Assembly (NCBI RefSeq): GCF_029643425.1
Contig: NZ_CP119106.1
Span: 1,860,001-1,924,000, forward strand
Direction: 5' to 3'
Length of the DNA stretch: 64,000 bases
Origin: Isoptericola sp. AK164
GTDB lineage: Bacteria > Actinomycetota > Actinomycetes > Actinomycetales > Cellulomonadaceae
In this document: positions 1 to 64,000 of the stretch, piece after piece
Numbering within the stretch: position 1 is the stretch's first letter
Layout: each line of letters begins with the position of its first letter
Position numbers and translations under genes: made by a program
The notes under the pieces: generated by a model
Databases searched by the model: none
Seen by the model: only the letters and a program-made list of their open reading frames with translations
What the model was told of the DNA's origin: nothing

Positions 1-235
1 GCGCCGCGCGCGGGTTGGCCCGCAGGTTGCGCAGCCGGCGCAGGTCGGTCGACCGCTTCGGCTTGTGGTCCACGGCGGTGACGACGTCGACCCGCTCGGG
101 ACCGGCGTCGAGGCCGGGCGCGAGCGCGAAGGTCACCGGCACCAGGTGCGGGACGTCCCCGGCCGACGTGGCCAGGACGGCGCGACGCTCCGCCGCGAAC
201 CGGCGCCGGCAGGTCTCGGTGTCCAGGGTCGGCAC
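1..235 (-). CDS. PPOX-class F420-dependent enzyme, 3' end missing
   Basis: Only the first 78 codons are inside the window; the rest lies beyond base 1. The GTG start at 235 follows the stop of the DUF1801 gene by 2 nt, so the two are probably co-transcribed. The visible residues include a PHLVPVTF strand and, about 30 residues later, VDHKPK followed by TDLRRLRNL. This is the pattern of the split-barrel pyridoxamine-phosphate-oxidase-like family predicted to use coenzyme F420 (Rv1155-like). The lysines of HKPK are expected in the cofactor phosphate pocket. The substrate is unknown. Confidence 0.8.
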   Translation of the reverse strand, partial: MPTLDTETCRRRFAAERRAVLATSAGDVPHLVPVTFALAPGLDAGPERVDVVTAVDHKPKRSTDLRRLRNLRANPRAA

Positions 236-237
236 GG

Positions 238-612
238 CTAGCCCGGTCGCCCGGCGTGCATCGCGTCGATCTCCTCGCGACGCAGCACCACGAGGCGCTC
301 CACGACGTCGTCGGGCAGCGGATGCCCGGGACGGAACCCGACGGATCCCTTGGTGACCCGGAAGCCTTCCAGCCGGTCCGCGAGCGCCGCGACCACCGCC
401 GGGCTGAACGGGTACACCCCGACGTGCCGGGCCGTGGCGACGACGCTGAGCAGCGGGCTGTCGCGGTACCGCAGGGCGGGCATGCCGTAGCTCCTGCCCT
501 CGGTGGCCTCCGGGACCGTCCGGCGGGCACGGTCCAGGACGTCGGCGACCGCCTCCCGGTCCGGGCCGTCCAACGACTCCACGTACGCGCTGACCTCTCC
601 CACCGCGTCCAT
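238..612 (-). CDS. DUF1801 (YdhG-like) small protein
   Basis: A 124-residue protein with an ATG start. The N-terminal helix (DAVGEVSAYVESLDGPDREA), the central RSYGMPALRY segment and the C-terminal KGSVGFRPGHPLPDDVVERL segment are typical of the DUF1801/YdhG family, a small alpha/beta fold related to frataxin/YjbR. Its biochemical role is not established. It precedes the PPOX-type gene by 2 nt, so they probably form a two-gene unit. No signal peptide or membrane segment is visible. Confidence 0.8.
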   Translation of the reverse strand: MDAVGEVSAYVESLDGPDREAVADVLDRARRTVPEATEGRSYGMPALRYRDSPLLSVVATARHVGVYPFSPAVVAALADRLEGFRVTKGSVGFRPGHPLPDDVVERLVVLRREEIDAMHAGRPG

Positions 613-664
613 GCTGGGCCGTGCCGGTCGTGCTCGCCAGCGCGGGCGGTCCCGTGGTCGCGGC

Positions 665-2038
665 TCAGCGCTCGGCGGGGTCGGTGACCACGAGCATGAG
701 CACGAGCCCGGCCAGGAGCACGGCGACGATCGCCAGCGTGCCCCAGAGGGTGGCGCCGGTCAGGGCGATCACGGCGGTCCACAGCGCCGGGGTGAGGAAG
801 GAGACGGCGCGCCCGGTGGTGGCGTACAGGCCGAACACCTCGGACTCGCGGCCCGCCGGGGTGACGCGTGCCAGGAAGGACCGGGAGGCGGACTGGGCCG
901 GTCCGACGAACGCGGTCAGCGCCAGGCCGGCGACCCAGAACACGCCGGTGCCCAGGGGGTAGAGCGCCACGATGACGGTGCCGCACAGCACCAGGGCCGC
1001 CAGCGACCACAGGATGACGGTCCGCGGCCCGAGCCGGTCGTCGAACAGCCCGGCGACGATGGTGCTCACCCCGGCGATGAGGTTCGCGGCGATGCCGAAG
1101 ACGATGACCTCGGTGTCGTCGAACCCGTAGGAGACGGCGGCGACGATCGCGCCGAACGTGAACACCCCGGCGAGCCCGTCGCGGTAGACGGCGCTGGCCA
1201 GCAGGAACCAGAAGGTGGTGCGGGCGTGCCGCCACAGGTCGACGACGTCGCGCCACAGCTCGACGTACCCGGCGAAGAACCCCACCCGCGGCCGGTCGGC
1301 GGCGGGCGCCTCCGGCACGCGGCGGAACAACGGCCAGGCGAAGGCCACGGCCCACAGGCCGCACCCGAGGGCGATGGCGCGGTAGCCCCAGCCGTCGGAG
1401 GTGTCCATGCCGAAGAAGTCGGCGCCGTCGGCCACGACGACCAGCACCAGCGCGACGATGCCGCCCACGTACCCCAGTCCCCAGCCGAGCCCGGAGACCC
1501 GACCGACCGTGTCGCGGGTGGAGACCTGGGTGAGCATGGCGTTGTAGTTCACCCCGGCGATCTCCCCCGCCACGCTGCCCAGCGACACCAGCGCGGCCCC
1601 GAGCGCGAAGTACGCCGGGTCGGCCCGCACGAAGCCGAGACCGAACATGGCCGCGACGAGCACCACGGTGCCGCCGGCGAGCCAGGCCTTGCGGCGCCCG
1701 GTGACGTCCGCGCGACGGCCGAGGACCGGGGCGAGCAGCGCGACCAGCACTCCCCCGACGGTGATCCAGGCGCCCAGCCCGCTGGACAGCGTGGCCAGGG
1801 CGCTGTCGCGGGCCGGGTCGTCGGCGGCCAGCGCCGCGGCGTCGGGCTCCAGGAAGGCGTCGCTGGTCAGGTACAGGGCCGTGAACACGAAGGTGACGAT
1901 CACCGTGTTGAACGGCTGGGTCGCCCAGTCCCACAGCGCCCAGGCCACCACCCGGCGGCGGCGCTCGGTCGGGGGCAGCGCGGCGAACGCGGCCGAGGCG
2001 TCGTGGCCCGAGGGTGCCGCCGGTGTGGGGTCGCTCAT
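665..2038 (-). CDS. MFS transporter, UMF1 (Atg22-like) family
   Basis: A 457-residue polytopic membrane protein. The chosen ATG gives MSDPTPAAPSG; in-frame starts further upstream add only low-complexity arginine-rich sequence. The signature VVAWALWDWATQPFNTVI near residue 30 is characteristic of the UMF1/Atg22-like branch of the major facilitator superfamily. About twelve hydrophobic segments follow, with the basic loop GRRADVTGRRK between TM2 and TM3. Substrates of bacterial members are mostly unknown; efflux of amino acids or other small solutes is a guess. It lies 76 bp downstream of the DUF2236 gene on the same strand. Confidence 0.9.
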   Translation of the reverse strand: MSDPTPAAPSGHDASAAFAALPPTERRRRVVAWALWDWATQPFNTVIVTFVFTALYLTSDAFLEPDAAALAADDPARDSALATLSSGLGAWITVGGVLVALLAPVLGRRADVTGRRKAWLAGGTVVLVAAMFGLGFVRADPAYFALGAALVSLGSVAGEIAGVNYNAMLTQVSTRDTVGRVSGLGWGLGYVGGIVALVLVVVADGADFFGMDTSDGWGYRAIALGCGLWAVAFAWPLFRRVPEAPAADRPRVGFFAGYVELWRDVVDLWRHARTTFWFLLASAVYRDGLAGVFTFGAIVAAVSYGFDDTEVIVFGIAANLIAGVSTIVAGLFDDRLGPRTVILWSLAALVLCGTVIVALYPLGTGVFWVAGLALTAFVGPAQSASRSFLARVTPAGRESEVFGLYATTGRAVSFLTPALWTAVIALTGATLWGTLAIVAVLLAGLVLMLVVTDPAER

Positions 2039-2114
2039 GGTCGGTGAGTCTTCCGCATCGCGGTGAACACCGGGTAGCGCGCCACGCAGGCCCGGACGGC
2101 GCGGCCGCCGCGCG

Positions 2115-2990
2115 TCAGGCCGACCGGCGCGGCGGCGGGTCGCCCGCGAGCGCCCAGCGGATCGCCCGGGTGGCCACGTGCCCGCCGGCACGCACGAGGG
2201 CGGGTTCGCCGTGCAGCGGCCAGGGGGCGGGCGTCAGCTCCTGCGCCCAGCGCGGCATCGAGGCGTACGAGGCGGCACCGAGCAGGGTGTAGGGGGCGCG
2301 GGCGAGGCGCGGCAGGGGCGGCTCGGACAGCAGGAAGCGGGCGACGTCGCGGGAGGCGTCGGTGGCCTCGAGCTCGTCGCGGTACTCGCCGAGGGCGGCA
2401 CGCAGCGCGGCGAGGGTGCGCGGCGGCCGCTCGGCGCCGAGCCGGTCGGCGACGGTCGCGGTCTGGGCGAGGTAGGCGTCGCAGCCGGCGCGGTCGAGGG
2501 GGCGGCGTCCGTAGCGCTGGTGGGCGGCGAGGAAACTGTCGACCTCGGCGACGTGCACCCAGCGCAGCAGCCACGGGTCGTCGGCGGCGTAGGGGCGGCC
2601 GTCGGGGGTGACGCCGCGGACGCGGGCGTGCACGGCGCGGACGACGTCGACGGCCTGCTGGGCGTCGTCGGCCGTGGCGAACGTGGTCTCGGCGAGGAAG
2701 GTGCTGGTGCGCCCGAGGCGTCCCCACGGGTCGCCGCGGTAGCCGGAGTGGTCGGCGACGGCGGCCATGGCCAGGGGGTGGAGGGACTGCAGCAGCAGGG
2801 CGCGGACCCCGCCGACGAACATCGAGGCGTCGCCGTGCACGCGGGCGACGGCGGAGTCGTCGGCGAACCAGCGTGGCCCGGGGCTGGTGTGGATGCGTTC
2901 GCGCGCGTCGCGGCCGGCGCTGCCGCCGGAGACCTGTTCGAACAGCAGGCGGCCGGCTCGGCGCTGGAGGCTGCGCAGGGGAGATCGCAC
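2115..2990 (-). CDS. Oxygenase MpaB family protein (DUF2236)
   Basis: A 291-residue protein. The segment SPGPRWFADDSAVARVHGD, then FVGGVRALLLQSLHPLAMAA and GRTSTFLAETTFA, matches the DUF2236/MpaB/latex-clearing-protein family, helical proteins that bind b-type heme in characterised members. A conserved histidine sits in the LHPLAM segment. GTG at 2990 is preferred: a CAGAAT hexamer ends 6 nt upstream (2997-3002) and no ribosome binding site is visible, which suggests a leaderless transcript. The gene is divergent from the alpha/beta hydrolase. Its substrate is unknown. Confidence 0.85.
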   Translation of the reverse strand: MRSPLRSLQRRAGRLLFEQVSGGSAGRDARERIHTSPGPRWFADDSAVARVHGDASMFVGGVRALLLQSLHPLAMAAVADHSGYRGDPWGRLGRTSTFLAETTFATADDAQQAVDVVRAVHARVRGVTPDGRPYAADDPWLLRWVHVAEVDSFLAAHQRYGRRPLDRAGCDAYLAQTATVADRLGAERPPRTLAALRAALGEYRDELEATDASRDVARFLLSEPPLPRLARAPYTLLGAASYASMPRWAQELTPAPWPLHGEPALVRAGGHVATRAIRWALAGDPPPRRSA

Positions 2991-3037
2991 GGCACCATTC
3001 TGCGTGCCCGCGGGCGATGCTCGGGTAGGTTGCCCGT

Positions 3038-3997
3038 GTGCGCGAGGACACCGTGGCGACGACCTGGCGGCGCGACGACCTGCTGGGCGCGCCGTTCGAG
3101 AGCACGGCGCTCGGCGCCGCGACGCTGGTGCGCTCGGCGTCCGCCCCGGCGCGTCCGCGGGCGGTGGTGCTGCACGTGCACGGCTACAACGACTACTTCT
3201 TCCAGGACCACCTCGCCCGCGCCATCGAGGAGCGCGGGCACGCCCTGGTGGCCGTGGACCTGCCGGGGGCGGGACGCTCGCTCGTCGAGGGCCGGGTCCC
3301 GCACTTCGTGACGGACCTGCGCGACCAGGGGCCCGCGCTGACGGCGGCGGTCGGCGCCGCGCGCGAGCTGGCCGGCGGCGCCCCGGTGGTGCTGCACGCC
3401 CACTCCACCGGCGGGCTGCTGGCCGCGCTGTGGGCGCACGCGCACCGCGGCCGCGGCGAGATCGACGCGCTGGCGCTGGACAGCCCGTTCCTGGACCTGC
3501 ACGCCTCGTGGCTGCAGCGCACCCTGGGCACGTGGGTGCTCGACGCCGTCGGGCCGTGGTCGCCGACGGCGGTGCTGTCGGCGACGCCGTCGGTGTACGC
3601 CACCCACCAGCTCGCGGCGCACGGCGGCCGGTGGGAGTTCGACGTCCGGCTGAAGAAGCCTGGCGGCGAGCCGGTGCGGGCGGGCTGGCTGCGGGCGGTG
3701 CGCCGCGGTCAGGCCCGCGTGGCACGCGGGCTGGCGATCGACGTGCCGGTGCTCGTGGCCCGCTCGGACCGGTCGGGGCCGGACTCCGTGGCCAACCCGG
3801 ACCTCGACGTCCAGGACACGGTCCTGGACGTCGCCCAGATCGCCCGGCTGGCCCCGCGGCTGGGCGACCGCGTCGACATGCTGACGGTGCCGGGCGGCGT
3901 GCACGACCTCCTGCTGTCCCGCGAGGAGCCCCGGCTGCGCTACCTCACCGGTCTGATGGGCTGGATGGACGACGTCGTGGCAGGGTCGGGGGCATGA
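3038..3997 (+). CDS. Alpha/beta hydrolase, lysophospholipase-like
   Basis: A 319-residue cytosolic protein. LHVHGYNDYFF (around residue 50) is the oxyanion-hole strand, HAHSTGG (around 120) the nucleophile elbow with the catalytic serine, and VPGGVHDLLLS near the C-terminus supplies the histidine. The overall layout is Hydrolase_4/monoacylglycerol-lipase-like. Its stop overlaps the ATG of the glycerophosphodiester phosphodiesterase gene by 4 bp. The pair could therefore act together in phospholipid or acylglycerol breakdown, removing the acyl chain and then the head group (inference). TAGGTT at 3026-3031 ends 6 nt before the GTG, so the message is probably leaderless. Confidence 0.9.
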   Translation: MREDTVATTWRRDDLLGAPFESTALGAATLVRSASAPARPRAVVLHVHGYNDYFFQDHLARAIEERGHALVAVDLPGAGRSLVEGRVPHFVTDLRDQGPALTAAVGAARELAGGAPVVLHAHSTGGLLAALWAHAHRGRGEIDALALDSPFLDLHASWLQRTLGTWVLDAVGPWSPTAVLSATPSVYATHQLAAHGGRWEFDVRLKKPGGEPVRAGWLRAVRRGQARVARGLAIDVPVLVARSDRSGPDSVANPDLDVQDTVLDVAQIARLAPRLGDRVDMLTVPGGVHDLLLSREEPRLRYLTGLMGWMDDVVAGSGA

Positions 3998-4800
3998 CCC
4001 GCAGCCACACCACGCACCCGTACTTCGATCCGCACCCCGGATCCCCCGGCCGGGGGGTCGTCGCGCTGGCGCACCGGGGCTTCTCCCACGAGCAGCAGAA
4101 CCTCGAGAACTCGATGGCGGCGTTCGCCGCCGCCGTCGACCTCGGCTACGGCTACGTCGAGACCGACGCCCACGGCACCCGCGACGGCGTGGCGGTGGCC
4201 CTGCACGACTCGTCCCTCGACCGCACGACGGACAGCTCCGGCGAGGTCGCCGACCTGACCTGGCAGCAGGTCTCCCGGGCCCGGATCGGTGGCGAGGAGC
4301 CGGTCCCCCGGCTGGACGACCTGCTGGGCACCTGGCCGGACCTGCGCGTCAACATCGACGTCAAGGGCGACTCGAGCATCGAGCCCGTGGCCGAGGCGGT
4401 CGAACGCACCGCGAGCCACGAGCGGGTGTGCGTCACCTCGTTCTCCCCGGGCCGACGCCGGCGGACCCTGGCCAGGATGTCCCGGCCGGTGGCCACCAGC
4501 GCGGGCACGAGCGAGGTGCTCGGGTTCCTCGCGGGAGCCCGACTGCGCGTCCCCGGCCTGGTGCAGCGGGCGCTGCGCGACGTCGCCGCCCTCCAGGTGC
4601 CGCCCGCCCAGGGCGGCGTGACGGTCGTGGACGCCGCCACCGTCGCCGCGGCGCACCGGGCGGGCCGGCACGTGCACGTGTGGACGATCGACGAGCCGGA
4701 CGAGATGCGCCGGCTGCTCGACCTCAACGTCGACGGGATCGTCACCGACCGTGCCGACCTGCTGCGCGACGTGCTGCGCGAGCGCGGCCTGTGGCCCTGA
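3994..4800 (+). CDS. Glycerophosphodiester phosphodiesterase
   Basis: A 268-residue protein of the GDPD family, which hydrolyses glycerophosphodiesters to glycerol-3-phosphate and an alcohol. The diagnostic start ALAHRGF, a conserved E and N in QNLENSMAAF, ETDAHGTRDGVAVALHD (metal and catalytic residues) and the late VWTIDEPDEM and VDGIVTDRAD blocks are all present in order. There is no signal peptide, so it is probably cytoplasmic. The ATG overlaps the hydrolase stop as ATGA, giving translational coupling. A long hairpin follows its stop codon. Confidence 0.95.
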   Translation: MTRSHTTHPYFDPHPGSPGRGVVALAHRGFSHEQQNLENSMAAFAAAVDLGYGYVETDAHGTRDGVAVALHDSSLDRTTDSSGEVADLTWQQVSRARIGGEEPVPRLDDLLGTWPDLRVNIDVKGDSSIEPVAEAVERTASHERVCVTSFSPGRRRRTLARMSRPVATSAGTSEVLGFLAGARLRVPGLVQRALRDVAALQVPPAQGGVTVVDAATVAAAHRAGRHVHVWTIDEPDEMRRLLDLNVDGIVTDRADLLRDVLRERGLWP

Positions 4801-4814
4801 CGACCGATACCGCC

Positions 4815-4877
4815 CGTTGTGGGCATGAAATTCGCAACCCCGAACGGGTTCGGGTTGCAGATTTCATGCCCACAACG
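4815..4877. terminator. Long near-perfect hairpin between convergent genes
   Basis: The arms at 4815-4831 and 4861-4877 are perfect 17-bp complements. After two mismatched positions the stem resumes with 4834-4840 against 4852-4858, then 4842-4845 against 4848-4851. The structure lies between the stops of the GDPD gene and aroB, so it could act as a bidirectional terminator. It has no T-tract and is unusually long and AT-richer than its surroundings, so it may instead be a dispersed palindromic repeat. No second copy was seen in this window. Confidence 0.7.
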
Positions 4878-4891
4878 AGCCGGCGGGCGGG

Positions 4892-6034
4892 TCAGGCGCC
4901 GAGCTGGACGGTGACCCCGGGGCTGCCCGACGGCGGCTCCTTGGAGATCTCCGCGTAGGCGGCGGCCAGCACGGTGGGGTCCGGGCCCTCGAGCCGCACC
5001 GGCTTGGCGACGTCGTCCAGGACGACGAAGCGCAGCAGGTCGCCGCGTGCCTTCTTGTCGCGGCGCATCGCGGCCAGCAGCTGGTCCCACCGGTCCCCGC
5101 GGTACGTGGTCGGCAGCCCGACGGCGGTGAGGATCTCCCGGTGGCGGTCCACGACGGCGTCGTCGAGCTTGCCGCCGAGGCGCCCCAGCTCGGCGGCGAA
5201 GACCATGCCCACGGCCACCGCCGCGCCGTGCCGCAGCTGGTAGCGCTCGACGAGCTCGACGGCGTGCCCGAGGGTGTGACCGTAGTTGAGGATCTCGCGC
5301 AGGCCCTGCTCGGTGAGGTCCTCGCCCACGACGCGCGCCTTGACGCGCACCGACCGCTCGATGAGCTCGGTCAGCACCGCCCAGGTCTCCTCGGTGGCGT
5401 CCGGGCCGGCCCACTCGCGGAGGGCCTCGGCGTGCTCCTCGACCAGCTCGAGGATGCGCTCGTCGGCGATGAAGCCCGTCTTGATCACCTCGGCCATGCC
5501 GGCCACGAGGTCCCATCGCTCCAGCGACTCCAGCGCCGCGAGGTCGCACAGCACCCCGGCCGGCGGGTGGAACGCGCCGACGAGGTTCTTGCCCTCGGCG
5601 GTGTTGATGCCGGTCTTGCCGCCGACGGCCGCGTCGACCATGGCCAGCAGCGTGGTGGGCACGTGCACGACCTTGATGCCGCGCAGCCAGGTGGCCGCGA
5701 CGAACCCGGCCAGGTCCGTCGTCGCGCCGCCGCCGACGGCCACGATCGCGTCGGAGCGCGTGAAGTCCGCCTGGCCCATGACCTGCCAGCAGAACGCCGC
5801 GACCTGGGCGGTCTTCTGCTCCTCGGCGTCCGGCAGCTCGGCGGCGAAGGCCTCGTAGCCCTGGGCGGCCAGGTCCTCGCGCACGGTCTCGCCGGTGGCC
5901 TGCAGCGACGCCGGGTGCATCACCAGCACGCGGCGCACCCCCTCGCCGAGCAGCGTGGGGATCTCCCCGAGCAGGTGGCGGCCCACGACGACGTCGTAGG
6001 GCTGGGCGCCGGACACGGTCACGCGGACCGTCAT
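4892..6034 (-). CDS. aroB: 3-dehydroquinate synthase
   Basis: A 380-residue enzyme that converts DAHP to 3-dehydroquinate, the second step of the shikimate pathway, using NAD and a divalent metal. VGGGATTDLAGFVAATW (NAD-binding), VPTTLLAMVDAAVGGKTGIN, the metal-ligand region EILNYGHTLGHAVE and the late RRDKKARG motif are all present. The ATG has a strong AGGAGG 5 nt upstream and overlaps the aroK stop as ATGA. It is the last gene of the aroC-aroK-aroB run and is followed by the long hairpin. Confidence 0.98.
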   Translation of the reverse strand: MTVRVTVSGAQPYDVVVGRHLLGEIPTLLGEGVRRVLVMHPASLQATGETVREDLAAQGYEAFAAELPDAEEQKTAQVAAFCWQVMGQADFTRSDAIVAVGGGATTDLAGFVAATWLRGIKVVHVPTTLLAMVDAAVGGKTGINTAEGKNLVGAFHPPAGVLCDLAALESLERWDLVAGMAEVIKTGFIADERILELVEEHAEALREWAGPDATEETWAVLTELIERSVRVKARVVGEDLTEQGLREILNYGHTLGHAVELVERYQLRHGAAVAVGMVFAAELGRLGGKLDDAVVDRHREILTAVGLPTTYRGDRWDQLLAAMRRDKKARGDLLRFVVLDDVAKPVRLEGPDPTVLAAAYAEISKEPPSGSPGVTVQLGA

Positions 6035-6558
6035 GAGCGGACCTCCTGAAGGATCTCGTCGGCGACCTCGGCGGCGGTGCGGTCGTCGGACAGCACCGCC
6101 ACGGTGGCCAGCCGTTCGTACGTGGGGCGGCGGGCCTGCATCAGCTCGGCCCACCGGGCGCGCGGGTTGCCGACCAGCAGCGGCCGGGAGCGGTTGAACC
6201 CGACGCGGGGCGCGGCCTGGGCCAGGGACACGTCGAGGAAGACGACCGTGCCGCCGTCAGCGGCGTACCCGGCCAGCGCGCTCTGGGTGTGGGTGTCCAT
6301 GACGGCGCCGCCGCCGAGGGCGAGCACGCCGTCGTGGGTGGCCAGCGCCGTGGTGACGGCCTCGCGCTCCAGGTCGCGGAAGTGCGGCTCGCCGTCGTCG
6401 ACGAAGATGTCGGCGACCGGCTTGCCCGCGGTCGCCTCGACGTCGGCGTCGGTGTCCCGGAACGCCAGGCCGAGGCGCTGCGCCAGCAGGGTGCCGACGG
6501 TGGTCTTGCCGCTGCCGGGCGGGCCCGTGAGCACCACCCGCGGTCGTGTCGCCGTCAT
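6031..6558 (-). CDS. aroK: Shikimate kinase
   Basis: A 175-residue P-loop kinase that phosphorylates shikimate at the 3-hydroxyl. The Walker A motif [11 protein letters not shown] is near residues 12-22, DTDADVE carries the substrate-binding aspartate, LALGGGAV is the glycine triplet that contacts shikimate, and RSRPLL lies in the lid. Start and stop overlap both neighbours by 4 bp (ATGA at each junction), so aroC, aroK and aroB are translationally coupled. Confidence 0.97.
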
Positions 6559-7772
6559 CGCAGCAGCTCGGGGATCGACGCGAGGTAGGACTCGGCGTTG
6601 CGTCGCACCTCGGCCACCGAGTCGCCGCCGAACTTCTCCAGGACGACCTGCGCCAGCTCCAGGGCGACCATCGCCTCGGCGACGACGGCGGCCGGCGGCA
6701 CCGCGCACACGTCTGAGCGCTGGTGGTGGGCGGTGACCTCCTCGCCGGTGGCGACGTCCACGGTCGCCAGGGCGCGCGGCACGGTGGAGATCGGCTTCAT
6801 GGCGGCCGAGACCCGCAGCACCTCGCCGTTGGTCATGCCGCCCTCGATCCCGCCGGCCCGGTTGGAGCGGCGCACGATGCGGCCCTCGGCGTCCCGCGCG
6901 ATCTCGTCGTGCGCGGCCGAGCCCCGGCGCTGCGCGGTGCGGAAGCCGTCGCCGACCCCGACGCCCTTGATCGCCTGGATACCCATGAGGGCACCGGCGA
7001 GGCGGGCGTCCAGCCGGCGGTCGGAGTGGGTGTACGTGCCCAGGCCGGTCGGCACGTCGTAGGCCAGCACCTCCACGACCCCGCCGAGGGTGTCGCCGTC
7101 CTTGCGGCAGGCGTCGATCTCGGCCACCATCGCCTCGCTGGTGGGCCCGTGGAAGCACCGCACCGGGTCCGCGTCCAGCGCGGCGACGTCGTCGGGCGTG
7201 GGCAGGTCGGCGTCCTCGGGGACCTCGACCGGGCCGATCGCGGTGACGTGGCTGACCAGCCGGATGCCGAGCGCCTGCTCGAGGAACTTCGCCGCGGCGG
7301 TGCCGAGCGCCACGCGCGTGGCGGTCTCGCGGGCGCTGGCCCGCTCCAGGACCGGCCGGGCGTCGTCGAAGCCGTACTTGCGCATGCCCACCAGGTCCGC
7401 GTGCCCGGGACGGGGCCGCGTCAACGGGCGGTTGCGGGCGATCTCGCGCTCGTCGCCGGTGCCGGCGTCGCGCAGCAGAGCCTCCCGGGGCACCGGGTCG
7501 GCGGACATCACGTCGACCCACTTGGGCCACTCGGTGTTCGCGATCTCGATCGACAGCGGACCGCCCTGGGTCACACCGTGGCGCAGCCCGCCCAGGACGC
7601 GGACCGCGTCCTTCTCGAACTTCATCCGGGCGCCGCGGCCGTAGCCGAGACGACGCCGGGCCAGGGCGTCCTGGATGTCCGAGGTGACGATCTCCACCCC
7701 GGCGGGCAGGCCCTCCATGAGGCCCACCAGGGCCTGACCGTGCGACTCTCCCGAGGTCAACCAGCGCAGCAT
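6555..7772 (-). CDS. aroC: Chorismate synthase
   Basis: A 405-residue FMN-dependent enzyme making chorismate from EPSP, the last common aromatic step. [13 protein letters not shown] at the N-terminus, [16 protein letters not shown], and the late [11 protein letters not shown] and KPISTVP blocks are the family signatures. CAGAAT at 7780-7785 on this strand ends 7 nt before the ATG and there is no Shine-Dalgarno sequence, so transcription of the aroCKB unit probably begins at or next to the start codon. aroE lies 87 bp upstream. Confidence 0.98.
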
Positions 7773-7859
7773 GGTCGCGATTCTGTCACGCCTGCCCGGC
7801 CTCCGGCGCCGACGGTCGGATGGCGGACGTCACGCGCCGCGGCCCGCGCCGACGGGTGC

Positions 7860-8741
7860 TCAGGCCGCCTCGGCGCCGAGGGCCTGCTGCAGCGCCGCGT
7901 CCATGGCGTCCACCGGTCCGGGTCGGCCGGTCATCAGGCGCACCTGCTCCACGGCCTGGTGCAGCAGCATCCGCTCGCCGCCGACGACGGTGCCGCCGGC
8001 CGCGGCCCAGGCCTGGGACAGCGCGGTGGGCCGCGGGTCGTAGACGGCGTCGAGCAGCACCCCGCCGGCGCGCACGCCCTGGGAGCGCAGCGACGCGGCC
8101 ACGGGGTCGGCGGCGTAGGCCGGCATGGTCGAGACCACCACGTCCGCTCCGGCGAGCACCTCGGGGGCCGTGCCGGCGTCGAGCACCTCGTAGCGGGGCG
8201 TGACGCCCATGCGCGCGGCCGCCTCCTGCAGCGTGGCCGTGCGGGCCAGGTTGCGCGCGAGCACGCGCGGCGCGGTGCAGCCGAGCTCGCCGAGGGCGGC
8301 CAGCGTCGAGGCGGCCGTCGCTCCCCCGCCGAGCACGACGGCGCGCCGCACCGGGGCCGCCAGGGTGCCGTGGCGCTCGGCGAGGCCCTCGCGGATCGCC
8401 TGGACCAGTCCGTGCACGTCGGTGTTGGTGCCCGTCAGGCTCACCCCGCACTGCGCGGGCGACACGAGCACCGTGTTCACGGCACCGACGGCGCGGGCCA
8501 GCGGGTCGACGTGGTCGACCAGCTCCATGACCGCGTGCTTGAGCGGCATCGTCACGCTCAGGCCCGCCCAGGAGAGGTCCAGGCCGCGCACGAGGTCGGG
8601 CAGCTGCTCGACGGTGGTGTCGATCGCCGTGTACCGCCACCCGTCCAGGCCGAGCGCCTCGTAGGCGGCGCCGTGCAGGGTGGGCGAGAGCGAGTGCGCG
8701 ACCGGGTGCCCCAGGACGGCCGCGCGACGGGTCGCGGGCAT
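7860..8741 (-). CDS. aroE: Shikimate dehydrogenase
   Basis: A 293-residue NADPH-dependent reductase of 3-dehydroshikimate. LGHPVAHSLSPTLH binds substrate, SVTMPLKHAVM contains the catalytic lysine, GTNTDVHG follows, and LGGGATAASTLAAL is the dinucleotide-binding loop. Its ATG overlaps the mltG stop by 1 nt (TGATG). It belongs to the long minus-strand run alaS-ruvX-mltG-aroE, a cluster conserved in actinobacteria. The third-position GC is as high as its neighbours. Confidence 0.96.
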   Translation of the reverse strand: MPATRRAAVLGHPVAHSLSPTLHGAAYEALGLDGWRYTAIDTTVEQLPDLVRGLDLSWAGLSVTMPLKHAVMELVDHVDPLARAVGAVNTVLVSPAQCGVSLTGTNTDVHGLVQAIREGLAERHGTLAAPVRRAVVLGGGATAASTLAALGELGCTAPRVLARNLARTATLQEAAARMGVTPRYEVLDAGTAPEVLAGADVVVSTMPAYAADPVAASLRSQGVRAGGVLLDAVYDPRPTALSQAWAAAGGTVVGGERMLLHQAVEQVRLMTGRPGPVDAMDAALQQALGAEAA

Positions 8742-9898
8742 CAGTAGCCGTTCTCCTCCTGCCAGGCACGCAGCTCGGCGACGTTCTGCTGGTGCTCGTC
8801 GAACGTCTCGGCGAACTTGGTCTCGCCGGTGTCGAGGTTCACCGTCGTCCAGAAGATCCAGTCGCCGTCTGCGGGGTCGACGACCGCCTCGACCGAGGCC
8901 GCTCCCGGGTTGGCGATGGGCCCCGGCGGCAGGCCGGCGTGCTGGTAGGTGTTGTAGGGGTTGCTCGGGTCGTTGGTGTCGTCCCGCGTCAGCTCCGTGC
9001 CGGGGATCCCCAGCCCGTAGGCCACGGCGGCGTCGATCTGCAGGCGCTGGTCGACGTCGAGCCGGTTCTCGATGGCCCGGGCCATCCTCGGCCGGTCCTC
9101 GGCCGCCCGCGCCTCGCGCTCGACCAGGGACGCCTTGATCAGGACGTCCTGACGGTCGCCGTTGTCCACGCCGAGCGAGTCGAGCTCGGCCTTGGTCTGG
9201 TCGATCATCGTCGACAGCAGGTCCTCGGCCGTGTCGCCGGGCTGGACCGCGTAGGTCTTCGGGAACAGCCAGCCCTCGGCGTCGCCGTCGGCCTGGCCCG
9301 GCAGCCCGATCTTCTTCGGGGTGCCCAGCGCGGCCTCCATCTCGTCCCGCGTGATCGGCGTGACCGAGGCGACCTTGTCGATGATCTGCTCGACCGTGTA
9401 CCCCTCCGGGATGGTCACGTTGGTCTCGACCTTCTCGTTCGCGACCAGCGACTGCACCGCGTCCGCGGCGCTCATCTGGGTGTACAGCTCGTAGGTGCCG
9501 GGCTGGATGCCCGAGGCGCCCGGCGTGGACTCGAAGGCCTGGTTGAAGGCGCCCACGCTCGCCACGACGTCGGCCTCCTCGAGGACCGACCCCATCATCG
9601 ACCCGGTCGCGCCCTCGGGGATCTCGATCTGCACGGGCTCCACCCCCGGCCCGGCGTAGTCCTCGGGCGCGGAGTCGAAGAGCTCGAATCCGGACAGCAT
9701 GCCGCCGACCCGGTCGATCAGCAGGTAGCCGCCGACGCCGAGCACGCCGAGCAGCACGACGAGGATGATCGCGGTGCGGCGCTGGCGCTGCCGTCGGCGC
9801 TTGCGCGCGGCCCGCTTGCTCGCCGCCGAGCGCGCCCGCGACGTCGACGGCGGCGGTGCCTGCCGCTGGGCGGTGGTGGGCTCGAAGAGTTCCGTCAC
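8741..9898 (-). CDS. mltG: Endolytic murein transglycosylase MltG (YceG-like)
   Basis: A 385-residue protein with a basic cytoplasmic N-terminus (arginine/lysine-rich to about residue 42), one membrane helix (about 43-63) and an extracellular YceG domain. MltG cleaves nascent glycan strands and is thought to set their length. IKASLVEREARAAEDRPRMA holds the catalytic glutamate, and DAAVAYGLG and PYNTYQHAGLPPGPIANPG are the family's C-terminal blocks. The GTG start is preceded by an AAGGA about 11 nt away. It sits between ruvX and aroE, its usual actinobacterial place. Confidence 0.97.
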   Translation of the reverse strand: MTELFEPTTAQRQAPPPSTSRARSAASKRAARKRRRQRQRRTAIILVVLLGVLGVGGYLLIDRVGGMLSGFELFDSAPEDYAGPGVEPVQIEIPEGATGSMMGSVLEEADVVASVGAFNQAFESTPGASGIQPGTYELYTQMSAADAVQSLVANEKVETNVTIPEGYTVEQIIDKVASVTPITRDEMEAALGTPKKIGLPGQADGDAEGWLFPKTYAVQPGDTAEDLLSTMIDQTKAELDSLGVDNGDRQDVLIKASLVEREARAAEDRPRMARAIENRLDVDQRLQIDAAVAYGLGIPGTELTRDDTNDPSNPYNTYQHAGLPPGPIANPGAASVEAVVDPADGDWIFWTTVNLDTGETKFAETFDEHQQNVAELRAWQEENGY

Positions 9899-9925
9899 GC
9901 CGGAATCATCCTTCTCCAGAAGCGG

Positions 9926-10439
9926 TCACTGGTCATGATGCCACGCTCGCTCGACGAGTTCGCCGACCCGGTCCCCCGCGGCCCGTTCCGCCTCGAGAGC
10001 GTGTTGCAGAATGATAACGGCTGCAGCCTGGTCGATGACAGGCCGGTGCTTCGCCGTCTTCCTGCCCGCCGAGCGGAGCTGGGCGTGGGCCGTCACCGTC
10101 GTCATCCGTTCGTCGACGAGCCGGACCGGCACCGGGGCGACCCGGGCGGCCAGGCGGTCCGCGAACGCCCGGGCGTCCGCGGTCGCGGCGCCCTCGTGCC
10201 CCGACAGGTGGCGCGGCAGGCCGACGTAGACGACCGCCGCGAGCCGGTCGTCGACCTCGGCGGCGATCCGCGCGACGTCGGCCGTCACCGCGGGTGCCCC
10301 GCCGTCGTCCGTGGGGACGGCGAGCACCCGCGGCACCGTCTCGACGGGCGTGGCGACCAGCCCGTCCGGGTCGGACCCGGCCAGCCCGATGCGGGCCTTG
10401 CCGACGTCCACGCCGAGGCGGGCGCCCCGAGGAAGGGCC

Positions 10440-10447
<8 letters not shown>
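9926..10447 (-). CDS. ruvX: Holliday junction resolvase-like RuvX (YqgF)
   Basis: A 173-residue RNase H-fold nuclease family member. LGVDVGKARIGLAGSD provides the first catalytic aspartate, VVYVGLPRHLSG the middle glutamate-equivalent strand, and DERMTTVTA with KHRPVIDQAAAVIIL the C-terminal acidic block. The family is implicated in pre-16S rRNA processing and possibly in junction resolution. GTG at 10447 is chosen because it overlaps the alaS stop by 8 bp, giving coupled translation, and yields the usual length. Confidence 0.93.
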
Positions 10448-13136
<2,689 letters not shown>

Positions 13137-13211
13137 GGTGTCCTTCGTCAGTGTCGTTGCCTGGTGGCCCTGGGGCCATTGTCCCGCGCCGGGCAGGTGC
13201 CGGCGGCGGGC

Positions 13212-13556
13212 TCAGAACGAGTAGCCCAGCTCGTCCTCGTCGGCGCGGGTGGCGGCCTCCGGGTCGACGGCGGCGTGCCGGCCGCGGCGGGTCCGCTCGA
13301 CGTCGTCCGGGTGCGGCTGGCCCTCGGCGAGCAGCGCGGCGACCAGCTCGTCCTCGCGCGAGGCGCGGGCGGCGGCGAACTCGCTCCGGAACGTGGTCAG
13401 GAAGGTCTCGGCGCGCCGGGAGACGTCACGGCCCAGGTCCCCCGCGCGCTCGGCGACGGCCTCCGGGGTGTACCGCGCGACCAGCCGGCGCCCCCGCTGG
13501 ATGACCACGACGGTGATCGTCACCCCGACACCGACCCAGAACAGCCGACGGGTCAC
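13212..13556 (-). CDS. Small membrane protein, DUF6167-like
   Basis: A 114-residue protein with one N-terminal membrane helix (about residues 5-20, LFWVGVGVTITVVVI) and a charged cytoplasmic tail. Proteins of this look occur directly upstream of alaS in many actinobacteria and are named DUF6167; no function is known. The GTG start overlaps the stop of the DUF948 gene by 4 bp, so the two are probably made together. The acidic C-terminus (RADEDELGYSF) is a visible feature of unknown meaning. Confidence 0.75.
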   Translation of the reverse strand: MTRRLFWVGVGVTITVVVIQRGRRLVARYTPEAVAERAGDLGRDVSRRAETFLTTFRSEFAAARASREDELVAALLAEGQPHPDDVERTRRGRHAAVDPEAATRADEDELGYSF

Positions 13557-13936
13557 CGGGACGCACCGCCCTCGGGCGAGGAGGAGCGGCGCCAGGCCTT
13601 GCTCAGGCCCTGGCGGACCCCGTAGGAGAACGCGGCGACCTTCACCAGGGGGCGACCCAGGGTCGAGGCGTACAGCCCCGAGAGGGCGGAGACGTTCTCG
13701 CTGACCTGGGCCGCGGCGGTGGTGATGGTGTCGACCTTGACGAGCTGGTCGTTCGTCGAGGACACCGTGGTCGCGGCCTCGTCGAGGATCGGCACGGAGT
13801 GCTCCGTGAGCTCACGGATGCTGCGCGAGGTCTCGTCGAGCGTGCGCCCGAGCTTGACCAGCGGCACGGCCAGCAGGCCGACCAGCAGCACGAATGCGAC
13901 GGCGGCGATCAGTCCCGCCACGTCCCCCACGGACAT
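13553..13936 (-). CDS. DUF948 membrane protein
   Basis: A 127-residue protein with an N-terminal membrane helix (about residues 6-28) followed by a heptad-rich, probably coiled-coil segment (GRTLDETSRSIRELTEHSVP onward). This is the DUF948 arrangement (general-stress YtxG-like in Firmicutes). A strong GAGGAGA precedes the ATG, and TAGGGT at 13966-13971 on this strand is a plausible -10 box for the DUF948-DUF6167-alaS-ruvX run. Function unknown; the position next to alaS is conserved in actinobacteria. Confidence 0.82.
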   Translation of the reverse strand: MSVGDVAGLIAAVAFVLLVGLLAVPLVKLGRTLDETSRSIRELTEHSVPILDEAATTVSSTNDQLVKVDTITTAAAQVSENVSALSGLYASTLGRPLVKVAAFSYGVRQGLSKAWRRSSSPEGGASR

Positions 13937-13980
13937 CTCTCATCTCCTCGGTCGGGTGCGACGCCACCCTATCCAAACGA

Positions 13981-14014
13981 CGACGCCCCGTCCCCGATCG
14001 GGGACGGGGCGTCG
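13981..14014 (-). terminator. Perfect palindromic terminator after rpsD
   Basis: A 34-nt perfect palindrome (17 + 17) starting 26 nt downstream of the rpsD stop. Its GC-rich stem is followed on the minus strand by GTCGTTTGG, a short T-rich run. This is the expected intrinsic terminator for the monocistronic rpsD. It also insulates rpsD from the DUF948-alaS promoter just beyond it. Confidence 0.85.
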
Positions 14015-14039
14015 TGCCTGCTGAGCGCGGTGGCGCAGA

Positions 14040-14666
14040 TCAGCGGGCGTAGTACTCGACGACCAGCTGGACGTCGCAGGTCACGGGGACCTCGGCGCGC
14101 TTGGGGTCGCGGGTCAGCGTGGCCGACAGCTTCTCCAGGTTGACGTCCAGGTAGCCCGGGACCTCGGGCAGCACGTCGCGGTGGGCACCGGCGGCGGCGA
14201 CCTGGAACGGCGTCGTGGTCTGCGACTTCGGCTTGATCTGCAGGGTCTGGCCGGCCTTGACGCGGAACGACGGGCGGTCGACGATCTTGCCGTCCACCAT
14301 GACGTGGCGGTGCGTGACGGCCTGGCGGGCCTGCAGGATCGTGCGGGCGAAGCCGGCGCGCAGGACCAGCGCGTCGATGCGCGTCTCCAGGTCCTCGACC
14401 ATGACCTCACCGGTCAGGCCCGGGTGCTTGCGGGCGTTCTCGTAGACCTTGAGGAGCTGCTTCTCGCGCAGCGCGTACTGGGCGCGCAGACGCTGCTTCT
14501 CGCGCAGACGCACCGCGTAGTCGGACTCGGTGCGGCGGCGGGCGCGGCCGTGCTCACCCGGGGGGTACGGACGCTTCTCGAAGTGGCGGACGGCCTTCGG
14601 GGTGAGGGCCAGACCGAGCTTGCGGCTCAGGCGCACCTGGCGGCGCGACTTGCGGACTGCAGTCAC
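14040..14666 (-). CDS. rpsD: 30S ribosomal protein S4
   Basis: A 208-residue primary 16S-binding protein needed for early 30S assembly and translational accuracy. RRQVRLSRKLG, KRPYPPGEHG, the S4 RNA-binding domain (LETRIDALVLRAGFA, ARQAVTHRHVMVDGKIVD) and the terminal VVEYYAR are diagnostic. GTG at 14666 is chosen over further-upstream in-frame starts because GGAAG lies at the right spacing and the length is standard. It is transcribed alone, with a roughly 170-nt leader if TAGCAT at 14845-14850 is the -10 box (weak). Confidence 0.98.
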   Translation of the reverse strand: MTAVRKSRRQVRLSRKLGLALTPKAVRHFEKRPYPPGEHGRARRRTESDYAVRLREKQRLRAQYALREKQLLKVYENARKHPGLTGEVMVEDLETRIDALVLRAGFARTILQARQAVTHRHVMVDGKIVDRPSFRVKAGQTLQIKPKSQTTTPFQVAAAGAHRDVLPEVPGYLDVNLEKLSATLTRDPKRAEVPVTCDVQLVVEYYAR

Positions 14667-14924
14667 AGTGGTTCTTCCTGTCCTGTCGTGGATGCTGAGG
14701 TCACACCCGAGGCGCACGGGTCCGGGGACCGGTTCGTCGGGTGCGGGACCAGCCGACGGAGCCCTCCGGAGCATCGGACCGATGCCGTGGTGAGGGTCTC
14801 GCAGGGCCGAGGTCCCAGGTGGTCGCCGCGAGGGCAACCCCACCATGCTACCGCATGCCGACCGCCGCTCCGCGCCGCCGGCCCGCTCCCCCGATCCCCA
14901 CCTCTCCGGCCATCCCCCTCCCCC
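14667..14924. other. Intergenic leader upstream of rpsD
   Basis: No convincing gene lies here. The stretch holds the rpsD ribosome binding site and probably its promoter (candidate -10 TAGCAT on the minus strand at 14845-14850; no good -35). The outer part (14870-14924) is C-rich and runs into the palindromic repeat. I looked for an S4-binding leader structure and could not define one. Confidence 0.5.
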
Positions 14925-15034
14925 GCCGAGATACCGACCCGTCGTCGACATACCGGCCCGTCGTCGAGATACCGACTCATCGCCGTCCGGCACGTCGATC
15001 CACCGGTACGTCGGCGACGGGTCGGTATCTCGGC
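14925..15034. repeat. Palindromic repeat, copy A
   Basis: Perfect 20-bp inverted arms at 14925-14944 and 15015-15034 enclose about 70 bp. A 19-bp unit beginning GAGATACCG recurs in tandem at 14928, 14947 and, degenerating, 14966. The 74 bp at 14960-15033 match 16121-16194 (copy B) at 66 positions without gaps and in the same orientation. The two copies bracket the DUF559 gene. Copy A also contains the last codons and stop of that gene. It resembles a REP-type or MITE-like extragenic palindrome rather than a simple terminator. Confidence 0.85.
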
Positions 15035-15990
15035 GCAGGGTGGCCGGACCGGACCAGCACCCGTCGCACACGCTCGAGCAAGACCTCGCGGTCCTCCAGG
15101 TCGGCCCACGAGACCCTCAGCACGAGCCACCCGGCCTCACGCAGGGCGTCGTGCCGACGCTTCTCGTCGTAGACGGCCTGATCGGCACGCACCGTGCCCG
15201 ACGCGGCGTACTTTCCCCTGCCGTCGAACTCGAACCCCACCTTCAGCTCCGGCCACCCGAGATCGACCCACCGGGTCCCCATCCACGTCGCCACGGGAAC
15301 GGCCGCCTCGGGAGCCGCGAGCCCCTCGTCGGCCAGGATCCAGCGCAACCGTGACTCACCAGGGGACTCCACGCGCCCGTCGGCCACCGCCAGGGCGCGT
15401 CGCGCGGAGCGGATGCCCCGCGTGCCGGCCGACTCCGCCATGAGCGTCCCCACGACGTCCGGGTCAGCACCCAGGCGCATCGCGGAGTCGACGACGACGA
15501 CCGCCTGCTCGCCGGGCAGCGCGCGGGCGCAGTCGACCGCGGTCCGCTCCAGCGTCGTCACGGGAACGCCGTCGAGGGTCGTCCGGTCCCGCGGAGACAG
15601 GGCGGTCCAGTGCCGGCGCAGCCCGACACTGCCCCGGCGCACGTCGGGAGGGCCCAGCTGGGTCACATGTGCCGTCGTGCCCAGGCGGTAGGTCCAGCAG
15701 CCCCAGAGCAGCGCCGCACTGGTGTGGCTCGCCCAGACCGGCGTGCGCAGACCCGCGAGCGCCGCCGCGAGCCGGACCAGGTGAGCGTGCTCACGCCGCA
15801 CGGCCGGCGAGTCCGTCGCCGACAGGTCCGGCGGCGCGTAGATCCCGGGCCTGACCCGCACCAGGTCACCCCGGCGTCGTCGACGACGTGTCTCGGTCTC
15901 GCGCTCGCGGGTCGCGCGGTACACGGTCGGCAGGTCTCGACGTCGCGGGCGATCGCTCCCGGGACGCCCCGGCGGTGCAGAAGTCGTCAT
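14977..15990 (-). CDS. AbiEi-type wHTH plus DUF559 (Vsr-fold) nuclease-like protein
   Basis: A 337-residue protein. The N-terminal half has a winged-helix start (RRGDLVRVRPGIYAPPD) and a DGVPVTTLERTAVDCAR block, as in type IV AbiEi-like antitoxin domains. The C-terminal half (VGFEFDGRGKYAA ... DEKRRHDALREAGWLVLRVSW) is a DUF559/MTES_1575-like restriction-endonuclease fold, with likely catalytic residues E and D of FEFDG and the lysine of DEKRR. Such proteins are common in actinobacteria and suspected of roles in genome defence or transfer; no activity is established. ATG at 15990 is chosen. The last 18 or so residues and the stop are encoded by repeat copy A, suggesting a tail altered by repeat insertion. 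Confidence 0.82.
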   Translation of the reverse strand: MTTSAPPGRPGSDRPRRRDLPTVYRATRERETETRRRRRRGDLVRVRPGIYAPPDLSATDSPAVRREHAHLVRLAAALAGLRTPVWASHTSAALLWGCWTYRLGTTAHVTQLGPPDVRRGSVGLRRHWTALSPRDRTTLDGVPVTTLERTAVDCARALPGEQAVVVVDSAMRLGADPDVVGTLMAESAGTRGIRSARRALAVADGRVESPGESRLRWILADEGLAAPEAAVPVATWMGTRWVDLGWPELKVGFEFDGRGKYAASGTVRADQAVYDEKRRHDALREAGWLVLRVSWADLEDREVLLERVRRVLVRSGHPAPRYRPVADVPVDRRAGRR

Positions 15991-16100
15991 GCCCACCGAG
16001 CCTGGACCGGTCGTCGAGGGGTGCCAGGGCCTGCGCGCCGTTCCTGTGGACGGCGCGTGAGCGTCCACAGGGCGACGTCGAGGTCCGAGAGCCTGTCGCG

Positions 16101-16194
16101 CGCCGTCGAGGTACCGGTCCGTCGTCGAGATACCGGCTCATCGTCGTCCGGCACGTCGACCGGCCTGTACGTCGGCGACCGGGCGGTATCTCGG
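16101..16194. repeat. Palindromic repeat, copy B
   Basis: The second copy of the element, between the start of the DUF559 gene and the end of rarA. The 19-bp tandem unit occurs at 16108-16126 and 16127-16145. The element ends with the same CGGTATCTCGG arm as copy A. Read on the minus strand it also encodes the tail PRYRPVADV followed by AGRRAGRR and a stop at 16138-16140, as copy A does. It lies just beyond the rarA stop and could also help end rarA transcription. Confidence 0.82.
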
Positions 16195-16234
16195 GGTACC
16201 AGGAGCCCGGGGGTACCAGGAGCCCGGGAGTCCG

Positions 16235-17626
16235 TCAGTCGGCGGAGTCGAGGATCTGCCGGATGCGGTCCAGCCGCTCGGACACCTGGCGCTCGAACCC
16301 GCGGTCGCTCGGCTCGTAGTAGCGCCGACCCGCGAGCTCCTCGGGCAGGTACCGCTGCGCGGCGACGCCGTGCGGCTCGTCGTGGGCGTACCGGTACCCG
16401 GTGCCGTGACCGAGCTTCTCCGCGCCGGCGTAGTGGGCGTCGCGCAGATGGGCGGGCACCACCCCGACCCGGCCGGCCGAGACGTCCGCGAGCGCCGCCC
16501 CGATCCCGGCATAGGCACGGTTGGACTTCGGGGCCGTGGCGAGGTGGACGACGGCCTCGGCGAGCACGATGCGTCCCTCGGGCATCCCGATGAGCTGGAC
16601 GGCCTGTGCGGCCGCCACGGCGGTCTGCAGCGCCGACGGGTCGGCCATGCCGACGTCCTCCGCGGCGGAGATCACGAGGCGGCGCGCGATGAACCGCGGG
16701 TCCTCCCCCGCGGCCACCATGCGGGCCAGGTAGTGCAGGGCGGCGTCGACGTCGGAGCCGCGGATCGACTTGATGAAGGCGGAGACGACGTCGTAGTGCT
16801 GGTCGCCGTCGCGGTCGTAGCGCACGGCGGCGACGTCGACGGCCCGTTCGACGGTGTCGAGGTCGACGGTGACGGGCCCCTCGGGCGCGACCTCGTCGCG
16901 GGCGTCGCTGAGGGCTGCCCCGGCGGCGGCCTCGAGCACGGTCAGGGCCTTGCGCGCGTCGCCGCCGGCCATGCGCACGAGCTGGTCCTCGGCGTCGTCG
17001 GCGAGCGTGACGGCGCCGTCGAGCCCGCGCGCGTCGGCGAGGGCGCGGCGCACGAGACCGCGCACGTCCTCGCCCGTGAGCGGTCGCAGGGTCAGCAGCA
17101 GCGAACGGGACAGCAGCGGGGAGTTGACGGAGAACGACGGATTCTCGGTGGTGGCCGCCACGAGGGTGACCCACCGGTTCTCCACGCTGGGCAGCAGGGC
17201 GTCCTGCTGGGTCTTGGAGAACCGGTGCACCTCGTCGATGAACAGCACGGTCTCCTCGCCGCCGGTGGCCAGGCGACGGCGGGCGTCCTCGATGACCTGG
17301 CGGACGTCCTTGACGCCGGCGGTGACGGCGGACAGCTCGACGAACCGCCGCCCGGAGGTGGTGGCCACGAGGTAGGCCAGGGTCGTCTTGCCGACGCCGG
17401 GCGGGCCCCACAGGATCACGGATCCGGGGGCGGCTCGGCGGGCGGCGTCGTCGGCGGGCTCGACGAGCCGGCGCAGCGGGGAGCCGGGCACGAGCAGGTG
17501 CCCCTGGCCGGTCACCTCGTCGAGCGAGGCCGGGCGCATGCGCACGGCGAGCGGGGCGCCGGCCCCGCGGCGCGCGGTCACCGGCGTGCCGTGCTCACGG
17601 GTGGTCGCGGCGTTGAACAGGTCCAT
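16235..17626 (-). CDS. rarA: Replication-associated recombination protein RarA (MgsA)
   Basis: A 463-residue AAA+ ATPase acting at stalled replication forks, related to clamp loaders. Walker [12 protein letters not shown] (from residue 74), Walker [10 protein letters not shown], sensor ATTENPSF, then the MgsA C-terminal region with [18 protein letters not shown] and [16 protein letters not shown]. The ATG at 17626 gives [13 protein letters not shown] at 17634-17639 on this strand ends 7 nt upstream and there is no Shine-Dalgarno sequence, so it is probably leaderless. The neighbouring SLC13 gene is divergent. Confidence 0.97.
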
Positions 17627-17832
17627 GCGGGCGAGCCTAGTTCGCGCGGCGGGGCGTCGCACACCTGTTCGACGCTGGTCGGGCCCGTGCGCCACGGCCG
17701 TCGGCGCGTCCCCGTGGTCACGACGCCGCGCAGGCGGGTGCCGCTGCTAGCCTGTCGCGGCGGTGCCCGGCCGGCGTTGACCGCTCGGGGGTGCCGGTCC
17801 TTCCTCCCCACTCCGGGACGACAGACAGGGGC

Positions 17833-19614
17833 GTGACCGTGACGCTGGACGCTTGGCTGACGCTGGCCGTGGTGCTCGGGGTGCTGGCCACCCTGGTGCG
17901 CGGGCGGGTCTCTCCCGCCGTGACCGTGTTCGCCGGCGCGGTGGCGGTCATGATCCTCGGCGTGGTGCCGGCGCAGGACGCCTTCTCCGGCTTCTCGAAC
18001 CCGGCGCCGATCACGGTGGCGGCCCTGTACGTGCTGGCGGCCGGGATCGAGAAGACCGGCGCCCTGACGCCGGTGATGCAGAGCACGCTGGGTGAGAACG
18101 GCTCCTACCGACGTCCCCTGATCCGCACGCTCGCGCCGACGATGGCGGCCTCGGCGTTCCTCAACAACACGCCGATCGTGGCGATGCTGGTGCCGCAGGT
18201 GACCGCCTGGGCGAACCGTCGCCGGCTGGCCGTGTCCAAGATCCTCATGCCGGTGTCGTTCGCGGCGGTGCTCGGCGGGCTGCTGACGGTCATCGGCACG
18301 TCGACGAACCTGGTGGTCTCCGGCCAGATGTCGACGCTGGGCCTGGAGCCGATCGGGTTCTTCGAGATCGGCAAGGTGGGCCTGCCGATCGCGCTGGTGG
18401 GCTTCGTCGCGCTCATCGCCCTGTCGCCCGTGCTGCTGCCGGACCGGCGTTCGGCCCGGGCGGAGATGGAGCAGGAGGGCCGTCGGTTCTCCTTCGAGAT
18501 GATCGTCGAGCCCGGCGGTCCGGTCGACGGGCGCACCGTCGAGCAGGCACGCCTGCGCGACCTGTCCGGGCTGTTCCTGGCGTCCGTGGACCGCGGCGAC
18601 ACCACGATCGCCCCGGTGCGGCCCGACACCGTGCTGCGCGGCGGCAACCGCCTGCACTTCGTCGGCCCGCTGGACCGGGTGGTCAAGCTGCAGGAGATGC
18701 GGGGGCTGCGCTCGGCGGAGATGGAGCACGTGCTCGACCTCGCCGAGCCGTCGGTGCGCTACTACGAGGCGGTCGTCGGGAGCCGCTCCCCGCTGGTGGG
18801 ACACACGCTGAAGGACGTGGGCTTCCGCGCCACCTACCAGGCGGCGGTGCTCGCGATCCACCGGTCGGGCCAGCTCGTCGAGAGCCGGCTGGGCACCGAG
18901 CGCATCCGGCTGGGCGACACGCTCATCCTGGTCAGCGACCCCGACTTCCGCGAGCGGTGGCGCGACCGGGCCGACTTCCTGCTGGTGGCCGAGCTCGACG
19001 GCAGCCCGCCGTCGGCGACGTCGCGTGGCTGGGTCCCCGTGGGGCTGTTGGCGGCCGTGGTCGTCCTGGCCGCGACGGGGCTGGTGCCCATCCTGCACGG
19101 CTCGCTCGTGGCGGCGATCGCCCTGGTGGCCACGAAGGTGCTCTCGCCGCTCGAGGCCCGCCGGGCGATCGACGTCGAGGTGATCGTCGTCATCGCCTCG
19201 GCGTTCGGTCTGGCCGCGGCGATGGAGGCGTCGGGTCTCGCCCAGGTGGTGGCCGACGGGATGGTGGGCCTGTTCGGCGGGTTCGCACCCTACGGGGTGC
19301 TGCTGGGGCTGGTGCTGGCCACGGTGCTGCTCACCGAGCTGGTGACCAACAACGCGGCCGCCCTGCTGATGCTGCCGGTGGCGGTCAGCACCGCCGGGGC
19401 AGCAGGCCTCGACCCGCGCGGCGCGGCGATCGCCGTCGCCGTGGCGGCGTCGGCGTCGTTCCTGTCCCCCATCGGCTACCAGACCAACATGATGGTCTAC
19501 GGCCCGGGCGGCTACCGGTTCACCGACTACGCCCGGCTGGGATGGATCCTGACGCTGGTGACGGTCGTGGCCACCGTCCTGCTGGTGCCGACCCTGTGGC
19601 CGGCACCAGCCTGA
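17833..19614 (+). CDS. SLC13-family permease with two RCK-C domains
   Basis: A 593-residue membrane protein (from GTG 17833; GTG 17839 is an alternative). Several N-terminal membrane segments include SAFLNNTPIVAMLVPQV and IGTSTNLVVSGQM. Two cytosolic TrkA-C/RCK_C domains (about 215-385) follow, then further membrane segments with LVTNNAAALLMLPVAV and FLSPIGYQTNMMVYGPGGY, the repeated SNT-type hairpin of the divalent-anion:Na+ symporter superfamily. Sulfate or dicarboxylate are the usual substrates; which one is not visible. TAGCCT at 17748-17753 is a likely -10 box, leaving a leader of about 70 nt that I could not match to a known riboswitch. Confidence 0.92.
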   Translation: MTVTLDAWLTLAVVLGVLATLVRGRVSPAVTVFAGAVAVMILGVVPAQDAFSGFSNPAPITVAALYVLAAGIEKTGALTPVMQSTLGENGSYRRPLIRTLAPTMAASAFLNNTPIVAMLVPQVTAWANRRRLAVSKILMPVSFAAVLGGLLTVIGTSTNLVVSGQMSTLGLEPIGFFEIGKVGLPIALVGFVALIALSPVLLPDRRSARAEMEQEGRRFSFEMIVEPGGPVDGRTVEQARLRDLSGLFLASVDRGDTTIAPVRPDTVLRGGNRLHFVGPLDRVVKLQEMRGLRSAEMEHVLDLAEPSVRYYEAVVGSRSPLVGHTLKDVGFRATYQAAVLAIHRSGQLVESRLGTERIRLGDTLILVSDPDFRERWRDRADFLLVAELDGSPPSATSRGWVPVGLLAAVVVLAATGLVPILHGSLVAAIALVATKVLSPLEARRAIDVEVIVVIASAFGLAAAMEASGLAQVVADGMVGLFGGFAPYGVLLGLVLATVLLTELVTNNAAALLMLPVAVSTAGAAGLDPRGAAIAVAVAASASFLSPIGYQTNMMVYGPGGYRFTDYARLGWILTLVTVVATVLLVPTLWPAPA

Positions 19615-19635
19615 CGTCGCCGCGGGGCGAAGGCC

Positions 19636-21408
19636 TCAGCCCTCGGCGCCCTCGGGCTCGGCGTCCACGCCGGCCTCCTGGCGCTGCTCGGCCGTGATCG
19701 GCGCCGGCGCGTCCGTCAGCGGGTCGTAGCCGCCGCCGGACTTGGGGAACGCGATGACGTCGCGGATCGACGGCGCCTTGGTCAGCAGCGCGACGATGCG
19801 GTCCCAGCCGAACGCGATGCCGCCGTGCGGCGGAGCGCCGAACTTGAAGGCGTCGAGCAGGAAGCCGAACTTCTCCTGCGCTTCCTCGTGACCGATGCCC
19901 ATGACCTCGAAGATGCGCTCCTGGACGTCGCGGCGGTGGATACGGATGGAGCCGCCGCCGATCTCGTTGCCGTTGCAGACGATGTCGTAGGCGTAGGCCA
20001 GCGCGTTGCCCGGGTCGGACTCGAAGGAGTCGAGCCACTCCGGCTTCGGGGACGTGAAGGCGTGGTGCAGCGCGGTCCACGCCGAGGTCCCGAGATCCAC
20101 GTCGTCGTCCTCGCCGGCGGGCTTGAACAGCGGGGCGTCCACGACCCAGACGAAGGACCAGGCGTCCTCGTCGATCTGGCCGGTGCGGTGGGCGATCTCC
20201 ACGCGGGCCGCGCCGAGCAGGGCGCGCGAGTCCGTCGTCTTCCCTGCGGCGAAGAACACCGCGTCACCGGGCTGGGCACCGGTGACCTCCGCGAGGCCCT
20301 CGCGCTCGGTCTCGGACAGGTTCTTGGCGACCGGGCCGCCGAGCGTGCCGTCCTCGGCGAACGTGACGTAGGCCAGACCCTTGGCGCCGCGCTGCTTGGC
20401 CCAGTCCTGCCAGGCGTCGAACTGGCGCCGCGGCTGCGAGGCCCCGCCCGGCATGACGACCGCACCGACGTACTCGTTCTGGAAGACCCGGAACGTGGTG
20501 TCGGCGAAGTACTCGGTGAGCTCGACCAGCGGGTTGCCGTAGCGCAGGTCCGGCTTGTCCGTGCCGTACAGGCGCATCGCGTCCGCGAAGGTGATGCGCT
20601 CGAAGGGCCGCGGGAGCTCGACGTCGACGAGCTGCCAGATCTCGGCGAGCAGGTCCTCGGTCAGGGCGAGCACGTCGTCCTGGTCGACGAAGCTCATCTC
20701 GACGTCCAGCTGGGTGAACTCCGGCTGCCGGTCGGCGCGGAAGTCCTCGTCGCGGTAGCAGCGCGCGATCTGGTAGTAGCGCTCCAGGCCGCCGACCATG
20801 AGCAGCTGCTTGAACAGCTGCGGCGACTGCGGCAGGGCGTACCAGGAACCGGGCGACAGCCGCGCGGGCACCAGGAAGTCGCGCGCACCCTCGGGGGTGG
20901 AGCGGGTCAGCGTCGGGGTCTCGACCTCGACGAACTCGTGGGAGTCCAGCACCCGCCGGGCCGCGGCGTTGACCTTCGCGCGCAGCCGCATGGCGTGCGC
21001 GGGCGCGGGACGGCGCAGGTCCAGGTAGCGGTGCTTGAGACGCGCCTCCTCGCCGATGGTCTCGGTGTCCGCGATCGCGGTGGAGACCTGGAAGGGCAGC
21101 GCCTCGGAGGTGTTGAGCACCTCGACGTCGCTGGCGATGACCTCGATGTCGCCGGTGGCGAGGTTCGCGTTGGCGTTGCCCTCGGGGCGGCGGGAGACCT
21201 CACCGGTGACGCGCAGCACGAACTCGGCGCGCAGCGGGTGGGCGACCTCCTCGTCGCGGATGACGACCTGCGCGATGCCGGAGGCGTCACGCAGGTCGAT
21301 GAAGGCCACTCCCCCGTGGTCCCGGCGACGATCGACCCAGCCCGTGAGGGTGACGGTCTGGCCGATGTGCTCGGCCCGCAATGAGCCGGCCGTGTGGGTG
21401 CGGAGCAC
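19636..21408 (-). CDS. aspS: Aspartyl-tRNA synthetase
   Basis: A 590-residue class IIb synthetase. The N-terminal OB-fold ([20 protein letters not shown]) binds the anticodon, motif 2 is [17 protein letters not shown], a bacterial GAD insertion domain lies around 300-410, and motif 3 is [17 protein letters not shown] 21408 is chosen: AAAGGAA lies 6 nt upstream and [11 protein letters not shown] is the normal N-terminus. TAGGAT (21487-21492 on this strand) is a candidate -10, divergent from the PPOX gene. It runs convergently into the SLC13 gene with a 21-bp gap. Confidence 0.98.
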
Positions 21409-21527
21409 GGAAGGTTCCTTTCGCACGATGTCGGGGATCACGCCGTCGGGTCCGCCGCCGGCGCGGGCGCACGCGACGCCCGTGACATCCTACTGGGGCA
21501 CCGCCACCGCACCGCGAGGAGAGACTG

Positions 21528-22001
21528 ATGGCCCGCCAGATTGCGACGAACACCACGGTGGAGCGCGACGAGCTCACGGAGTTCTTGCGCAGCCGCCACA
21601 ACGGGGTCCTGGTGACCACCCGCGACGACGGGCGCCCCCAGCTCAGCCCCGTGACTTACGGCGTCGACCCGGACGGCCGGGTCGTCGTCTCGACCTACCC
21701 CGAGCGGGCCAAGGCCGTGAACCTGCGCAAGCGTCCGCAGGTGTCGTTCATGGCCCAGGGCGACGACTTCGGCGACGCCTGGGTGCAGGTCGACGGCACC
21801 GCGGAGGTGCTGGACATGCCCGAGTCGCTGGAGCCGCTGGTGGAGTACTTCCGGGCGGCCGCCGGCAAGGAGCACCCGGACTGGGACGAGTACCGCGAGG
21901 CGATGGCGAAGCAGGACAAGTCCGTGATCCGGATCACCGTCGAGCGCTGGGGCCCGATCGCGACGGGCGGGTTCCCGGCCCGGCTGGTCGAGGAGGGCTG
22001 A
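21528..22001 (+). CDS. PPOX-class F420-dependent oxidoreductase
   Basis: A 157-residue split-barrel protein. FLRSRHNGVLVTTRDDGRPQ, SPVTYGVDPDGRVVVSTYP, KAVNLRKRPQVSFM and VQVDGTAEVLDMP are the standard blocks of the actinobacterial PPOX family (TIGR03618-like), expected to bind F420 or a flavin and reduce unknown substrates. ATG with GAGGAGAG upstream. It is divergent from aspS and runs convergently into the radical SAM gene, with 17 bp between stops. Confidence 0.9.
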   Translation: MARQIATNTTVERDELTEFLRSRHNGVLVTTRDDGRPQLSPVTYGVDPDGRVVVSTYPERAKAVNLRKRPQVSFMAQGDDFGDAWVQVDGTAEVLDMPESLEPLVEYFRAAAGKEHPDWDEYREAMAKQDKSVIRITVERWGPIATGGFPARLVEEG

Positions 22002-22018
22002 CCGGCGCGCCGCGACGG

Positions 22019-24160
22019 TCAGAAGAGCGTCGCGGCGCTCCCGGGCTCCCCCGCCGGCGCGGCGGCGACCATCGACCCGGCGGGGTAGTCGGCGTCGCCG
22101 TGCGGGCGCAGGTCGTCGTCGTACCGGCCGGTCGCCCCGGAGGCGGCCCGGTGCCCGGAGTCGGCGAAGCCCCGTTCCTCCAGCAGGGGACGCACCCGCT
22201 GCCACAGCCAGTCCCGGTACCCGTCGTGCGCGTCGGCGCCGCGGGCGAAGACCCGGCGGTACCCCGCCACCCGCTCGGGGTGCTCCCGGGCGAGCCAGCG
22301 CAGGTACCAGTCGCGGGTCCCGGGCTTGAGCCGCAGCGGGACGACGGTCACCCCGGTCGCTCCGGCGTCGGCGATCGCGTCCAGCAGCCGCGTCAGGTGG
22401 TCCGTGGAGTCCGTCAGCCACGGCAGCACCGGGGCGACCATCACCCCGCACGGCAGTCCCGCGGCCCGGATCGCGCGCACCAGGTCCAGGCGCGCCTTGG
22501 GCGTCGGCGTGCCTGGCTCGACCGACTGCTGGAGCTCGACGTCGGCGAACGACAGCGACACGCCGAGGCCGACCTCGACCCGGTCGGCGGCGTCGGCGAT
22601 CAGCGGCAGGTCGCGGCGCAGCAGCGTGCCCTTGGTGAGGATCGAGAACGGCGTGCGGGCGTCCGCGAGCGCCGTGATGATCCCCGGCATGAGCCGGTAG
22701 CGACCCTCGGCGCGCTGGTAGGGGTCGGTGTTGGTGCCCAGCGCGACGGGCTCGCGCCGCCACGAGGGCCTGGCGAGCTCGGCGCGCAGCACCTGGTCGA
22801 CGTTCGTCTTGACCACGACCTGGGAGTCGAAGTCCTCCCCCGCGTCCAGGTCGAGGTACTCGTGCGTCGGCCTCGCAAAGCAGTTGTGAGCGACCACACC
22901 GTTGGCGACGAAGTCGCCCGTACCCGTCGTGATGTCGACCATCTCCTCGTCGAATCCACAGGCTTCGACCGTCACGACACCGAGGTCGACGGAGGTCTTC
23001 AGCGCCATACCTGTCACGGAGAGCTTACGGACGATCGCCGGACGGACGAGTTGGAAGAACCGCTCCCGCGCCGCGAGACCGCCTCGCACACGCACGCACG
23101 TCACGCCGTTCGGTCGTGGAGGCTCGAGCGTGTTGTCCAGGTCGAACCGCCGGAGGGCATCGGCTACCCGGGACAGGATCTCCTCGTCCTTGTTGGAGAT
23201 CCTCAAGATCCCCCGGGAGCAGGAGCCCTCGGCGTCGAAGATCCCTGCCAGGAATCCCCTCGTCCACTCCGCACTCGGCACCGCCGGCCACTCGACCAGC
23301 CCTCTGATCGCATCGACGTCTGCCGTCCGTGCGGTGTGCAGTGCACTCATGGCGCGACGTGTCTCCGACGCGGCCACGAACGGACGACGCCTCGTCACGA
23401 TCCCCTCGGTGGCGAGGTATCGAGCGGTCCGGTCGAGCCCTTCCCGGTCGGCCAGGGCGAGGCGGAACATGCACACGCGGGCACCGCCCCGCGATGTCCT
23501 CGGATAGGTCTTCTCGAAGATCATCCCGTCACGCCGGATCATCCCGGTGAGATAACCGCGCCGGTAGTCGGGCGACTCGGTACTCCCCGTGTCGGCCGCC
23601 GGGCGGCCGGTACCGAACCCCATCAACGAGTCGTTCGTCGTGAGGTACGGGCGCTGCTTGCCCGGTGGCCCGGCCGCGACGTGCTTCCATCCGCGACCAC
23701 GCGCCAGGAACCGATGCTCGGCGCTCGCCACGATCTCGGTGCCGTCGCGCAGGATCACCCGGTAGGCGGGCTTCACCGACGTCCATCGAGCCAGGACCGT
23801 GGTCCCGACGAACCGTCGGTAGGTCCCCTGGCGGCGCGTGCCGACGATCCGGTCACCGACCGAGACCTGGCTGATCGGTTTCTGCGTGCCGTCTGCCATC
23901 AGGACCAGCGTGGACGGAGAGACGCAGTAGGCGCAGGCATGAGAGCAGCCACGGTAGGGGTTGATCGTCCACCGGAACGGCATGCGCGAGGCGGCCGGCA
24001 CCTTGGACAACGCGCTCTTGGCCATCACCTCGTGGAAGGTGATGCCGGCGAACTCCGGGGTGCGCGTGCTGCGCACGAGGCCGAGCCGGGCCAGCCCCGG
24101 GCGCTCCAGACCGGGCAGCGCGCCGTCGTCGGCGGTCGTCGCCTGCCCGTCCCATCGCAC
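22019..24160 (-). CDS. Rv2578c-family (SplB-like) radical SAM protein interrupted by an intein
   Basis: A 713-residue precursor. The exteins (residues 1-78 and 427-713, 365 residues together) match my recollection of M. tuberculosis Rv2578c from the MRW start to the ATLF end, including KTNVDQVLRAELARPSWRRE and GTNTDPYQRAEGRYRLMPG. This is the COG1533 SplB-like group of radical SAM enzymes, related by family to DNA photoproduct lyase. The cluster motif is C72, C76 and a third cysteine, and the intein begins exactly at that third position (C79). After splicing, C427 becomes the third cluster ligand, restoring CSHACAYC-FARPTHEY. GTG 24160 keeps the conserved MRW. A perfect LexA-type palindrome lies 9-24 nt upstream. 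Function is inferred only: DNA-damage-linked radical chemistry. Confidence 0.93.
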   Translation of the reverse strand: MRWDGQATTADDGALPGLERPGLARLGLVRSTRTPEFAGITFHEVMAKSALSKVPAASRMPFRWTINPYRGCSHACAYCVSPSTLVLMADGTQKPISQVSVGDRIVGTRRQGTYRRFVGTTVLARWTSVKPAYRVILRDGTEIVASAEHRFLARGRGWKHVAAGPPGKQRPYLTTNDSLMGFGTGRPAADTGSTESPDYRRGYLTGMIRRDGMIFEKTYPRTSRGGARVCMFRLALADREGLDRTARYLATEGIVTRRRPFVAASETRRAMSALHTARTADVDAIRGLVEWPAVPSAEWTRGFLAGIFDAEGSCSRGILRISNKDEEILSRVADALRRFDLDNTLEPPRPNGVTCVRVRGGLAARERFFQLVRPAIVRKLSVTGMALKTSVDLGVVTVEACGFDEEMVDITTGTGDFVANGVVAHNCFARPTHEYLDLDAGEDFDSQVVVKTNVDQVLRAELARPSWRREPVALGTNTDPYQRAEGRYRLMPGIITALADARTPFSILTKGTLLRRDLPLIADAADRVEVGLGVSLSFADVELQQSVEPGTPTPKARLDLVRAIRAAGLPCGVMVAPVLPWLTDSTDHLTRLLDAIADAGATGVTVVPLRLKPGTRDWYLRWLAREHPERVAGYRRVFARGADAHDGYRDWLWQRVRPLLEERGFADSGHRAASGATGRYDDDLRPHGDADYPAGSMVAAAPAGEPGSAATLF
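22883..23926 (-). mobile_element. Intein with LAGLIDADG homing endonuclease
   Basis: Codes for residues 79-426 (348 aa) of the radical SAM precursor. It starts with Cys (CVSPSTLVLMADG, block A), has block B DGTEIVASAEHRFL with the conserved His, and ends VDITTGTGDFVANGVVAHN (blocks F and G; penultimate His, terminal Asn), followed by Cys+1. Two LAGLIDADG helices are present: GYLTGMIRRDG (residues 202-212, acidic D211) and GFLAGIFDAEG (302-312, acidic E311). Both acidic residues remain, so the endonuclease may be active. Third codon positions look less GC-rich than in the exteins (GGT, GGA, TGT and GCT occur), consistent with horizontal spread. Confidence 0.96.
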
Positions 24161-24168
24161 CCCCGTAG

Positions 24169-24184
24169 TCGAACACGTGTTCGA
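24169..24184. promoter_or_regulatory. LexA (SOS) box over the radical SAM promoter
   Basis: The 16-bp perfect palindrome TCGAACACGTGTTCGA fits the actinobacterial LexA consensus TCGAAC-N4-GTTCGA. On the minus strand it lies between a TTGACC -35-like hexamer (24190-24195) and a weak -10 hexamer TCGACT (24167-24172), with 17-nt spacing. The GTG start begins 7 nt after that -10, so LexA binding would block a leaderless promoter. hisS ends at 24226, in the opposite direction of influence, so the radical SAM gene is the only sensible target. Confidence 0.88.
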
Positions 24185-24225
24185 TGAGGGGTCAAGGGCG
24201 TCGGGTCACGCGGCGTGCCGGGACC

Positions 24226-25596
24226 TCACTCCCCCGGCACGACGCGGGGGTGCAGGTCCTCGGCGGACGGCGACCAGGTCGCGGGGTCCGCGGCCGACTG
24301 CTCGCCGGTGCGGATGTCCTTGACCTGGTGCTCCTCGCCCGGGAACCACACGAACGGGATGCCGCGGCGGTCGGCGACCTTGATCTGCTTGCCGAACTTC
24401 GCCGCGGTGGGTGCCACGTCCGTCGGCACGCCCCGGGACCGCAGCGCGGCGGCGACGGCGTCCGAGGCGGCCCGCGAGTCCTCGTCGGTGACGGCGACCA
24501 GCACCGCGGTCGGCACACCCCGGGTCGCGGTCATCAGGCCAGCTGAGAGCACCCGCGAGACCAGGCGCGAGACGCCGACGGACAGCCCGACGCCGGGATA
24601 GGTGTTCTTGCCGTCCGAGGCGAGGGTGTCGTAGCGGCCCCCGGAGCAGATCGAGCCGAGCTGCTCGTGCCCGACCAGGACGGTCTCGTAGACGGAGCCG
24701 GTGTAGTAGTCGAGCCCGCGGGCGATCTTGAGGTCGGCGACCACGACGCCGGGTGCGCGGGCACCCGCCGCCTCGATCAGCGCGCCGAGCTCCGCCAGGC
24801 CGGTCTCGAGCAGGTCCGTGCCGGCGTCGTAGCGCGCGGCGAGCTTGCGCACGTCGTCGACCACGGTGGTGTCGCTGCCGTGGATCGCGGCCAGGTCGAG
24901 GCAGGCCGCGGCCTGCTCGGGCGTGGCGCCCTGCTCGGCGACGAGCAGCGCGGCGACCTTCTCCACGCCGATCTTGTCGAGCTTGTCGATCTGGCGCAGC
25001 ACGCCCTCGACGTCGGTCAGGCCCAGCCCGCGGTAGAAGCCCTCGGCGACCTTGCGGTTGTTGACCAGCACGCGCACCTCGGGCAGGCCCACCTCGCGCA
25101 GCGCGCCCAGGGCCTCGGCCATGACCAGCGGCAGCTCGACCTCGTAGTGGTACGGCAGGTCGCCGGCGCCGACGACGTCGATGTCGGCCTGGACGAACTC
25201 CCGGAACCGGCCCTCCTGGGGCCGCTCGCCGCGCCAGACCTTCTGGATCTGGTAGCGCTTGAACGGAAACGCGAGACGGCCGGCGTTCTCCAGCACGTAC
25301 CGCGCGAAGGGCACCGTGAGGTCGAAGTGCAGCCCGAGCTGCTTCTCGGAGCGCGCGCCGCCGTCGCCCGCCGCGGCGTCGTCACCCTCCTCCTGCAGCC
25401 GCCGCAGGACGTAGACCTCCTTGGACGTCTCGCCCTTGCGCAGCAGCTGGTCGAGCGGCTCGACCGCGCGCGTCTCGATGCCGGCGAACCCGTGCAGCTC
25501 GAAGGTGCGACGCAGCACGTCCAGGACGTGCTGCTCCACCACGCGACCGTCGGGGAGCCATTCGGGGAAACCGGAGAGAGGGGTGACGCGAGCCAT
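24226..25596 (-). CDS. hisS: Histidyl-tRNA synthetase
   Basis: A 456-residue class IIa synthetase. FDLTVPFARYV and KRYQIQKVWRGERPQEGRFREF (split over motif 2), then the histidine-specific ARGLDYYTGSVYE and the C-terminal anticodon-binding domain with AKFGKQIKVADRRG. It starts MARVTPLSGFPEW. The MBL-fold hydrolase gene is 54 bp upstream on the same strand, the usual actinobacterial arrangement. AAGATC six nt before the ATG is a weak candidate for a leaderless -10 box. Confidence 0.98.
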   Translation of the reverse strand: MARVTPLSGFPEWLPDGRVVEQHVLDVLRRTFELHGFAGIETRAVEPLDQLLRKGETSKEVYVLRRLQEEGDDAAAGDGGARSEKQLGLHFDLTVPFARYVLENAGRLAFPFKRYQIQKVWRGERPQEGRFREFVQADIDVVGAGDLPYHYEVELPLVMAEALGALREVGLPEVRVLVNNRKVAEGFYRGLGLTDVEGVLRQIDKLDKIGVEKVAALLVAEQGATPEQAAACLDLAAIHGSDTTVVDDVRKLAARYDAGTDLLETGLAELGALIEAAGARAPGVVVADLKIARGLDYYTGSVYETVLVGHEQLGSICSGGRYDTLASDGKNTYPGVGLSVGVSRLVSRVLSAGLMTATRGVPTAVLVAVTDEDSRAASDAVAAALRSRGVPTDVAPTAAKFGKQIKVADRRGIPFVWFPGEEHQVKDIRTGEQSAADPATWSPSAEDLHPRVVPGE

Positions 25597-25650
25597 GGGG
25601 ACGATCTTCCCACGACCCCGGACCGGGGCGCGGACCCGTCCGGGCCCCGG

Positions 25651-26379
25651 TCAGGCCGGCAGGAACGGGTTGGTGGCGAGCTCGCGCCCGACCGTGGTCG
25701 TCGGGCCGTGGCCCGGCACGACGCCGAGGGCCGGGTCGAGCGGCCGCACGACCTGGCGCAACGTGGTCAGCATCGCCTCGACGTCGGCGCCCGGCAGGTC
25801 GGTGCGCCCCACCCCGCCGGCGAAGAGCACGTCCCCGCTGAGCAGGACGCCGGCGCCGCCGTCGGACCCGTCGACGAGGTAGAGGGTCGAGCCCTCGGTG
25901 TGGCCCGGGGCGTGCCGGGCGTGCAGGGTGACGTCACCGGCGACGACCTCGGCCGTGGGCCCCTCGAACGGCTCGATCCGCTCGGGGGCGGCGTAGTCGC
26001 GCGGCGTGCACCCGAAACCGTCGAGCGCTTGCACCAGCGCGTCGCTGACGCTGGTCGCGGCGGCCGAGCCGCCGCCGCGGCCGATCGTGCCGAAGGGGTC
26101 GGCGATCCGGTAGACGTCGGCGGCGTGCAGGCGCAGCGGGACGTCGAAGCGGCGGCACAGCTCGGCGGCGTCCCACGTGTGGTCGACGTGCCCGTGGGTG
26201 GCCAGCACGGCCCGTGGCAGCAGGGACCGTTCGGCCACCAGCTCCGTGACGGGGCCCGCGGTCCCGGCCCCGGCGTCGACCACGACGCAGTCGCGCCGGC
26301 CGTCGGGGTGCGCGGTGTCGGCCACGACCACGCAGCAGTTGGTGCCGAACACCGGGGCGACGACCACATGCACGTCCAT
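25651..26379 (-). CDS. MBL-fold metallohydrolase (glyoxalase II-like)
   Basis: A 242-residue metallo-beta-lactamase-fold protein. LATHGHVDHTWDA is the HxHxDH zinc motif, HAPGHTEGSTLYLV and LLSGDVLFAGGVGRTDLPG supply further ligands, and VVPGHGPTTTVGRE is the last histidine block. It is the homologue of the Rv2581c glyoxalase II-like gene that accompanies hisS; hydrolysis of a thioester such as a lactoyl-mycothiol adduct is plausible but unproven. TACGGT at 26387-26392 on this strand ends 7 nt before the ATG, suggesting a leaderless message. Confidence 0.93.
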   Translation of the reverse strand: MDVHVVVAPVFGTNCCVVVADTAHPDGRRDCVVVDAGAGTAGPVTELVAERSLLPRAVLATHGHVDHTWDAAELCRRFDVPLRLHAADVYRIADPFGTIGRGGGSAAATSVSDALVQALDGFGCTPRDYAAPERIEPFEGPTAEVVAGDVTLHARHAPGHTEGSTLYLVDGSDGGAGVLLSGDVLFAGGVGRTDLPGADVEAMLTTLRQVVRPLDPALGVVPGHGPTTTVGRELATNPFLPA

Positions 26380-26527
26380 GGCGCCCACCGTAGTGGTCCG
26401 GATCCGGCCGCGGCGGGCCCGACGTGCCCGGATGCCGGGGTTCGTGCGGATGACACCGGTCTCGCGCCCTAGACTGTCGCAGGCGCACGAGTGTCGTGCG
26501 CCCAGGATCCGAGGAGGACGACCGACG

Positions 26528-27325
26528 GTGGCGCCCAGCAAGCGCGAGCGCGAGTACGCCCGCAAGCGCGAGGCCAAGTGGGACGAGCGGCGACGCGCCA
26601 AGCAGGAGCGCCGCCGCCGGATCGGCGTGATCGTGGCGATCGTGGCGATCTTCGGCCTCGTCGCCGGTGGCGCCCTCGTCGCGGGCCTGACCTCCTCCGA
26701 CGACCCCGCGCCGGCGTCCGGCGCGCAGGACGAGCAGGCGGCCGCCGGTGCGTGCCCGCCCGGCGCGACCGAGGCGCGCGACGGCGGCGAGGTGCCCGAC
26801 CCCGCGGTGGCCGAGGACCGCGCCTGGACCGCGTCGGTCGACCTCTGCGTCGACGGGGCCACCGAGACCGTCGGGCTCGAGCTGGTCGGCGCCGAGGCAC
26901 CGCAGGCGGTGGCGAGCTTCGTGTCCCTGGCCCAGCAGGGCTACTTCGACGGCACGCAGTGCCACCGGCTGACCACGCAGGGCATCCACGTCCTGCAGTG
27001 CGGCGACCCGACCGCCACCGGCACCGGCGGCCCCGGCTACTCGTTCGGGCCGGTGGAGAACGCCCCCGCCGACGACGTCTACCCTGCCGGCACGCTGGCC
27101 ATGGCCCGTCGGGGCGGCGACGCCGCGTCGATGGGCTCGCAGTTCTTCCTCGTCTACGAGGACTCGACCATCCCGTCCGACGCAGCAGGCGGGTACACGG
27201 TGTTCGGCACCGTGACGTCCGGCCTGGACACGATTCAGGCAGTCGCTGACGCGGGCACGGCCGACGGAGCCGGCGACGGCTCCCCGGCGAGCCCCGTCAT
27301 CATCGAAGGAGTGGAGACCCAGTGA
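26528..27325 (+). CDS. Membrane-anchored cyclophilin-type peptidyl-prolyl isomerase
   Basis: A 265-residue protein. A strongly basic N-terminus (KREREYARKREAKWDERRRA) precedes one membrane helix (about 36-56), a Pro/Ala linker and an extracytoplasmic cyclophilin domain with FVSLAQQGYFDGTQCHRL, AMARRGGDAASMGSQFFLVY and YTVFGTVTSGLDT. Members catalyse proline isomerisation during folding of exported proteins. The typical first catalytic arginine is part of a modified FHR-like segment (CHRLT). GTG 26528 is preceded by GAGGAGG. Its stop overlaps the DUF349 gene start by 4 bp (GTGA). Confidence 0.93.
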   Translation: MAPSKREREYARKREAKWDERRRAKQERRRRIGVIVAIVAIFGLVAGGALVAGLTSSDDPAPASGAQDEQAAAGACPPGATEARDGGEVPDPAVAEDRAWTASVDLCVDGATETVGLELVGAEAPQAVASFVSLAQQGYFDGTQCHRLTTQGIHVLQCGDPTATGTGGPGYSFGPVENAPADDVYPAGTLAMARRGGDAASMGSQFFLVYEDSTIPSDAAGGYTVFGTVTSGLDTIQAVADAGTADGAGDGSPASPVIIEGVETQ

Positions 27326-28854
27326 GCGAGAGCACCCCCGGCTCGACCGGCCCCGAGGACGTCGAGGCCACCGAGCAGGCACAGGCCGAAACTCCTGGCG
27401 CCGGGACCGAGGAGTCCGCGACCCCGCCGCCCGCACCCGCCCCGGCGGCGCCCGCGCCGAAGCCGTCGGCCCCCAAGCCGGCCCCGCCGCGCCCGGGCGC
27501 GCCCAAGCCCTCGGCGCTCAAGCGGCCGACGCCGGCCACGGCGCCGACGCCCACGGCTCCGGCCGCGCCCGTCCCGCCCGTCCACGACGCGGCGGAGTCC
27601 GCGGCGGCCGCCGAGTTCGGCCGCGTGGACGACGACGGCACCGTGCACGTGCGCGACGGCGACACCGAGCGCGTCGTGGGCCAGTACCCGGGCGTGTCCA
27701 CCGAGGAGGCGCTGACCCTGTACGTGCGGCGCTACCTGGACCTCGTGGCGAAGGTGGCCCTGTTCGAGACGCGCCTGGACAGCGCGGACCTGTCGATCCG
27801 CGAGATCGACCAGACGCTGGGCAAGCTGGCCGACGAGACCACCGAGCCGGCCGCCGTCGGCGACCTCGACGCCCTGCGCCGCCGCGTGGAGCACGCGCGC
27901 ACCCGGGCGGCCGAGCGCCGTGCCGCGCTCGAGGCCGAGCGCGTCGCCGCCAAGGAGCGCGCGGTCGAGGCCCGCACCGAGATCGTCGAGGCCGCGGAGA
28001 AGATCGCCGGCACCGACCCGGACAAGATGCAGTGGCGTCCCGCCGGGGAGGAGCTGCGCCACCTGCTCGAGCGCTGGAAGGAGTCCCAGCGCAACGGGCC
28101 GCGCGTCGACCGCCCGACCGAGGAGGCCCTCTGGAAGCGGTTCAGCCAGGCGCGCACCGCCTTCGACCGCGAGCGCCGGCACTTCTTCGCCGAGCTGGAG
28201 CAGCGCAACGCCGCGGCCAAGGTCACCAAGGAGAAGATCGTCGCCGAGGCCGAGGCCCTGCAGCACTCCACGGAGTGGGGGCCCACGACGCGGGAGTACC
28301 GCGAGCTGATGAACCGCTGGAAGGCGGCGGGCCGGGCGCACCGCAAGGACGACGACGCCCTGTGGGCGCGGTTCCGGGCGGCGCAGGACGTGTTCTTCGG
28401 CGCGCGGGACGAGGCGAACGCGGCGATCGACGCGGAGTACGGCGAGAACCTCCAGGTCAAGGAGGCGCTCCTCGCCGAGGCGGAGGCGCTGCTGCCCGTA
28501 CGGGACATCGACGCCGCCAAGGAGGCGCTGCGCGGGATCCAGGACCGTTGGGAGGAGGCCGGCAAGGTGCCGCGGGGCGACCTGTCGCGCGTCGAGGGGC
28601 GCCTGCGTGCGGTCGAGAGCGCGGTCCGCGACGCCGAGGACGACAAGTGGCGCCGCACGAACCCCGAGACGCAGGCGCGTGCCGAGGGCGCGGCCGCCCA
28701 GCTCGAGGAGGCGATCACGGCCATGGAGTCCGAGCTCGCCGACGCCGAGTCCTCCGGCGACACGCGGTCCGCCGAGGAGCTGCGTGGCGCCATCGCGGCG
28801 CGCCGGGCGTGGCTGGAGCAGGTCGTCAAGGCGGCGGAGGACTCCCGCGGCTGA
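27322..28854 (+). CDS. DUF349 repeat protein
   Basis: A 510-residue soluble protein. A Pro/Ala/Lys-rich low-complexity N-terminus (to about 80) is followed by helical DUF349 repeats: WKESQRNGPRVDRPTEEALW, WKAAGRAHRKDDDALWARFR and WEEAGKVPRGDLSRVEGRLR, each with the Trp-centred pattern. Coiled-coil character is strong (long runs of A/E/R). The function of actinobacterial DUF349 proteins is unknown. It is coupled to the cyclophilin gene by a GTGA overlap, and a hairpin terminator follows 6 nt after the stop. Confidence 0.92.
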   Translation: MSESTPGSTGPEDVEATEQAQAETPGAGTEESATPPPAPAPAAPAPKPSAPKPAPPRPGAPKPSALKRPTPATAPTPTAPAAPVPPVHDAAESAAAAEFGRVDDDGTVHVRDGDTERVVGQYPGVSTEEALTLYVRRYLDLVAKVALFETRLDSADLSIREIDQTLGKLADETTEPAAVGDLDALRRRVEHARTRAAERRAALEAERVAAKERAVEARTEIVEAAEKIAGTDPDKMQWRPAGEELRHLLERWKESQRNGPRVDRPTEEALWKRFSQARTAFDRERRHFFAELEQRNAAAKVTKEKIVAEAEALQHSTEWGPTTREYRELMNRWKAAGRAHRKDDDALWARFRAAQDVFFGARDEANAAIDAEYGENLQVKEALLAEAEALLPVRDIDAAKEALRGIQDRWEEAGKVPRGDLSRVEGRLRAVESAVRDAEDDKWRRTNPETQARAEGAAAQLEEAITAMESELADAESSGDTRSAEELRGAIAARRAWLEQVVKAAEDSRG

Positions 28855-28860
28855 CGGCAC

Positions 28861-28892
28861 GGCCTGTGGACGCCCGCGGGTGTCCACAGGCC
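28861..28892 (+). terminator. Hairpin terminator after the DUF349 gene
   Basis: Arms 28861-28871 and 28882-28892 form a perfect 11-bp stem with a 10-nt loop, starting 6 nt after the stop codon. It has no long T-tract, as is usual in high-GC actinobacteria. It would end the cyclophilin-DUF349 transcript. Confidence 0.75.
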
Positions 28893-28974
28893 CTGCCGTC
28901 CGGACCGTCGTGCGCGGCAGCCGGCTCCTAGGGTCGCCGGCGGAGGACGTCCCCACGACGCCGGAGGTGATCGG

Positions 28975-29613
28975 GTGCCCGCTGCCGCCACGACGGCTGC
29001 GCGACCGCTGCGCGAGCTGCTGCACGGTCCCGGCGGGGACGTCACGGTCGTGCGTCCGGCGGACGTGGGCGGCGCCGCCGCCTGGCAGACCCTGGTGCGC
29101 GAGGGCGTGCTGCGGGTGCTGCGCGGCGAGGCCGCCTGCCCCGCGGACCGGGTCGTCGACGCCGGGCTGCGCGGCGCGGTGCTCGCCGCCGACGTCCCGC
29201 ACGGCGCCGTGGTCACGGCCCGCACGGCCACCTGGGTCCGCACCGGCTGCGGCCGCCCGGACCCCCTCGACCTGACCTACCCGGCGGGCCGCCACCGGCC
29301 CGACCGGCCGCCCGGCGCCCGGTTGTGGCAGGCCCGCCTGCTGGGCCCGGACGTCCGCGACGTGGGCGGCGTGCCCGTGACCACGACGCAGCGCACGCTG
29401 GTCGAGCTGGTGCTGCACGGCACCGATCCCGCCGCGACGGTGGACCTGGCCGTCGCCCTGCTGCGGGCCGGCGCGCGGGTCGAGGAGGCGCACGGCAGCA
29501 TCTCGGCCCGGACCCGCGTGGCCGCCCGCGCTCGCGCCCACGACCTGCTCGACGCGGCCGCCGCGGTCCTGGACCCCGACGGCGCCCGCGCACCGGCGGA
29601 CTGCCCGGCGTAG
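28975..29613 (+). CDS. AbiEi-like domain protein without nuclease domain
   Basis: A 212-residue protein. LVREGVLRVLRGEAACPADR looks like a winged-helix wing, and DVGGVPVTTTQRTLVELVLH corresponds to the DGVPVTTLERTAVD block of the DUF559 protein at 14977-15990. It therefore looks like the same AbiEi-type architecture lacking the C-terminal nuclease. No partner toxin gene is adjacent. GTG start with GGAGGTGATC upstream; TAGGGT at 28928-28933 is a candidate -10. Role unknown, antitoxin-like or DNA-binding at best. Confidence 0.7.
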   Translation: MPAAATTAARPLRELLHGPGGDVTVVRPADVGGAAAWQTLVREGVLRVLRGEAACPADRVVDAGLRGAVLAADVPHGAVVTARTATWVRTGCGRPDPLDLTYPAGRHRPDRPPGARLWQARLLGPDVRDVGGVPVTTTQRTLVELVLHGTDPAATVDLAVALLRAGARVEEAHGSISARTRVAARARAHDLLDAAAAVLDPDGARAPADCPA

Positions 29614-29622
29614 GTTGACCCC

Positions 29623-30705
29623 ATGCCTTCCGCGCGAGCAGTCGAGGTCGACGCCGCCGGGCGCTCCGTGCGGGTGTCCAGCCCGGACCGGGTCGTGTTC
29701 GCCGACCTGGGGGTCACGAAGCTGGAGGTGGTCGAGTACTTCCTCGCCGTCGGCGACGGCATCCTCGGTGCCCTGCTGGACCGTCCCACGACGCTCGAAC
29801 GCTGGCCCAAGGGCTACTCCCCCGACGCCGTGATGGCCACCCGCACGGACTCCCACGGCGACGCCTTCTACCAGAAGCGGGTCCCGAAGGGAGCACCCGA
29901 CTACGTGCGCACGGCGCGGATCGCGTTCCCGTCGGGGCGCAGCGCGGACGAGGTCGCCCCGAGCGAGCTCGCCGTGGTCGCCTGGGCCGCCCAGCTGGGC
30001 ACGCTGACCTTCCACCCCTGGCCCGTGCGCCGCGACGACGTCGAGCAGGTGGACCAGCTGCGCATCGACCTCGACCCGCAGCCCGGCACGGACTACGCCG
30101 ACGCGGCCCGGGTGTCGCTGACGCTGCGCGAGGTCCTCGGCGAGCTCGACCTGGTCGGTTACCCGAAGACCTCCGGCGGACGGGGCCTGCACGTGTTCGT
30201 CCCGGTCGCACCACGGTGGAGCTTCGTCCAGGCGCGGCGGGCGACCATCGCGATCGGCCGCGAGCTGGAGCGTCGGCTGCCCGGGACGGTCACCACCCGC
30301 TGGTGGAAGGAGGAGCGCGGCGAGCGGATCTTCGTCGACTACAACCAGATGGCACGCGACCGCACGATGGCGTCGGCCTACTCCCTGCGACCCAACCCGC
30401 GCGCGACGGTCTCCACGCCGCTGGACTGGGACGAGGTGACCGAGGTGCACCCGGACGACTTCACGCTGCGCACGGTGCCGGACCGGTTCGCCGAGCGCGG
30501 CGACCTGCACGCGGCGCTGCGCGCCGACCGCGACCCGGATCTCGACTGCTCGCTCCAGGCCGCGCTGGACCTGGCCCGGCGCGACGAGGAGGAGCACGGG
30601 CTGGGCGACCTGCCGTACCCGCCGGAGTACCCGAAGCAGCCCGGTGAGCCCAAGCGGGTCCAACCCTCGCGGGACACCGACCGTCCCCGGGCGACGGACG
30701 GCTGA
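29623..30705 (+). CDS. LigD-type primase-polymerase (NHEJ)
   Basis: A 360-residue archaeo-eukaryotic primase superfamily protein, equivalent to the polymerase domain of bacterial LigD. RWPKGYSPDAV and FYQKRVPKGAPDYV are the 5'-phosphate-recognition part, LRIDLDPQPG (D149 and D151) provides metal ligands, and KTSGGRGLHVFVP the conserved histidine. It would fill gaps with ribonucleotides during end joining. TAGGTT at 29611-29616 ends 6 nt before the ATG, a leaderless arrangement. It faces the DNA ligase gene across a reductase gene; no Ku gene is in the window. Confidence 0.95.
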   Translation: MPSARAVEVDAAGRSVRVSSPDRVVFADLGVTKLEVVEYFLAVGDGILGALLDRPTTLERWPKGYSPDAVMATRTDSHGDAFYQKRVPKGAPDYVRTARIAFPSGRSADEVAPSELAVVAWAAQLGTLTFHPWPVRRDDVEQVDQLRIDLDPQPGTDYADAARVSLTLREVLGELDLVGYPKTSGGRGLHVFVPVAPRWSFVQARRATIAIGRELERRLPGTVTTRWWKEERGERIFVDYNQMARDRTMASAYSLRPNPRATVSTPLDWDEVTEVHPDDFTLRTVPDRFAERGDLHAALRADRDPDLDCSLQAALDLARRDEEEHGLGDLPYPPEYPKQPGEPKRVQPSRDTDRPRATDG

Positions 30706-30732
30706 GCCCTCGCGCCGGGCGACCGGTGCCGC

Positions 30733-31290
30733 TCAGGCCCGCTCGTACCGCAGCAGCACGGTCCCGTTGTCGAACCGGCGCGTCTCGGCGAGCTCCAGGG
30801 CCAGGTCCATGCCCGCGGGCAGGGCGCGCAGACCGCCGCCCAGGGCGCGCGGCGCCACGAACAGCTGCAGCACGTCGACCATGCCGGACCGCAACGCGTC
30901 GGCGGCCGTCGTCGGCCCGGAGACCTCGACCGTCCCGTCGGCGTCGGCGACGATCTGGGCCAGCCGCCGGGTCGTCAGGCGGGGCTCCACCGTGGTCCGG
31001 GGGGCGTCGACGCCCGTGGCCGCCAGCCGGTCGGAGCAGACGATCTTGTCCGCCGCGGCCCAGATCGCGGCGTAGTCGTCCTCGACCGCGCTCCGCCCGG
31101 CGGGCCAGGTGTCCCACACCCGCATCGTGCCGAACATGCGGCGGCCCATGACGTAGGTGCCCACGTCACGCAGCCGGTCGTTGAAGAAGGCGTGCAGCTC
31201 GTCGCTCGGGGCCGTCCAGTCGATGCTGCCGTCGGCGTCGGCCACGAACCCGTCGATCGAGCAGGTCGTCGAGTACAGAAGTGTTCCCAT
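30733..31290 (-). CDS. Dihydrofolate reductase family protein (RibD-C-like)
   Basis: A 185-residue protein of the RibD C-terminal/DHFR-like fold. MGTLLYSTTCSIDGFVADAD at the start, YVMGRRMFGTMRVWD, DGTVEVSGPTTAADALRSGM and the late GGGLRALP block are the usual NADPH-binding features. Members are predicted reductases of uncertain substrate. It lies between the two NHEJ genes, convergent with the polymerase gene and 30 bp downstream of the ligase on the same strand. Confidence 0.9.
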   Translation of the reverse strand: MGTLLYSTTCSIDGFVADADGSIDWTAPSDELHAFFNDRLRDVGTYVMGRRMFGTMRVWDTWPAGRSAVEDDYAAIWAAADKIVCSDRLAATGVDAPRTTVEPRLTTRRLAQIVADADGTVEVSGPTTAADALRSGMVDVLQLFVAPRALGGGLRALPAGMDLALELAETRRFDNGTVLLRYERA

Positions 31291-31320
31291 GGACGGACGG
31301 ACCCTCCCGGGAGCCAGGAC

Positions 31321-32490
31321 TCATCGGTCCTCGACGCCGGGAGCGCCCGGCAGGATCTCCGCCAGGTCGTAGCCGACCGGTTCGACGAGCTGGTCGTAGG
31401 TGCACGACGCCGGCTCGCGGTCGGGGCGCCACCGCTTGAACTGGGCCGTGTGGCGGAACCGGGCGCCCTCCATGTGGTCGTAGCCGACCTCGAGGACCCG
31501 CTCGACGCGCAGCGGGGTGAACGACAGGTCCTTGCCCGCGCTCCAACGCGACTGCGCACCGGGCCGCCGCTCCCCCGCGCTGCCGTCCGCCACCGCGGGG
31601 TCCTGCCAGTCGGCCCAGGGGTGCGCCGCGGCCTCCGGGCTGCCGGGGACGACCTGCAGCGGGGCGAGCTCGTCGTACAGCGTGGCGCGCCGGGCCGCCG
31701 GGAAGGAGGCGGCGACCCCGACGAACTGCAGCGAGGGGCCGACGTCGTCACCGTCGGCCGCGCGGTACAGCCCGAGCAGCAGCGACCCCACCAGGGGGCG
31801 GTCCGGGGTCGAGGTCTTGTGCTCGCGCAGCCCGGCGAGGACGATGTCGGCCGTGCGCGCGTGCTTGATCTTGAGCCAGCCGCGCTTGTTCGGCTCGTAG
31901 ACCCCGTCGGCGGTCTTGGCCACCACACCGTCCAGGCCGGCGCCCTCGAACGCGGCGAACCACTCGCGCGCGGTCCCGGCGTCGGCCGTGCGCGGGGTGG
32001 CGTGCACCTGGGGCCCGGAGAGGCCGAGCCCGTCCAGCCGGGCCAGCCGCTCGGTCAGCGGTCGGGAGGTCAGGTCCTCGCCGTCGAGCGCCAGCAGGTC
32101 GAAGACGACGAGGCTGGCCGGCACCTCGCCGGCGAGCATCTCGACCCGCGAGGCCGCCGGGTGGATGCGCTGGCTCAGCGTGTCGAAGTCGAGGTGGGCG
32201 GCGTCGCGGTCGCGGTCCGGGGGACGGGCCACGACGATCTCCGCGTCGACCACGCACCGGGTCGGCAGGGCGTCCAGCACGGCCTCGACGAGCTCGGGGA
32301 AGTAGCGCTGCATCGGGCGGGCGTTGCGCGAGTCGATGCGGACCTCGGCGCCGTCGCGGTAGACGATCGCACGGAAGCCGTCCCACTTGGGTTCGTAGAC
32401 CCAGCCGGCACCGTCGTCGGGCTGGTCGGGCACCGAGGCGACCGACCGGGCCAGCATGGGCCGGACCGGCGGGCTGAGCGGCAGATCCAT
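31321..32490 (-). CDS. ATP-dependent DNA ligase (LigC/LigD ligase-type)
   Basis: A 389-residue ligase. Motif I EPKWDGFRA (adenylated K35) is followed by RIDSRNARPMQRYFPEL, the VVDAEIVV motif, LDGVVAKT (motif IV), KRGWLKIKHARTADIVLAG (motif V) and a C-terminal OB domain ending with RWRPDREPASCTYDQL. It lacks polymerase and nuclease domains, so it matches stand-alone LigC-type enzymes. It probably works with the primase-polymerase encoded 615 bp away. TAGGTT (32498-32503 on this strand) ends 7 nt before the ATG and no Shine-Dalgarno sequence is seen: leaderless. Confidence 0.96.
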   Translation of the reverse strand: MDLPLSPPVRPMLARSVASVPDQPDDGAGWVYEPKWDGFRAIVYRDGAEVRIDSRNARPMQRYFPELVEAVLDALPTRCVVDAEIVVARPPDRDRDAAHLDFDTLSQRIHPAASRVEMLAGEVPASLVVFDLLALDGEDLTSRPLTERLARLDGLGLSGPQVHATPRTADAGTAREWFAAFEGAGLDGVVAKTADGVYEPNKRGWLKIKHARTADIVLAGLREHKTSTPDRPLVGSLLLGLYRAADGDDVGPSLQFVGVAASFPAARRATLYDELAPLQVVPGSPEAAAHPWADWQDPAVADGSAGERRPGAQSRWSAGKDLSFTPLRVERVLEVGYDHMEGARFRHTAQFKRWRPDREPASCTYDQLVEPVGYDLAEILPGAPGVEDR

Positions 32491-32572
32491 GCTGGCGAAC
32501 CTACGCCGACACGGGCCGTCGTGCCCGGTCGGGCCGGTCGGGTCGCGTGTCGACCGGTCGGACGGCGACCGG

Positions 32573-34924
32573 TCAGGCGTCGACCGGGGCCTCCGGTGCG
32601 GTGGACCCGACCTCGTCGGCCTTCGTGCCCGTGATGCGGTAGACGTCGAAGACGCCGTCGATCTTGCGGGCGGCGGCCAGCACCTGCTGCAGGTGCGCGG
32701 GCTCGGCCATCTCGAAGACGAACCGCGAGATGGCGATGCGGTCGGTCGAGGTCGACACGGTCGCCGACAGGATGTTGACGTGGTGGTCGGACAGCACCCG
32801 CGTGACGTCCGACAGCAGCCGCGACCGGTCCAGCGCCTCGACCTGGATCTGGACCAGGAACATCGTGTTCGCCCCCGTGGTCCAGGAGACGTCCACGATG
32901 CGCTCGGGCTGCTCGCGCAGCTGGGCGAGGTTCGCGCAGTCGGACCGGTGCACGCTCACACCGGCCCCGCGGGTGACGAACCCGACGATGTCGTCGCCGG
33001 GCACGGGCGTGCAGCACTTGGCGAGCTTGACCCAGATGTCGTCCATGCCCTTGACGGCCACCCCGGGGTCCCCGGTGGAGCGCGACCGCCGCACGGCCTG
33101 GCCGGGCCGGGCGACCTCGGCGGTGTCCTCGGCCGTGCCGTCCTCGCCACCGAGGGACTTCACGAGCGTCTCGACGACGTGCTGGGCGGAGACGTTGTTC
33201 TCCCCCACCGCGGCGTACAGCGCGGAGACGTCGTCGTAGCGCAGCTCGTTGGCCAGCCCCACGAGCGCCTCGTGGCTCAGCAGCCGCTGGATCGGCAGGT
33301 TCTGCTTGCGCATCGCCCGCGTGATCGCGTCCTTGCCGCGCTCGATCGCCTCGTCGCGGCGCTCCTTGGTGAACCACTGCCGGATCTTGTTGCGCGCCCG
33401 GCCGGACTTCACGAAGTTCAGCCAGTCGTGCGACGGGCCGGCGGTCTCGGCCTTGGAGGTGAGCACCTCGACGACGTCACCGTTCTGCAGCGGCGAGTCG
33501 AGCGGGACGAGCCGGCCGTTGACCCGCGCGCCCATGGTGCGGTGTCCGACCTCGGTGTGCACCGAGTAGGCGAAGTCGACGGGGGTGGCCCCGGCCGGCA
33601 GCGCCATGACCTCGCCCTTGGGCGTGAACACGTAGACCTCGGCCGCGCCGATCTCGTAGCGGAGCGAGTCGAGGAACTCCCCCGGGTCGGCGGTCTCGCG
33701 CTGCCAGTCCACGAGCTGGCGCAGCCAGGTCATGTCGTTGGCCCGCGGGTCCTCCGACCCGCCCTTGCCGGCGCGGGCCGTCTCCTTGTACTTCCAGTGC
33801 GCGGCGACGCCGTACTCGGCACGGCGGTGCATGTCGTGCGTGCGGATCTGGATCTCGACCGGCTTGCCGCCGGGGCCCACGACCGTCGTGTGCAGCGACT
33901 GGTACATGTTGAACTTCGGCATCGCGATGTAGTCCTTGAACCGGCCGGGCACCGGGTTCCACCGCGCGTGCAGCGCACCGAGCGCCGCGTAGCAGTCGCG
34001 TACCGAGTCCACCAGGACGCGGCTACCGACCAGGTCGTAGATCTCCGTGAAGTCGTGGCCGCGCACGATCATCTTCTGGTAGATCGAGTAGTAGTGCTTC
34101 GGACGTCCGGTCACCGTGGCCCGGATCTTCGCCCCGCGCAGGTCCGCCGCGATCTGCTCGCGCACCACGCCGAGGTACTCCTCGCGGGCCGGCGCGCGCT
34201 CGGCGACCAGGTGCACGATCTCGTCGTACACCTTGGGGTACAGGGTCTGGAAGGACAGGTCCTCCAGCTCCCACTTGATCGTGTTCATGCCCAGGCGGTG
34301 CGCCAGCGGGGCGTAGATCTCCAGCGTCTCGCGCGCCTTGCGGGACGCCGACGACCCCGAGACGTACTTCCAGGTGCGCGCGTTGTGCAGCCGGTCGGCG
34401 AGCTTGATGACCAGCACGCGGATGTCCTTGGCCATGGCCACGACCATCTTGCGCACGGTCTCGGCCTGGGCAGCGTCGCCGTAGGTGACCTTGTCGAGCT
34501 TGGTGACGCCGTCGACGAGCATCGCGATCTCGCCGCCGAAGTCGCGCGTCAGGTCGTCGAGGGAGTACTCGGTGTCCTCGACGGTGTCGTGCAGCAGCGC
34601 GGCGGCCAGCGTCGCGCCGTCGAACCCGAGCTCGGCCAGGATCGTGGCGACCGCGACGGGGTGGGTGATGTAGGGGTCGCCCGACTTGCGCTGCTGACCG
34701 CGGTGCGCCTTCTCCGCGATGCCGTAGGCACGCTCCAGGACGCTCAGGTCGCTCTTGGGGTGGTTGGTGCGCACCGCCTGCAGCAGCGGTTCGAGGGCGG
34801 GAGTCGACGGCGTCGCGCCGCGCACGCCGAGGCGGACGAGCCGGTTGCGCACGCCCCTGCCGGCGCCGTTGGACGCGGGCCGTGGCGCCTCGTCCGCGGA
34901 CCGGACCTGCGTGTCGTCGCTCAC
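32573..34924 (-). CDS. relA: Bifunctional (p)ppGpp synthetase/hydrolase
   Basis: A 783-residue Rel/SpoT homologue controlling the stringent response. The HD hydrolase domain ([27 protein letters not shown]) comes first, then the synthetase domain ([33 protein letters not shown]), TGS ([19 protein letters not shown]), a helical/CC region and a C-terminal ACT domain. The HD and synthetase motifs both look intact, so both activities are expected. GTG 34924 has an ideal GGAGGTG spacing. The candidate -10 TAGACT (34972-34977, minus strand) lies at the end of apt. Confidence 0.98.
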
Positions 34925-34974
34925 GAGCACCTCCTTCGCCCATCGTCGCCGGGGTGACCTCCGGGACGGCAAGT

Positions 34975-35562
34975 CTACGTCTCCACCCGCAGCAGGGTCT
35001 CGACCGTGTGGTCGGCGAGCCGCTCACGACCACCCAGACCGGCCAGCTCGAGCAGGAACGCCAGCGCCACCACGGTGGCGCCGCTGCGTTCGACGAGCCG
35101 CGCCGCGGCCTGTGCGGTCCCGCCCGTGGCCAGCACGTCGTCGACCACCAGAACACGCGCACCGGGTGCCAGTGTTCCCCGGCGAAGCTCGATGGACGCG
35201 TGGCCGTACTCGAGCTCGTAGTCCTCGCGCTCGACCGGCGGGGGCAGCTTGCCGGCCTTGCGCAGCGGCACGAAGCCCACGCCGAGCCGGGTGGCCAGCG
35301 GTGCACCGAGCAGGAACCCGCGCGCCTCCATCCCGGCGACCACGTCGACCCCGCCGTCGGCCTCGACCAGCGCCGCGAAGGCGTCGGTCACGTCGGCCAG
35401 CGCCGCACCGTCCGCCAGCAGCGGCGTGATGTCGCGGAAGACGATCGGCGGGTGCGGGTAGTCCGGGACGTCGTGGATCAGGTCCCGGATCTCGGTCGCC
35501 CTGGCCGGGCCGAGCCCGGCCAGGGCGACCAGCGAGATGTCGTCGGTCACGCGCCGCGTCAC
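34975..35562 (-). CDS. apt: Adenine phosphoribosyltransferase
   Basis: A 195-residue purine-salvage enzyme converting adenine and PRPP to [37 protein letters not shown] and the PRPP-binding loop [14 protein letters not shown] are diagnostic. GTG 35562 overlaps the secF stop as GTGA; GTG 35550 is an alternative. The secD-secF-apt-relA order is conserved across actinobacteria. Confidence 0.97.
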
Positions 35563-36659
35563 CGGCCGCGCTTGCGCCGGGGCTGGGACCCGTGACCCTG
35601 GTGGTGACCGGGGATGAGCTGGGACCGGCCGGCCGCGACCGCGGCGAGCTCGGCGTCGTGACCGCCCTCCGTGGCCAGACGCTCGCGCTCGGCCAGGACC
35701 TCGGCGGTGTGCTGACGGATCTTCGGCTCCCGCTCGCGCAGGGACACGTCCAGCGGGGTGGCCAGGAAGATCGACGAGGCCGCGCCGACGGCGATCCCCA
35801 CGAACAGCGACAGGGACAGGTCCCGCAGCGTGCCCGCACCGAGCACGAACGCGCCGAGGAAGAGGATCCCCGCCACCGGCAGCAGCGCCACCACGGAGGT
35901 GTTGATGGACCGCACCAGCGTCTGGTTGACGGCCAGGTTGGCCCGCTCGCCGTAGGTGTTGCGGGACTGGTCCAGCACACCGGTGGTGTTCTCCCGGACC
36001 TTGTCGAACACGACCATCTTGTCGTACAGCGAGAAGCCGAGGATCGTCAGGAAGCCGATGATCGTCGAGGGCGTGACCTCCCAGCCGATGAGCGCGTACA
36101 CGCCGGCGGAGATCAGCAGGTCGCTGAGCATCGCGAGGATGCCGGCGACCGACATGCGCCATGCCCGGAAGTAGACGGCCATGAAGGCGGCGGCGAGCAG
36201 GACGAAGACGACCACGCCCCACAGGGCGCGCTCGGACACCGCCGAGCCCCAGGTCGGCCCCACGAACGAGGCGTCGACGTCCGCGGGGTCCACCCCGTAG
36301 CCCTCGGCGAGGGCCTCGATGACGGCGGTCTGCTCCGCGCCGGAGACCTGCGTGGTCTGCACGCGGACGGCCTCGCCGCCCACGACCGCCACGCGCGGCT
36401 CGTCCTCGGGCAGGACCTCCTGCACGGCGTCGACGGCCACGGACTGCTCCGTGGTGGTCGTGCTGGTGACCGTGAACTCCGAGCCACCGCGGAAGTCGAT
36501 GCCCAGGGTCAGGCCCTTGGTGAGCAGGATGATGATCGAGGCGATCCCGAGGACGCCGACGATCGAGAACCAGACGCGCCGCTTGGCGACGATCGGGTAG
36601 GAGCGACGGCCCGTGTACAGGTCGTTGCCCCACTGGGCGAAGGTCATGCTGCCGGCCAT
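35559..36659 (-). CDS. secF: Protein translocase subunit SecF
   Basis: A 366-residue membrane protein with six expected transmembrane helices. IDFRGGSEFTV after TM1, a periplasmic-side loop, then FLTILGFSLYDKMVVFDKVREN, the conserved D-containing helix and loop, and LAVNQTLVRSINTSVVALLP. It works with SecD to pull exported proteins using the proton motive force. The C-terminal tail (from about 315) is basic and Gln/His-rich, without known function. ATG 36659 overlaps the secD stop by 1 nt. Confidence 0.98.
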   Translation of the reverse strand: MAGSMTFAQWGNDLYTGRRSYPIVAKRRVWFSIVGVLGIASIIILLTKGLTLGIDFRGGSEFTVTSTTTTEQSVAVDAVQEVLPEDEPRVAVVGGEAVRVQTTQVSGAEQTAVIEALAEGYGVDPADVDASFVGPTWGSAVSERALWGVVVFVLLAAAFMAVYFRAWRMSVAGILAMLSDLLISAGVYALIGWEVTPSTIIGFLTILGFSLYDKMVVFDKVRENTTGVLDQSRNTYGERANLAVNQTLVRSINTSVVALLPVAGILFLGAFVLGAGTLRDLSLSLFVGIAVGAASSIFLATPLDVSLREREPKIRQHTAEVLAERERLATEGGHDAELAAVAAGRSQLIPGHHQGHGSQPRRKRGR

Positions 36660-38602
36660 CAGCGGCTCTCCTCGTTCTCGCCGGGGACGGCGTCGTGGCT
36701 GCGGTCGTCGGTCCCGGGGTCGTCCGGCGGTCCGTCGGCCGCGGCCGCACGCCGCTGCGCCGCACGACGCTCGGCGATCGTCAGCCGGCGACCGGAGTCG
36801 TCCGTCGTCGGTGCCGGGGAGGACGCCGCGCCCGCCATGGCCGGGACCGGCTCCTCGGCCGTCTCGGGCTCGGGCGTCGGGCGGGCCACCCGGCCGGCGC
36901 CCACGTACCGCGGGCCGCCGGTGCTGCGCAGCCGCTCGGGCGACAGCCCCGACAGCGAGTGTCCGTCGCGGAAGAACGGCACCTTGGTCAGCAGCTGCAG
37001 CGTCGGGTGGGTGAACCAGAACACCACGGCGATGTCGATGATCGTCGTCAGACCCAGGGTGAACGCGAAGCCCTGCACCCCGCCGACGGCGAGGAAGTAC
37101 AGCACGATCGCGGAGATGAGGGTGACCGACTTCGCGGCCAGCACCGTGCGCTTGGCCCGGCGCCACCCGCGCTCGACCGCCATCGCCATCGAGCGCCCGT
37201 CGCGCATCTCGTCGCGGATACGTTCGAAGTACACGATGAACGAGTCCGCCGTGAACCCGATGGCCACGATCAGACCGGCGACACCCGCCAGGGACAGGCG
37301 GTAGTCGATCGTCCAGGACAGCAGCGCGATGGACACGTAGGTGATCGCGGCGGCGATGAGCAGCGAGCCCACGGTCACCAGACCCAGCGTGCGGTACTGG
37401 AACAGCGAGTACACCACGACCAGGGCCATACCGATCAGACCGGCGATCAGACCGTTGCGCAGCTGCTCCGAGCCGAGCGTCGCCGAGATCGTCTCCTGGC
37501 TCTGCACCTCGTAGGCGATCGGCAGCGAGCCGAAGCTGAGCTGGTTGGCCAGCGTGGCCGCGGAGTCACGCGTGAAGTTGCCCGAGATCGTCGCCTGGCC
37601 GTCGGTGATGATGACGCCGGGGTCCAGCGAGGGTGCCGAGATCACGAGACCGTCGAGCACCATCGCGAACTGGTTGCGCGGCGACTCCAGGCCCTGCAGG
37701 CGCTCGGTGACCGTGCGGAACTCCGTGGTGCCCTGGTCGTCGAACTCGATGAAGACGCCCCACTCGTTGGTGACCGAGCCGTTCGGGCCCGGCACCAGGC
37801 CGGAGCTGGCGTTCGACAGGCTCGTGCCGTCGACCTCGACCGGGCCGAGGACGTACTTGAGCAGGCTGCCGTCGTTGGAGCAGGTCACGAGCACCTGGTC
37901 CGGGTTCGCGCCGCCACCGCCGACCAGGTTGGCCGGGTCGGTGCAGTCGAGCGCGGCGAACTTCTCCTCCACGGCGGGCGTGATCTGCGCGAGGTCGGAG
38001 GCGTCGGTGGGGTCGACGTCCTGGGCCTCGGTGGCGATCTGCTCGTCGAACGCGGCGAGCTCCTCCTGCGTGGCGCCCTGCGGAGCCTCGTCCTCGGTCG
38101 CCTCGCCCTCGGCGTCGCCGTCGGCGGACCCTTCGGCGTCGGCCGAGGCCTCGGCCGTCGGCTCCTGGGCCGGAAGGCCGAGCTCGTAGGTCAGGACCGG
38201 CCGGAAGCGCATCTGCGCGGGCTGGGAGACGAGGTCGATCGTCGCCTGGTCCACCTCACCGGGGATGGAGACGACGATGTTCTCCCCGCCCTGGTTGACG
38301 ATCTCGGCCTCGACGACGCCGGAGGAGTCGATGCGCTGCCGGATGACGTTGATCGACTCGTCGATCGCCTCCGGGGTCAGCTCCGAACCATCCGTGGACG
38401 TCGGCGTCAGGATGATCTGGGTCCCGCCCTGCAGGTCGAGAGCGAGTCCGGGTGCCAGGCTGGCGCCGCCGGGGTTCTCGTCGCTCTTGGGGTCCAGGTA
38501 CGTCCCGACGAGGAGTGCCACGAACGGCACCACCATCGACAGGAGCGCGAAGACCACGAGCGTGCGTACCGGACGCGAACGCCGCGTGCTGGAGTTGGCC
38601 AC
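36659..38602 (-). CDS. secD: Protein translocase subunit SecD
   Basis: A 647-residue SecD. TM1 is near the N-terminus, followed by LALDLQGGTQIILT, the P1 domain with an inserted acidic, low-complexity segment around 150-185 (EASADAEGSADGDAEGEATE), then the RND-type TM bundle containing GFTADSFIVYFERIRDEMRDG. The C-terminus has an unusual extra tail rich in Pro, Ala and Arg. GTG start. A hairpin separates it from yajC upstream. Confidence 0.98.
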   Translation of the reverse strand: MANSSTRRSRPVRTLVVFALLSMVVPFVALLVGTYLDPKSDENPGGASLAPGLALDLQGGTQIILTPTSTDGSELTPEAIDESINVIRQRIDSSGVVEAEIVNQGGENIVVSIPGEVDQATIDLVSQPAQMRFRPVLTYELGLPAQEPTAEASADAEGSADGDAEGEATEDEAPQGATQEELAAFDEQIATEAQDVDPTDASDLAQITPAVEEKFAALDCTDPANLVGGGGANPDQVLVTCSNDGSLLKYVLGPVEVDGTSLSNASSGLVPGPNGSVTNEWGVFIEFDDQGTTEFRTVTERLQGLESPRNQFAMVLDGLVISAPSLDPGVIITDGQATISGNFTRDSAATLANQLSFGSLPIAYEVQSQETISATLGSEQLRNGLIAGLIGMALVVVYSLFQYRTLGLVTVGSLLIAAAITYVSIALLSWTIDYRLSLAGVAGLIVAIGFTADSFIVYFERIRDEMRDGRSMAMAVERGWRRAKRTVLAAKSVTLISAIVLYFLAVGGVQGFAFTLGLTTIIDIAVVFWFTHPTLQLLTKVPFFRDGHSLSGLSPERLRSTGGPRYVGAGRVARPTPEPETAEEPVPAMAGAASSPAPTTDDSGRRLTIAERRAAQRRAAAADGPPDDPGTDDRSHDAVPGENEESR

Positions 38603-38646
38603 TTGGTTCTCTTCCCGTGTGCGCGCCGCCGGAGCGGAGCGTGATG

Positions 38647-38677
38647 GCGCCGGCCGGGTTCAGGACCCGGCCGGCGC
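38647..38677 (-). terminator. Hairpin between yajC and secD
   Basis: Perfect 13-bp arms 38647-38659 and 38665-38677 with a 5-nt loop, 5 nt after the yajC stop and 45 nt before the secD start. It could be a partial terminator or attenuator setting the ratio of YajC to SecDF, or an mRNA-stabilising stem. No T-tract is visible. Confidence 0.65.
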
Positions 38678-38682
38678 AGAGG

Positions 38683-39114
38683 TCACTTGTCGTCGGTCTC
38701 GCCGTGCTCCCGGCGCTTGTCCTCCTGGACCTTCCGCTCCGCGGTGTCCAGCTCCGACAGGTCGTCCGGGACCTCGACGGGACCGTCTGCCGGGGCGATG
38801 CTACCGGTTTCCGACGTGTCCTCGGTCACCTCGGTCTCCTCGGCCTCCTCGACCGGCTCGTCCATCCGCTTCACGACGGCGGCGCGGAGCCAGCGGGTGC
38901 GCGAGCCCGGGGTGGACTCGAGGGTGACGATGTCCGACTCCTCGTCGACCTCGATCACGGTGCCGACGAGGCCGGATCCGGTCATGACCTCCTGGCCGGG
39001 GGCGAGCGAGGACCGGAACTCGGACTGCTTCTTCTGCTGCTTGCGCGTGCGCGAGCTCATGAAGAGCATGAGGGCCGCGAGCACGGCGAAGAGGATGATG
39101 ATCGAGAAATCCAC
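38683..39114 (-). CDS. yajC: Preprotein translocase subunit YajC
   Basis: A 143-residue protein with one N-terminal membrane helix (residues 2-20) followed by SSRTRKQQKKQSEFRSSLAP, the YajC hallmark, and GQEVMTGSGLVGTVIEVDEE. The C-terminal third is very acidic (a VEEAEETEVTEDTSETG-type stretch). It associates with SecDF. GTG start with GAAGGA upstream. It is followed by a hairpin and then secD. Confidence 0.95.
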   Translation of the reverse strand: MDFSIIILFAVLAALMLFMSSRTRKQQKKQSEFRSSLAPGQEVMTGSGLVGTVIEVDEESDIVTLESTPGSRTRWLRAAVVKRMDEPVEEAEETEVTEDTSETGSIAPADGPVEVPDDLSELDTAERKVQEDKRREHGETDDK

Positions 39115-39179
39115 GGGGATTCAGTCCTTCAATCGGAAGATCGAGTGTTCGTCTCAGTCTAGGGCGCCGCGCGGGCACC

Positions 39180-40283
39180 CTAGGCCTCGTCGAACAACGT
39201 CCGCGACGTCGTCCCGGTTCCCCCACCGGTCGTCGGGGCCGGCGCGGCCCACGTCCCGGCCGGCGGCTCGATGCCCAGATGCTCCCAGGCGGCCGCGGTC
39301 GCGACCCGGCCCCGCGGCGTGCGCGCCACGAGCCCCTCGCGGACGAGGTAGGGCTCGGCCACCGTCTCGACGGTGTCCGACTCCTCCCCGACCGTCATGG
39401 CCAGGGTCGTCAGGCCGACCGGTCCCCCGCCGAACCGGCGGCACAACGCCGTCAGGACGGCGCGGTCCAGCCGGTCCAGGCCGATGGGGTCGACCTCGTA
39501 GACCTCCAGGGCGGCACGGGCCGCGCGCAGGTCGAGCACGCCGTCGCCCCGAACCTGCGCCCAGTCCCGCACGCGGCGCAGCAGCCGGTTGGCGATCCGG
39601 GGGGTGCCGCGGGAGCGCCCGGCGATCTCGTGCGCGGCCTCGTGGCGGATGTCCACACCGAGGAGCCCCGCCGAGCGCAGGATCACGCGCTCCAGCTCCT
39701 CCGCCTCGTAGAAGTCGAGGTGCCCGGTGAACCCGAAACGGTCGCGCAGCGGTGCCGGCAGCAGCCCCGACCGCGTGGTCGCGCCGACGACCGTGAACGG
39801 CGGCAGGGTCAGGGGGATGGCGCTGGCGCCCGCCCCCTTGCCGACGACGACGTCGACGCGGAAGTCCTCCATGGCGACGTAGAGCAGCTCCTCGGCCGGG
39901 CGGGCGAGGCGGTGGATCTCGTCGATGAACAGCACCTCGCCCTCCTCCAGGGAGGACAGCACGGCGGCGAGGTCGCCGGCGTGCTGGATCGCGGGGCCGC
40001 TGGTGACCCGCAGCGAGGTGCCGAGCTCGGCGGCGATGATCATCGCCAGCGTGGTCTTGCCCAGCCCCGGCGGACCGGACAGCAGCACGTGGTCCGGGGC
40101 GGTGTCCCGGCCGATGGAGGCCTGCAGCACCAGCGAGAGCTGGTCGCGCACGACCCGCTGCCCGACGAAGTCGTCGAGCTTCTTGGGCCGCAGCGCCGCC
40201 TCCGCGGCCCGCTCGACCTCGTCGGCGCCCGCGCCGACGAGCCGCTCGCCGAGGTCCTGGGGGTCGATCGCGCCGTCAGCCAT
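39180..40283 (-). CDS. ruvB: Holliday junction DNA helicase RuvB
   Basis: A 367-residue AAA+ motor for branch migration. [12 protein letters not shown], Walker [12 protein letters not shown] (from residue 70), Walker [10 protein letters not shown], the arginine-finger region [17 protein letters not shown] and the C-terminal winged helix ([20 protein letters not shown]-like). The ATG overlaps the ruvA stop by 8 bp. Last gene of the ruvC-ruvA-ruvB operon. Confidence 0.98.
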
Positions 40284-40899
40284 GACGCGGCCCCAGCTGT
40301 CGCAGCGCGGCCCGCAGGGTGGCCGGCACCTCGGTGGGGCCGACGCGGTCGGTCCCCGCCTCCGCCAGCGCCTTCTCCACCGCGCCCTCGGCCACCTTGG
40401 CCGCCCAGCCCAGGCCGACGAGCGCCTCGACGACCTGGTCGCGCTCGTCGCCGGCCGCGGAGGTCGCCGCACCGGAGGCGGCGCCGTCGTCGGGCCCGGG
40501 CGCTCCCAGACGGCCGGACAGCTCCAGCACGATGCGCTGCGCGCTCTTGGCGCCGATGCCCGGGACCCGCCGCAGCGCGGCGGTGTCCTCCTGGTCGACG
40601 GCGCGGCGCAGGGCGGAGGGGGTGAGCACGGCCAGCATCGCCAGCGCGATGCGCGGACCGACGCCGGACACGGACTGCGCGGTCTCGAACACCTCGCGCT
40701 CCTCGGTGTCCGCGAAGCCGTAGACCGTCATCGAGTCCTCCCGCACCACGAGGGTGGTGTGCAGGAGCGCCTGCTCACCGACGCGCAGCCCGGCCAGGGT
40801 CGCCGGGGTCGCGTGGACCAGGTAGCCCACCCCACCGACGTCGACGACGGCGCGGTCCAGGGCGACCTGGGCCACGGTGCCGGACAGCGAGGCGATCAT
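40276..40899 (-). CDS. ruvA: Holliday junction DNA helicase subunit RuvA
   Basis: A 207-residue junction-binding protein. The OB domain starts [12 protein letters not shown] with [10 protein letters not shown]. Helix-hairpin-helix segments follow ([14 protein letters not shown] and [19 protein letters not shown]). A Gly/Ala-rich linker precedes the C-terminal domain III ([19 protein letters not shown]) that binds RuvB. ATGA overlap with ruvC upstream and an 8-bp overlap with ruvB downstream. Confidence 0.98.
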
Positions 40900-41492
40900 C
40901 GGACGGTCTCCTTCCGTGGGGTGCGCGGACCGCGCTGGGCGCCCCGCGCACGGTGCTCGGCGGCGGCCCAGGCGCGCTGCGCCGGGGTGAGCTCGTGGCG
41001 GTCGCCGCCCTGCAGGGCGCCCGCCGGGCGCCACAGGTGCGTGATGGCCAGGGCGAGGGCGTCGGCGGCGTCGGCGGGGCTGGGCGCGGTGTCCAGCCGC
41101 AGGATGGAGGCCACCATGCGCTGGACCTGGGCCTTCTCCGCCCGGCCCGACCCCGTCACGGCCGCCTTGACCTCGCTCGGGGTGTGCATGGCCACGGGCA
41201 CGCCGCGGCGGGCGGCCGCGACCATCGCCAGCCCGGCGACCTGGGCCGTGCCCATGACGGTGCCGCGGTTGTTCTGGGCGAAGACCCGTTCGACCGCCAC
41301 GACGTCCGGGGTGTGCTCCTCCATCCAGCCCTCGAGACCGTCGGCGATCTCGAGCAGGCGCAAGTCCGTGCTCGTCGCCGGCGCCGACGTCAGCACACCC
41401 ACACCCACGAGGGCCGCCCGGCGCCCGCGCCGGGAGTCCACGACCCCGACACCGCACCGGGTCAGCCCCGGATCCACTCCCAGCACTCGCAC
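40896..41492 (-). CDS. ruvC: Crossover junction endodeoxyribonuclease RuvC
   Basis: A 198-residue resolvase. Catalytic acidic residues are visible in [13 protein letters not shown] (D7), [12 protein letters not shown] (E) and [15 protein letters not shown] (DxxD). The C-terminal extension ([14 protein letters not shown] onward) is basic. GTG start; GACAGT (41499-41504, minus strand) ends 6 nt upstream, so probably leaderless. Unlike ruvC of mycobacteria as I recall it, no LexA box is visible upstream. Confidence 0.97.
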
Positions 41493-41552
41493 GCCGTCAC
41501 TGTCTCACGCACCGGTGACAGGCCTGCCGAGGCGCGCCTGGACGGGACGACG

Positions 41553-41581
41553 CCCGCACCCTGCGGTGCGCTCCGCGTCGG
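41553..41581. repeat. 29-bp direct repeat, copy 1 (ruvC-yebC gap)
   Basis: Identical over 29 bp to 41645-41673. It contains a small inverted repeat (CGCAC, 6 nt, GTGCG). The two copies are 92 bp apart in the 190-bp region between yebC and ruvC. Purpose unknown. Confidence 0.85.
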
Positions 41582-41644
41582 CCCACGCACCACCGGGTCG
41601 GACCGTCGCTGCACTCCCCTGCGGGCACGTGCCTCGTCCCTCGA

Positions 41645-41673
41645 CCCGCACCCTGCGGTGCGCTCCGCGTCGG
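41645..41673. repeat. 29-bp direct repeat, copy 2 (ruvC-yebC gap)
   Basis: The second perfect copy, ending 9 bp before the yebC stop codon. It might form part of the yebC terminator through its internal CGCAC/GTGCG stem. Between the copies a diverged version (around 41611-41634) is faintly visible. Confidence 0.85.
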
Positions 41674-41682
41674 TCCTCCGCG

Positions 41683-42444
41683 TCAGTCGTCGGAGTCGAG
41701 GGCGGCCATGACCTCGTCGGTCGCGTCGAAGTTCGCGTAGACGTTCTGCACGTCGTCGCTGTCCTCGAGCGCGTCGATGAGACGCATGATCTTGCGCGCA
41801 CCCTCGACGTCGACCTCCACCTGCATCGACGGGTGCCAGATCGAGTCCGCCGAGTCGTACTCCATGCCGGCGTCGACGATCGCGCTGCGCACGTCGACCA
41901 GGTCGGTCGCCTCGGACAGCACCTCGATGTAGTCGCCCTGGTCGGTGACCTCCTCGGCCCCGGCGTCCAGTGCCGCCAGCATCACGTCGTCCTCGGTGAC
42001 GCCCTCGGCCTTGGGGACCACGACCTGGCCCTTGCGGGAGAACAGGTAGGACACCGAGCCCGGGTCGGCCAGCGACCCGCCGTTGCGGGTGAACGCGGTG
42101 CGCACCTCGGCCGCGGCACGGTTCTTGTTGTCGGTGAGGCACTCCACGAGCACTGCGATGCCGTTGTTGCCGTAGCCCTCGTACATGATGACCTGGTAGT
42201 CGACGGCGTCGGCGCCCTCACCGGAGCCGCGCTTGACCGCGCGGTCGATGTTGTCGTTCGGCACCGAGGACTTCTTGGCCTTCTGGATGGCGTCGAACAG
42301 CGTCGGGTTGCCCGTCGGGTCGCCGCCGCCGGTGCGTGCCGCGACCTCGATGTTCTTGATCAGCTTCGCGAAGAGCTTGCCGCGCTTGGCATCGATCGCC
42401 GCCTTCTTGTGCTTGGTCGTGGCCCACTTCGAGTGACCGGACAT
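41683..42444 (-). CDS. yebC: YebC/PmpR-family regulatory protein
   Basis: A 253-residue TACO1-family protein. The start [20 protein letters not shown] and [20 protein letters not shown] are diagnostic. The family has been described as DNA-binding regulators and, more recently, as translation factors that help ribosomes at polyproline. ATG 42444 has AAGGAG upstream and is preferred to an in-frame ATG 36 nt earlier. It is 7 bp downstream of pdxT, so probably co-transcribed. Confidence 0.97.
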
Positions 42445-42451
42445 GACCTGA

Positions 42452-43084
42452 CTAACTCCTTCGCGTGGCGTTGACTTCACGGACGAACTGCGCGTGCACC
42501 CGCCAGTCCCCGGTGACCTCCGGATGGAACGCGGTCGCGAGCAGTCGCCCCGAACGGGCTGCCACGATCTTACCGGCGGCCTCGCCGAGGCCGGTCCCGT
42601 CGGTCGACCGCTCGGGGATGCGGGCGAGGACCTCGACGTCGGGCCCCGCCGTGGAGATCCAGGGTGCGCGGATGAACACCGCGCGCACCGGACCGCCCTC
42701 GATCCCCCGCATCGCCAGGTCCGCCTCGAACGAGTCGACCTGACGACCGAATGCGTTGCGCTGCACGGTGACGTCCATGCCGCCGAGGGTCTGCTGGCCC
42801 TCGATGCCGCCGGTGATCCGGTCGGCGAGCAGGATCATGCCGGCGCACGAGCCGTACACGGGCAGCCCCTCGGCGATCGCGGTCCGCAACGGGTCCCGCA
42901 GCTCGAACACCCGCAGCAGCTTGTCCATCGTGGTCGACTCCCCGCCGGGCAGGACCAGCCCGTCCACCGCCTCCAGCTCGGAGCGGCGACGGACGCGGAC
43001 GACGCGCGCACCGGCGCCCTCGAGGGCCCGGGTGTGCTCGCGCACGTCACCCTGCAGGGCGAGTACTCCGATCGTCGTGGTCAC
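42452..43084 (-). CDS. pdxT: Pyridoxal 5'-phosphate synthase glutaminase subunit
   Basis: A 210-residue class I glutaminase that feeds ammonia to Pdx[34 protein letters not shown] (nucleophile Cys) and [10 protein letters not shown] (His-Glu) give a full catalytic triad. GTG start; TACACT (43091-43096, minus strand) ends 6 nt upstream, so leaderless transcription is likely. Its partner pdxS lies 3.3 kb away, separated by the NUDIX and hrpB genes. Confidence 0.98.
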
Positions 43085-43162
43085 CGCGGCAGTGTACGCA
43101 CCGGGGCGCGACCGGCGCGGAACCGTTCGTCGGCCGTGCGGCCCGGACCGGCCGGGCCACCG

Positions 43163-43762
43163 TCAGTCGGCGGACTCGAGCGGCTCGTCGTCGTTCTCCT
43201 CGCCGAGGTGCCGGACCACGCCGTCCCAGCCCCGGACCAGGTGGTCGACGAGGTCGGGCAGGACGCGGGGGAACACCTCGCGCGTCTCGCCGCGCAGCTC
43301 GTCGGGGGTGAGCCAACGCATCTCGTCGAGGACGTCGCGTTCGCCGTCGGTCCAGCCGTGGTCGCTGGGTTCGTGGCCACCGTCCACGCACGCCAGGAAG
43401 AACACCTCGTCCTGCCGGCAGGTCTCGGCCAGGAAGCGGAAGATCCCGGCACGGGTCATCACCGGGCCCACCAGGTCCTCGGCCGCCAGCGTCAGCCCCG
43501 CCTCCTCGTGCAGCTCCCGCAGCGCGGCCTCGACCTCGGTCTCACCGTCGTCGATGCCGCCGCCGACGGTGAACCACCAGGACCGGTCCGGGTCGTCGGC
43601 GTCGTGCCCGCGCACCAGCAGCACCCGGCCCCCGTCGTCCAGGAGGATGACGCGGGCCGCCCGCCGGTGTCGCAGGCCGTCCGGGCCGGGGACCCAGTCG
43701 GGACCCAGCGACGCGGACGCCGAGGGCACCGCGGAACCGCTCGTCGTGACACGTTCGTGCAT
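43163..43762 (-). CDS. NUDIX hydrolase
   Basis: A 199-residue protein. GGGIDDGETEVEAALRELHE followed by EAGL is a complete Nudix box (Gx5Ex7REUxEExGU). The upstream strand RRAARVILLDDGGRVLLVRGHD and the aromatic patch SWWFTVGGG are typical of ADP-ribose/NTP-type members, but the substrate cannot be read. The C-terminal acidic tail is short. TACGCT (43770-43775, minus strand) ends 7 nt before the ATG: probably leaderless. Confidence 0.92.
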   Translation of the reverse strand: MHERVTTSGSAVPSASASLGPDWVPGPDGLRHRRAARVILLDDGGRVLLVRGHDADDPDRSWWFTVGGGIDDGETEVEAALRELHEEAGLTLAAEDLVGPVMTRAGIFRFLAETCRQDEVFFLACVDGGHEPSDHGWTDGERDVLDEMRWLTPDELRGETREVFPRVLPDLVDHLVRGWDGVVRHLGEENDDEPLESAD

Positions 43763-43788
43763 GCCGGTCAGCGTATCCCTCCGGGGAC

Positions 43789-46335
43789 TCACCGACGTCG
43801 CGTCGGACGTGCGGTCGGAGCGGCGGCGAGGGGGTCCTCCGGCCACGGATGGCGCGGGTAGCGGCCCCGCAGGTCGGCCCGGACCTGGGAGTAGCCCTGC
43901 TGCCAGAAGGAGGTGAGGTCGCTCGTGATCGCGACCGGGCGCCGCGCGGGCGACAACAGGTGCAGCACGACGGGGACCCTCCCGTCCGCGACGGCGGGCG
44001 TGGCGGTCCAGCCGAACACCTCCTGGAGCTTCACCGCCAGGACCGGCGGCTCGGCACCGTCGTAGGTCAGCCGCACCTGAGAGCCCGACGGGACGCGGAG
44101 CCGCTCGGGCGCGAGCTCGTCGAGCCGGGTCGCCGCCGGCCACGGCAGCAGTCGCCGCAGCCCCGACAGCACGTCGATGCGGGCCAGGTCCCGCCCGTCG
44201 CGCACCCCGGCGAGCTCGGGACCGAGCCAGTCGTCGAGCCCGGCCAGCAGCGCGTCGTCGTCCACCGCGGGCCACGGGGCGCCGAGGTGGGCGTGGCAGA
44301 ACGCCAGGCGCTCCCGCAGACCGAGCGCGCCCTGCGACCAGCGCAGCACGGACAGGCCGCTGCGCCGCAGGCCGTCGCGGGCGGCGGCCTGGACGAGCAG
44401 CGGGTCCGGCCGTGCCAGCGGGACGTCGTTCAGCACGATCGCACCGAGCGACTCGACCCGCCGGGTCACGACCCGGTCGTCGTCCCAGCGGATCCGGTCC
44501 GAGGTCTCCACGAGGTCGGCCGCGACCTCGCGCGCGGTCGCCTCGTCGATCGGTGCCGCGGAACGGATCCTGGCGTCCGCGCGACCAGGCGCCCGGTCGG
44601 CGACGGCGACGGCCAGCCAGGTCGCCGGCCGCAACGGCGACCGCGCGTCCAGCGCGGCGCCCGTCCCCCCGGACATCTGGTAGGACACCGACCCGGTCCC
44701 CCGGGCCCGCGCGATCCGGTCCGGGTACGCCAGCCCCACGACGATCCCCGCCGCGAGGTCGTCCGGCACCCCGTCCCCACGGTGGAGAGCCGGCCCGCCG
44801 CGCGCCAGGTCGTCGGGCGCTCCCCGGCCCAGGCGCTCGACCTCGCGGCGCCAGCGGTCGGTGGCCCCGCGGTCCTCGCCGCGGCGCAGGGCGCGCCAGC
44901 GCGCCGGCAGGTCGTCCCCGGCCCCGCCGCCGGCGTCGTCCGACAGCAGGGCGACGACCTCGCGCGCCCGGGCGGCACCGACCCGCGGCGTGCCGTCGAG
45001 CAGCGCGCGCGCCAGGCGTGGATGCACCCCGAACCGGGCCATCCGGCGTCCCCGCTCGGTGATCCGGCCGCCGTCGTCCAGCGCGCCGAAGCTGCGCAGC
45101 AGCGCGGTGGCCGCGGACATCGCCGGCGTCGGTGGCGCGTCGAGCAGGGCCAGACCGTCACCGCCGGGCGCGCCCCAGGCCGCCAGGTCGAGGGCGAAGG
45201 CCGCCAGGTCCGCGATCGCGACCTCGGGCGCGGCCTGGTCCTCGAGGCGCGCGTGGTCGGTCCGCGACCAGCACCGGTAGACCCGGCCGGGCGCCTCCCG
45301 CCCCGCGCGACCCGCCCGCTGCTCGGCCGAGGATCTCGAGACCCGGCAGGTGACCAGCGCGCCGAGACCACGGGACTGGTCGGTCCGCGGCTCCCGGGAG
45401 AGCCCGGAGTCCACGACGACCCTGACGCCGGGCACGGTGAGCGAGCTCTCCGCGACCGACGTCGTGACCACGACCCGTCGCTCGTCGGACGGCGCCAGCG
45501 CGCGGTCCTGCTCGGACCGTGACTGGCGCCCGAACAGGGGCAGGACGTCGTGACCCGCCAACCGGCGGGTCACACCACCGATCTCCGCCTCCCCCGGGAC
45601 GAACACGAGGACGTCGCCGTCGTCATCGGTCAGGGCACGCTCGACGACGGCCGCCACGTGGTCCAGCAGGCGCGGGTCGACCCGCCCGCCGGGGAGCAGC
45701 GGGGCCGCGACCGGCGGGGGCGCCCACTCGACCTCGACGTCGAACGCCGTGGCGGTCGCGGTGATCACGGGCGCCGGGGCGTCCGTGCCCAGGACCCGGC
45801 TCAGCCGGACCGTGTCCGCGGTGGCCGACGTCGCGACGATCACCAGGTCGTCCCGCAGGTTCTCCCGGACGTCGGCGCAGAACGCGAGGAGCAGGTCGGC
45901 GTCGAGATGTCTCTCGTGGCACTCGTCGATCACGATCGCCGCGACGCCCGGCAGCTCCGGGTCCTGCTGCAGACGGCGCACGAGGAGCCCGGTGGTCACG
46001 ACCTCGACGCGCAGGTCCTTCCCGCCGCGGCGCTCACCGCGCATCGCGTAGCCGACCCGCGTCCCGAGAGGTTCGCCCGTCAGTGCCGCCAACCGCGTCG
46101 CGGCCGCGCGGGTCGCCATCCGTCGCGGCTCGGCGACGACGACCGTCCCCTCGAGCGCGTCGGCCAGCGCGAGCGGCAGCAGCGAGGTCTTGCCCGATCC
46201 GGGGGGTGCGACCAGCACGGCGGCGCCGTGCGAGCGCACCGCCTCGGTCGTGGCAGGAAGCACCGCCCGGACAGGCAGGTCCGCACCGGGCACGGACACG
46301 TCCGGCAGGAGCGCGCCCCGACGGTCGCCGACCAC
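43789..46335 (-). CDS. hrpB: ATP-dependent helicase HrpB
   Basis: An 848-residue DExH-box helicase. Walker A APPGSGKTS is near residue 42. Further blocks are EPRRMATRAAATRLA, IDECHERHLDADLLLAF (DECH box), ATSATADTVRLS, QRAGRAGREAPGRVYR (motif VI) and the HrpB-specific C-terminus (LTSFWQQGYSQVRADLRGRY). RNA or DNA substrate is not settled for the family. The start is uncertain: GTG 46335 is used, but a later GTG in the DVSVPGAD segment is possible and neither has a clear ribosome binding site. It follows pdxS by 37 nt. Confidence 0.94.
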   Translation of the reverse strand: MVGDRRGALLPDVSVPGADLPVRAVLPATTEAVRSHGAAVLVAPPGSGKTSLLPLALADALEGTVVVAEPRRMATRAAATRLAALTGEPLGTRVGYAMRGERRGGKDLRVEVVTTGLLVRRLQQDPELPGVAAIVIDECHERHLDADLLLAFCADVRENLRDDLVIVATSATADTVRLSRVLGTDAPAPVITATATAFDVEVEWAPPPVAAPLLPGGRVDPRLLDHVAAVVERALTDDDGDVLVFVPGEAEIGGVTRRLAGHDVLPLFGRQSRSEQDRALAPSDERRVVVTTSVAESSLTVPGVRVVVDSGLSREPRTDQSRGLGALVTCRVSRSSAEQRAGRAGREAPGRVYRCWSRTDHARLEDQAAPEVAIADLAAFALDLAAWGAPGGDGLALLDAPPTPAMSAATALLRSFGALDDGGRITERGRRMARFGVHPRLARALLDGTPRVGAARAREVVALLSDDAGGGAGDDLPARWRALRRGEDRGATDRWRREVERLGRGAPDDLARGGPALHRGDGVPDDLAAGIVVGLAYPDRIARARGTGSVSYQMSGGTGAALDARSPLRPATWLAVAVADRAPGRADARIRSAAPIDEATAREVAADLVETSDRIRWDDDRVVTRRVESLGAIVLNDVPLARPDPLLVQAAARDGLRRSGLSVLRWSQGALGLRERLAFCHAHLGAPWPAVDDDALLAGLDDWLGPELAGVRDGRDLARIDVLSGLRRLLPWPAATRLDELAPERLRVPSGSQVRLTYDGAEPPVLAVKLQEVFGWTATPAVADGRVPVVLHLLSPARRPVAITSDLTSFWQQGYSQVRADLRGRYPRHPWPEDPLAAAPTARPTRRR

Positions 46336-46372
46336 CGCGACGCCGACCGGCTTGCGCCGGGTCAGGAGAGCA

Positions 46373-47296
46373 TCACCAGCCGCGCTCGGCGAGCCGCACC
46401 GGCTCGGGGTCCTCCTCGACGTTGATGCCGACCATGGCCTCCCCCAGCCCTCGCGAGACCTTGGCGATGACGTCCGGGTCGTCGTGGAAGGTGGTGGCCT
46501 GCACGATGGCCTTGGCACGCGAGGCCGGGTCGCCCGACTTGAAGATCCCGGACCCGACGAAGACACCCTCGGCACCGAGCTGCATCATCATCGCGGCGTC
46601 GGCCGGGGTGGCGATCCCGCCGGCGGTGAAGAGCACCACGGGGAGCTTGCCCGTCCGCGCCACCTCGGCGACCAGCTGGTAGGGCGCCTGCAGCTCCTTG
46701 GCGGCGACGAACAGCTCGTCGGTGGGCAGCGACGTCAGCCGCCGGATCTCCTGACGGATCTGCCGCATGTGGGTCGTGGCGTTGGACACGTCTCCGGTGC
46801 CGGCCTCGCCCTTGGAGCGGATCATCGCCGCACCCTCGGTGATGCGGCGCAGCGCCTCGCCCAGGTTGGTCGCCCCGCACACGAACGGCACGGTGAACTG
46901 CCACTTGTCGATGTGGTTGGTGTAGTCGGCCGGCGACAGCACCTCGGACTCGTCGACGTAGTCGACGCCGAGCGACTGCAGCACCTGCGCCTCGACGAAG
47001 TGGCCGATGCGGGCCTTCGCCATGACCGGCACCGACACCGCGTCGATGATGCCCTCGATCATGTCCGGGTCGCTCATCCGCGCCAGACCGCCCTGGGCGC
47101 GGATGTCCGCGGGGACCCGCTCGAGCGCCATGACCGCGACGGCGCCGGCGTCCTCGGCGATCTTCGCCTGCTCGGGGGTGACGACGTCCATGATGACGCC
47201 CCCGGTGAGCATCTCGGCCATCCCGCGCTTGACGCGGGCCGTGCCCACCTCGCCGACGCCCGTGGAGGGGGCAGGTGTCCCGGTGGTCTCGCTCAA
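46373..47296 (-). CDS. pdxS: Pyridoxal 5'-phosphate synthase lyase subunit
   Basis: A 307-residue TIM-barrel enzyme making PLP from ribose-5-phosphate, glyceraldehyde-3-phosphate and glutamine-derived ammonia. [40 protein letters not shown] and [20 protein letters not shown] are diagnostic. The most sensible start is TTG 47296 (LSETTG), with GAGG 5 nt upstream; an in-frame GTG at 47323 is the alternative. TAGGAT at 47378-47383 (minus strand) is a good -10 box, giving a leader of about 70 nt. Confidence 0.97.
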
Positions 47297-47390
47297 CGCA
47301 ACCTCACAGAGTTCTTCGAGCACGGCGCGGCGACCTCGGCCGCGCCCGTGCCGGCGTGGTCCCACGCCGTAGGTCCCATCCTACGGGGGT

Positions 47391-47990
47391 TCAGGCCCCC
47401 TCGAGCCCGGCCGGCATCTGGTCGTCGAGCTCCACCGTGCGCGGCAGCGGCGCCCTGCCCGCGAGGCGCAGCCAGCGCACGGCGCGCGGACGGCGGGCCC
47501 GCCGTGCCTGGGCCACCGCCTCGTTGTGGAACCGCCGGGCGAGCTGGGCCCGGTACCAGGACGAGTACAGGTCGCCGACCAGGTCGTCACCGGTGGCCGT
47601 GCTCCGCAGCTCGGCGACGTCGTCGGGGTCCTCGAGCACGGAGCGCAGCGTCATCGACAGGGCCGACTCGGCGCGCTCGCGCTCCGCCGGGAGGCCCGTC
47701 AGGGCGAACGCCTCGCTCGGTCGCGGCTCGGCGGGACGGTCCGGGGAGTCGAGCGCGGCCAGGGCGGCGTCGGCGAGCAGCACCGCGCTGGCCGGGTCCA
47801 GCAGCCCCGAGGAGGCCAGGTCCACGCACACCCGCCCGCGGCGGTCGAGCTGTGCCTGCAGCGCGTGCCGGGACGCGACGACCTTGCGGTGCAGCCGGTC
47901 CAGGCGCGAGGCCGTGAGCCAGACCAGCCACAGCACGAGCCCGAGGAGGACGACGACGAGCAGCGCCGTCTCGGACCAGCTCCAGGTCAT
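47391..47990 (-). CDS. LemA-like membrane protein
   Basis: A 199-residue protein with one N-terminal membrane helix (about residues 8-28) followed by SRLDRLHRKVVASRHALQAQ, a segment resembling the LemA helical domain, and a mostly helical cytosolic region. ATG 47990 overlaps the pimA stop as ATGA, so it is the last gene of the pgsA-acyltransferase-pimA operon. M. tuberculosis has Rv2609c at this place, but the two are not clearly the same family. Function unknown; a role at the membrane with PIM synthesis is only positional inference. Confidence 0.75.
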   Translation of the reverse strand: MTWSWSETALLVVVLLGLVLWLVWLTASRLDRLHRKVVASRHALQAQLDRRGRVCVDLASSGLLDPASAVLLADAALAALDSPDRPAEPRPSEAFALTGLPAERERAESALSMTLRSVLEDPDDVAELRSTATGDDLVGDLYSSWYRAQLARRFHNEAVAQARRARRPRAVRWLRLAGRAPLPRTVELDDQMPAGLEGA

Positions 47991-49207
47991 CGGTCCTCCC
48001 CTCCGCGCAGGCGCGGACCGCGGCCCAGGAGCCACGTGGCCCGCCCGGCGAGCAGGTCCTGGCGCACCGCACCGTCGCCGAGCGCCTCGGACGCGGCCAC
48101 GGCCATCTCGTACACGGCCAGCACCCGGGCGGTGACCTGCGACCAGTCGAAGCCGCGCACGAACCGGTGGGCCCGCCGTCGGCGCTCCTCGGTCCCGTCC
48201 GGGTCCGCGAGCGCCGCCAGGACCGTGGCGGCCAGGTCCTGCGGGTCGCCGGTGCGGAACAGGCGTCCGGCGGCACCGTCGTCGAGCACGCGGCGGAACG
48301 CGCCCAGGTCGCTGGCGACGACGCCGGCGCCGGCGCTCATCGCCTCGACCAGGACGATGCCGAAGCTCTCGCCGCCCGTCTGCGGGGCGATGTAGAGGTC
48401 CGCGGACGCCAGCAGCGTGGCCTTGTCGGCGTCGCTGACGCCGCCGAGCCACTCGAACGCGCCGGCGTGCTCGCCCAGGGCGGCCTCGGCGTCGGCACGA
48501 CCCTCGTCGCCGCGCCCGGCGACGAGGAAGCGGGCGCCCGGCACCTCGGCCAGGATGCGGGGTGCGGCGGCGGCCAGGACCTGCAGCCCCTTGCGCGGCT
48601 CGTCGAGCCGGCCGAGGAACGCCACGGTGGGCGCCTCCGGCGTGCCCTGCCAGCGGGGCGCGGGCGGCACGTCGAAGTCGTCGACGTACACCCCGTTGGG
48701 CACCACGACGGCGTCCCCGCCGAGGTGCTCGACCAGCGTGCGGCGCGCGTCCTCGGACACCGCGATGCGCGCCGAGATCTTCTCCAGCGACTGGCGCAGC
48801 AGCGGGTGCGCGATCTGCAGGGCGCGCGACCGCACCTGGGAGGTGTGGAAGGTCGCCACCACGGGGCCGTCGGCGACCCACAGGGCCAGCATGGACAGCG
48901 ACGGGGTCATGGGTTCGTGCAGGTGCAGCACGTCGAACCGCCCCGCGTCGATCCAGCGCCGCACGCGAGCGGCGGCGCGGGGCCCGAAGGCCAGGCGCGC
49001 GACCGAGCCGTTGTAGCGCACCGGGACCGCGCGGCCGGCCGGGGTGACGACGTCGGGCACCTCGGTGTCCTCGTCGGCCGGGGCCAGGACGGAGACCTCG
49101 TGGCCGCCGTCGCGCAGCGCCTCGGCGAGGTCGCGCACGTGGAACTGCACGCCGCCGGGGGCGTCGAAGGAGTAGGGGCACACGATGCCCACGCGCAGGG
49201 GCCGCAT
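47987..49207 (-). CDS. pimA: Phosphatidylinositol mannosyltransferase PimA
   Basis: A 406-residue GT4 glycosyltransferase that adds the first mannose to phosphatidylinositol from GDP-mannose at the inner membrane face. VCPYSFDAPGGVQFHVRDLA at the N-terminus, HLHEPMTPSLSMLAL, VAFLGRLDEPRKGL and PQTGGESFGIVLVEAMSAG (the donor-site EX7E) are diagnostic. ATG 49207 overlaps the acyltransferase stop by 1 nt. Its position after pgsA and the acyltransferase fixes the assignment. Confidence 0.96.
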   Translation of the reverse strand: MRPLRVGIVCPYSFDAPGGVQFHVRDLAEALRDGGHEVSVLAPADEDTEVPDVVTPAGRAVPVRYNGSVARLAFGPRAAARVRRWIDAGRFDVLHLHEPMTPSLSMLALWVADGPVVATFHTSQVRSRALQIAHPLLRQSLEKISARIAVSEDARRTLVEHLGGDAVVVPNGVYVDDFDVPPAPRWQGTPEAPTVAFLGRLDEPRKGLQVLAAAAPRILAEVPGARFLVAGRGDEGRADAEAALGEHAGAFEWLGGVSDADKATLLASADLYIAPQTGGESFGIVLVEAMSAGAGVVASDLGAFRRVLDDGAAGRLFRTGDPQDLAATVLAALADPDGTEERRRRAHRFVRGFDWSQVTARVLAVYEMAVAASEALGDGAVRQDLLAGRATWLLGRGPRLRGGEDR

Positions 49208-50157
49208 CAGATCTCCCCCGCCCGCGCCCTGGTCCGGGCGTAGCGCTCGGGGTCGAGGTCGTCGACGAAGACCTTCTGCAGCATGTGCCAGTCGGCCGTG
49301 CGCTCGACGAGGAACTCCCCCACGGCGTCCACCCAGCCCTGGGTGAGCCGGGCGATCTGGGTGCGGCGGTCGCCGGCGTCGGGCACCGGGACCGGCGGCA
49401 GGAACCGGACGACGATCCCCCAGGCCGACCCGGCCCGCCGACGACGCTCGCCGTGCAGGCGCTCGTGGAAGACGCCCACGGGGACCAGCGGTGCACCGGC
49501 GGCCAGGGCGAGAGCGGCGGGGCCCGCCGCGACGCGCGCGCGGTGACCGCGCAGGTCGACCTCGACGCCCCGGGCCGTCAGGTCCCGGTCGGCCAGCAGC
49601 GGGACGAGCCGGGGGCCGTCCTCGGCGCCGCGCACGAGGTCGCGGAAGACCCCGTCGTCGCCCAGGGCCAGCACGTCGATGCCGATCGAGCGGCGGAACG
49701 CGACGAACTCGGTGAACAGCGCGGCGGGCTCGAGCCGTTCGGCCACCGTCAGCACGGGCGCCAGGTGCGGGGTCGCCCACGCGCCGGCGAGGTCCCAGTT
49801 GCCCGCGTGCGTCAGTGCCAGCACCACCGAGCCGCCGTCGTCGAGCACCGGCCGGACGTTCTCCTCGCCCTCGGCGCGCACGCGGGCGGCGAGCTGGTCG
49901 GCGTCGGCGCCCTGGAGGGTGAACGCCTCGCGGAAGTAGCGCAGGTAGCGGCGCATGCCCTCGCGGGACAGCCGGCGTACGGCCCGGGCGTCCAGGTCGG
50001 GCCGGATACGGGCGTAGTTCGCCTCCAGCCGGCGCACCCCGGCGCCGTGGCGCAGCCAGGTCAGGTCCGCGGCCAGGGTGGCGGCCGCCCGCAGCACCGG
50101 TTCGGGCACCCGGTGGGCGTGCCGCCAGGCGAACGTGTACAGCGCGGCGACGTCCAT
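49207..50157 (-). CDS. Phosphatidylinositol mannoside acyltransferase (PatA-like)
   Basis: A 316-residue LpxL-type acyltransferase. LALTHAGNWDLAG carries the HX4D catalytic motif, and PLLADRDLTARGVEVDLRG and GAPLVPVGVFHERLHGE are family blocks. It should transfer palmitate to the mannose of PIM1/PIM2, as shown for PatA (Rv2611c). The order pgsA-acyltransferase-pimA with 1-nt overlaps on both sides shows a tightly coupled lipid operon. Confidence 0.94.
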   Translation of the reverse strand: MDVAALYTFAWRHAHRVPEPVLRAAATLAADLTWLRHGAGVRRLEANYARIRPDLDARAVRRLSREGMRRYLRYFREAFTLQGADADQLAARVRAEGEENVRPVLDDGGSVVLALTHAGNWDLAGAWATPHLAPVLTVAERLEPAALFTEFVAFRRSIGIDVLALGDDGVFRDLVRGAEDGPRLVPLLADRDLTARGVEVDLRGHRARVAAGPAALALAAGAPLVPVGVFHERLHGERRRRAGSAWGIVVRFLPPVPVPDAGDRRTQIARLTQGWVDAVGEFLVERTADWHMLQKVFVDDLDPERYARTRARAGEI

Positions 50158-50795
50158 CAGGCCTCCTCGAGGTCCGGGCGACCGCCCAGGTGGATCTGGC
50201 GGCGGACCGTCGCGATGCGCTGCACCACGGTGACCAGGCTCGCCGCCGCCAGCAGGGTCAGCACCACGACGGTCACCAGGACGGGCAGCCCGACCTGCAC
50301 GAACGCGGTGGGCGCCAGGGCGATCACCAGGCGGTCGGTGCGCGCGGCGATGCCGACGTCCGCCGTCGCCCCCACCGACTCGGCGCGCGCCCGCGCGTAC
50401 GGCACCACCGAGCCCAGCACGAGGCAGGCCAGGGCGGCCGTCGTGCCCCAGGTGGCGTACGGCACCTCGGGGTGCAGCACGAACCACAGGGTGATGCCCG
50501 CGAAGACGGCGCCGTCGGAGATCCGGTCCAGCGTCGAGTCCAGGAACGCACCCCACGGGCCGGTCCGCCCGCTGAGGCGCGCCATCACGCCGTCGAGCGA
50601 GTCGGTCAGGGCGAACAGCCCGACGAGGATCCCGCCGAGCAGCAGGTGACCGGTCGGCAGCAGGGTCAGGGCGAGCACGGTCACGACGACGGTCCCGGCG
50701 ACGGTCACCGCGTCCGGGGACACGCCCCGGCGGAGCAGCAGGTGCGCCAGCGGGGTGAACAGTCGCTGCATGGTGGCCCGCAGGCGGCCGAACAT
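50157..50795 (-). CDS. pgsA: Phosphatidylinositol phosphate synthase
   Basis: A 212-residue CDP-alcohol phosphatidyltransferase with about six membrane helices. The signature D-x2-DG-x2-AR-x8-G-x3-D-x3-D is complete in DSLDGVMARLSGRTGPWGAF and the following LDSTLDRISD. In actinobacteria this position encodes the enzyme that joins CDP-diacylglycerol to inositol-3-phosphate, the first step towards PI and PIMs. ATG with a GAGGAG-type site upstream; TACCCT (about 50843-50848, minus strand) is a candidate -10. Confidence 0.95.
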   Translation of the reverse strand: MFGRLRATMQRLFTPLAHLLLRRGVSPDAVTVAGTVVVTVLALTLLPTGHLLLGGILVGLFALTDSLDGVMARLSGRTGPWGAFLDSTLDRISDGAVFAGITLWFVLHPEVPYATWGTTAALACLVLGSVVPYARARAESVGATADVGIAARTDRLVIALAPTAFVQVGLPVLVTVVVLTLLAAASLVTVVQRIATVRRQIHLGGRPDLEEA

Positions 50796-50861
50796 GGGTG
50801 CTCCTCGGTCTCTCGTGACGCCGGCGCCGACCGGCGCCGCCAGGGTAGCGGTCCGGTCGGC

Positions 50862-51425
50862 TCAGGCGGCGGGCCACGCCGCGGCGAGGCGCTCGCGGGT
50901 GTCCGCGAGGAGCTCCGGCAGCGACTTCGTCCGCCCGACCACGGGCAGGAAGTTCGCGTCGCCGAGCCAGCGGGGCACCACGTGCTGGTGCAGGTGCGCG
51001 GCGATGCCGGCCCCGGCGACCTCGCCCTGGTTCATCCCGAGGTTGAACCCGGCCGGGGCGTAGAGCTGCCGCACGACCTGCATCGCCGTCTGCGTCAGCT
51101 CGGCCAGCTCGAGCGTCTCCTCCGGCGTCAGGTCCGGGTAGTCCGAGACGTGCCGGTACGGCAGCACCATCAGGTGTGCGCTGTTGTACGGGTACAGGTT
51201 CAGCACCACGTAGCACGTCGTCCCCCGGGCGACGAGGAGGCCGTCGACGTCGTCGCCCGCCGGGATGCGGCAGAACGGGCACTGCGCCACCGAGGAGTCG
51301 GCCGGCTTGTCCTGCCCACCGATGTAGACCATGCGGTGCGGCGTCCACAGCCGCGCCATGTCGTCCTCCGGCGGGCCGAACCGGTCCGCCGGCACCAGCT
51401 CGGGTCCGGTCTCCGGGTCCGTCAC
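50862..51425 (-). CDS. HIT-family hydrolase/phosphorylase (Rv2613c-like)
   Basis: A 187-residue histidine-triad protein. AAHLHQHVVPRW is the HxHxHxx triad, preceded by NLYPYNSAHLMVLPYRH; the QCPFCRI segment near residue 50 may bind zinc. The mycobacterial homologue has been described as a diadenosine tetraphosphate phosphorylase. GTG start lies 1 nt after the thrS stop, so it is co-transcribed with thrS and then the PIM lipid operon. Confidence 0.94.
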   Translation of the reverse strand: MTDPETGPELVPADRFGPPEDDMARLWTPHRMVYIGGQDKPADSSVAQCPFCRIPAGDDVDGLLVARGTTCYVVLNLYPYNSAHLMVLPYRHVSDYPDLTPEETLELAELTQTAMQVVRQLYAPAGFNLGMNQGEVAGAGIAAHLHQHVVPRWLGDANFLPVVGRTKSLPELLADTRERLAAAWPAA

Positions 51426-51426
51426 G

Positions 51427-53442
51427 TCAGACCTGCTCGCGCTCGCGGACGGCGGTGACGATGCGCTCGACGGCCTGGTCCACCGGCACGCCGTTCTCCT
51501 GGGTCCCGTCGCGGAACCGGAACGAGACCGCGCCGGCCTCGGCGTCCTCTCCCCCGGCGATGAGGACGAACGGCACCTTCTGCTTGGCCGCGTTGCGGAT
51601 CTTCTTGCCGAACCGGTCGTCGGAGACGTCGAGCTCGGCCCGGATGCCCTGGGCCCGCAGCCGGGCCACCACGTCGCCCAGGTAGTCGTCGAAGGCCTCG
51701 GCCACGGGCACGGCCAGTACCTGCACGGGGGCGAGCCAGGCCGGGAAGGCCCCGGCGTAGTGCTCGAGCAGGACGGCGAAGAACCGTTCGATGGAGCCGA
51801 AGAGCGCGCGGTGGATCATCACCGGGCGCTGCCGGGTGCCGTCCGCGGCGGTGTACTCCAGGTCGAACTTCTCCGGCAGGTTGAAGTCGAGCTGGATCGT
51901 CGACATCTGCCAGGTGCGGCCGATGGCGTCCTTGGCCTGCACCGAGATCTTCGGGCCGTAGAAGGCGGCCCCGCCCGGGTCCGGCACGAGGTCCAGGCCG
52001 GAGGCGGTGGCGACCTCCTCCAGGGTGCGGGTCGCCTCCTCCCAGGCCTCGTCGTGGCCGACCGACTTCTCCGGGTCGCGGGTGGACAGCTCGAGGTAGA
52101 AGTCGTCCAGGCCGTAGTCCTTGAGCAGGTCCAGGACGAAGGTCAGCGTGGTGGCGAGCTCGTCGCGCATCTGGTCGCGGGTGCAGTAGATGTGCGCGTC
52201 GTCCTGGGTGAAGCCGCGGGCGCGGGTCAGCCCGTGCACGACGCCGGACTTCTCGTACCGGTAGACGGTCCCGAACTCGAACAGGCGCAGCGGCAGCTCG
52301 CGGTAGGAGCGACCGCGCGAGTCGAAGATCAGGTTGTGCATCGGGCAGTTCATCGGCTTGAGGTAGTAGTCCTGGCCGGGCTTGCGCACGGTGCCGTCGT
52401 CGTCGAGCTCGGCGTCCAGGTGCATCGGCGGGTACATCCCGTCCGCGTACCAGTCCAGGTGCCCGGAGGTCTCGAACAGCCGTCCCTTGGTGATGTGCGG
52501 GCTCGCCACGAACGAGTAGCCGCCCTCGACGTGCTTGCGCCGGGAGTAGTCCTCCATCTCGGTGCGCACGATGCCGCCCTTGGGGTGGAACACCGCCAGC
52601 CCGGAGCCGATCTCGTCGGGGAAGCTGAACAGGTCCATCTCGCTGCCCAGGCGGCGGTGGTCGCGGCGCTCGGCCTCCGCGAGGCGCACGAGGTAGGCCT
52701 TGAGCTCGTCCTTGCTCGGCCAGGCGGTGCCGTAGACCCGCTGCAGCTGCGGGTTCTTCTCGCTGCCGCGCCAGTAGGCCGCCGCCGAGCGCATGAGCTG
52801 CACGCCGTTGCCGATGAGCTTCGTCGAGGGCAGGTGCGGTCCCCGGCACAGGTCGGACCAGACGACCTGCTCGCTGTCGCGACCGGCGCCGCGCACGTTG
52901 TCGTAGATGGTCAGCTCGCCGCCGCCGACCTCGACCGACGATCCGTCCTCGTCGGAGGAGCCTCCCTTGAGGCCGATGAGCTCGAGCTTGTACGGCTCGG
53001 CGGCCAGCTCGGCGCGTGCCTCGTCCTCGGTCACCACGCGACGGCGGAAGGTCTGGCCCTCCTTGACGATGCGGGCCATCGCCTTGTCGAGCTTCTTGAG
53101 GTCCTCGGGGGTGAACGGCTCGACGACGTCGAAGTCGTAGTAGAAGCCGTCGGTCACCGGCGGGCCGATACCGAGCCGCGCGTCGGGGTTCACCTGCTGC
53201 ACCGCCTGGGCCAGCACGTGCGCCGCGCTGTGGCGCAGCACCGCCAGGCCGTCCGGCGAGTCGACGGTCACGGGCTCGACGACGGTGCCGGCCGCGAGCT
53301 CGCGGGACAGGTCCAGCAGCTCGCCGTCGACGCGCATCACCACCACCTCGCGCCGGTCGGCGAAGAGCTCGGTGCCCGTGGTCGTGGTCTCCACCGTCAC
53401 CGCATCAGAGGGCCGGGTGGGGTTCGCGACGACGTCGGACAC
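51427..53442 (-). CDS. thrS: Threonyl-tRNA synthetase
   Basis: A 671-residue class IIa synthetase. It contains a TGS-like N-terminal part, an editing domain with [13 protein letters not shown] and [15 protein letters not shown], and catalytic zinc ligands in [15 protein letters not shown]-type and [12 protein letters not shown] segments; the anticodon domain is at the C-terminus. GTG 53442 has AAGGAG 7 nt upstream. TACGAT (53524-53529, minus strand) is a likely -10, leaving a leader of about 75 nt; no T-box is apparent. Confidence 0.98.
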
Positions 53443-53745
53443 GGTGGTGCTCCTTGTGCTGGTGGTCGGGGGTGGCGGCCCTGGGGACCGCCGAGGGGCG
53501 CCGCCCGGTGGCGACGCCCCCTCGATCGTACCGACCCGGCGCCCGCGGGAGCGACGTGCACGGTCCCGCGCGCGTCCACCCGGAGGGGCGTGTCGGGCGA
53601 CCGACGCCCCGAGCATTCCTGTGAAGGGATTCACATGCTCCCGTCTTCCCAGGTCAGCAGTTGTGGTCTTACCATAGAGACAGGCGCCGGATCGGCGTCG
53701 AGAAACCGGCCGCGAGGGACGCGACCCGGAACCTCGGAGGGGAAC
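53443..53745. other. Intergenic region thrS / small membrane protein gene
   Basis: About 300 bp between divergent genes. It holds the thrS promoter (-10 at 53524-53529, minus strand), a CRP/GlxR-type palindrome at 53620-53635, an AT-richer segment at 53655-53685 that probably contains the promoter of the small membrane protein gene, and that gene's ribosome binding site (GGAGGGG). No ORF of note lies here. Confidence 0.55.
53620..53635. promoter_or_regulatory. CRP/GlxR-type operator
   Basis: TGTGAAGGGATTCACA is an exact TGTGA-N6-TCACA palindrome, the consensus of CRP-FNR family regulators, including actinobacterial CRP/GlxR. It lies 110 bp before the ATG of the small membrane protein gene and about 178 bp before thrS. 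The first is the likelier target. Confidence 0.7.
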
Positions 53746-54219
53746 ATGACCACCATCGACCGCACCACGACCACCAGCACCACCGGCAACCGCGCGGTGC
53801 GCATCGTCGGCATCCTCGGCCTCGTCGCCGGGCTGGTGATGATCCTCGCCGGCGCCGTCACCTGGGCCACGGTCAGCTCGCAGCTCAGCGCCCAGAACAT
53901 CACCGTCTCCGAGGACGCCGCGTTCCTCGGCGGGGACGTCGTCGACGGCCCGTTCTCCGCCTACGCCCAGGCGCAGATCATCGACGAGCACGCGCTGGCC
54001 GCGACGGACGGGCTCACCTACGCCGAGCTCGACCGCGAGGACCCGCTGCGCGACACCGCGATGAACGCCTCCTTCCTGCGGGCGTCGCTGTTCACCTCGG
54101 TCGTCGCCTACGGCGTGAGCGCGCTGGTCATCGGTCTCGGCGTCGTGGTCGGGGTCTTCGGCTGGTCGCTGCGCTCGCTGGCCGCCGAGCCGGCCGCGAA
54201 GCCCGCCGCCACCGCCTGA
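53746..54219 (+). CDS. Small two-helix membrane protein
   Basis: A 157-residue protein with a Thr/Ser-rich N-terminus, a membrane helix at about 18-45, an extracytoplasmic loop ([20 protein letters not shown] onward) and a second helix at about 120-145. Homologues in actinobacteria are often labelled aromatic ring-opening dioxygenase LigA, which I believe is a naming error because nothing dioxygenase-like is visible. GGAGGGG precedes the ATG at 6 nt. It is monocistronic, with a CRP-type site upstream and a terminator downstream. Function unknown. Confidence 0.85.
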
Positions 54220-54245
54220 CCACCACGGCCTGACCGGCCTCGCGC

Positions 54246-54276
54246 AGGGCCCGCTCCCCCACGGGGGGCGGGCCCT
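54246..54276 (+). terminator. GC-rich hairpin terminator
   Basis: Arms 54246-54260 and 54263-54276 pair through about 14 positions, with one G-T wobble and a tiny loop. It starts 26 nt after the small membrane protein stop and ends before the UDG promoter. It has no T-tract. Confidence 0.75.
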
Positions 54277-54310
54277 CGCCGTGCCCGGACCGACCCGGCA
54301 GGATGGCCCC

Positions 54311-55117
54311 GTGGAGACCTCCGACGGATCCGGCGGCCCGCCCGCGGCGGCCCGGACGGCACCGACCCTCGACGAGCTCGACGCGCTCGTCGTCTCGTGC
54401 CGCGCCTGCCCTCGCCTCGTCGCCTGGCGCGAGCAGGTCGGCCGGGAGAAGCGCGCGGCGTTCCGCGACCAGACCTACTGGGCCCGCCCGGTCCCGGGCT
54501 TCGGCGACACCCGCGCCGCCGTCGTCGTCGTGGGCCTCGCCCCCGCCGCCCACGGCGCGAACCGCACGGGCCGCATGTTCACCGGCGACCGCAGCGGCGA
54601 CTTCCTGTTCGCCGCGCTGCACCGCACCGGGTTCGCCAGCCGGCCCGACGCGACAGGGCGAGACGACGGCATGGTCCTCGACGGCGTGCGCCTGGTGGCG
54701 CCGGTGCGGTGCGTCCCGCCCGACAACCGGCCCACCCCTGACGAACGCCGCCGGTGCGCACCCTTCCTGGCCCGCGAGCTGGAGCTCCTCGCGCCGACGC
54801 TGCAGGTCGCGGTCGCGCTCGGCGCCCTCGGCTGGAACGCGCTGCTCGCCGCCCTGGCCGGCCAGGGCTGGGCGGTGCCGCGGCCACGACCGCGGTTCGG
54901 GCACGGGGCCGCGATCGATCTCGCACCGGACGACGGCGGACCGGGACGCCTCGCGGTGCTCGGCAGCTACCACGTGTCCCCGCACAACACCTCGACGGGT
55001 CGGCTGACCCCCGCCATGCTCGACGCCGTGCTGGACCGGGCGGCGGCGCTCACCGGCCGGGGACGTCCCCCGGCTCCACCGGCTGCCCCGCCGACGGTGC
55101 GGCAGCCACCGCGGTGA
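54311..55117 (+). CDS. Uracil-DNA glycosylase, family 5 (UDGb)
   Basis: A 268-residue base-excision repair enzyme. [19 protein letters not shown] (about residues 75-93) is the UDGb active-site block, which lacks the usual activating Asp, and [16 protein letters not shown] is the second motif. Four cysteines (C30 and C33 in the CRACPRL segment, then VRCVPP and RRCAPF) fit the family's [4Fe-4S] cluster. GTG 54311 is chosen: CAGGAT ends 6 nt before it, a leaderless arrangement. The 3' end overlaps the convergent OsmC gene by 68 bp. Confidence 0.95.
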
Positions 55118-55541
55118 CGGTGCCGCTGACCTCGCACACCGCCGCCAGGGTGTTGTAGACCGTGCCGAACTTGCGCAGGTTGGCGTGCACCAGCTCCACC
55201 CGGCGGGCCGGCTCCTCGGTGACCACCCGCAGGTCGTAGCGGATCGCCACGAACCGCGGCGGAGAGTCCTGGCGCCGGAGCTCGACGTCGACGGCGGCCG
55301 CGTCGTAGGCGAAGTCCAGCAGCGCCCCGGACCGCGCCAGGTTCTTGAGCAGGCAGGCGGCGAAGGCCCCGCCGAGCAGGTCCGCCGGACCCGGCGCCCC
55401 GGTCGACGGCGACGCCCAGGCCGCGTCCACCGGCACGGCCGTCCCGCCCGCGACGACCTCCGCGTCGCCCCGGGCCACGGATCGCGCCGAGACCCGGTAC
55501 ACGAGCGGTGCGGCACCCGAGCCGCCGGCCGGCGTGCTCAC
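55050..55541 (-). CDS. OsmC-family protein
   Basis: A 163-residue protein. PVDAAWASPSTGAPGPADLLGGAFAACLLKNLA holds an OsmC-type cysteine helix (AFAACLL, limited to one visible Cys), with VELVHANLRKFGTVYNTLAAV later. OsmC/Ohr proteins reduce peroxides or carry acyl groups; with only one of the two usual cysteines seen, peroxidase activity is doubtful. GTG 55541 is preferred over GTG 55550 because it overlaps the stop of a small upstream ORF as GTGA. It is convergent with and overlaps the UDG gene. Confidence 0.82.
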   Translation of the reverse strand: MSTPAGGSGAAPLVYRVSARSVARGDAEVVAGGTAVPVDAAWASPSTGAPGPADLLGGAFAACLLKNLARSGALLDFAYDAAAVDVELRRQDSPPRFVAIRYDLRVVTEEPARRVELVHANLRKFGTVYNTLAAVCEVSGTVTAVAAAPSAGQPVEPGDVPGR

Positions 55542-55630
55542 GACGGGCACCCCGTGGTCGCGGCCGCCCGTGTCGCGCCGGCGCAGCACCGGCCCGGACG
55601 CTCGCCGGAGCAGGGCATGGTGGTCCGCAC
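55538..55630 (-). CDS. Cys-rich 30-residue leader ORF upstream of OsmC
   Basis: A short ORF with GTG start at 55630, preceded by a strong GGAAGGAG at 7 nt and a plausible -10 TACGAT (55656-55661, minus strand). The product has four cysteines in 30 residues (positions 7, 15, 16 and 28, including a CC pair). Its stop overlaps the OsmC GTG as GTGA. The signals are better than those of the OsmC gene itself, which suggests a translated leader peptide controlling OsmC by coupling. It could also simply mark a wrong OsmC start. Confidence 0.5.
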   Translation of the reverse strand: MRTTMPCSGERPGRCCAGATRAAATTGCPS

Positions 55631-55684
55631 GTCGACGCTCCTTCCGCTGCCCCCGATCGTACGCCGCACGGCTAGGGTCGGGCC

Positions 55685-56221
55685 GTGACCCACGCACCCG
55701 ATCGCGCCGAACCACCGCTCCGCGCCGACGAGGCGACGACGCTGCGCGCGTTCCTCGACTACCACCGGGACACGCTGCGCCGGAAGACGTCCCGGCTCAC
55801 CGACGTCCAGCTGCGCACCCCGCTGGCGCCCTCGACGATGACGCTCGGCGGACTCCTCAAGCACCTGGCCCACGTCGAGAGCGTCTGGGTCGCGGTGCGA
55901 CTGCGCGGCGGGGACCACCTGCCCCCGTTCGACACCGTCGACTGGTCGGACGACCCCGACTGGGACTGGCACTCCGCCGCCGACGACACCGGCGACGCGC
56001 TGCGCGCGCTGTACGACCGCACCGTCGCCGCGGTCGACGGGCTGCTCGACGCCGCCCTGGCCACCGACGGGCTCGAGCAGCTCTCCGTGCGGGAGGACCG
56101 GCACGGCGGCGGCTCGTTCAGCCTCCGCTGGATCCTGGTGCACCTCGTCGAGGAGTACGCCGGGCACAACGGTCACGCCGACCTGCTGCGCGAGGCGCTG
56201 GACGGGCAGACCGGGGAATAG
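55685..56221 (+). CDS. DinB-like DUF664 protein (mycothiol transferase type)
   Basis: A 178-residue four-helix-bundle protein. FLDYHRDTLRRKTSRLTDVQ, SPTMTLGGLLKHLAHVE-like (histidines of the metal site) and LRWILVHLVEEYAGHNGHAD are typical of the DUF664 branch of the DinB/YfiT superfamily, which in actinobacteria includes mycothiol-dependent S-transferases. Three His residues (KHLAHVE, HLVEEYAGH) can bind a divalent metal. GTG start; TAGGGT at 55673-55678 ends 6 nt upstream: leaderless. Divergent from the OsmC unit. Confidence 0.9.
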   Translation: MTHAPDRAEPPLRADEATTLRAFLDYHRDTLRRKTSRLTDVQLRTPLAPSTMTLGGLLKHLAHVESVWVAVRLRGGDHLPPFDTVDWSDDPDWDWHSAADDTGDALRALYDRTVAAVDGLLDAALATDGLEQLSVREDRHGGGSFSLRWILVHLVEEYAGHNGHADLLREALDGQTGE

Positions 56222-56224
56222 GCC

Positions 56225-57559
56225 TCAGGCGGGGCGCCGGCCGCGCTGGGTGGCGATGATCTGCTCGGAGACGAAGGCCACCACGACGGCGATGAGGACC
56301 ACGGGCGTCATCGCGGCGGCGTTCGAGCCCAGCAGGATGACCACCAGCACCGCGGACGCCACGGGGTACGGCAGCACGGCGGCCGTCGCGGCGGCCATGC
56401 CGGCCGCCATGGCGGGGATCGCCCCGTAGCCGGGCAGGCCCGACACCAGCACACCCGCGGCCGCGCCGAGGAGCACGGCGGGGAAGATCGCCCCGCCGCG
56501 CAGCGCCCCGAGCGACACCCCGTAGCCGAGCGACTTGAACGCGATCAGCGCGATCAGCACCGGGACGGACCAGGCGGCCGGGTCGGAGGCCAGCGGGGCG
56601 AGCATGCCCTGGCCGCTGAGCGTGACCTCCTCGGGCGAGCGCCCGGTGAGCAGCGAGTAGGCGGCGGCGCTCAGGCCGACGACCAGCGCGGCGCCGACCG
56701 CGGCCGCCATCGGACGGGACGACGCGAGCGTGCGGGTCCACCGCCCCAGGTGGTGCACCTGCCGGACGGCGAAGGCCGTCGCGACGGCGAACGGCACGGT
56801 CCACAGCACGTCGCCCAGGTCCGGGCGGGCGGGGCCGTCGAGCGGCGGGAGCGACAGCGAGGCGATCTCCAGACCCGTCCAGGACCCCATCCCGGTGAAG
56901 ACGAGGAAGCCGACGCCGGAGGACAGCAGGGCGGGCAGCACCACCCGCGCCAGCCGGGGGCCGCCGAGCCCCGCGGCCTCCAGCACGAAGATCGCGGCCA
57001 CCAGCGGGCTGCCGAAGATCGCGGCGAGCGCGGCCGCGGCACCGGCGAGGGTGATCAGCGCCCGGGCGGCCGGATCCTCGAGCGCGGCCAGCGGGCGCAC
57101 GACGATGAGGGCGAAGGCGGAGCCGAGGGCGAGCAACGGCGCCTCGGGGCCGAGGACCACACCCAGCGGCAGGCCGCCGAGGGCGGCCAGGAGGATCCCC
57201 GGCACGGCACGTGCGGCGACCGGGTCGATGCCCAGACCGTCGATGGGGACGTGGCCGCCCTTGCCCGGGAGCCACTTGATCGCCACGCCGACCAGCACGC
57301 CACCGAGGAGGAGCCACGGCACGGCCCACCACCAGGGCACGTCGGCGTACCCCAGGTCCTCGGGCAGGGTGACCCAGACGGCGTGCTCCAGGGCGTGCAG
57401 GAGGGCCAGGAAGCCGAAGGCGACGAGCGACACCGGGATGCCGACCCCGGCGGCGAGCAGGAGCACGCCGACGTACCCGCGCGTGCGGGCCGCCTGCTGC
57501 TCGTCGGACAGCGTCTCCTCGGACGGCGGTGCCGGCGCTCCCTGGTCCTCGGTCGTCAC
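56225..57559 (-). CDS. ClC-family chloride channel/antiporter-like protein
   Basis: A 444-residue polytopic membrane protein. GVVLGPEAPLLALG corresponds to the GK/REGP filter motif of ClC proteins, with the gating glutamate kept (PEAP). KSLGYGVSLGALRGGAIFPA matches the later filter motif, with GxFxP as GAIFP. The N-terminal 28 residues are hydrophilic. The family contains H+/Cl- exchangers, Cl- channels and F- exporters; which type cannot be decided. GTG start. The SHOCT-protein gene is 7 bp upstream on the same strand, so they are probably co-transcribed. Confidence 0.9.
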   Translation of the reverse strand: MTTEDQGAPAPPSEETLSDEQQAARTRGYVGVLLLAAGVGIPVSLVAFGFLALLHALEHAVWVTLPEDLGYADVPWWWAVPWLLLGGVLVGVAIKWLPGKGGHVPIDGLGIDPVAARAVPGILLAALGGLPLGVVLGPEAPLLALGSAFALIVVRPLAALEDPAARALITLAGAAAALAAIFGSPLVAAIFVLEAAGLGGPRLARVVLPALLSSGVGFLVFTGMGSWTGLEIASLSLPPLDGPARPDLGDVLWTVPFAVATAFAVRQVHHLGRWTRTLASSRPMAAAVGAALVVGLSAAAYSLLTGRSPEEVTLSGQGMLAPLASDPAAWSVPVLIALIAFKSLGYGVSLGALRGGAIFPAVLLGAAAGVLVSGLPGYGAIPAMAAGMAAATAAVLPYPVASAVLVVILLGSNAAAMTPVVLIAVVVAFVSEQIIATQRGRRPA

Positions 57560-57566
57560 CGTCGCG

Positions 57567-57926
57567 TCAGCCGAGGATCTTGGCCTTGGCGGCGGCGAAC
57601 TCGGCGTCGGTCAGCAACCCGGCCGAGCGCATGTCACCGAGCTGCTGCAGCTGGGACATCGTGTCGCTGCCGGTGCCCGACGGCGACGGGGCCGCGGGCT
57701 GGGCCTGCTGCATCTGCTGGGCCTGCTGGGCGAGCAGCTGCTGCATCTGCTGCTGCTGGGCCAGCTGGGCCTGCTGGGCGTTGTACGCCTCCGCCGAGGC
57801 CTGCTGGGCGCCCCGGGCTTCGGCACGGTTGTTCATGCCCCGGCTCACGGCGTTCGCGGTACCGGCGATCACGGCGGTGCGCGCCATCGTGCCGATCAGC
57901 CCCGGACGGCCGACTCTCCTGACCAT
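57567..57926 (-). CDS. SHOCT-domain protein with Gln-rich linker
   Basis: A 119-residue protein. A short basic/Ala-rich N-terminus is followed by a low-complexity Gln/Ala run (about 45-80) and a C-terminal SHOCT domain (LGDMRSAGLLTDAEFAAAKA), a short oligomerisation motif. Such proteins often sit next to DUF6325-like stress proteins, as here: the neighbour ends 1 nt upstream. Function unknown; membrane or stress association is guesswork. Confidence 0.85.
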   Translation of the reverse strand: MVRRVGRPGLIGTMARTAVIAGTANAVSRGMNNRAEARGAQQASAEAYNAQQAQLAQQQQMQQLLAQQAQQMQQAQPAAPSPSGTGSDTMSQLQQLGDMRSAGLLTDAEFAAAKAKILG

Positions 57927-57927
57927 C

Positions 57928-58347
57928 TCAGTCCTCCTCGCTCAGAGCGGCCGCGAGCTCCTCGATCGCGGCCGCGGGCACGGTCGTCATGTCGATCAGG
58001 CGTCCGCCGGCGTCGCGGACGGCGCCGGCCAGCCCGGTCGCCCAGGTGTGCTCGAACACCAGCATGCCGACGGCGCTGCCCGGTGCCAGGTCCTCGGCGA
58101 TGGCGTCGACGTCGTCCTCGGCGAGCAGGCCGGCGGGCTCGCCGACGAGGTCGCCGAGCTCGGAGCCGGCGTCGACGGCCTCGAGCCACTCCACGTCGCC
58201 GTCGAGGTCCCGACGGATCGCCAGGGCGTCCAGGACGTTGATCGTCCCGGCGTCCTGCAGGCGGGTCAGCTCGGCGAGGATCTCGCCGGTGAACTCGGTG
58301 TGCGGAAACTCGACCAGAAGGAGCTCCACGGGTGCGGTGACTTTCAT
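57928..58347 (-). CDS. DUF6325 (DUF1269-like) protein
   Basis: A 139-residue protein. PVELLLVEFPHTEFTGEILA, VLDALAIRRDLDGDVEWLE and GSAVGMLVFEHTWATGLAGA are characteristic of the DUF1269/DUF6325 family, small proteins of unknown function often induced under stress. ATG with AAAGG upstream. First gene of the DUF6325-SHOCT-ClC unit (1-nt and 7-nt gaps). Confidence 0.85.
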   Translation of the reverse strand: MKVTAPVELLLVEFPHTEFTGEILAELTRLQDAGTINVLDALAIRRDLDGDVEWLEAVDAGSELGDLVGEPAGLLAEDDVDAIAEDLAPGSAVGMLVFEHTWATGLAGAVRDAGGRLIDMTTVPAAAIEELAAALSEED

Positions 58348-58585
58348 GACCTGCCTTTCCGTCGGTCCTGGGCGGCGACCGGCCGTCCCGGGCGAGAGTC
58401 GCTCGCCGTGGGCGAACGCGCTGGTCACCCGCGACGATCATGGTGCGCCCGTGGGCCCGGCGCAACACGAGCACCGGCCGCGTGAGGACGACCGCCCGGG
58501 GACGGTTCGGGCGCGTTTGGTGAGACGGCTGTGAACGCCGTCGTGTCGTCCCGACACGCCGCCCCGGGCAACGGACCATGGTGGG

Positions 58586-58798
58586 GTGCCCCGCGACGAC
58601 ACCCCCATCTACGACGCCCTCGCCCGCGAGTTCGAGACCGGGCGCCCGCTGCTGCACGTGGCGCGCGCGCTCGGCGGTGATCCCCTCGGCGACCCCCTGG
58701 CGCGGACGCGGGCCACCGAGGTGCGGTTCACCACCGAGGACGCGGACCGCCTGCCCCGTCGGTCGCGCCGGAACCGCCCGAGCGACGCCCGCGACTGA
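58586..58798 (+). CDS. Short hypothetical protein (70 aa)
   Basis: A small polar ORF starting GTG, IYDALAREFETGRPLLHVAR in the first third and a basic C-terminus (RRSRRNRPSDARD). No family recognised. The codon pattern (strong third-position GC) is that of a real gene, but no clear ribosome binding site or promoter is present, so it may be a chance ORF. Confidence 0.45.
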   Translation: MPRDDTPIYDALAREFETGRPLLHVARALGGDPLGDPLARTRATEVRFTTEDADRLPRRSRRNRPSDARD

Positions 58799-58836
58799 GC
58801 GGGATCTGCCGGGGTTCGAACTTTTTTCATCCATGT

Positions 58837-58864
58837 GCATCCAAACCGGTCCGGGGACGCGAAC
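58837..58864 (+). promoter_or_regulatory. ECF (SigK-like) promoter of the DUF4397 gene
   Basis: GCATCC (58837-58842), a 16-nt spacer and GCGAAC (58859-58864). This resembles the M. tuberculosis SigK consensus as I remember it (CCATCC, 16-17 nt, CCGAAT). A second CATCC lies 10 nt earlier, after a T-tract. It sits upstream of a cassette that encodes an ECF sigma factor and an RskA-type anti-sigma factor, so autoregulation is plausible. Confidence 0.45.
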
Positions 58865-58925
58865 ACCGGGTGTCAACAGGACGAGCGCCCCGCCGATGGC
58901 GGTGGGGCCGACACCAGGAGGACAC

Positions 58926-59771
58926 ATGCGTACGACCCGAACCACGGCCGCGATCGGGGCCACCGCGCTGGCCGCCGTCGCCGGCACCGCCTTCGCCCTG
59001 CCCGCCTCCGCCGACGGACATGCCGCGATGCTGTCCGTCCTGCACGGCGTGCCGGACACGACCGTGGACGTGTACGTCAACGGTGACCTCACCCTGGACG
59101 ACTTCGAGCCCGGCGACCTGGCCGGCCCCCTCGAGCTCGACCCGGACACCTACACGGTGGCCATCACCGCTGCGGACGCCGAGGACGACTCCGACCCGGT
59201 CATCGGGCCGGTCGACCTCCCGCTCGAGGGCGGCATGAGCTACACGGCCGCCGCGCACCTCGACGCCGAGGGATCGCCGACGGCGACGCTGTTCACGAAC
59301 GACACCTCGGAGATCGCTGCCGGCGAGGGACGCCTGACCGTCCGGCACGTGGCTGCGGCCCCGGCCGTGGACGTCCTGGCCGGCGAGGACCCGGTCATCG
59401 AGGGCCTGGAGAACCCGGACGAGGCCGTGCTGGACCTGCCGGCCGGCACGGTGCCCGCCGCGGTGGCCGCCGCCGGGACCACCGACCCGGTGCTCGGGCC
59501 GGCCGACGTCGACGTCGCCGAGGGTGTCAACACGATCGTGTACGCCTGGGGTTCGCTCGAGGACGACTCGCTGGCACTCGCGACGCAGACGGTCGAGGGC
59601 ATGCACTCCGCTCCGGACGGCGTGGACGCCGGCACCACCGGCGCGGCCGCGACCGACCACCACGGGTTCTTCACGCCGTTCACCATCGGCGCGATCATGA
59701 GCCTGCTGGCCGGCTTCGTCATCGTGGTCGCTCTCCGGGAGGGCGTCCGGGCGCACCGGGCACGCCGGTGA
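58926..59771 (+). CDS. Secreted/cell-surface DUF4397 protein
   Basis: A 281-residue exported protein. The signal peptide (about 1-30, ending ALPASADG) is followed by two DUF4397 beta-domains (MLSVLHGVPDTTVDVYVNG and RLTVRHVAAAPAVDVLAGE). The C-terminus has a membrane helix (about 250-268) and a basic tail (REGVRAHRARR), the shape of a surface anchor. No LPxTG motif is seen before the helix. GGAGG precedes the ATG. The stop overlaps the sortase start as GTGA, tying the two together. Cell-envelope function is unknown. Confidence 0.93.
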   Translation: MRTTRTTAAIGATALAAVAGTAFALPASADGHAAMLSVLHGVPDTTVDVYVNGDLTLDDFEPGDLAGPLELDPDTYTVAITAADAEDDSDPVIGPVDLPLEGGMSYTAAAHLDAEGSPTATLFTNDTSEIAAGEGRLTVRHVAAAPAVDVLAGEDPVIEGLENPDEAVLDLPAGTVPAAVAAAGTTDPVLGPADVDVAEGVNTIVYAWGSLEDDSLALATQTVEGMHSAPDGVDAGTTGAAATDHHGFFTPFTIGAIMSLLAGFVIVVALREGVRAHRARR

Positions 59772-60532
59772 CACGCACGCACCGCACCGCGGCGGGCCGG
59801 GCCGTGCGCCCGGTCCGCCGCATCGCGGTCGCATCGGTGGTCGCCCTCGTCGTCTCGACGCTCGCCGGGGTCCTGCTGGTCACCGGCGACGACACGGCGA
59901 CGGTCGGGGCCGACGTGCCGCGGGCCGACGCGACGACGGTCACGACTCCCCCGGCGTCGGCGGCCCCGGCCGCGCCGTCCGCGACACCCGAACCCGCGCA
60001 GCAGGACGGGGCGGACAGGGCGCAGGACCGCAGCGGGCTCGACCTGCCGGAGGTCCCCGTCGCGTCGGCCGCGCTGACCGAGGCGGCTCCCGCGCCGCCA
60101 CCCGACCGGCTGGTGGTCCACGGACTGCTGGAGACACCCGTCCGCCCGGTGGGCGTGGACCCCGACGGCACGATGGAGCTCCCGGAATCGGGCGACGTGG
60201 CGGGCTGGTACCGCTTCGGCCCTGCACCGGGAGACCCGGAGGGCGCGACGGTCCTCGCGTCCCACGTCGACACCCAGGACGGCGTCGGGCAGTTCGCCCG
60301 GCTCACCGAGGCCTCGGCGGGCGACGACATCACGGTGACCGACGCCGACGGGACCCGGCACCGGTACACCGTCACGGACATCACGCGCTACTCGAAGGAG
60401 GCGGTGCCCCTGGACCAGTTCTTCGACCGCTCGGGCGAGCGACGACTGGTGCTGGTCACCTGCGGCGGCCGCTGGGACGCCGAGGCCGGGCACTACGAGG
60501 ACAACCTGGTGGTCACGGCCGTGGCGACGTGA
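59768..60532 (+). CDS. Class F sortase
   Basis: A 254-residue membrane-anchored transpeptidase-like protein. A helix at about 20-38 is followed by a Pro/Ala-rich stalk and a sortase barrel: VLASHVDTQDG (catalytic H166), LVTCGGRWD (C232) and GHYEDNLVVTA. Class F sortases are typical of actinobacteria. It is coupled to the DUF4397 gene by GTGA, so that protein is the obvious candidate substrate, although it lacks a standard sorting motif. Confidence 0.92.
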   Translation: MTRTHRTAAGRAVRPVRRIAVASVVALVVSTLAGVLLVTGDDTATVGADVPRADATTVTTPPASAAPAAPSATPEPAQQDGADRAQDRSGLDLPEVPVASAALTEAAPAPPPDRLVVHGLLETPVRPVGVDPDGTMELPESGDVAGWYRFGPAPGDPEGATVLASHVDTQDGVGQFARLTEASAGDDITVTDADGTRHRYTVTDITRYSKEAVPLDQFFDRSGERRLVLVTCGGRWDAEAGHYEDNLVVTAVAT

Positions 60533-60605
60533 CGCACGACGGCGGAGGCGCTAGGTTCGATGCACAGCCGCCGACGAGCGGGACGAGCGGGAACACGGAG
60601 GTTCT

Positions 60606-61193
60606 GTGACCACTGGGGCCGAAGGCGCCGCACCGGCGGCCGCCGACCCCGACGCAGACGTCCAGGCCGCGTTCGCGGCCGGGACCGAGGACGGCCTCGC
60701 GGCGGCCTACCGTCGCTGGTCGGCCCTCGTGCACACGGTCGCGCTGCGGTCACTGGGCGAGGCGTCGGACGCCGAGGACGTCACGCAGCAGGTGTTCGTC
60801 GCCGCCTGGCAGGCCCGGGGTTCGTTCGACCCCGGCCGGGCCACGCTGTCGACGTGGCTGCTCGGCATCGCGCGGCACAAGATCGCCGACGTGCACGCCT
60901 CGCGCGAGAAGCTCCGACGGCAGCGCCAAGCCGCCGAGGCGTTCACGCCGAACCCCGTGGGAGAGAACGATCCCGTTGGTTCTCCCGTGGTGGACCGCGC
61001 GATCGTCACCGACGAGCTGGACCGTCTCGGCGACCCGGCCGGTACGATCCTGCGGCTCGCGTTCTACCGGGACATGACGCACACGCAGATCGCCGAGGAG
61101 CTCTCACTGCCCCTCGGCACCGTCAAGAGCCATGTCAGACGAAGTCTGACCCGGCTGCGGACACGATTGGAGGTGGATGGTGCAGCACGTTGA
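60606..61193 (+). CDS. ECF sigma factor (SigK-like)
   Basis: A 195-residue sigma factor of the extracytoplasmic function group. Region 2 is [20 protein letters not shown] with [12 protein letters not shown] and [16 protein letters not shown]; region 4 is [20 protein letters not shown] followed by [18 protein letters not shown] start with CGGAGG upstream. Its end overlaps the anti-sigma gene by 17 bp. The RskA-type partner makes a SigK-like identity likely but not certain. Confidence 0.93.
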
Positions 61194-61941
61194 CCCTGAG
61201 CTCCTCGCGCTCCTCGCGCTCGGGGAGCAGGACGCGGTCTCCGACGACGAGCGCGCCCACCTCGAGGCGTGCCCGACCTGCCGGGCGGACCACGACGGCC
61301 TCGCCCAGGTGGCGACGACCGCGCGCGATCTCGGCCCCGACGAGCTGGTGGCGCCGCCGCCGGCCGTGTGGGACCGGATCCGCGCCGAGATCGCGGAACC
61401 TGAGGCTCCGGACGCCGGCGCCACGACCCACGACGTCGAGGCCGCCGAGGCCGAGGTCGTCGACCTGGCCTCGCGCCGCCGCCCGGCGGCTCTCTGGGCC
61501 GCTGCCGCGGCGAGCGCGGCCCTGGTGGTGGGCGTCGGTGGCGGTGTCGCCTGGGAGCGCGCACGTGGTCCGCAGGAGACCCCGGCACCCACGCCCGTCG
61601 CGGTCGCGGAGGCCGAGCTCGAGGCGTTGCCCGACTGGCCCGGCTCCACGGGCAGCGCCACGGTCGCACAGGCCGCCGGCGGCGAGCGGGAGATCGTCGT
61701 CTCCGTCGCGGGGGCCGACGGGTCCACCGCGGACGCCTACCGCGAGGTGTGGCTCATCGCCGACGACCTGAGCGGCATGGTCAGCCTCGGCGTGCTCGAG
61801 GGCGACTCCGGCACGTTCCCGGTCCCCGAGGGCCTCGACCTGGAGCGCTACTCCCTGGTGGACGTCTCGGAGGAGCCGTTCGACGGCGACCCGACGCACT
61901 CGGGCGACTCCATCGTGCGCGGCGGCCTGACGCAGGCCTGA
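61177..61941 (+). CDS. RskA-type anti-sigma factor
   Basis: A 254-residue membrane protein. The N-terminal zinc-binding anti-sigma domain has H28, C32 and C35 (HLEACPTC). A membrane helix is near 107-130, and an extracytoplasmic RskA domain has [20 protein letters not shown] and the late [11 protein letters not shown]. It would hold the sigma factor until regulated proteolysis releases it. ATG 61177 is used (GTG 61180 alternative). A strong hairpin follows the stop. Confidence 0.94.
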
Positions 61942-61946
61942 GCCAC

Positions 61947-61978
61947 CGGTGCGGGCCACGACATCGTGGCCCGCACCG
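61947..61978 (+). terminator. Hairpin terminator after the anti-sigma gene
   Basis: A perfect 15-bp stem with a 2-nt loop, starting 5 nt after the stop of the anti-sigma gene. It ends the DUF4397-sortase-sigma-RskA cassette and separates it from the alcohol dehydrogenase gene. Confidence 0.85.
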
Positions 61979-62084
61979 TGAGCACCGTCACAACTTCTCG
62001 GCGCGCTGCGCCCTCGAGCACGGGGCTACGTTCGAAGGACAGGGAGGACGACGACGGTCCTCCCGTCGAGAACGGAGGCTCGTC

Positions 62085-63125
62085 ATGAAGGCTGTCCAGT
62101 ACCGCGCCATCGGATCTCGACCGGAGGTCGTCGAGATCGACCGCCCGGACCCTGGTCCGGGCGAGGTCCTGCTGAAGGTCACCGCGTCCGGCCTGTGCCA
62201 CTCGGACGTGTTCGTCATGGAGATGCCCGAGGAGTCCTACACCTACGGGCTGCCGCTCACGCTGGGGCACGAGGGCGCCGGCGTGGTCGAGGCGGTGGGC
62301 GAGGGCGTCGACCCCGACCTGGTCGGGACCGGCGTCGCGGTCTACGGCCCGTGGGGCTGCGGCACCTGCTACCGCTGCGCGGCGGGCGAGGAGAACTACT
62401 GCGAGCGCGCGACCGAGCTGGGGATCGCCCCGCCCGGGCTCGGTTCCCCCGGCTCGATGGCCGAGTACATGATCGTCGACTCCCCGCGGCACCTGGTGCC
62501 GATCGGCGACCTCGACCCGGTGCAGGCCGCGGCACTGACCGACGCCGGGCTCACGCCGTACCACGCCATCAAGCCCGCGCTGCCGCGACTCGTGCCGGGG
62601 TCCACGGCCGTCGTCCTCGGCGTCGGCGGTCTCGGCCACCTCGGCATCCAGATGATCAAGGAGCTCTCCGGCGCCCAGGTCGTCGCTCTCGATGTCACCG
62701 AGGACAAGCTGCAGCTCGCCCGCGACGTCGGCGCCGACCACGCGATCATGTCCGACGAGGACGCCGCGCAGAAGGTCTCGGAGCTCACCGGAGGGCGCGG
62801 GGCCGACCTCGTCGTGGACTTCGCCGGCGCCCAGGCGACCATCGACCTCGGCCAGCAGATGCTCGGCGTCGGCGGCCGGTTCAGCCTGGTCGGCATCGCC
62901 GGCGGCGGTCCCGCCGCCCGGGTCGGGTTCTTCCAGGTGCCGTTCGAGTCCGAGTTCGTGGTGCCGTACTGGGGCTACCGGGACGAGCTGTTCGAGGTCC
63001 TGCGCCTGGCCCGGCAGGGACGGTTGACCGTCCACACCGAGGAGTTCGCGATCGACGACGCACCGGCCGCCTACGACAAGCTCTGGGACGGGACCCTGCG
63101 AGGTCGCGCCGTCGTCCGGCTCTGA
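62085..63125 (+). CDS. Zinc-dependent NAD(P) alcohol dehydrogenase
   Basis: A 346-residue medium-chain dehydrogenase. Catalytic zinc ligands lie in ASGLCHSDVF (Cys) and LTLGHEGAGVVE (His-Glu). The structural zinc is held by CGTCYRCAAGEENYC, and the Rossmann motif is VLGVGGLGHLGIQM. The substrate alcohol is unknown. GGAGG lies 7 nt before the ATG; TACGTT near 62026 is a candidate -10. A hairpin terminator follows. Confidence 0.96.
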   Translation: MKAVQYRAIGSRPEVVEIDRPDPGPGEVLLKVTASGLCHSDVFVMEMPEESYTYGLPLTLGHEGAGVVEAVGEGVDPDLVGTGVAVYGPWGCGTCYRCAAGEENYCERATELGIAPPGLGSPGSMAEYMIVDSPRHLVPIGDLDPVQAAALTDAGLTPYHAIKPALPRLVPGSTAVVLGVGGLGHLGIQMIKELSGAQVVALDVTEDKLQLARDVGADHAIMSDEDAAQKVSELTGGRGADLVVDFAGAQATIDLGQQMLGVGGRFSLVGIAGGGPAARVGFFQVPFESEFVVPYWGYRDELFEVLRLARQGRLTVHTEEFAIDDAPAAYDKLWDGTLRGRAVVRL

Positions 63126-63130
63126 GCCGC

Positions 63131-63171
63131 CGGCGGTGACGGCGCCGGTCCGTCCTGCGCCGTCACCGCCG
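63131..63171 (+). terminator. Hairpin terminator after the alcohol dehydrogenase
   Basis: Arms 63131-63145 and 63157-63171 form a perfect 15-bp stem with an 11-nt loop, 6 nt after the stop; the sequence then becomes T-richer (GTGACTTGTCGTC). Confidence 0.85.
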
Positions 63172-63231
63172 TGACTTGTCGTCGATGTCTTCTGTTCCCC
63201 GCGTGCGGGGCGTAGAGTCGGCCTCATCACA

Positions 63232-63251
63232 ACCGGACACGGATGTCCGGT
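63232..63251. promoter_or_regulatory. Inverted repeat, candidate operator
   Basis: ACCGGACA (63232-63239) and TGTCCGGT (63244-63251) are perfect 8-bp arms around CGGA, 20 bp before the ATG of the FAD dehydrogenase and just downstream of a possible -10 TAGAGT (about 63212-63217). The layout fits a repressor operator, for example of a TetR-type regulator. Confidence 0.5.
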
Positions 63252-63270
63252 GAGTGGAGAGGAGAGGTCG

Positions 63271-64000
63271 ATGGACAACAGCTTCGACGACACCTACGAC
63301 GTCGTCGTCGTCGGGTCGGGCGCCGCAGGACTCACGGCCGCGCTGGGCGCGGTGGACGAGGGGCTCACCGTGCTGGTCGTGGAGAGCACCGAGAAGTGGG
63401 GCGGCAGCACGGCGATGTCCGGCGGCGGTCTCTGGCTGCCCGACAACCCGGTGATGCGGCGCCAGGAGGTCGGCGACTCCCGGGCGGAGGCGCTGGACTA
63501 CCTCGAGCGGACCGTGGGCGACGAGGGCACCAGTACGTCGCGCGCCCGCAAGGAGGCGTTCGTCGACGGGGTCCAGGACTACGTCGAGACCGCGGAGAAG
63601 TACGGCGTGGAGTTCGTCCGCGCACGCAACTACCCGGACTACTACCCCGAGACCCCCGGCGGGAAGATCGGCCGCGCCGTGGAGGTCAAGCCCTTCAACG
63701 CCCGCCGGCTCGGCACCCTCGCCCGGACCCAGCGCGCGCTGCTCCCCCTGCCGGCCATGACCGACGACGTCTGGCAGCTGCAGCGCGCCTGGTCGACGTT
63801 CGACGGGTTCCTCCGCGGGGCGCGGTTCACCTTCCGCACCCTCGGCGCCCTGCTGACCGGGCAGCGGAAGATGGGCATCGGCGGAGCCCTGACCGGCGCC
63901 CTCGGGCACGCGGTCTTCGTCGATCACGGCGTCCCGCTGTGGATGTCCTCCCCCGCCCAGCGACTGCTCACCGACGGCGGCGCCGTCGTGGGCGTGGAAG
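63271..64000 (+). CDS. FAD-binding dehydrogenase (KstD/fumarate-reductase type), 3' end missing
   Basis: The first 243 codons of a flavoprotein that continues past base 64000. VVVVGSGAAGLTAA is the dinucleotide-binding loop, KWGGSTAMSGGGLWLPDNP is the hallmark of 3-ketosteroid dehydrogenase-like and fumarate reductase-like FAD proteins, and YYPETPGG appears later. 3-oxosteroid 1-dehydrogenase is a possibility but cannot be decided without the C-terminal half. GGAGAGG precedes the ATG, with a candidate operator just upstream. Confidence 0.9.
   Translation, partial: MDNSFDDTYDVVVVGSGAAGLTAALGAVDEGLTVLVVESTEKWGGSTAMSGGGLWLPDNPVMRRQEVGDSRAEALDYLERTVGDEGTSTSRARKEAFVDGVQDYVETAEKYGVEFVRARNYPDYYPETPGGKIGRAVEVKPFNARRLGTLARTQRALLPLPAMTDDVWQLQRAWSTFDGFLRGARFTFRTLGALLTGQRKMGIGGALTGALGHAVFVDHGVPLWMSSPAQRLLTDGGAVVGVE

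Follow-up and report, generated by a model that had tools for sequence, protein, structure and literature searches.

The element at positions 22,883 to 23,926 of the window (the whole 64,000-nucleotide stretch of Isoptericola sp. AK164 DNA analysed here) is very probably a selfish homing intein of class 1 type carrying a LAGLIDADG endonuclease, whose niche is the codon of the third cluster cysteine in a LexA-boxed, SplB-like radical SAM gene of the Rv2578c family. We establish its anatomy, its single insertion site, its uneven occurrence among relatives, the action of purifying selection in the pairs examined and the presence of a LexA-type box before the host gene. Broadly, the protein would first be made as an unspliced precursor, in which Cys1, the block-B His, His347, Asn348 and Cys+1 would perform ordinary splicing; the host enzyme would then regain its CxxxCxxC motif with Cys+1 as the third ligand. 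The endonuclease would spread the intein into empty alleles and would later decay, leaving mini-inteins, while empty alleles would reappear. The window copy would stand within this cycle as an element with a strongly constrained Hint domain and an endonuclease probably impaired by the change G132R. To judge from the intact residues, splicing would follow the standard class 1 route, and homing presumably proceeds by cleavage and repair. The intein class itself is already catalogued (NF038136); the additions made here concern G132R, the LexA-type box, the series of alleles and the counterpart in a phage.

Anatomy and class of the intein

The features of the precursor gene are the following:

22019..24160, minus strand: precursor gene (intein-containing radical SAM of the Rv2578c family), an ORF with a GTG start encoding 713 aa
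23927..24160, minus strand: N-extein, residues 1-78, ending in GCSHACAY, from alignment with empty orthologues
23945..23947, minus strand: first cluster Cys codon (C72), position -7 relative to the intein, invariant in the 50-row alignment A2
23933..23935, minus strand: second cluster Cys codon (C76), position -3 relative to the intein, from sequence and alignment A2
22883..23926, minus strand: intein of 348 aa, from C1 to H347 and N348, from sequence and alignments
23924..23926, minus strand: intein Cys1 codon (C79), the splicing nucleophile and third Cys of the precursor CxxxCxxC
23714..23725, minus strand: block B-like S68-A-E-H71 of the intein, S68 and H71 being invariant in the 22 inteins of alignment A1
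22883..22888, minus strand: intein C-terminal His347-Asn348, invariant in the intein alignments (Asn codon 22883-22885)
22880..22882, minus strand: Cys+1 codon (C427), the probable third cluster ligand after splicing
22022..22882, minus strand: C-extein, starting with CFARPTHEYL, with the radical SAM domain (PF04055 match)

With a slash marking the splice point, the precursor junctions read NPYRGCSHACAY/CVSPSTLVLM on the N side and GDFVANGVVAHN/CFARPTHEYL on the C side, so that the intein starts with CVSPST and ends with GVVAHN, followed by Cys+1 (HN/C). Empty orthologues align to the exteins with an exact join at the insertion point, and the reading frame of the precursor is open along its entire length. 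The sequence-only reading had located an intein where a radical SAM host of the Rv2578c type has its third cluster cysteine, with bounds that prove exact to the base (Cys1 codon, terminal Asn, Cys+1 codon); host and site are borne out by the NF038136 score and by the CSHACAY/C...HN/C junctions. Its further statement that the cluster motif is complete only after splicing has to be corrected, since the precursor already spells the motif as CSHACAYC (C72-x3-C76-x2-C79), the intein Cys1 serving as third Cys.

The precursor scores 830.6 bits against NF038136 (intein-containing Rv2578c family rSAM; curated cut-off 700), in agreement with the earlier suggestion that intein-bearing Rv2578c-type proteins form a known annotation class, and 513.9 bits against NF038135 (Rv2578c-family radical SAM; cut-off 430), with CxxxCxxC present. 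On the intein, Pfam LAGLIDADG_3 (PF14528) gives 41.4 bits (cut-off 22.5). Class 1 inteins are defined by Cys1, the His of a block-B TxxH, a penultimate His, a terminal Asn and a Cys, Ser or Thr at +1; the window intein has Cys1, the block-B His, the penultimate His, the terminal Asn and Cys+1, with SAEH in place of TxxH. Generic models stay below their cut-offs (PF14890, 19.0 against 35.8, and TIGR01445, 16.6 against 24.5, on the intein; TIGR01443, 13.9 against 15.6, on the precursor), which we attribute to the limited sensitivity of those models because the NF038136 cut-off is exceeded. A PF14890 search for further inteins in the same genome gave 0 matches at E<=0.001, a null that is uninformative because this model misses the window intein too. 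The solved relatives by sequence are the DnaB and gp41-1 inteins and I-DmoI, and Foldseek places PI-SceI, further VMA inteins, PI-PfuI and I-DmoI at the top of its matches. No paper on an intein of the Rv2578c class was found in the literature searched, which comprised openly licensed papers and does not prove absence; among the papers listed there, the name Rv2578c turned up in one on phage Samy and in one on an outbreak strain.

Distribution of the alleles

The frequencies of intein alleles were drawn from a survey of 150 genomes of the same family alone, because the empty loci outside the family were hand-picked. In this survey, 101 genomes matched NF038135 (99 above its cut-off), and the 100 readable loci comprised 58 empty, 26 mini-intein and 16 full-length alleles; one locus counted as empty (L100) is cut at a contig end. 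Wider searches covered the order (297 genomes, 136 above the NF038135 cut-off) and the class (394 genomes, 31 above the NF038136 cut-off), and among the matches listed for the order, 11 loci outside the family with intein-length spans (L103-L113) all use the same site. Altogether 156 loci were parsed, of which 79 are empty, 49 hold mini-inteins (146-214 aa) and 28 hold full-length inteins (294-350 aa), after leaving out six duplicates (L121, L124-L128), one broken locus (L099) and one interrupted locus (L101).

The insertion codon is identical in all 77 inteins of the parsed loci, and Cys-7, Cys-3, Tyr-1, Cys1, HN and Cys+1 are present in every one of them; judged by these shared landmark residues (77/77) and the exact joins of the empty loci, the identity of the intein is far beyond chance. 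The comparison of orthologues that had been proposed earlier thus came out in favour of one site shared by intein-bearing and empty alleles, an alternative position being unseen in 77/77 inteins. Among the best 80 of at least 485 named relatives, 78 were parsed, all at the window site, and 2 were unparsed; the closest intein of these 80 is that of Isoptericola sediminis (91% identity), and the window intein was probably inherited from a common ancestor with this species. In a sample of 198 genomes from the phylum, 47 match the intein profile at E<=0.001, many of them weakly; of five phylum loci besides that of the window, three have the same site at both junctions, one at the N junction only, and one is unreadable.

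A split intein was considered for the broken locus (L099, genome G085), where the C-terminal intein part and the C-extein are fused to a zinc-dehydrogenase fragment. A search of this genome, run without a positive control, did not find the N-terminal intein part, and we read the locus as a rearrangement or assembly break, not as a split intein.

Gain and loss

A quick extein tree of 155 rows, which omits L100 and in which 47 of 152 inner branches are open, shows empty alleles intermingled with intein-bearing ones. The tree counts 29 changes between empty and intein-bearing states, or 37 with three states, and its starred branches alone force at least 19 changes for the empty state. The pair L070/L086 joins an empty allele (G131) and a full one with a 349-aa intein (G148); over 1005 extein bases, 11 are different (98.9% identity), and both genomes share their genus code with Cellulomonas alba. 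L016, an empty allele, falls into one group with 14 alleles that hold mini-inteins (support 97); inside this group its placement is weaker (88-90). Hint and extein identities are correlated (Mantel r 0.56, a value reached in 0 of 999 permutations; Spearman 0.18), which argues that vertical descent is common; in some rows, the Hint domain and the extein have their closest relatives in different genera. All 12 genomes of the group g142 that gave a match carry a 152-aa mini-intein, with purifying selection in five pairs; as far as these sequences go, this fits mere irreversibility, and also domestication.

Two generalizations were dropped. Of 29 intein/empty pairs, one alone showed significant co-conversion of the flanks (L030 against L009; 15/103 differences near the site against 37/902 far from it, p=9.5e-5), and empty/empty pairs are also raised near the site (L009/L018, p=0.007; L018/L001, p=0.0085; L007/L018, p=0.012; L084/L082, p=0.036). 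Nor does the gene reach its highest DNA conservation at the insertion point, which ranks 110-220 of about 980 windows.

Host gene and LexA-type box

The surroundings of the host gene comprise:

24169..24184, no strand assigned: LexA (SOS)-type box TCGAACACGTGTTCGA, an exact palindrome match 8 bp before the start codon
24226..25596, minus strand: hisS, the neighbour preceding the host gene (TIGR00442)
21528..22001, plus strand: F420-dependent PPOX-class oxidoreductase, the convergent neighbour (TIGR03618)

The host gene has, as a predicted site, the SOS box at the gene start that is expected of the LexA regulon, and LexA presumably binds it. Exact TCGAACN4GTTCGA sites number four in the genome (3,576,703 bp, one contig). 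The second overlaps an ORF start followed by an IMS-family (ImuB-like) gene; the third precedes a divergent gene by 29 bp and the likely start of a DinB-like gene by about 480 bp; and the fourth overlaps the point where a gene that by eye resembles a 13E12/HNH protein, and has no Pfam match, is likely to start. Within one mismatch, the box is found at 133 of the 156 loci (window included), some 230-310 bp upstream of the cluster Cys; shuffled regions gave 0/156, and stretches of the C-extein likewise 0/156. It was absent, within one mismatch, from all 7 sampled loci of the group f37g124, which presumably represents Streptomyces. The Rv2578c-family (SplB-like) host enzyme would be one that repairs DNA. 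In the excerpts available of two papers, SplB-type radical SAM genes are described under SOS control in several species, and S. venezuelae vnz_31145, a candidate orthologue, is given as a LexA-regulated radical SAM gene (PMC8565304, PMC9380542).

This context suggests that homing itself could be coupled to the SOS response, a possibility that we consider unlikely as the account of the niche. Since the intein shares the LexA-boxed ORF of its host, the endonuclease would be made upon SOS induction, when RecA-dependent repair is induced and homing favoured, and regulation would have mattered for the choice of niche no less than sequence. The exact box so close to the start codon, as one of only four in 3.58 Mb, the IMS-family and DinB-like company of other exact sites, and the contrast between the 133 boxed loci and both controls are consistent with such a coupling; against it, empty loci are boxed about as often (66/79) as intein-bearing ones (67/77), and this similar frequency indicates that the regulation belongs to the host gene.

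Phage counterpart and other mobile elements

Among viral contigs, 64 loci match the intein, and a single one (L245) does so across all 348 residues, with 38% identity. Its host is a radical SAM gene adjoining the genes for the major head and portal proteins, recognized by PF04055 (32.1 bits against 29.5) and by partial matches to NF038136, NF033668 and NF038135, each below its cut-off. The junctions, CSHDCKY/CVGGDT and GVVAHN/CYAKS, place this intein again at the third cluster Cys; a homologous intein at the same cysteine points to a niche common to the bacterial and the phage radical SAM gene. Among the best 80 of 217 related viral loci, 78 are empty at the site, one is the same contig with its intein, and the remaining one is empty and has no first cluster Cys. 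In an annotated phage collection, 60 records match the intein, one of them over at least 80% of its length (Rctr197k). This record, annotated as a "radical SAM protein-like protein", was rejected as a second viral radical SAM host: its host part matches SNF2/phage DNA helicase models, and the intein part alone resembles NF038136.

Other mobile elements were found in the same gene. In genome G384, the host gene is split by an 8.7 kb element that carries head genes (phrog_283) as well as a serine integrase (phrog_95, PF00239); the left part ends in CACGCGTGCGTG followed by a stop, and the right part begins with CACGCTTGCGTC. The crossover being approximate, the gene appears to be split at the codon for the second cluster Cys, located upstream of the intein insertion point by 6-9 bases. 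According to the excerpted text of PMC12924846, Streptomyces phage Samy integrates into a gene of the Rv2578c family, and in its native host this gene is inactivated without evident cost. An attB of Samy at the cluster motif was ruled out by its annotated att repeat, which fits the DTPEF codons with 1-2 mismatches in 7/7 f37g124 loci; the third cluster Cys follows about 46 codons further downstream. Samy thus seems, from this match, to use another place in the gene than the intein.

Possible conditional splicing

Cys1 lies in both a CxxC and a CxxxCxxC context, and for this reason a redox or metal switch is chemically plausible. A disulfide between Cys-3 and Cys1, or zinc or an Fe-S cluster bound by C72, C76 and Cys1, would cap the splicing nucleophile, and the enzyme would mature only in a reducing, cluster-competent cell. 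We rate this as quite improbable. MoaA is a radical SAM enzyme. Its intein in Pyrococcus abyssi shows the same Cys-3/Cys1 geometry; the disulfide between these two residues can block splicing, which provides an experimental precedent (Callahan et al. 2011, as cited in the portions available of PMC3922620 and PMC10663303). The SOS-type box of the host gene would also suit a switch, as would the invariance of Cys-7, Cys-3, Cys1 and Cys+1 in 77/77 inteins and in the 50-row alignment, which includes the phage-contig protein. However, the Cys-3 and Cys1 that mark a MoaA-type redox switch are here forced by the host motif: the host enzyme needs its cluster cysteines anyway, so their conservation is uninformative on this point. 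Furthermore, 46 of the 49 mini-inteins lack any Cys besides Cys1; the full-length window intein has four others (152, 236, 277 and 323), of which only Cys236 is common among its relatives. Empty alleles, adjoining or within intein clades, are the commonest state (58/100 in the family survey), and no dependence on the intein is therefore seen. In the AlphaFold2 model, pLDDT is below 50 at residues 71-77 and 428-440, which makes the Cys-3/Cys1 geometry unreadable. Sequence data cannot separate a switch from coincidence, and they contain nothing that would make a redox switch a better reading than a selfish element.

Less probable again is a cluster-capped intein: C72, C76 and Cys1 already make up the full CxxxCxxC of the precursor, so that a [4Fe-4S] species, zinc or a disulfide could occupy the splicing nucleophile itself. 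The same arrangement is seen in the phage-borne radical SAM gene.

Endonuclease and selection

The endonuclease of the selfish intein bears two motifs:

23525..23554, minus strand: LAGLIDADG motif 1, YLTGMIRRDG, intein residues 125-134 (Arg132 codon 23531-23533)
23225..23254, minus strand: LAGLIDADG motif 2, FLAGIFDAEG, intein residues 225-234, canonical, from alignments and PF14528

Both catalytic acids, Asp133 and Glu233, are kept, as expected of a two-motif LAGLIDADG homing endonuclease. The LAGLIDADG residues had been described as intact, which does not hold for motif 1: the residue before the first catalytic Asp, normally a small one, is Arg132 in the window only, and Gly in 27/27 other full-length inteins, that of L058, from a genome of the same genus, included. 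The window intein also deviates at residues 14, 70 and 99, positions conserved in at least 92%. HMMER aligns the Arg132-Asp133 pair to the Gly-Asp of the first motif of I-DmoI; this agrees with our assumption that Gly20 of I-DmoI, replaced by Ser in PDB entry 5akm (a G20S variant by its title), is the residue matching Arg132. The equivalent change in I-CreI, G19S, reportedly abolishes the activity of the homodimer. On the other hand, the I-CreI-type G19S appears in a cleaving heterodimer in the part of PMC6035192 available, so that one such change can be tolerable. The lineage-specific G132R, beside the first catalytic Asp, has probably impaired the window endonuclease; it is no proof of its death.

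Across 21 hand-picked close pairs, dN/dS of the Hint domain ranges from 0.08 to 0.44, and the window/L058 pair gives 0.08 (0.11 for the extein); for the endonuclease it is 0.12-0.32 in six full-length pairs and 0.17 in one further pair sharing 50 codons. A degenerate element that no longer splices, leaving the gene dead, is very improbable: G132R and the endonuclease dN/dS of window/L058 (0.32, the highest, against 0.12-0.20 in the other five full-length pairs) would agree with it, but the splicing residues are all intact, the frame is open throughout, and the low Hint and extein values of this pair speak against it.

Significance and comparison with known systems

The site offers a natural series of the intein life cycle at one codon, with empty, full-length and mini alleles in related species, and it brings a selfish element to the same catalytic cysteine of a LexA-boxed gene and of a phage gene. 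Two questions become testable in this way. The first is whether conditional splicing is adaptive or simply follows from where inteins insert; the second is whether inteins travel from one radical SAM family to another by way of phages.

The closest known system is the catalogued family NF038136 (rSAM_Rv_intein), with which the window shares family, site and architecture, nothing essential being different; in length, the window intein has 348 aa against about 259 matched model positions (76-334). The endonucleases I-DmoI and PI-SceI match the window intein in fold and sequence, although I-DmoI has Gly before its first catalytic Asp where the window intein has Arg. Samy is likewise a site-specific mobile element in the same gene, but, on the available text (PMC12924846), one that uses a serine integrase. 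The P. abyssi MoaA intein resembles that of the window in having Cys at -3 and Cys1, with a different host family and organism; the comparison concerns this pair of residues, and the redox data, as given in the excerpts available, are those of the MoaA intein. Finally, the M. tuberculosis SufB and mycobacterial DnaB inteins are, according to the excerpts at hand, actinobacterial elements studied for conditional splicing, in other hosts and at other sites.

Mini-Inteins and Host Range

A mini-intein of 152 aa was found in 12/12 genomes of the genus coded f38g142 that had a match (loci L130, L132, L133, L135-L140 and L142-L144). The dN/dS of its splicing (Hint) domain ranged from 0.18 to 0.33 in five pairs, and this mini-intein may be a case of long-term retention or of domestication. 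The intein-bearing gene, elsewhere actinobacterial, is also present at L176, on a contig labelled Stenotrophomonas maltophilia (JACEFY010000027.1) that is probably a contaminant.

A Second LexA-Like Box

The box search of the window returned a second LexA-like box, TCGCACACCTGTTCGA, with one mismatch:

17657-17672: second LexA-like box, inside the first codons of a called ORF
16235-17695 (-): called ORF; by eye, its sequence resembles a gene for an AAA ATPase of the RarA/MgsA type

The true start of this minus-strand ORF may lie further inside than called.

Broken or Interrupted Loci

The radical SAM gene of locus L101 (G384:C28:161800-173200) is split at its second cluster Cys codon by a prophage-like element of 8.7 kb (about 947-9660 of the locus), in which head genes accompany a large serine integrase. 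At L099 (G085:C5:42800-44900), a truncated zinc-dependent dehydrogenase in the opposite orientation adjoins the C-terminal part of the intein and the C-extein; a search of genome G085 for the N-terminal half found none.

Phage and Viral Relatives

The L309 product of Virus Rctr197k (KX853510, 1792-5061 of the locus), annotated as "radical SAM protein-like protein," was rejected as a radical SAM protein, since SNF2/DNA helicase models match its host part; the name seems to have been transferred from the intein. Near position 3001 of L385 is a radical SAM homologue from a phage in which Tyr replaces the first cluster Cys (CGYSHDCSY|C). In an unannotated phage record, H21 (MT835521.1, 23274-23987) encodes a relative, 59.7% identical, of the C-extein of L245, a viral-contig radical SAM gene with a homologous intein at the same third cysteine.
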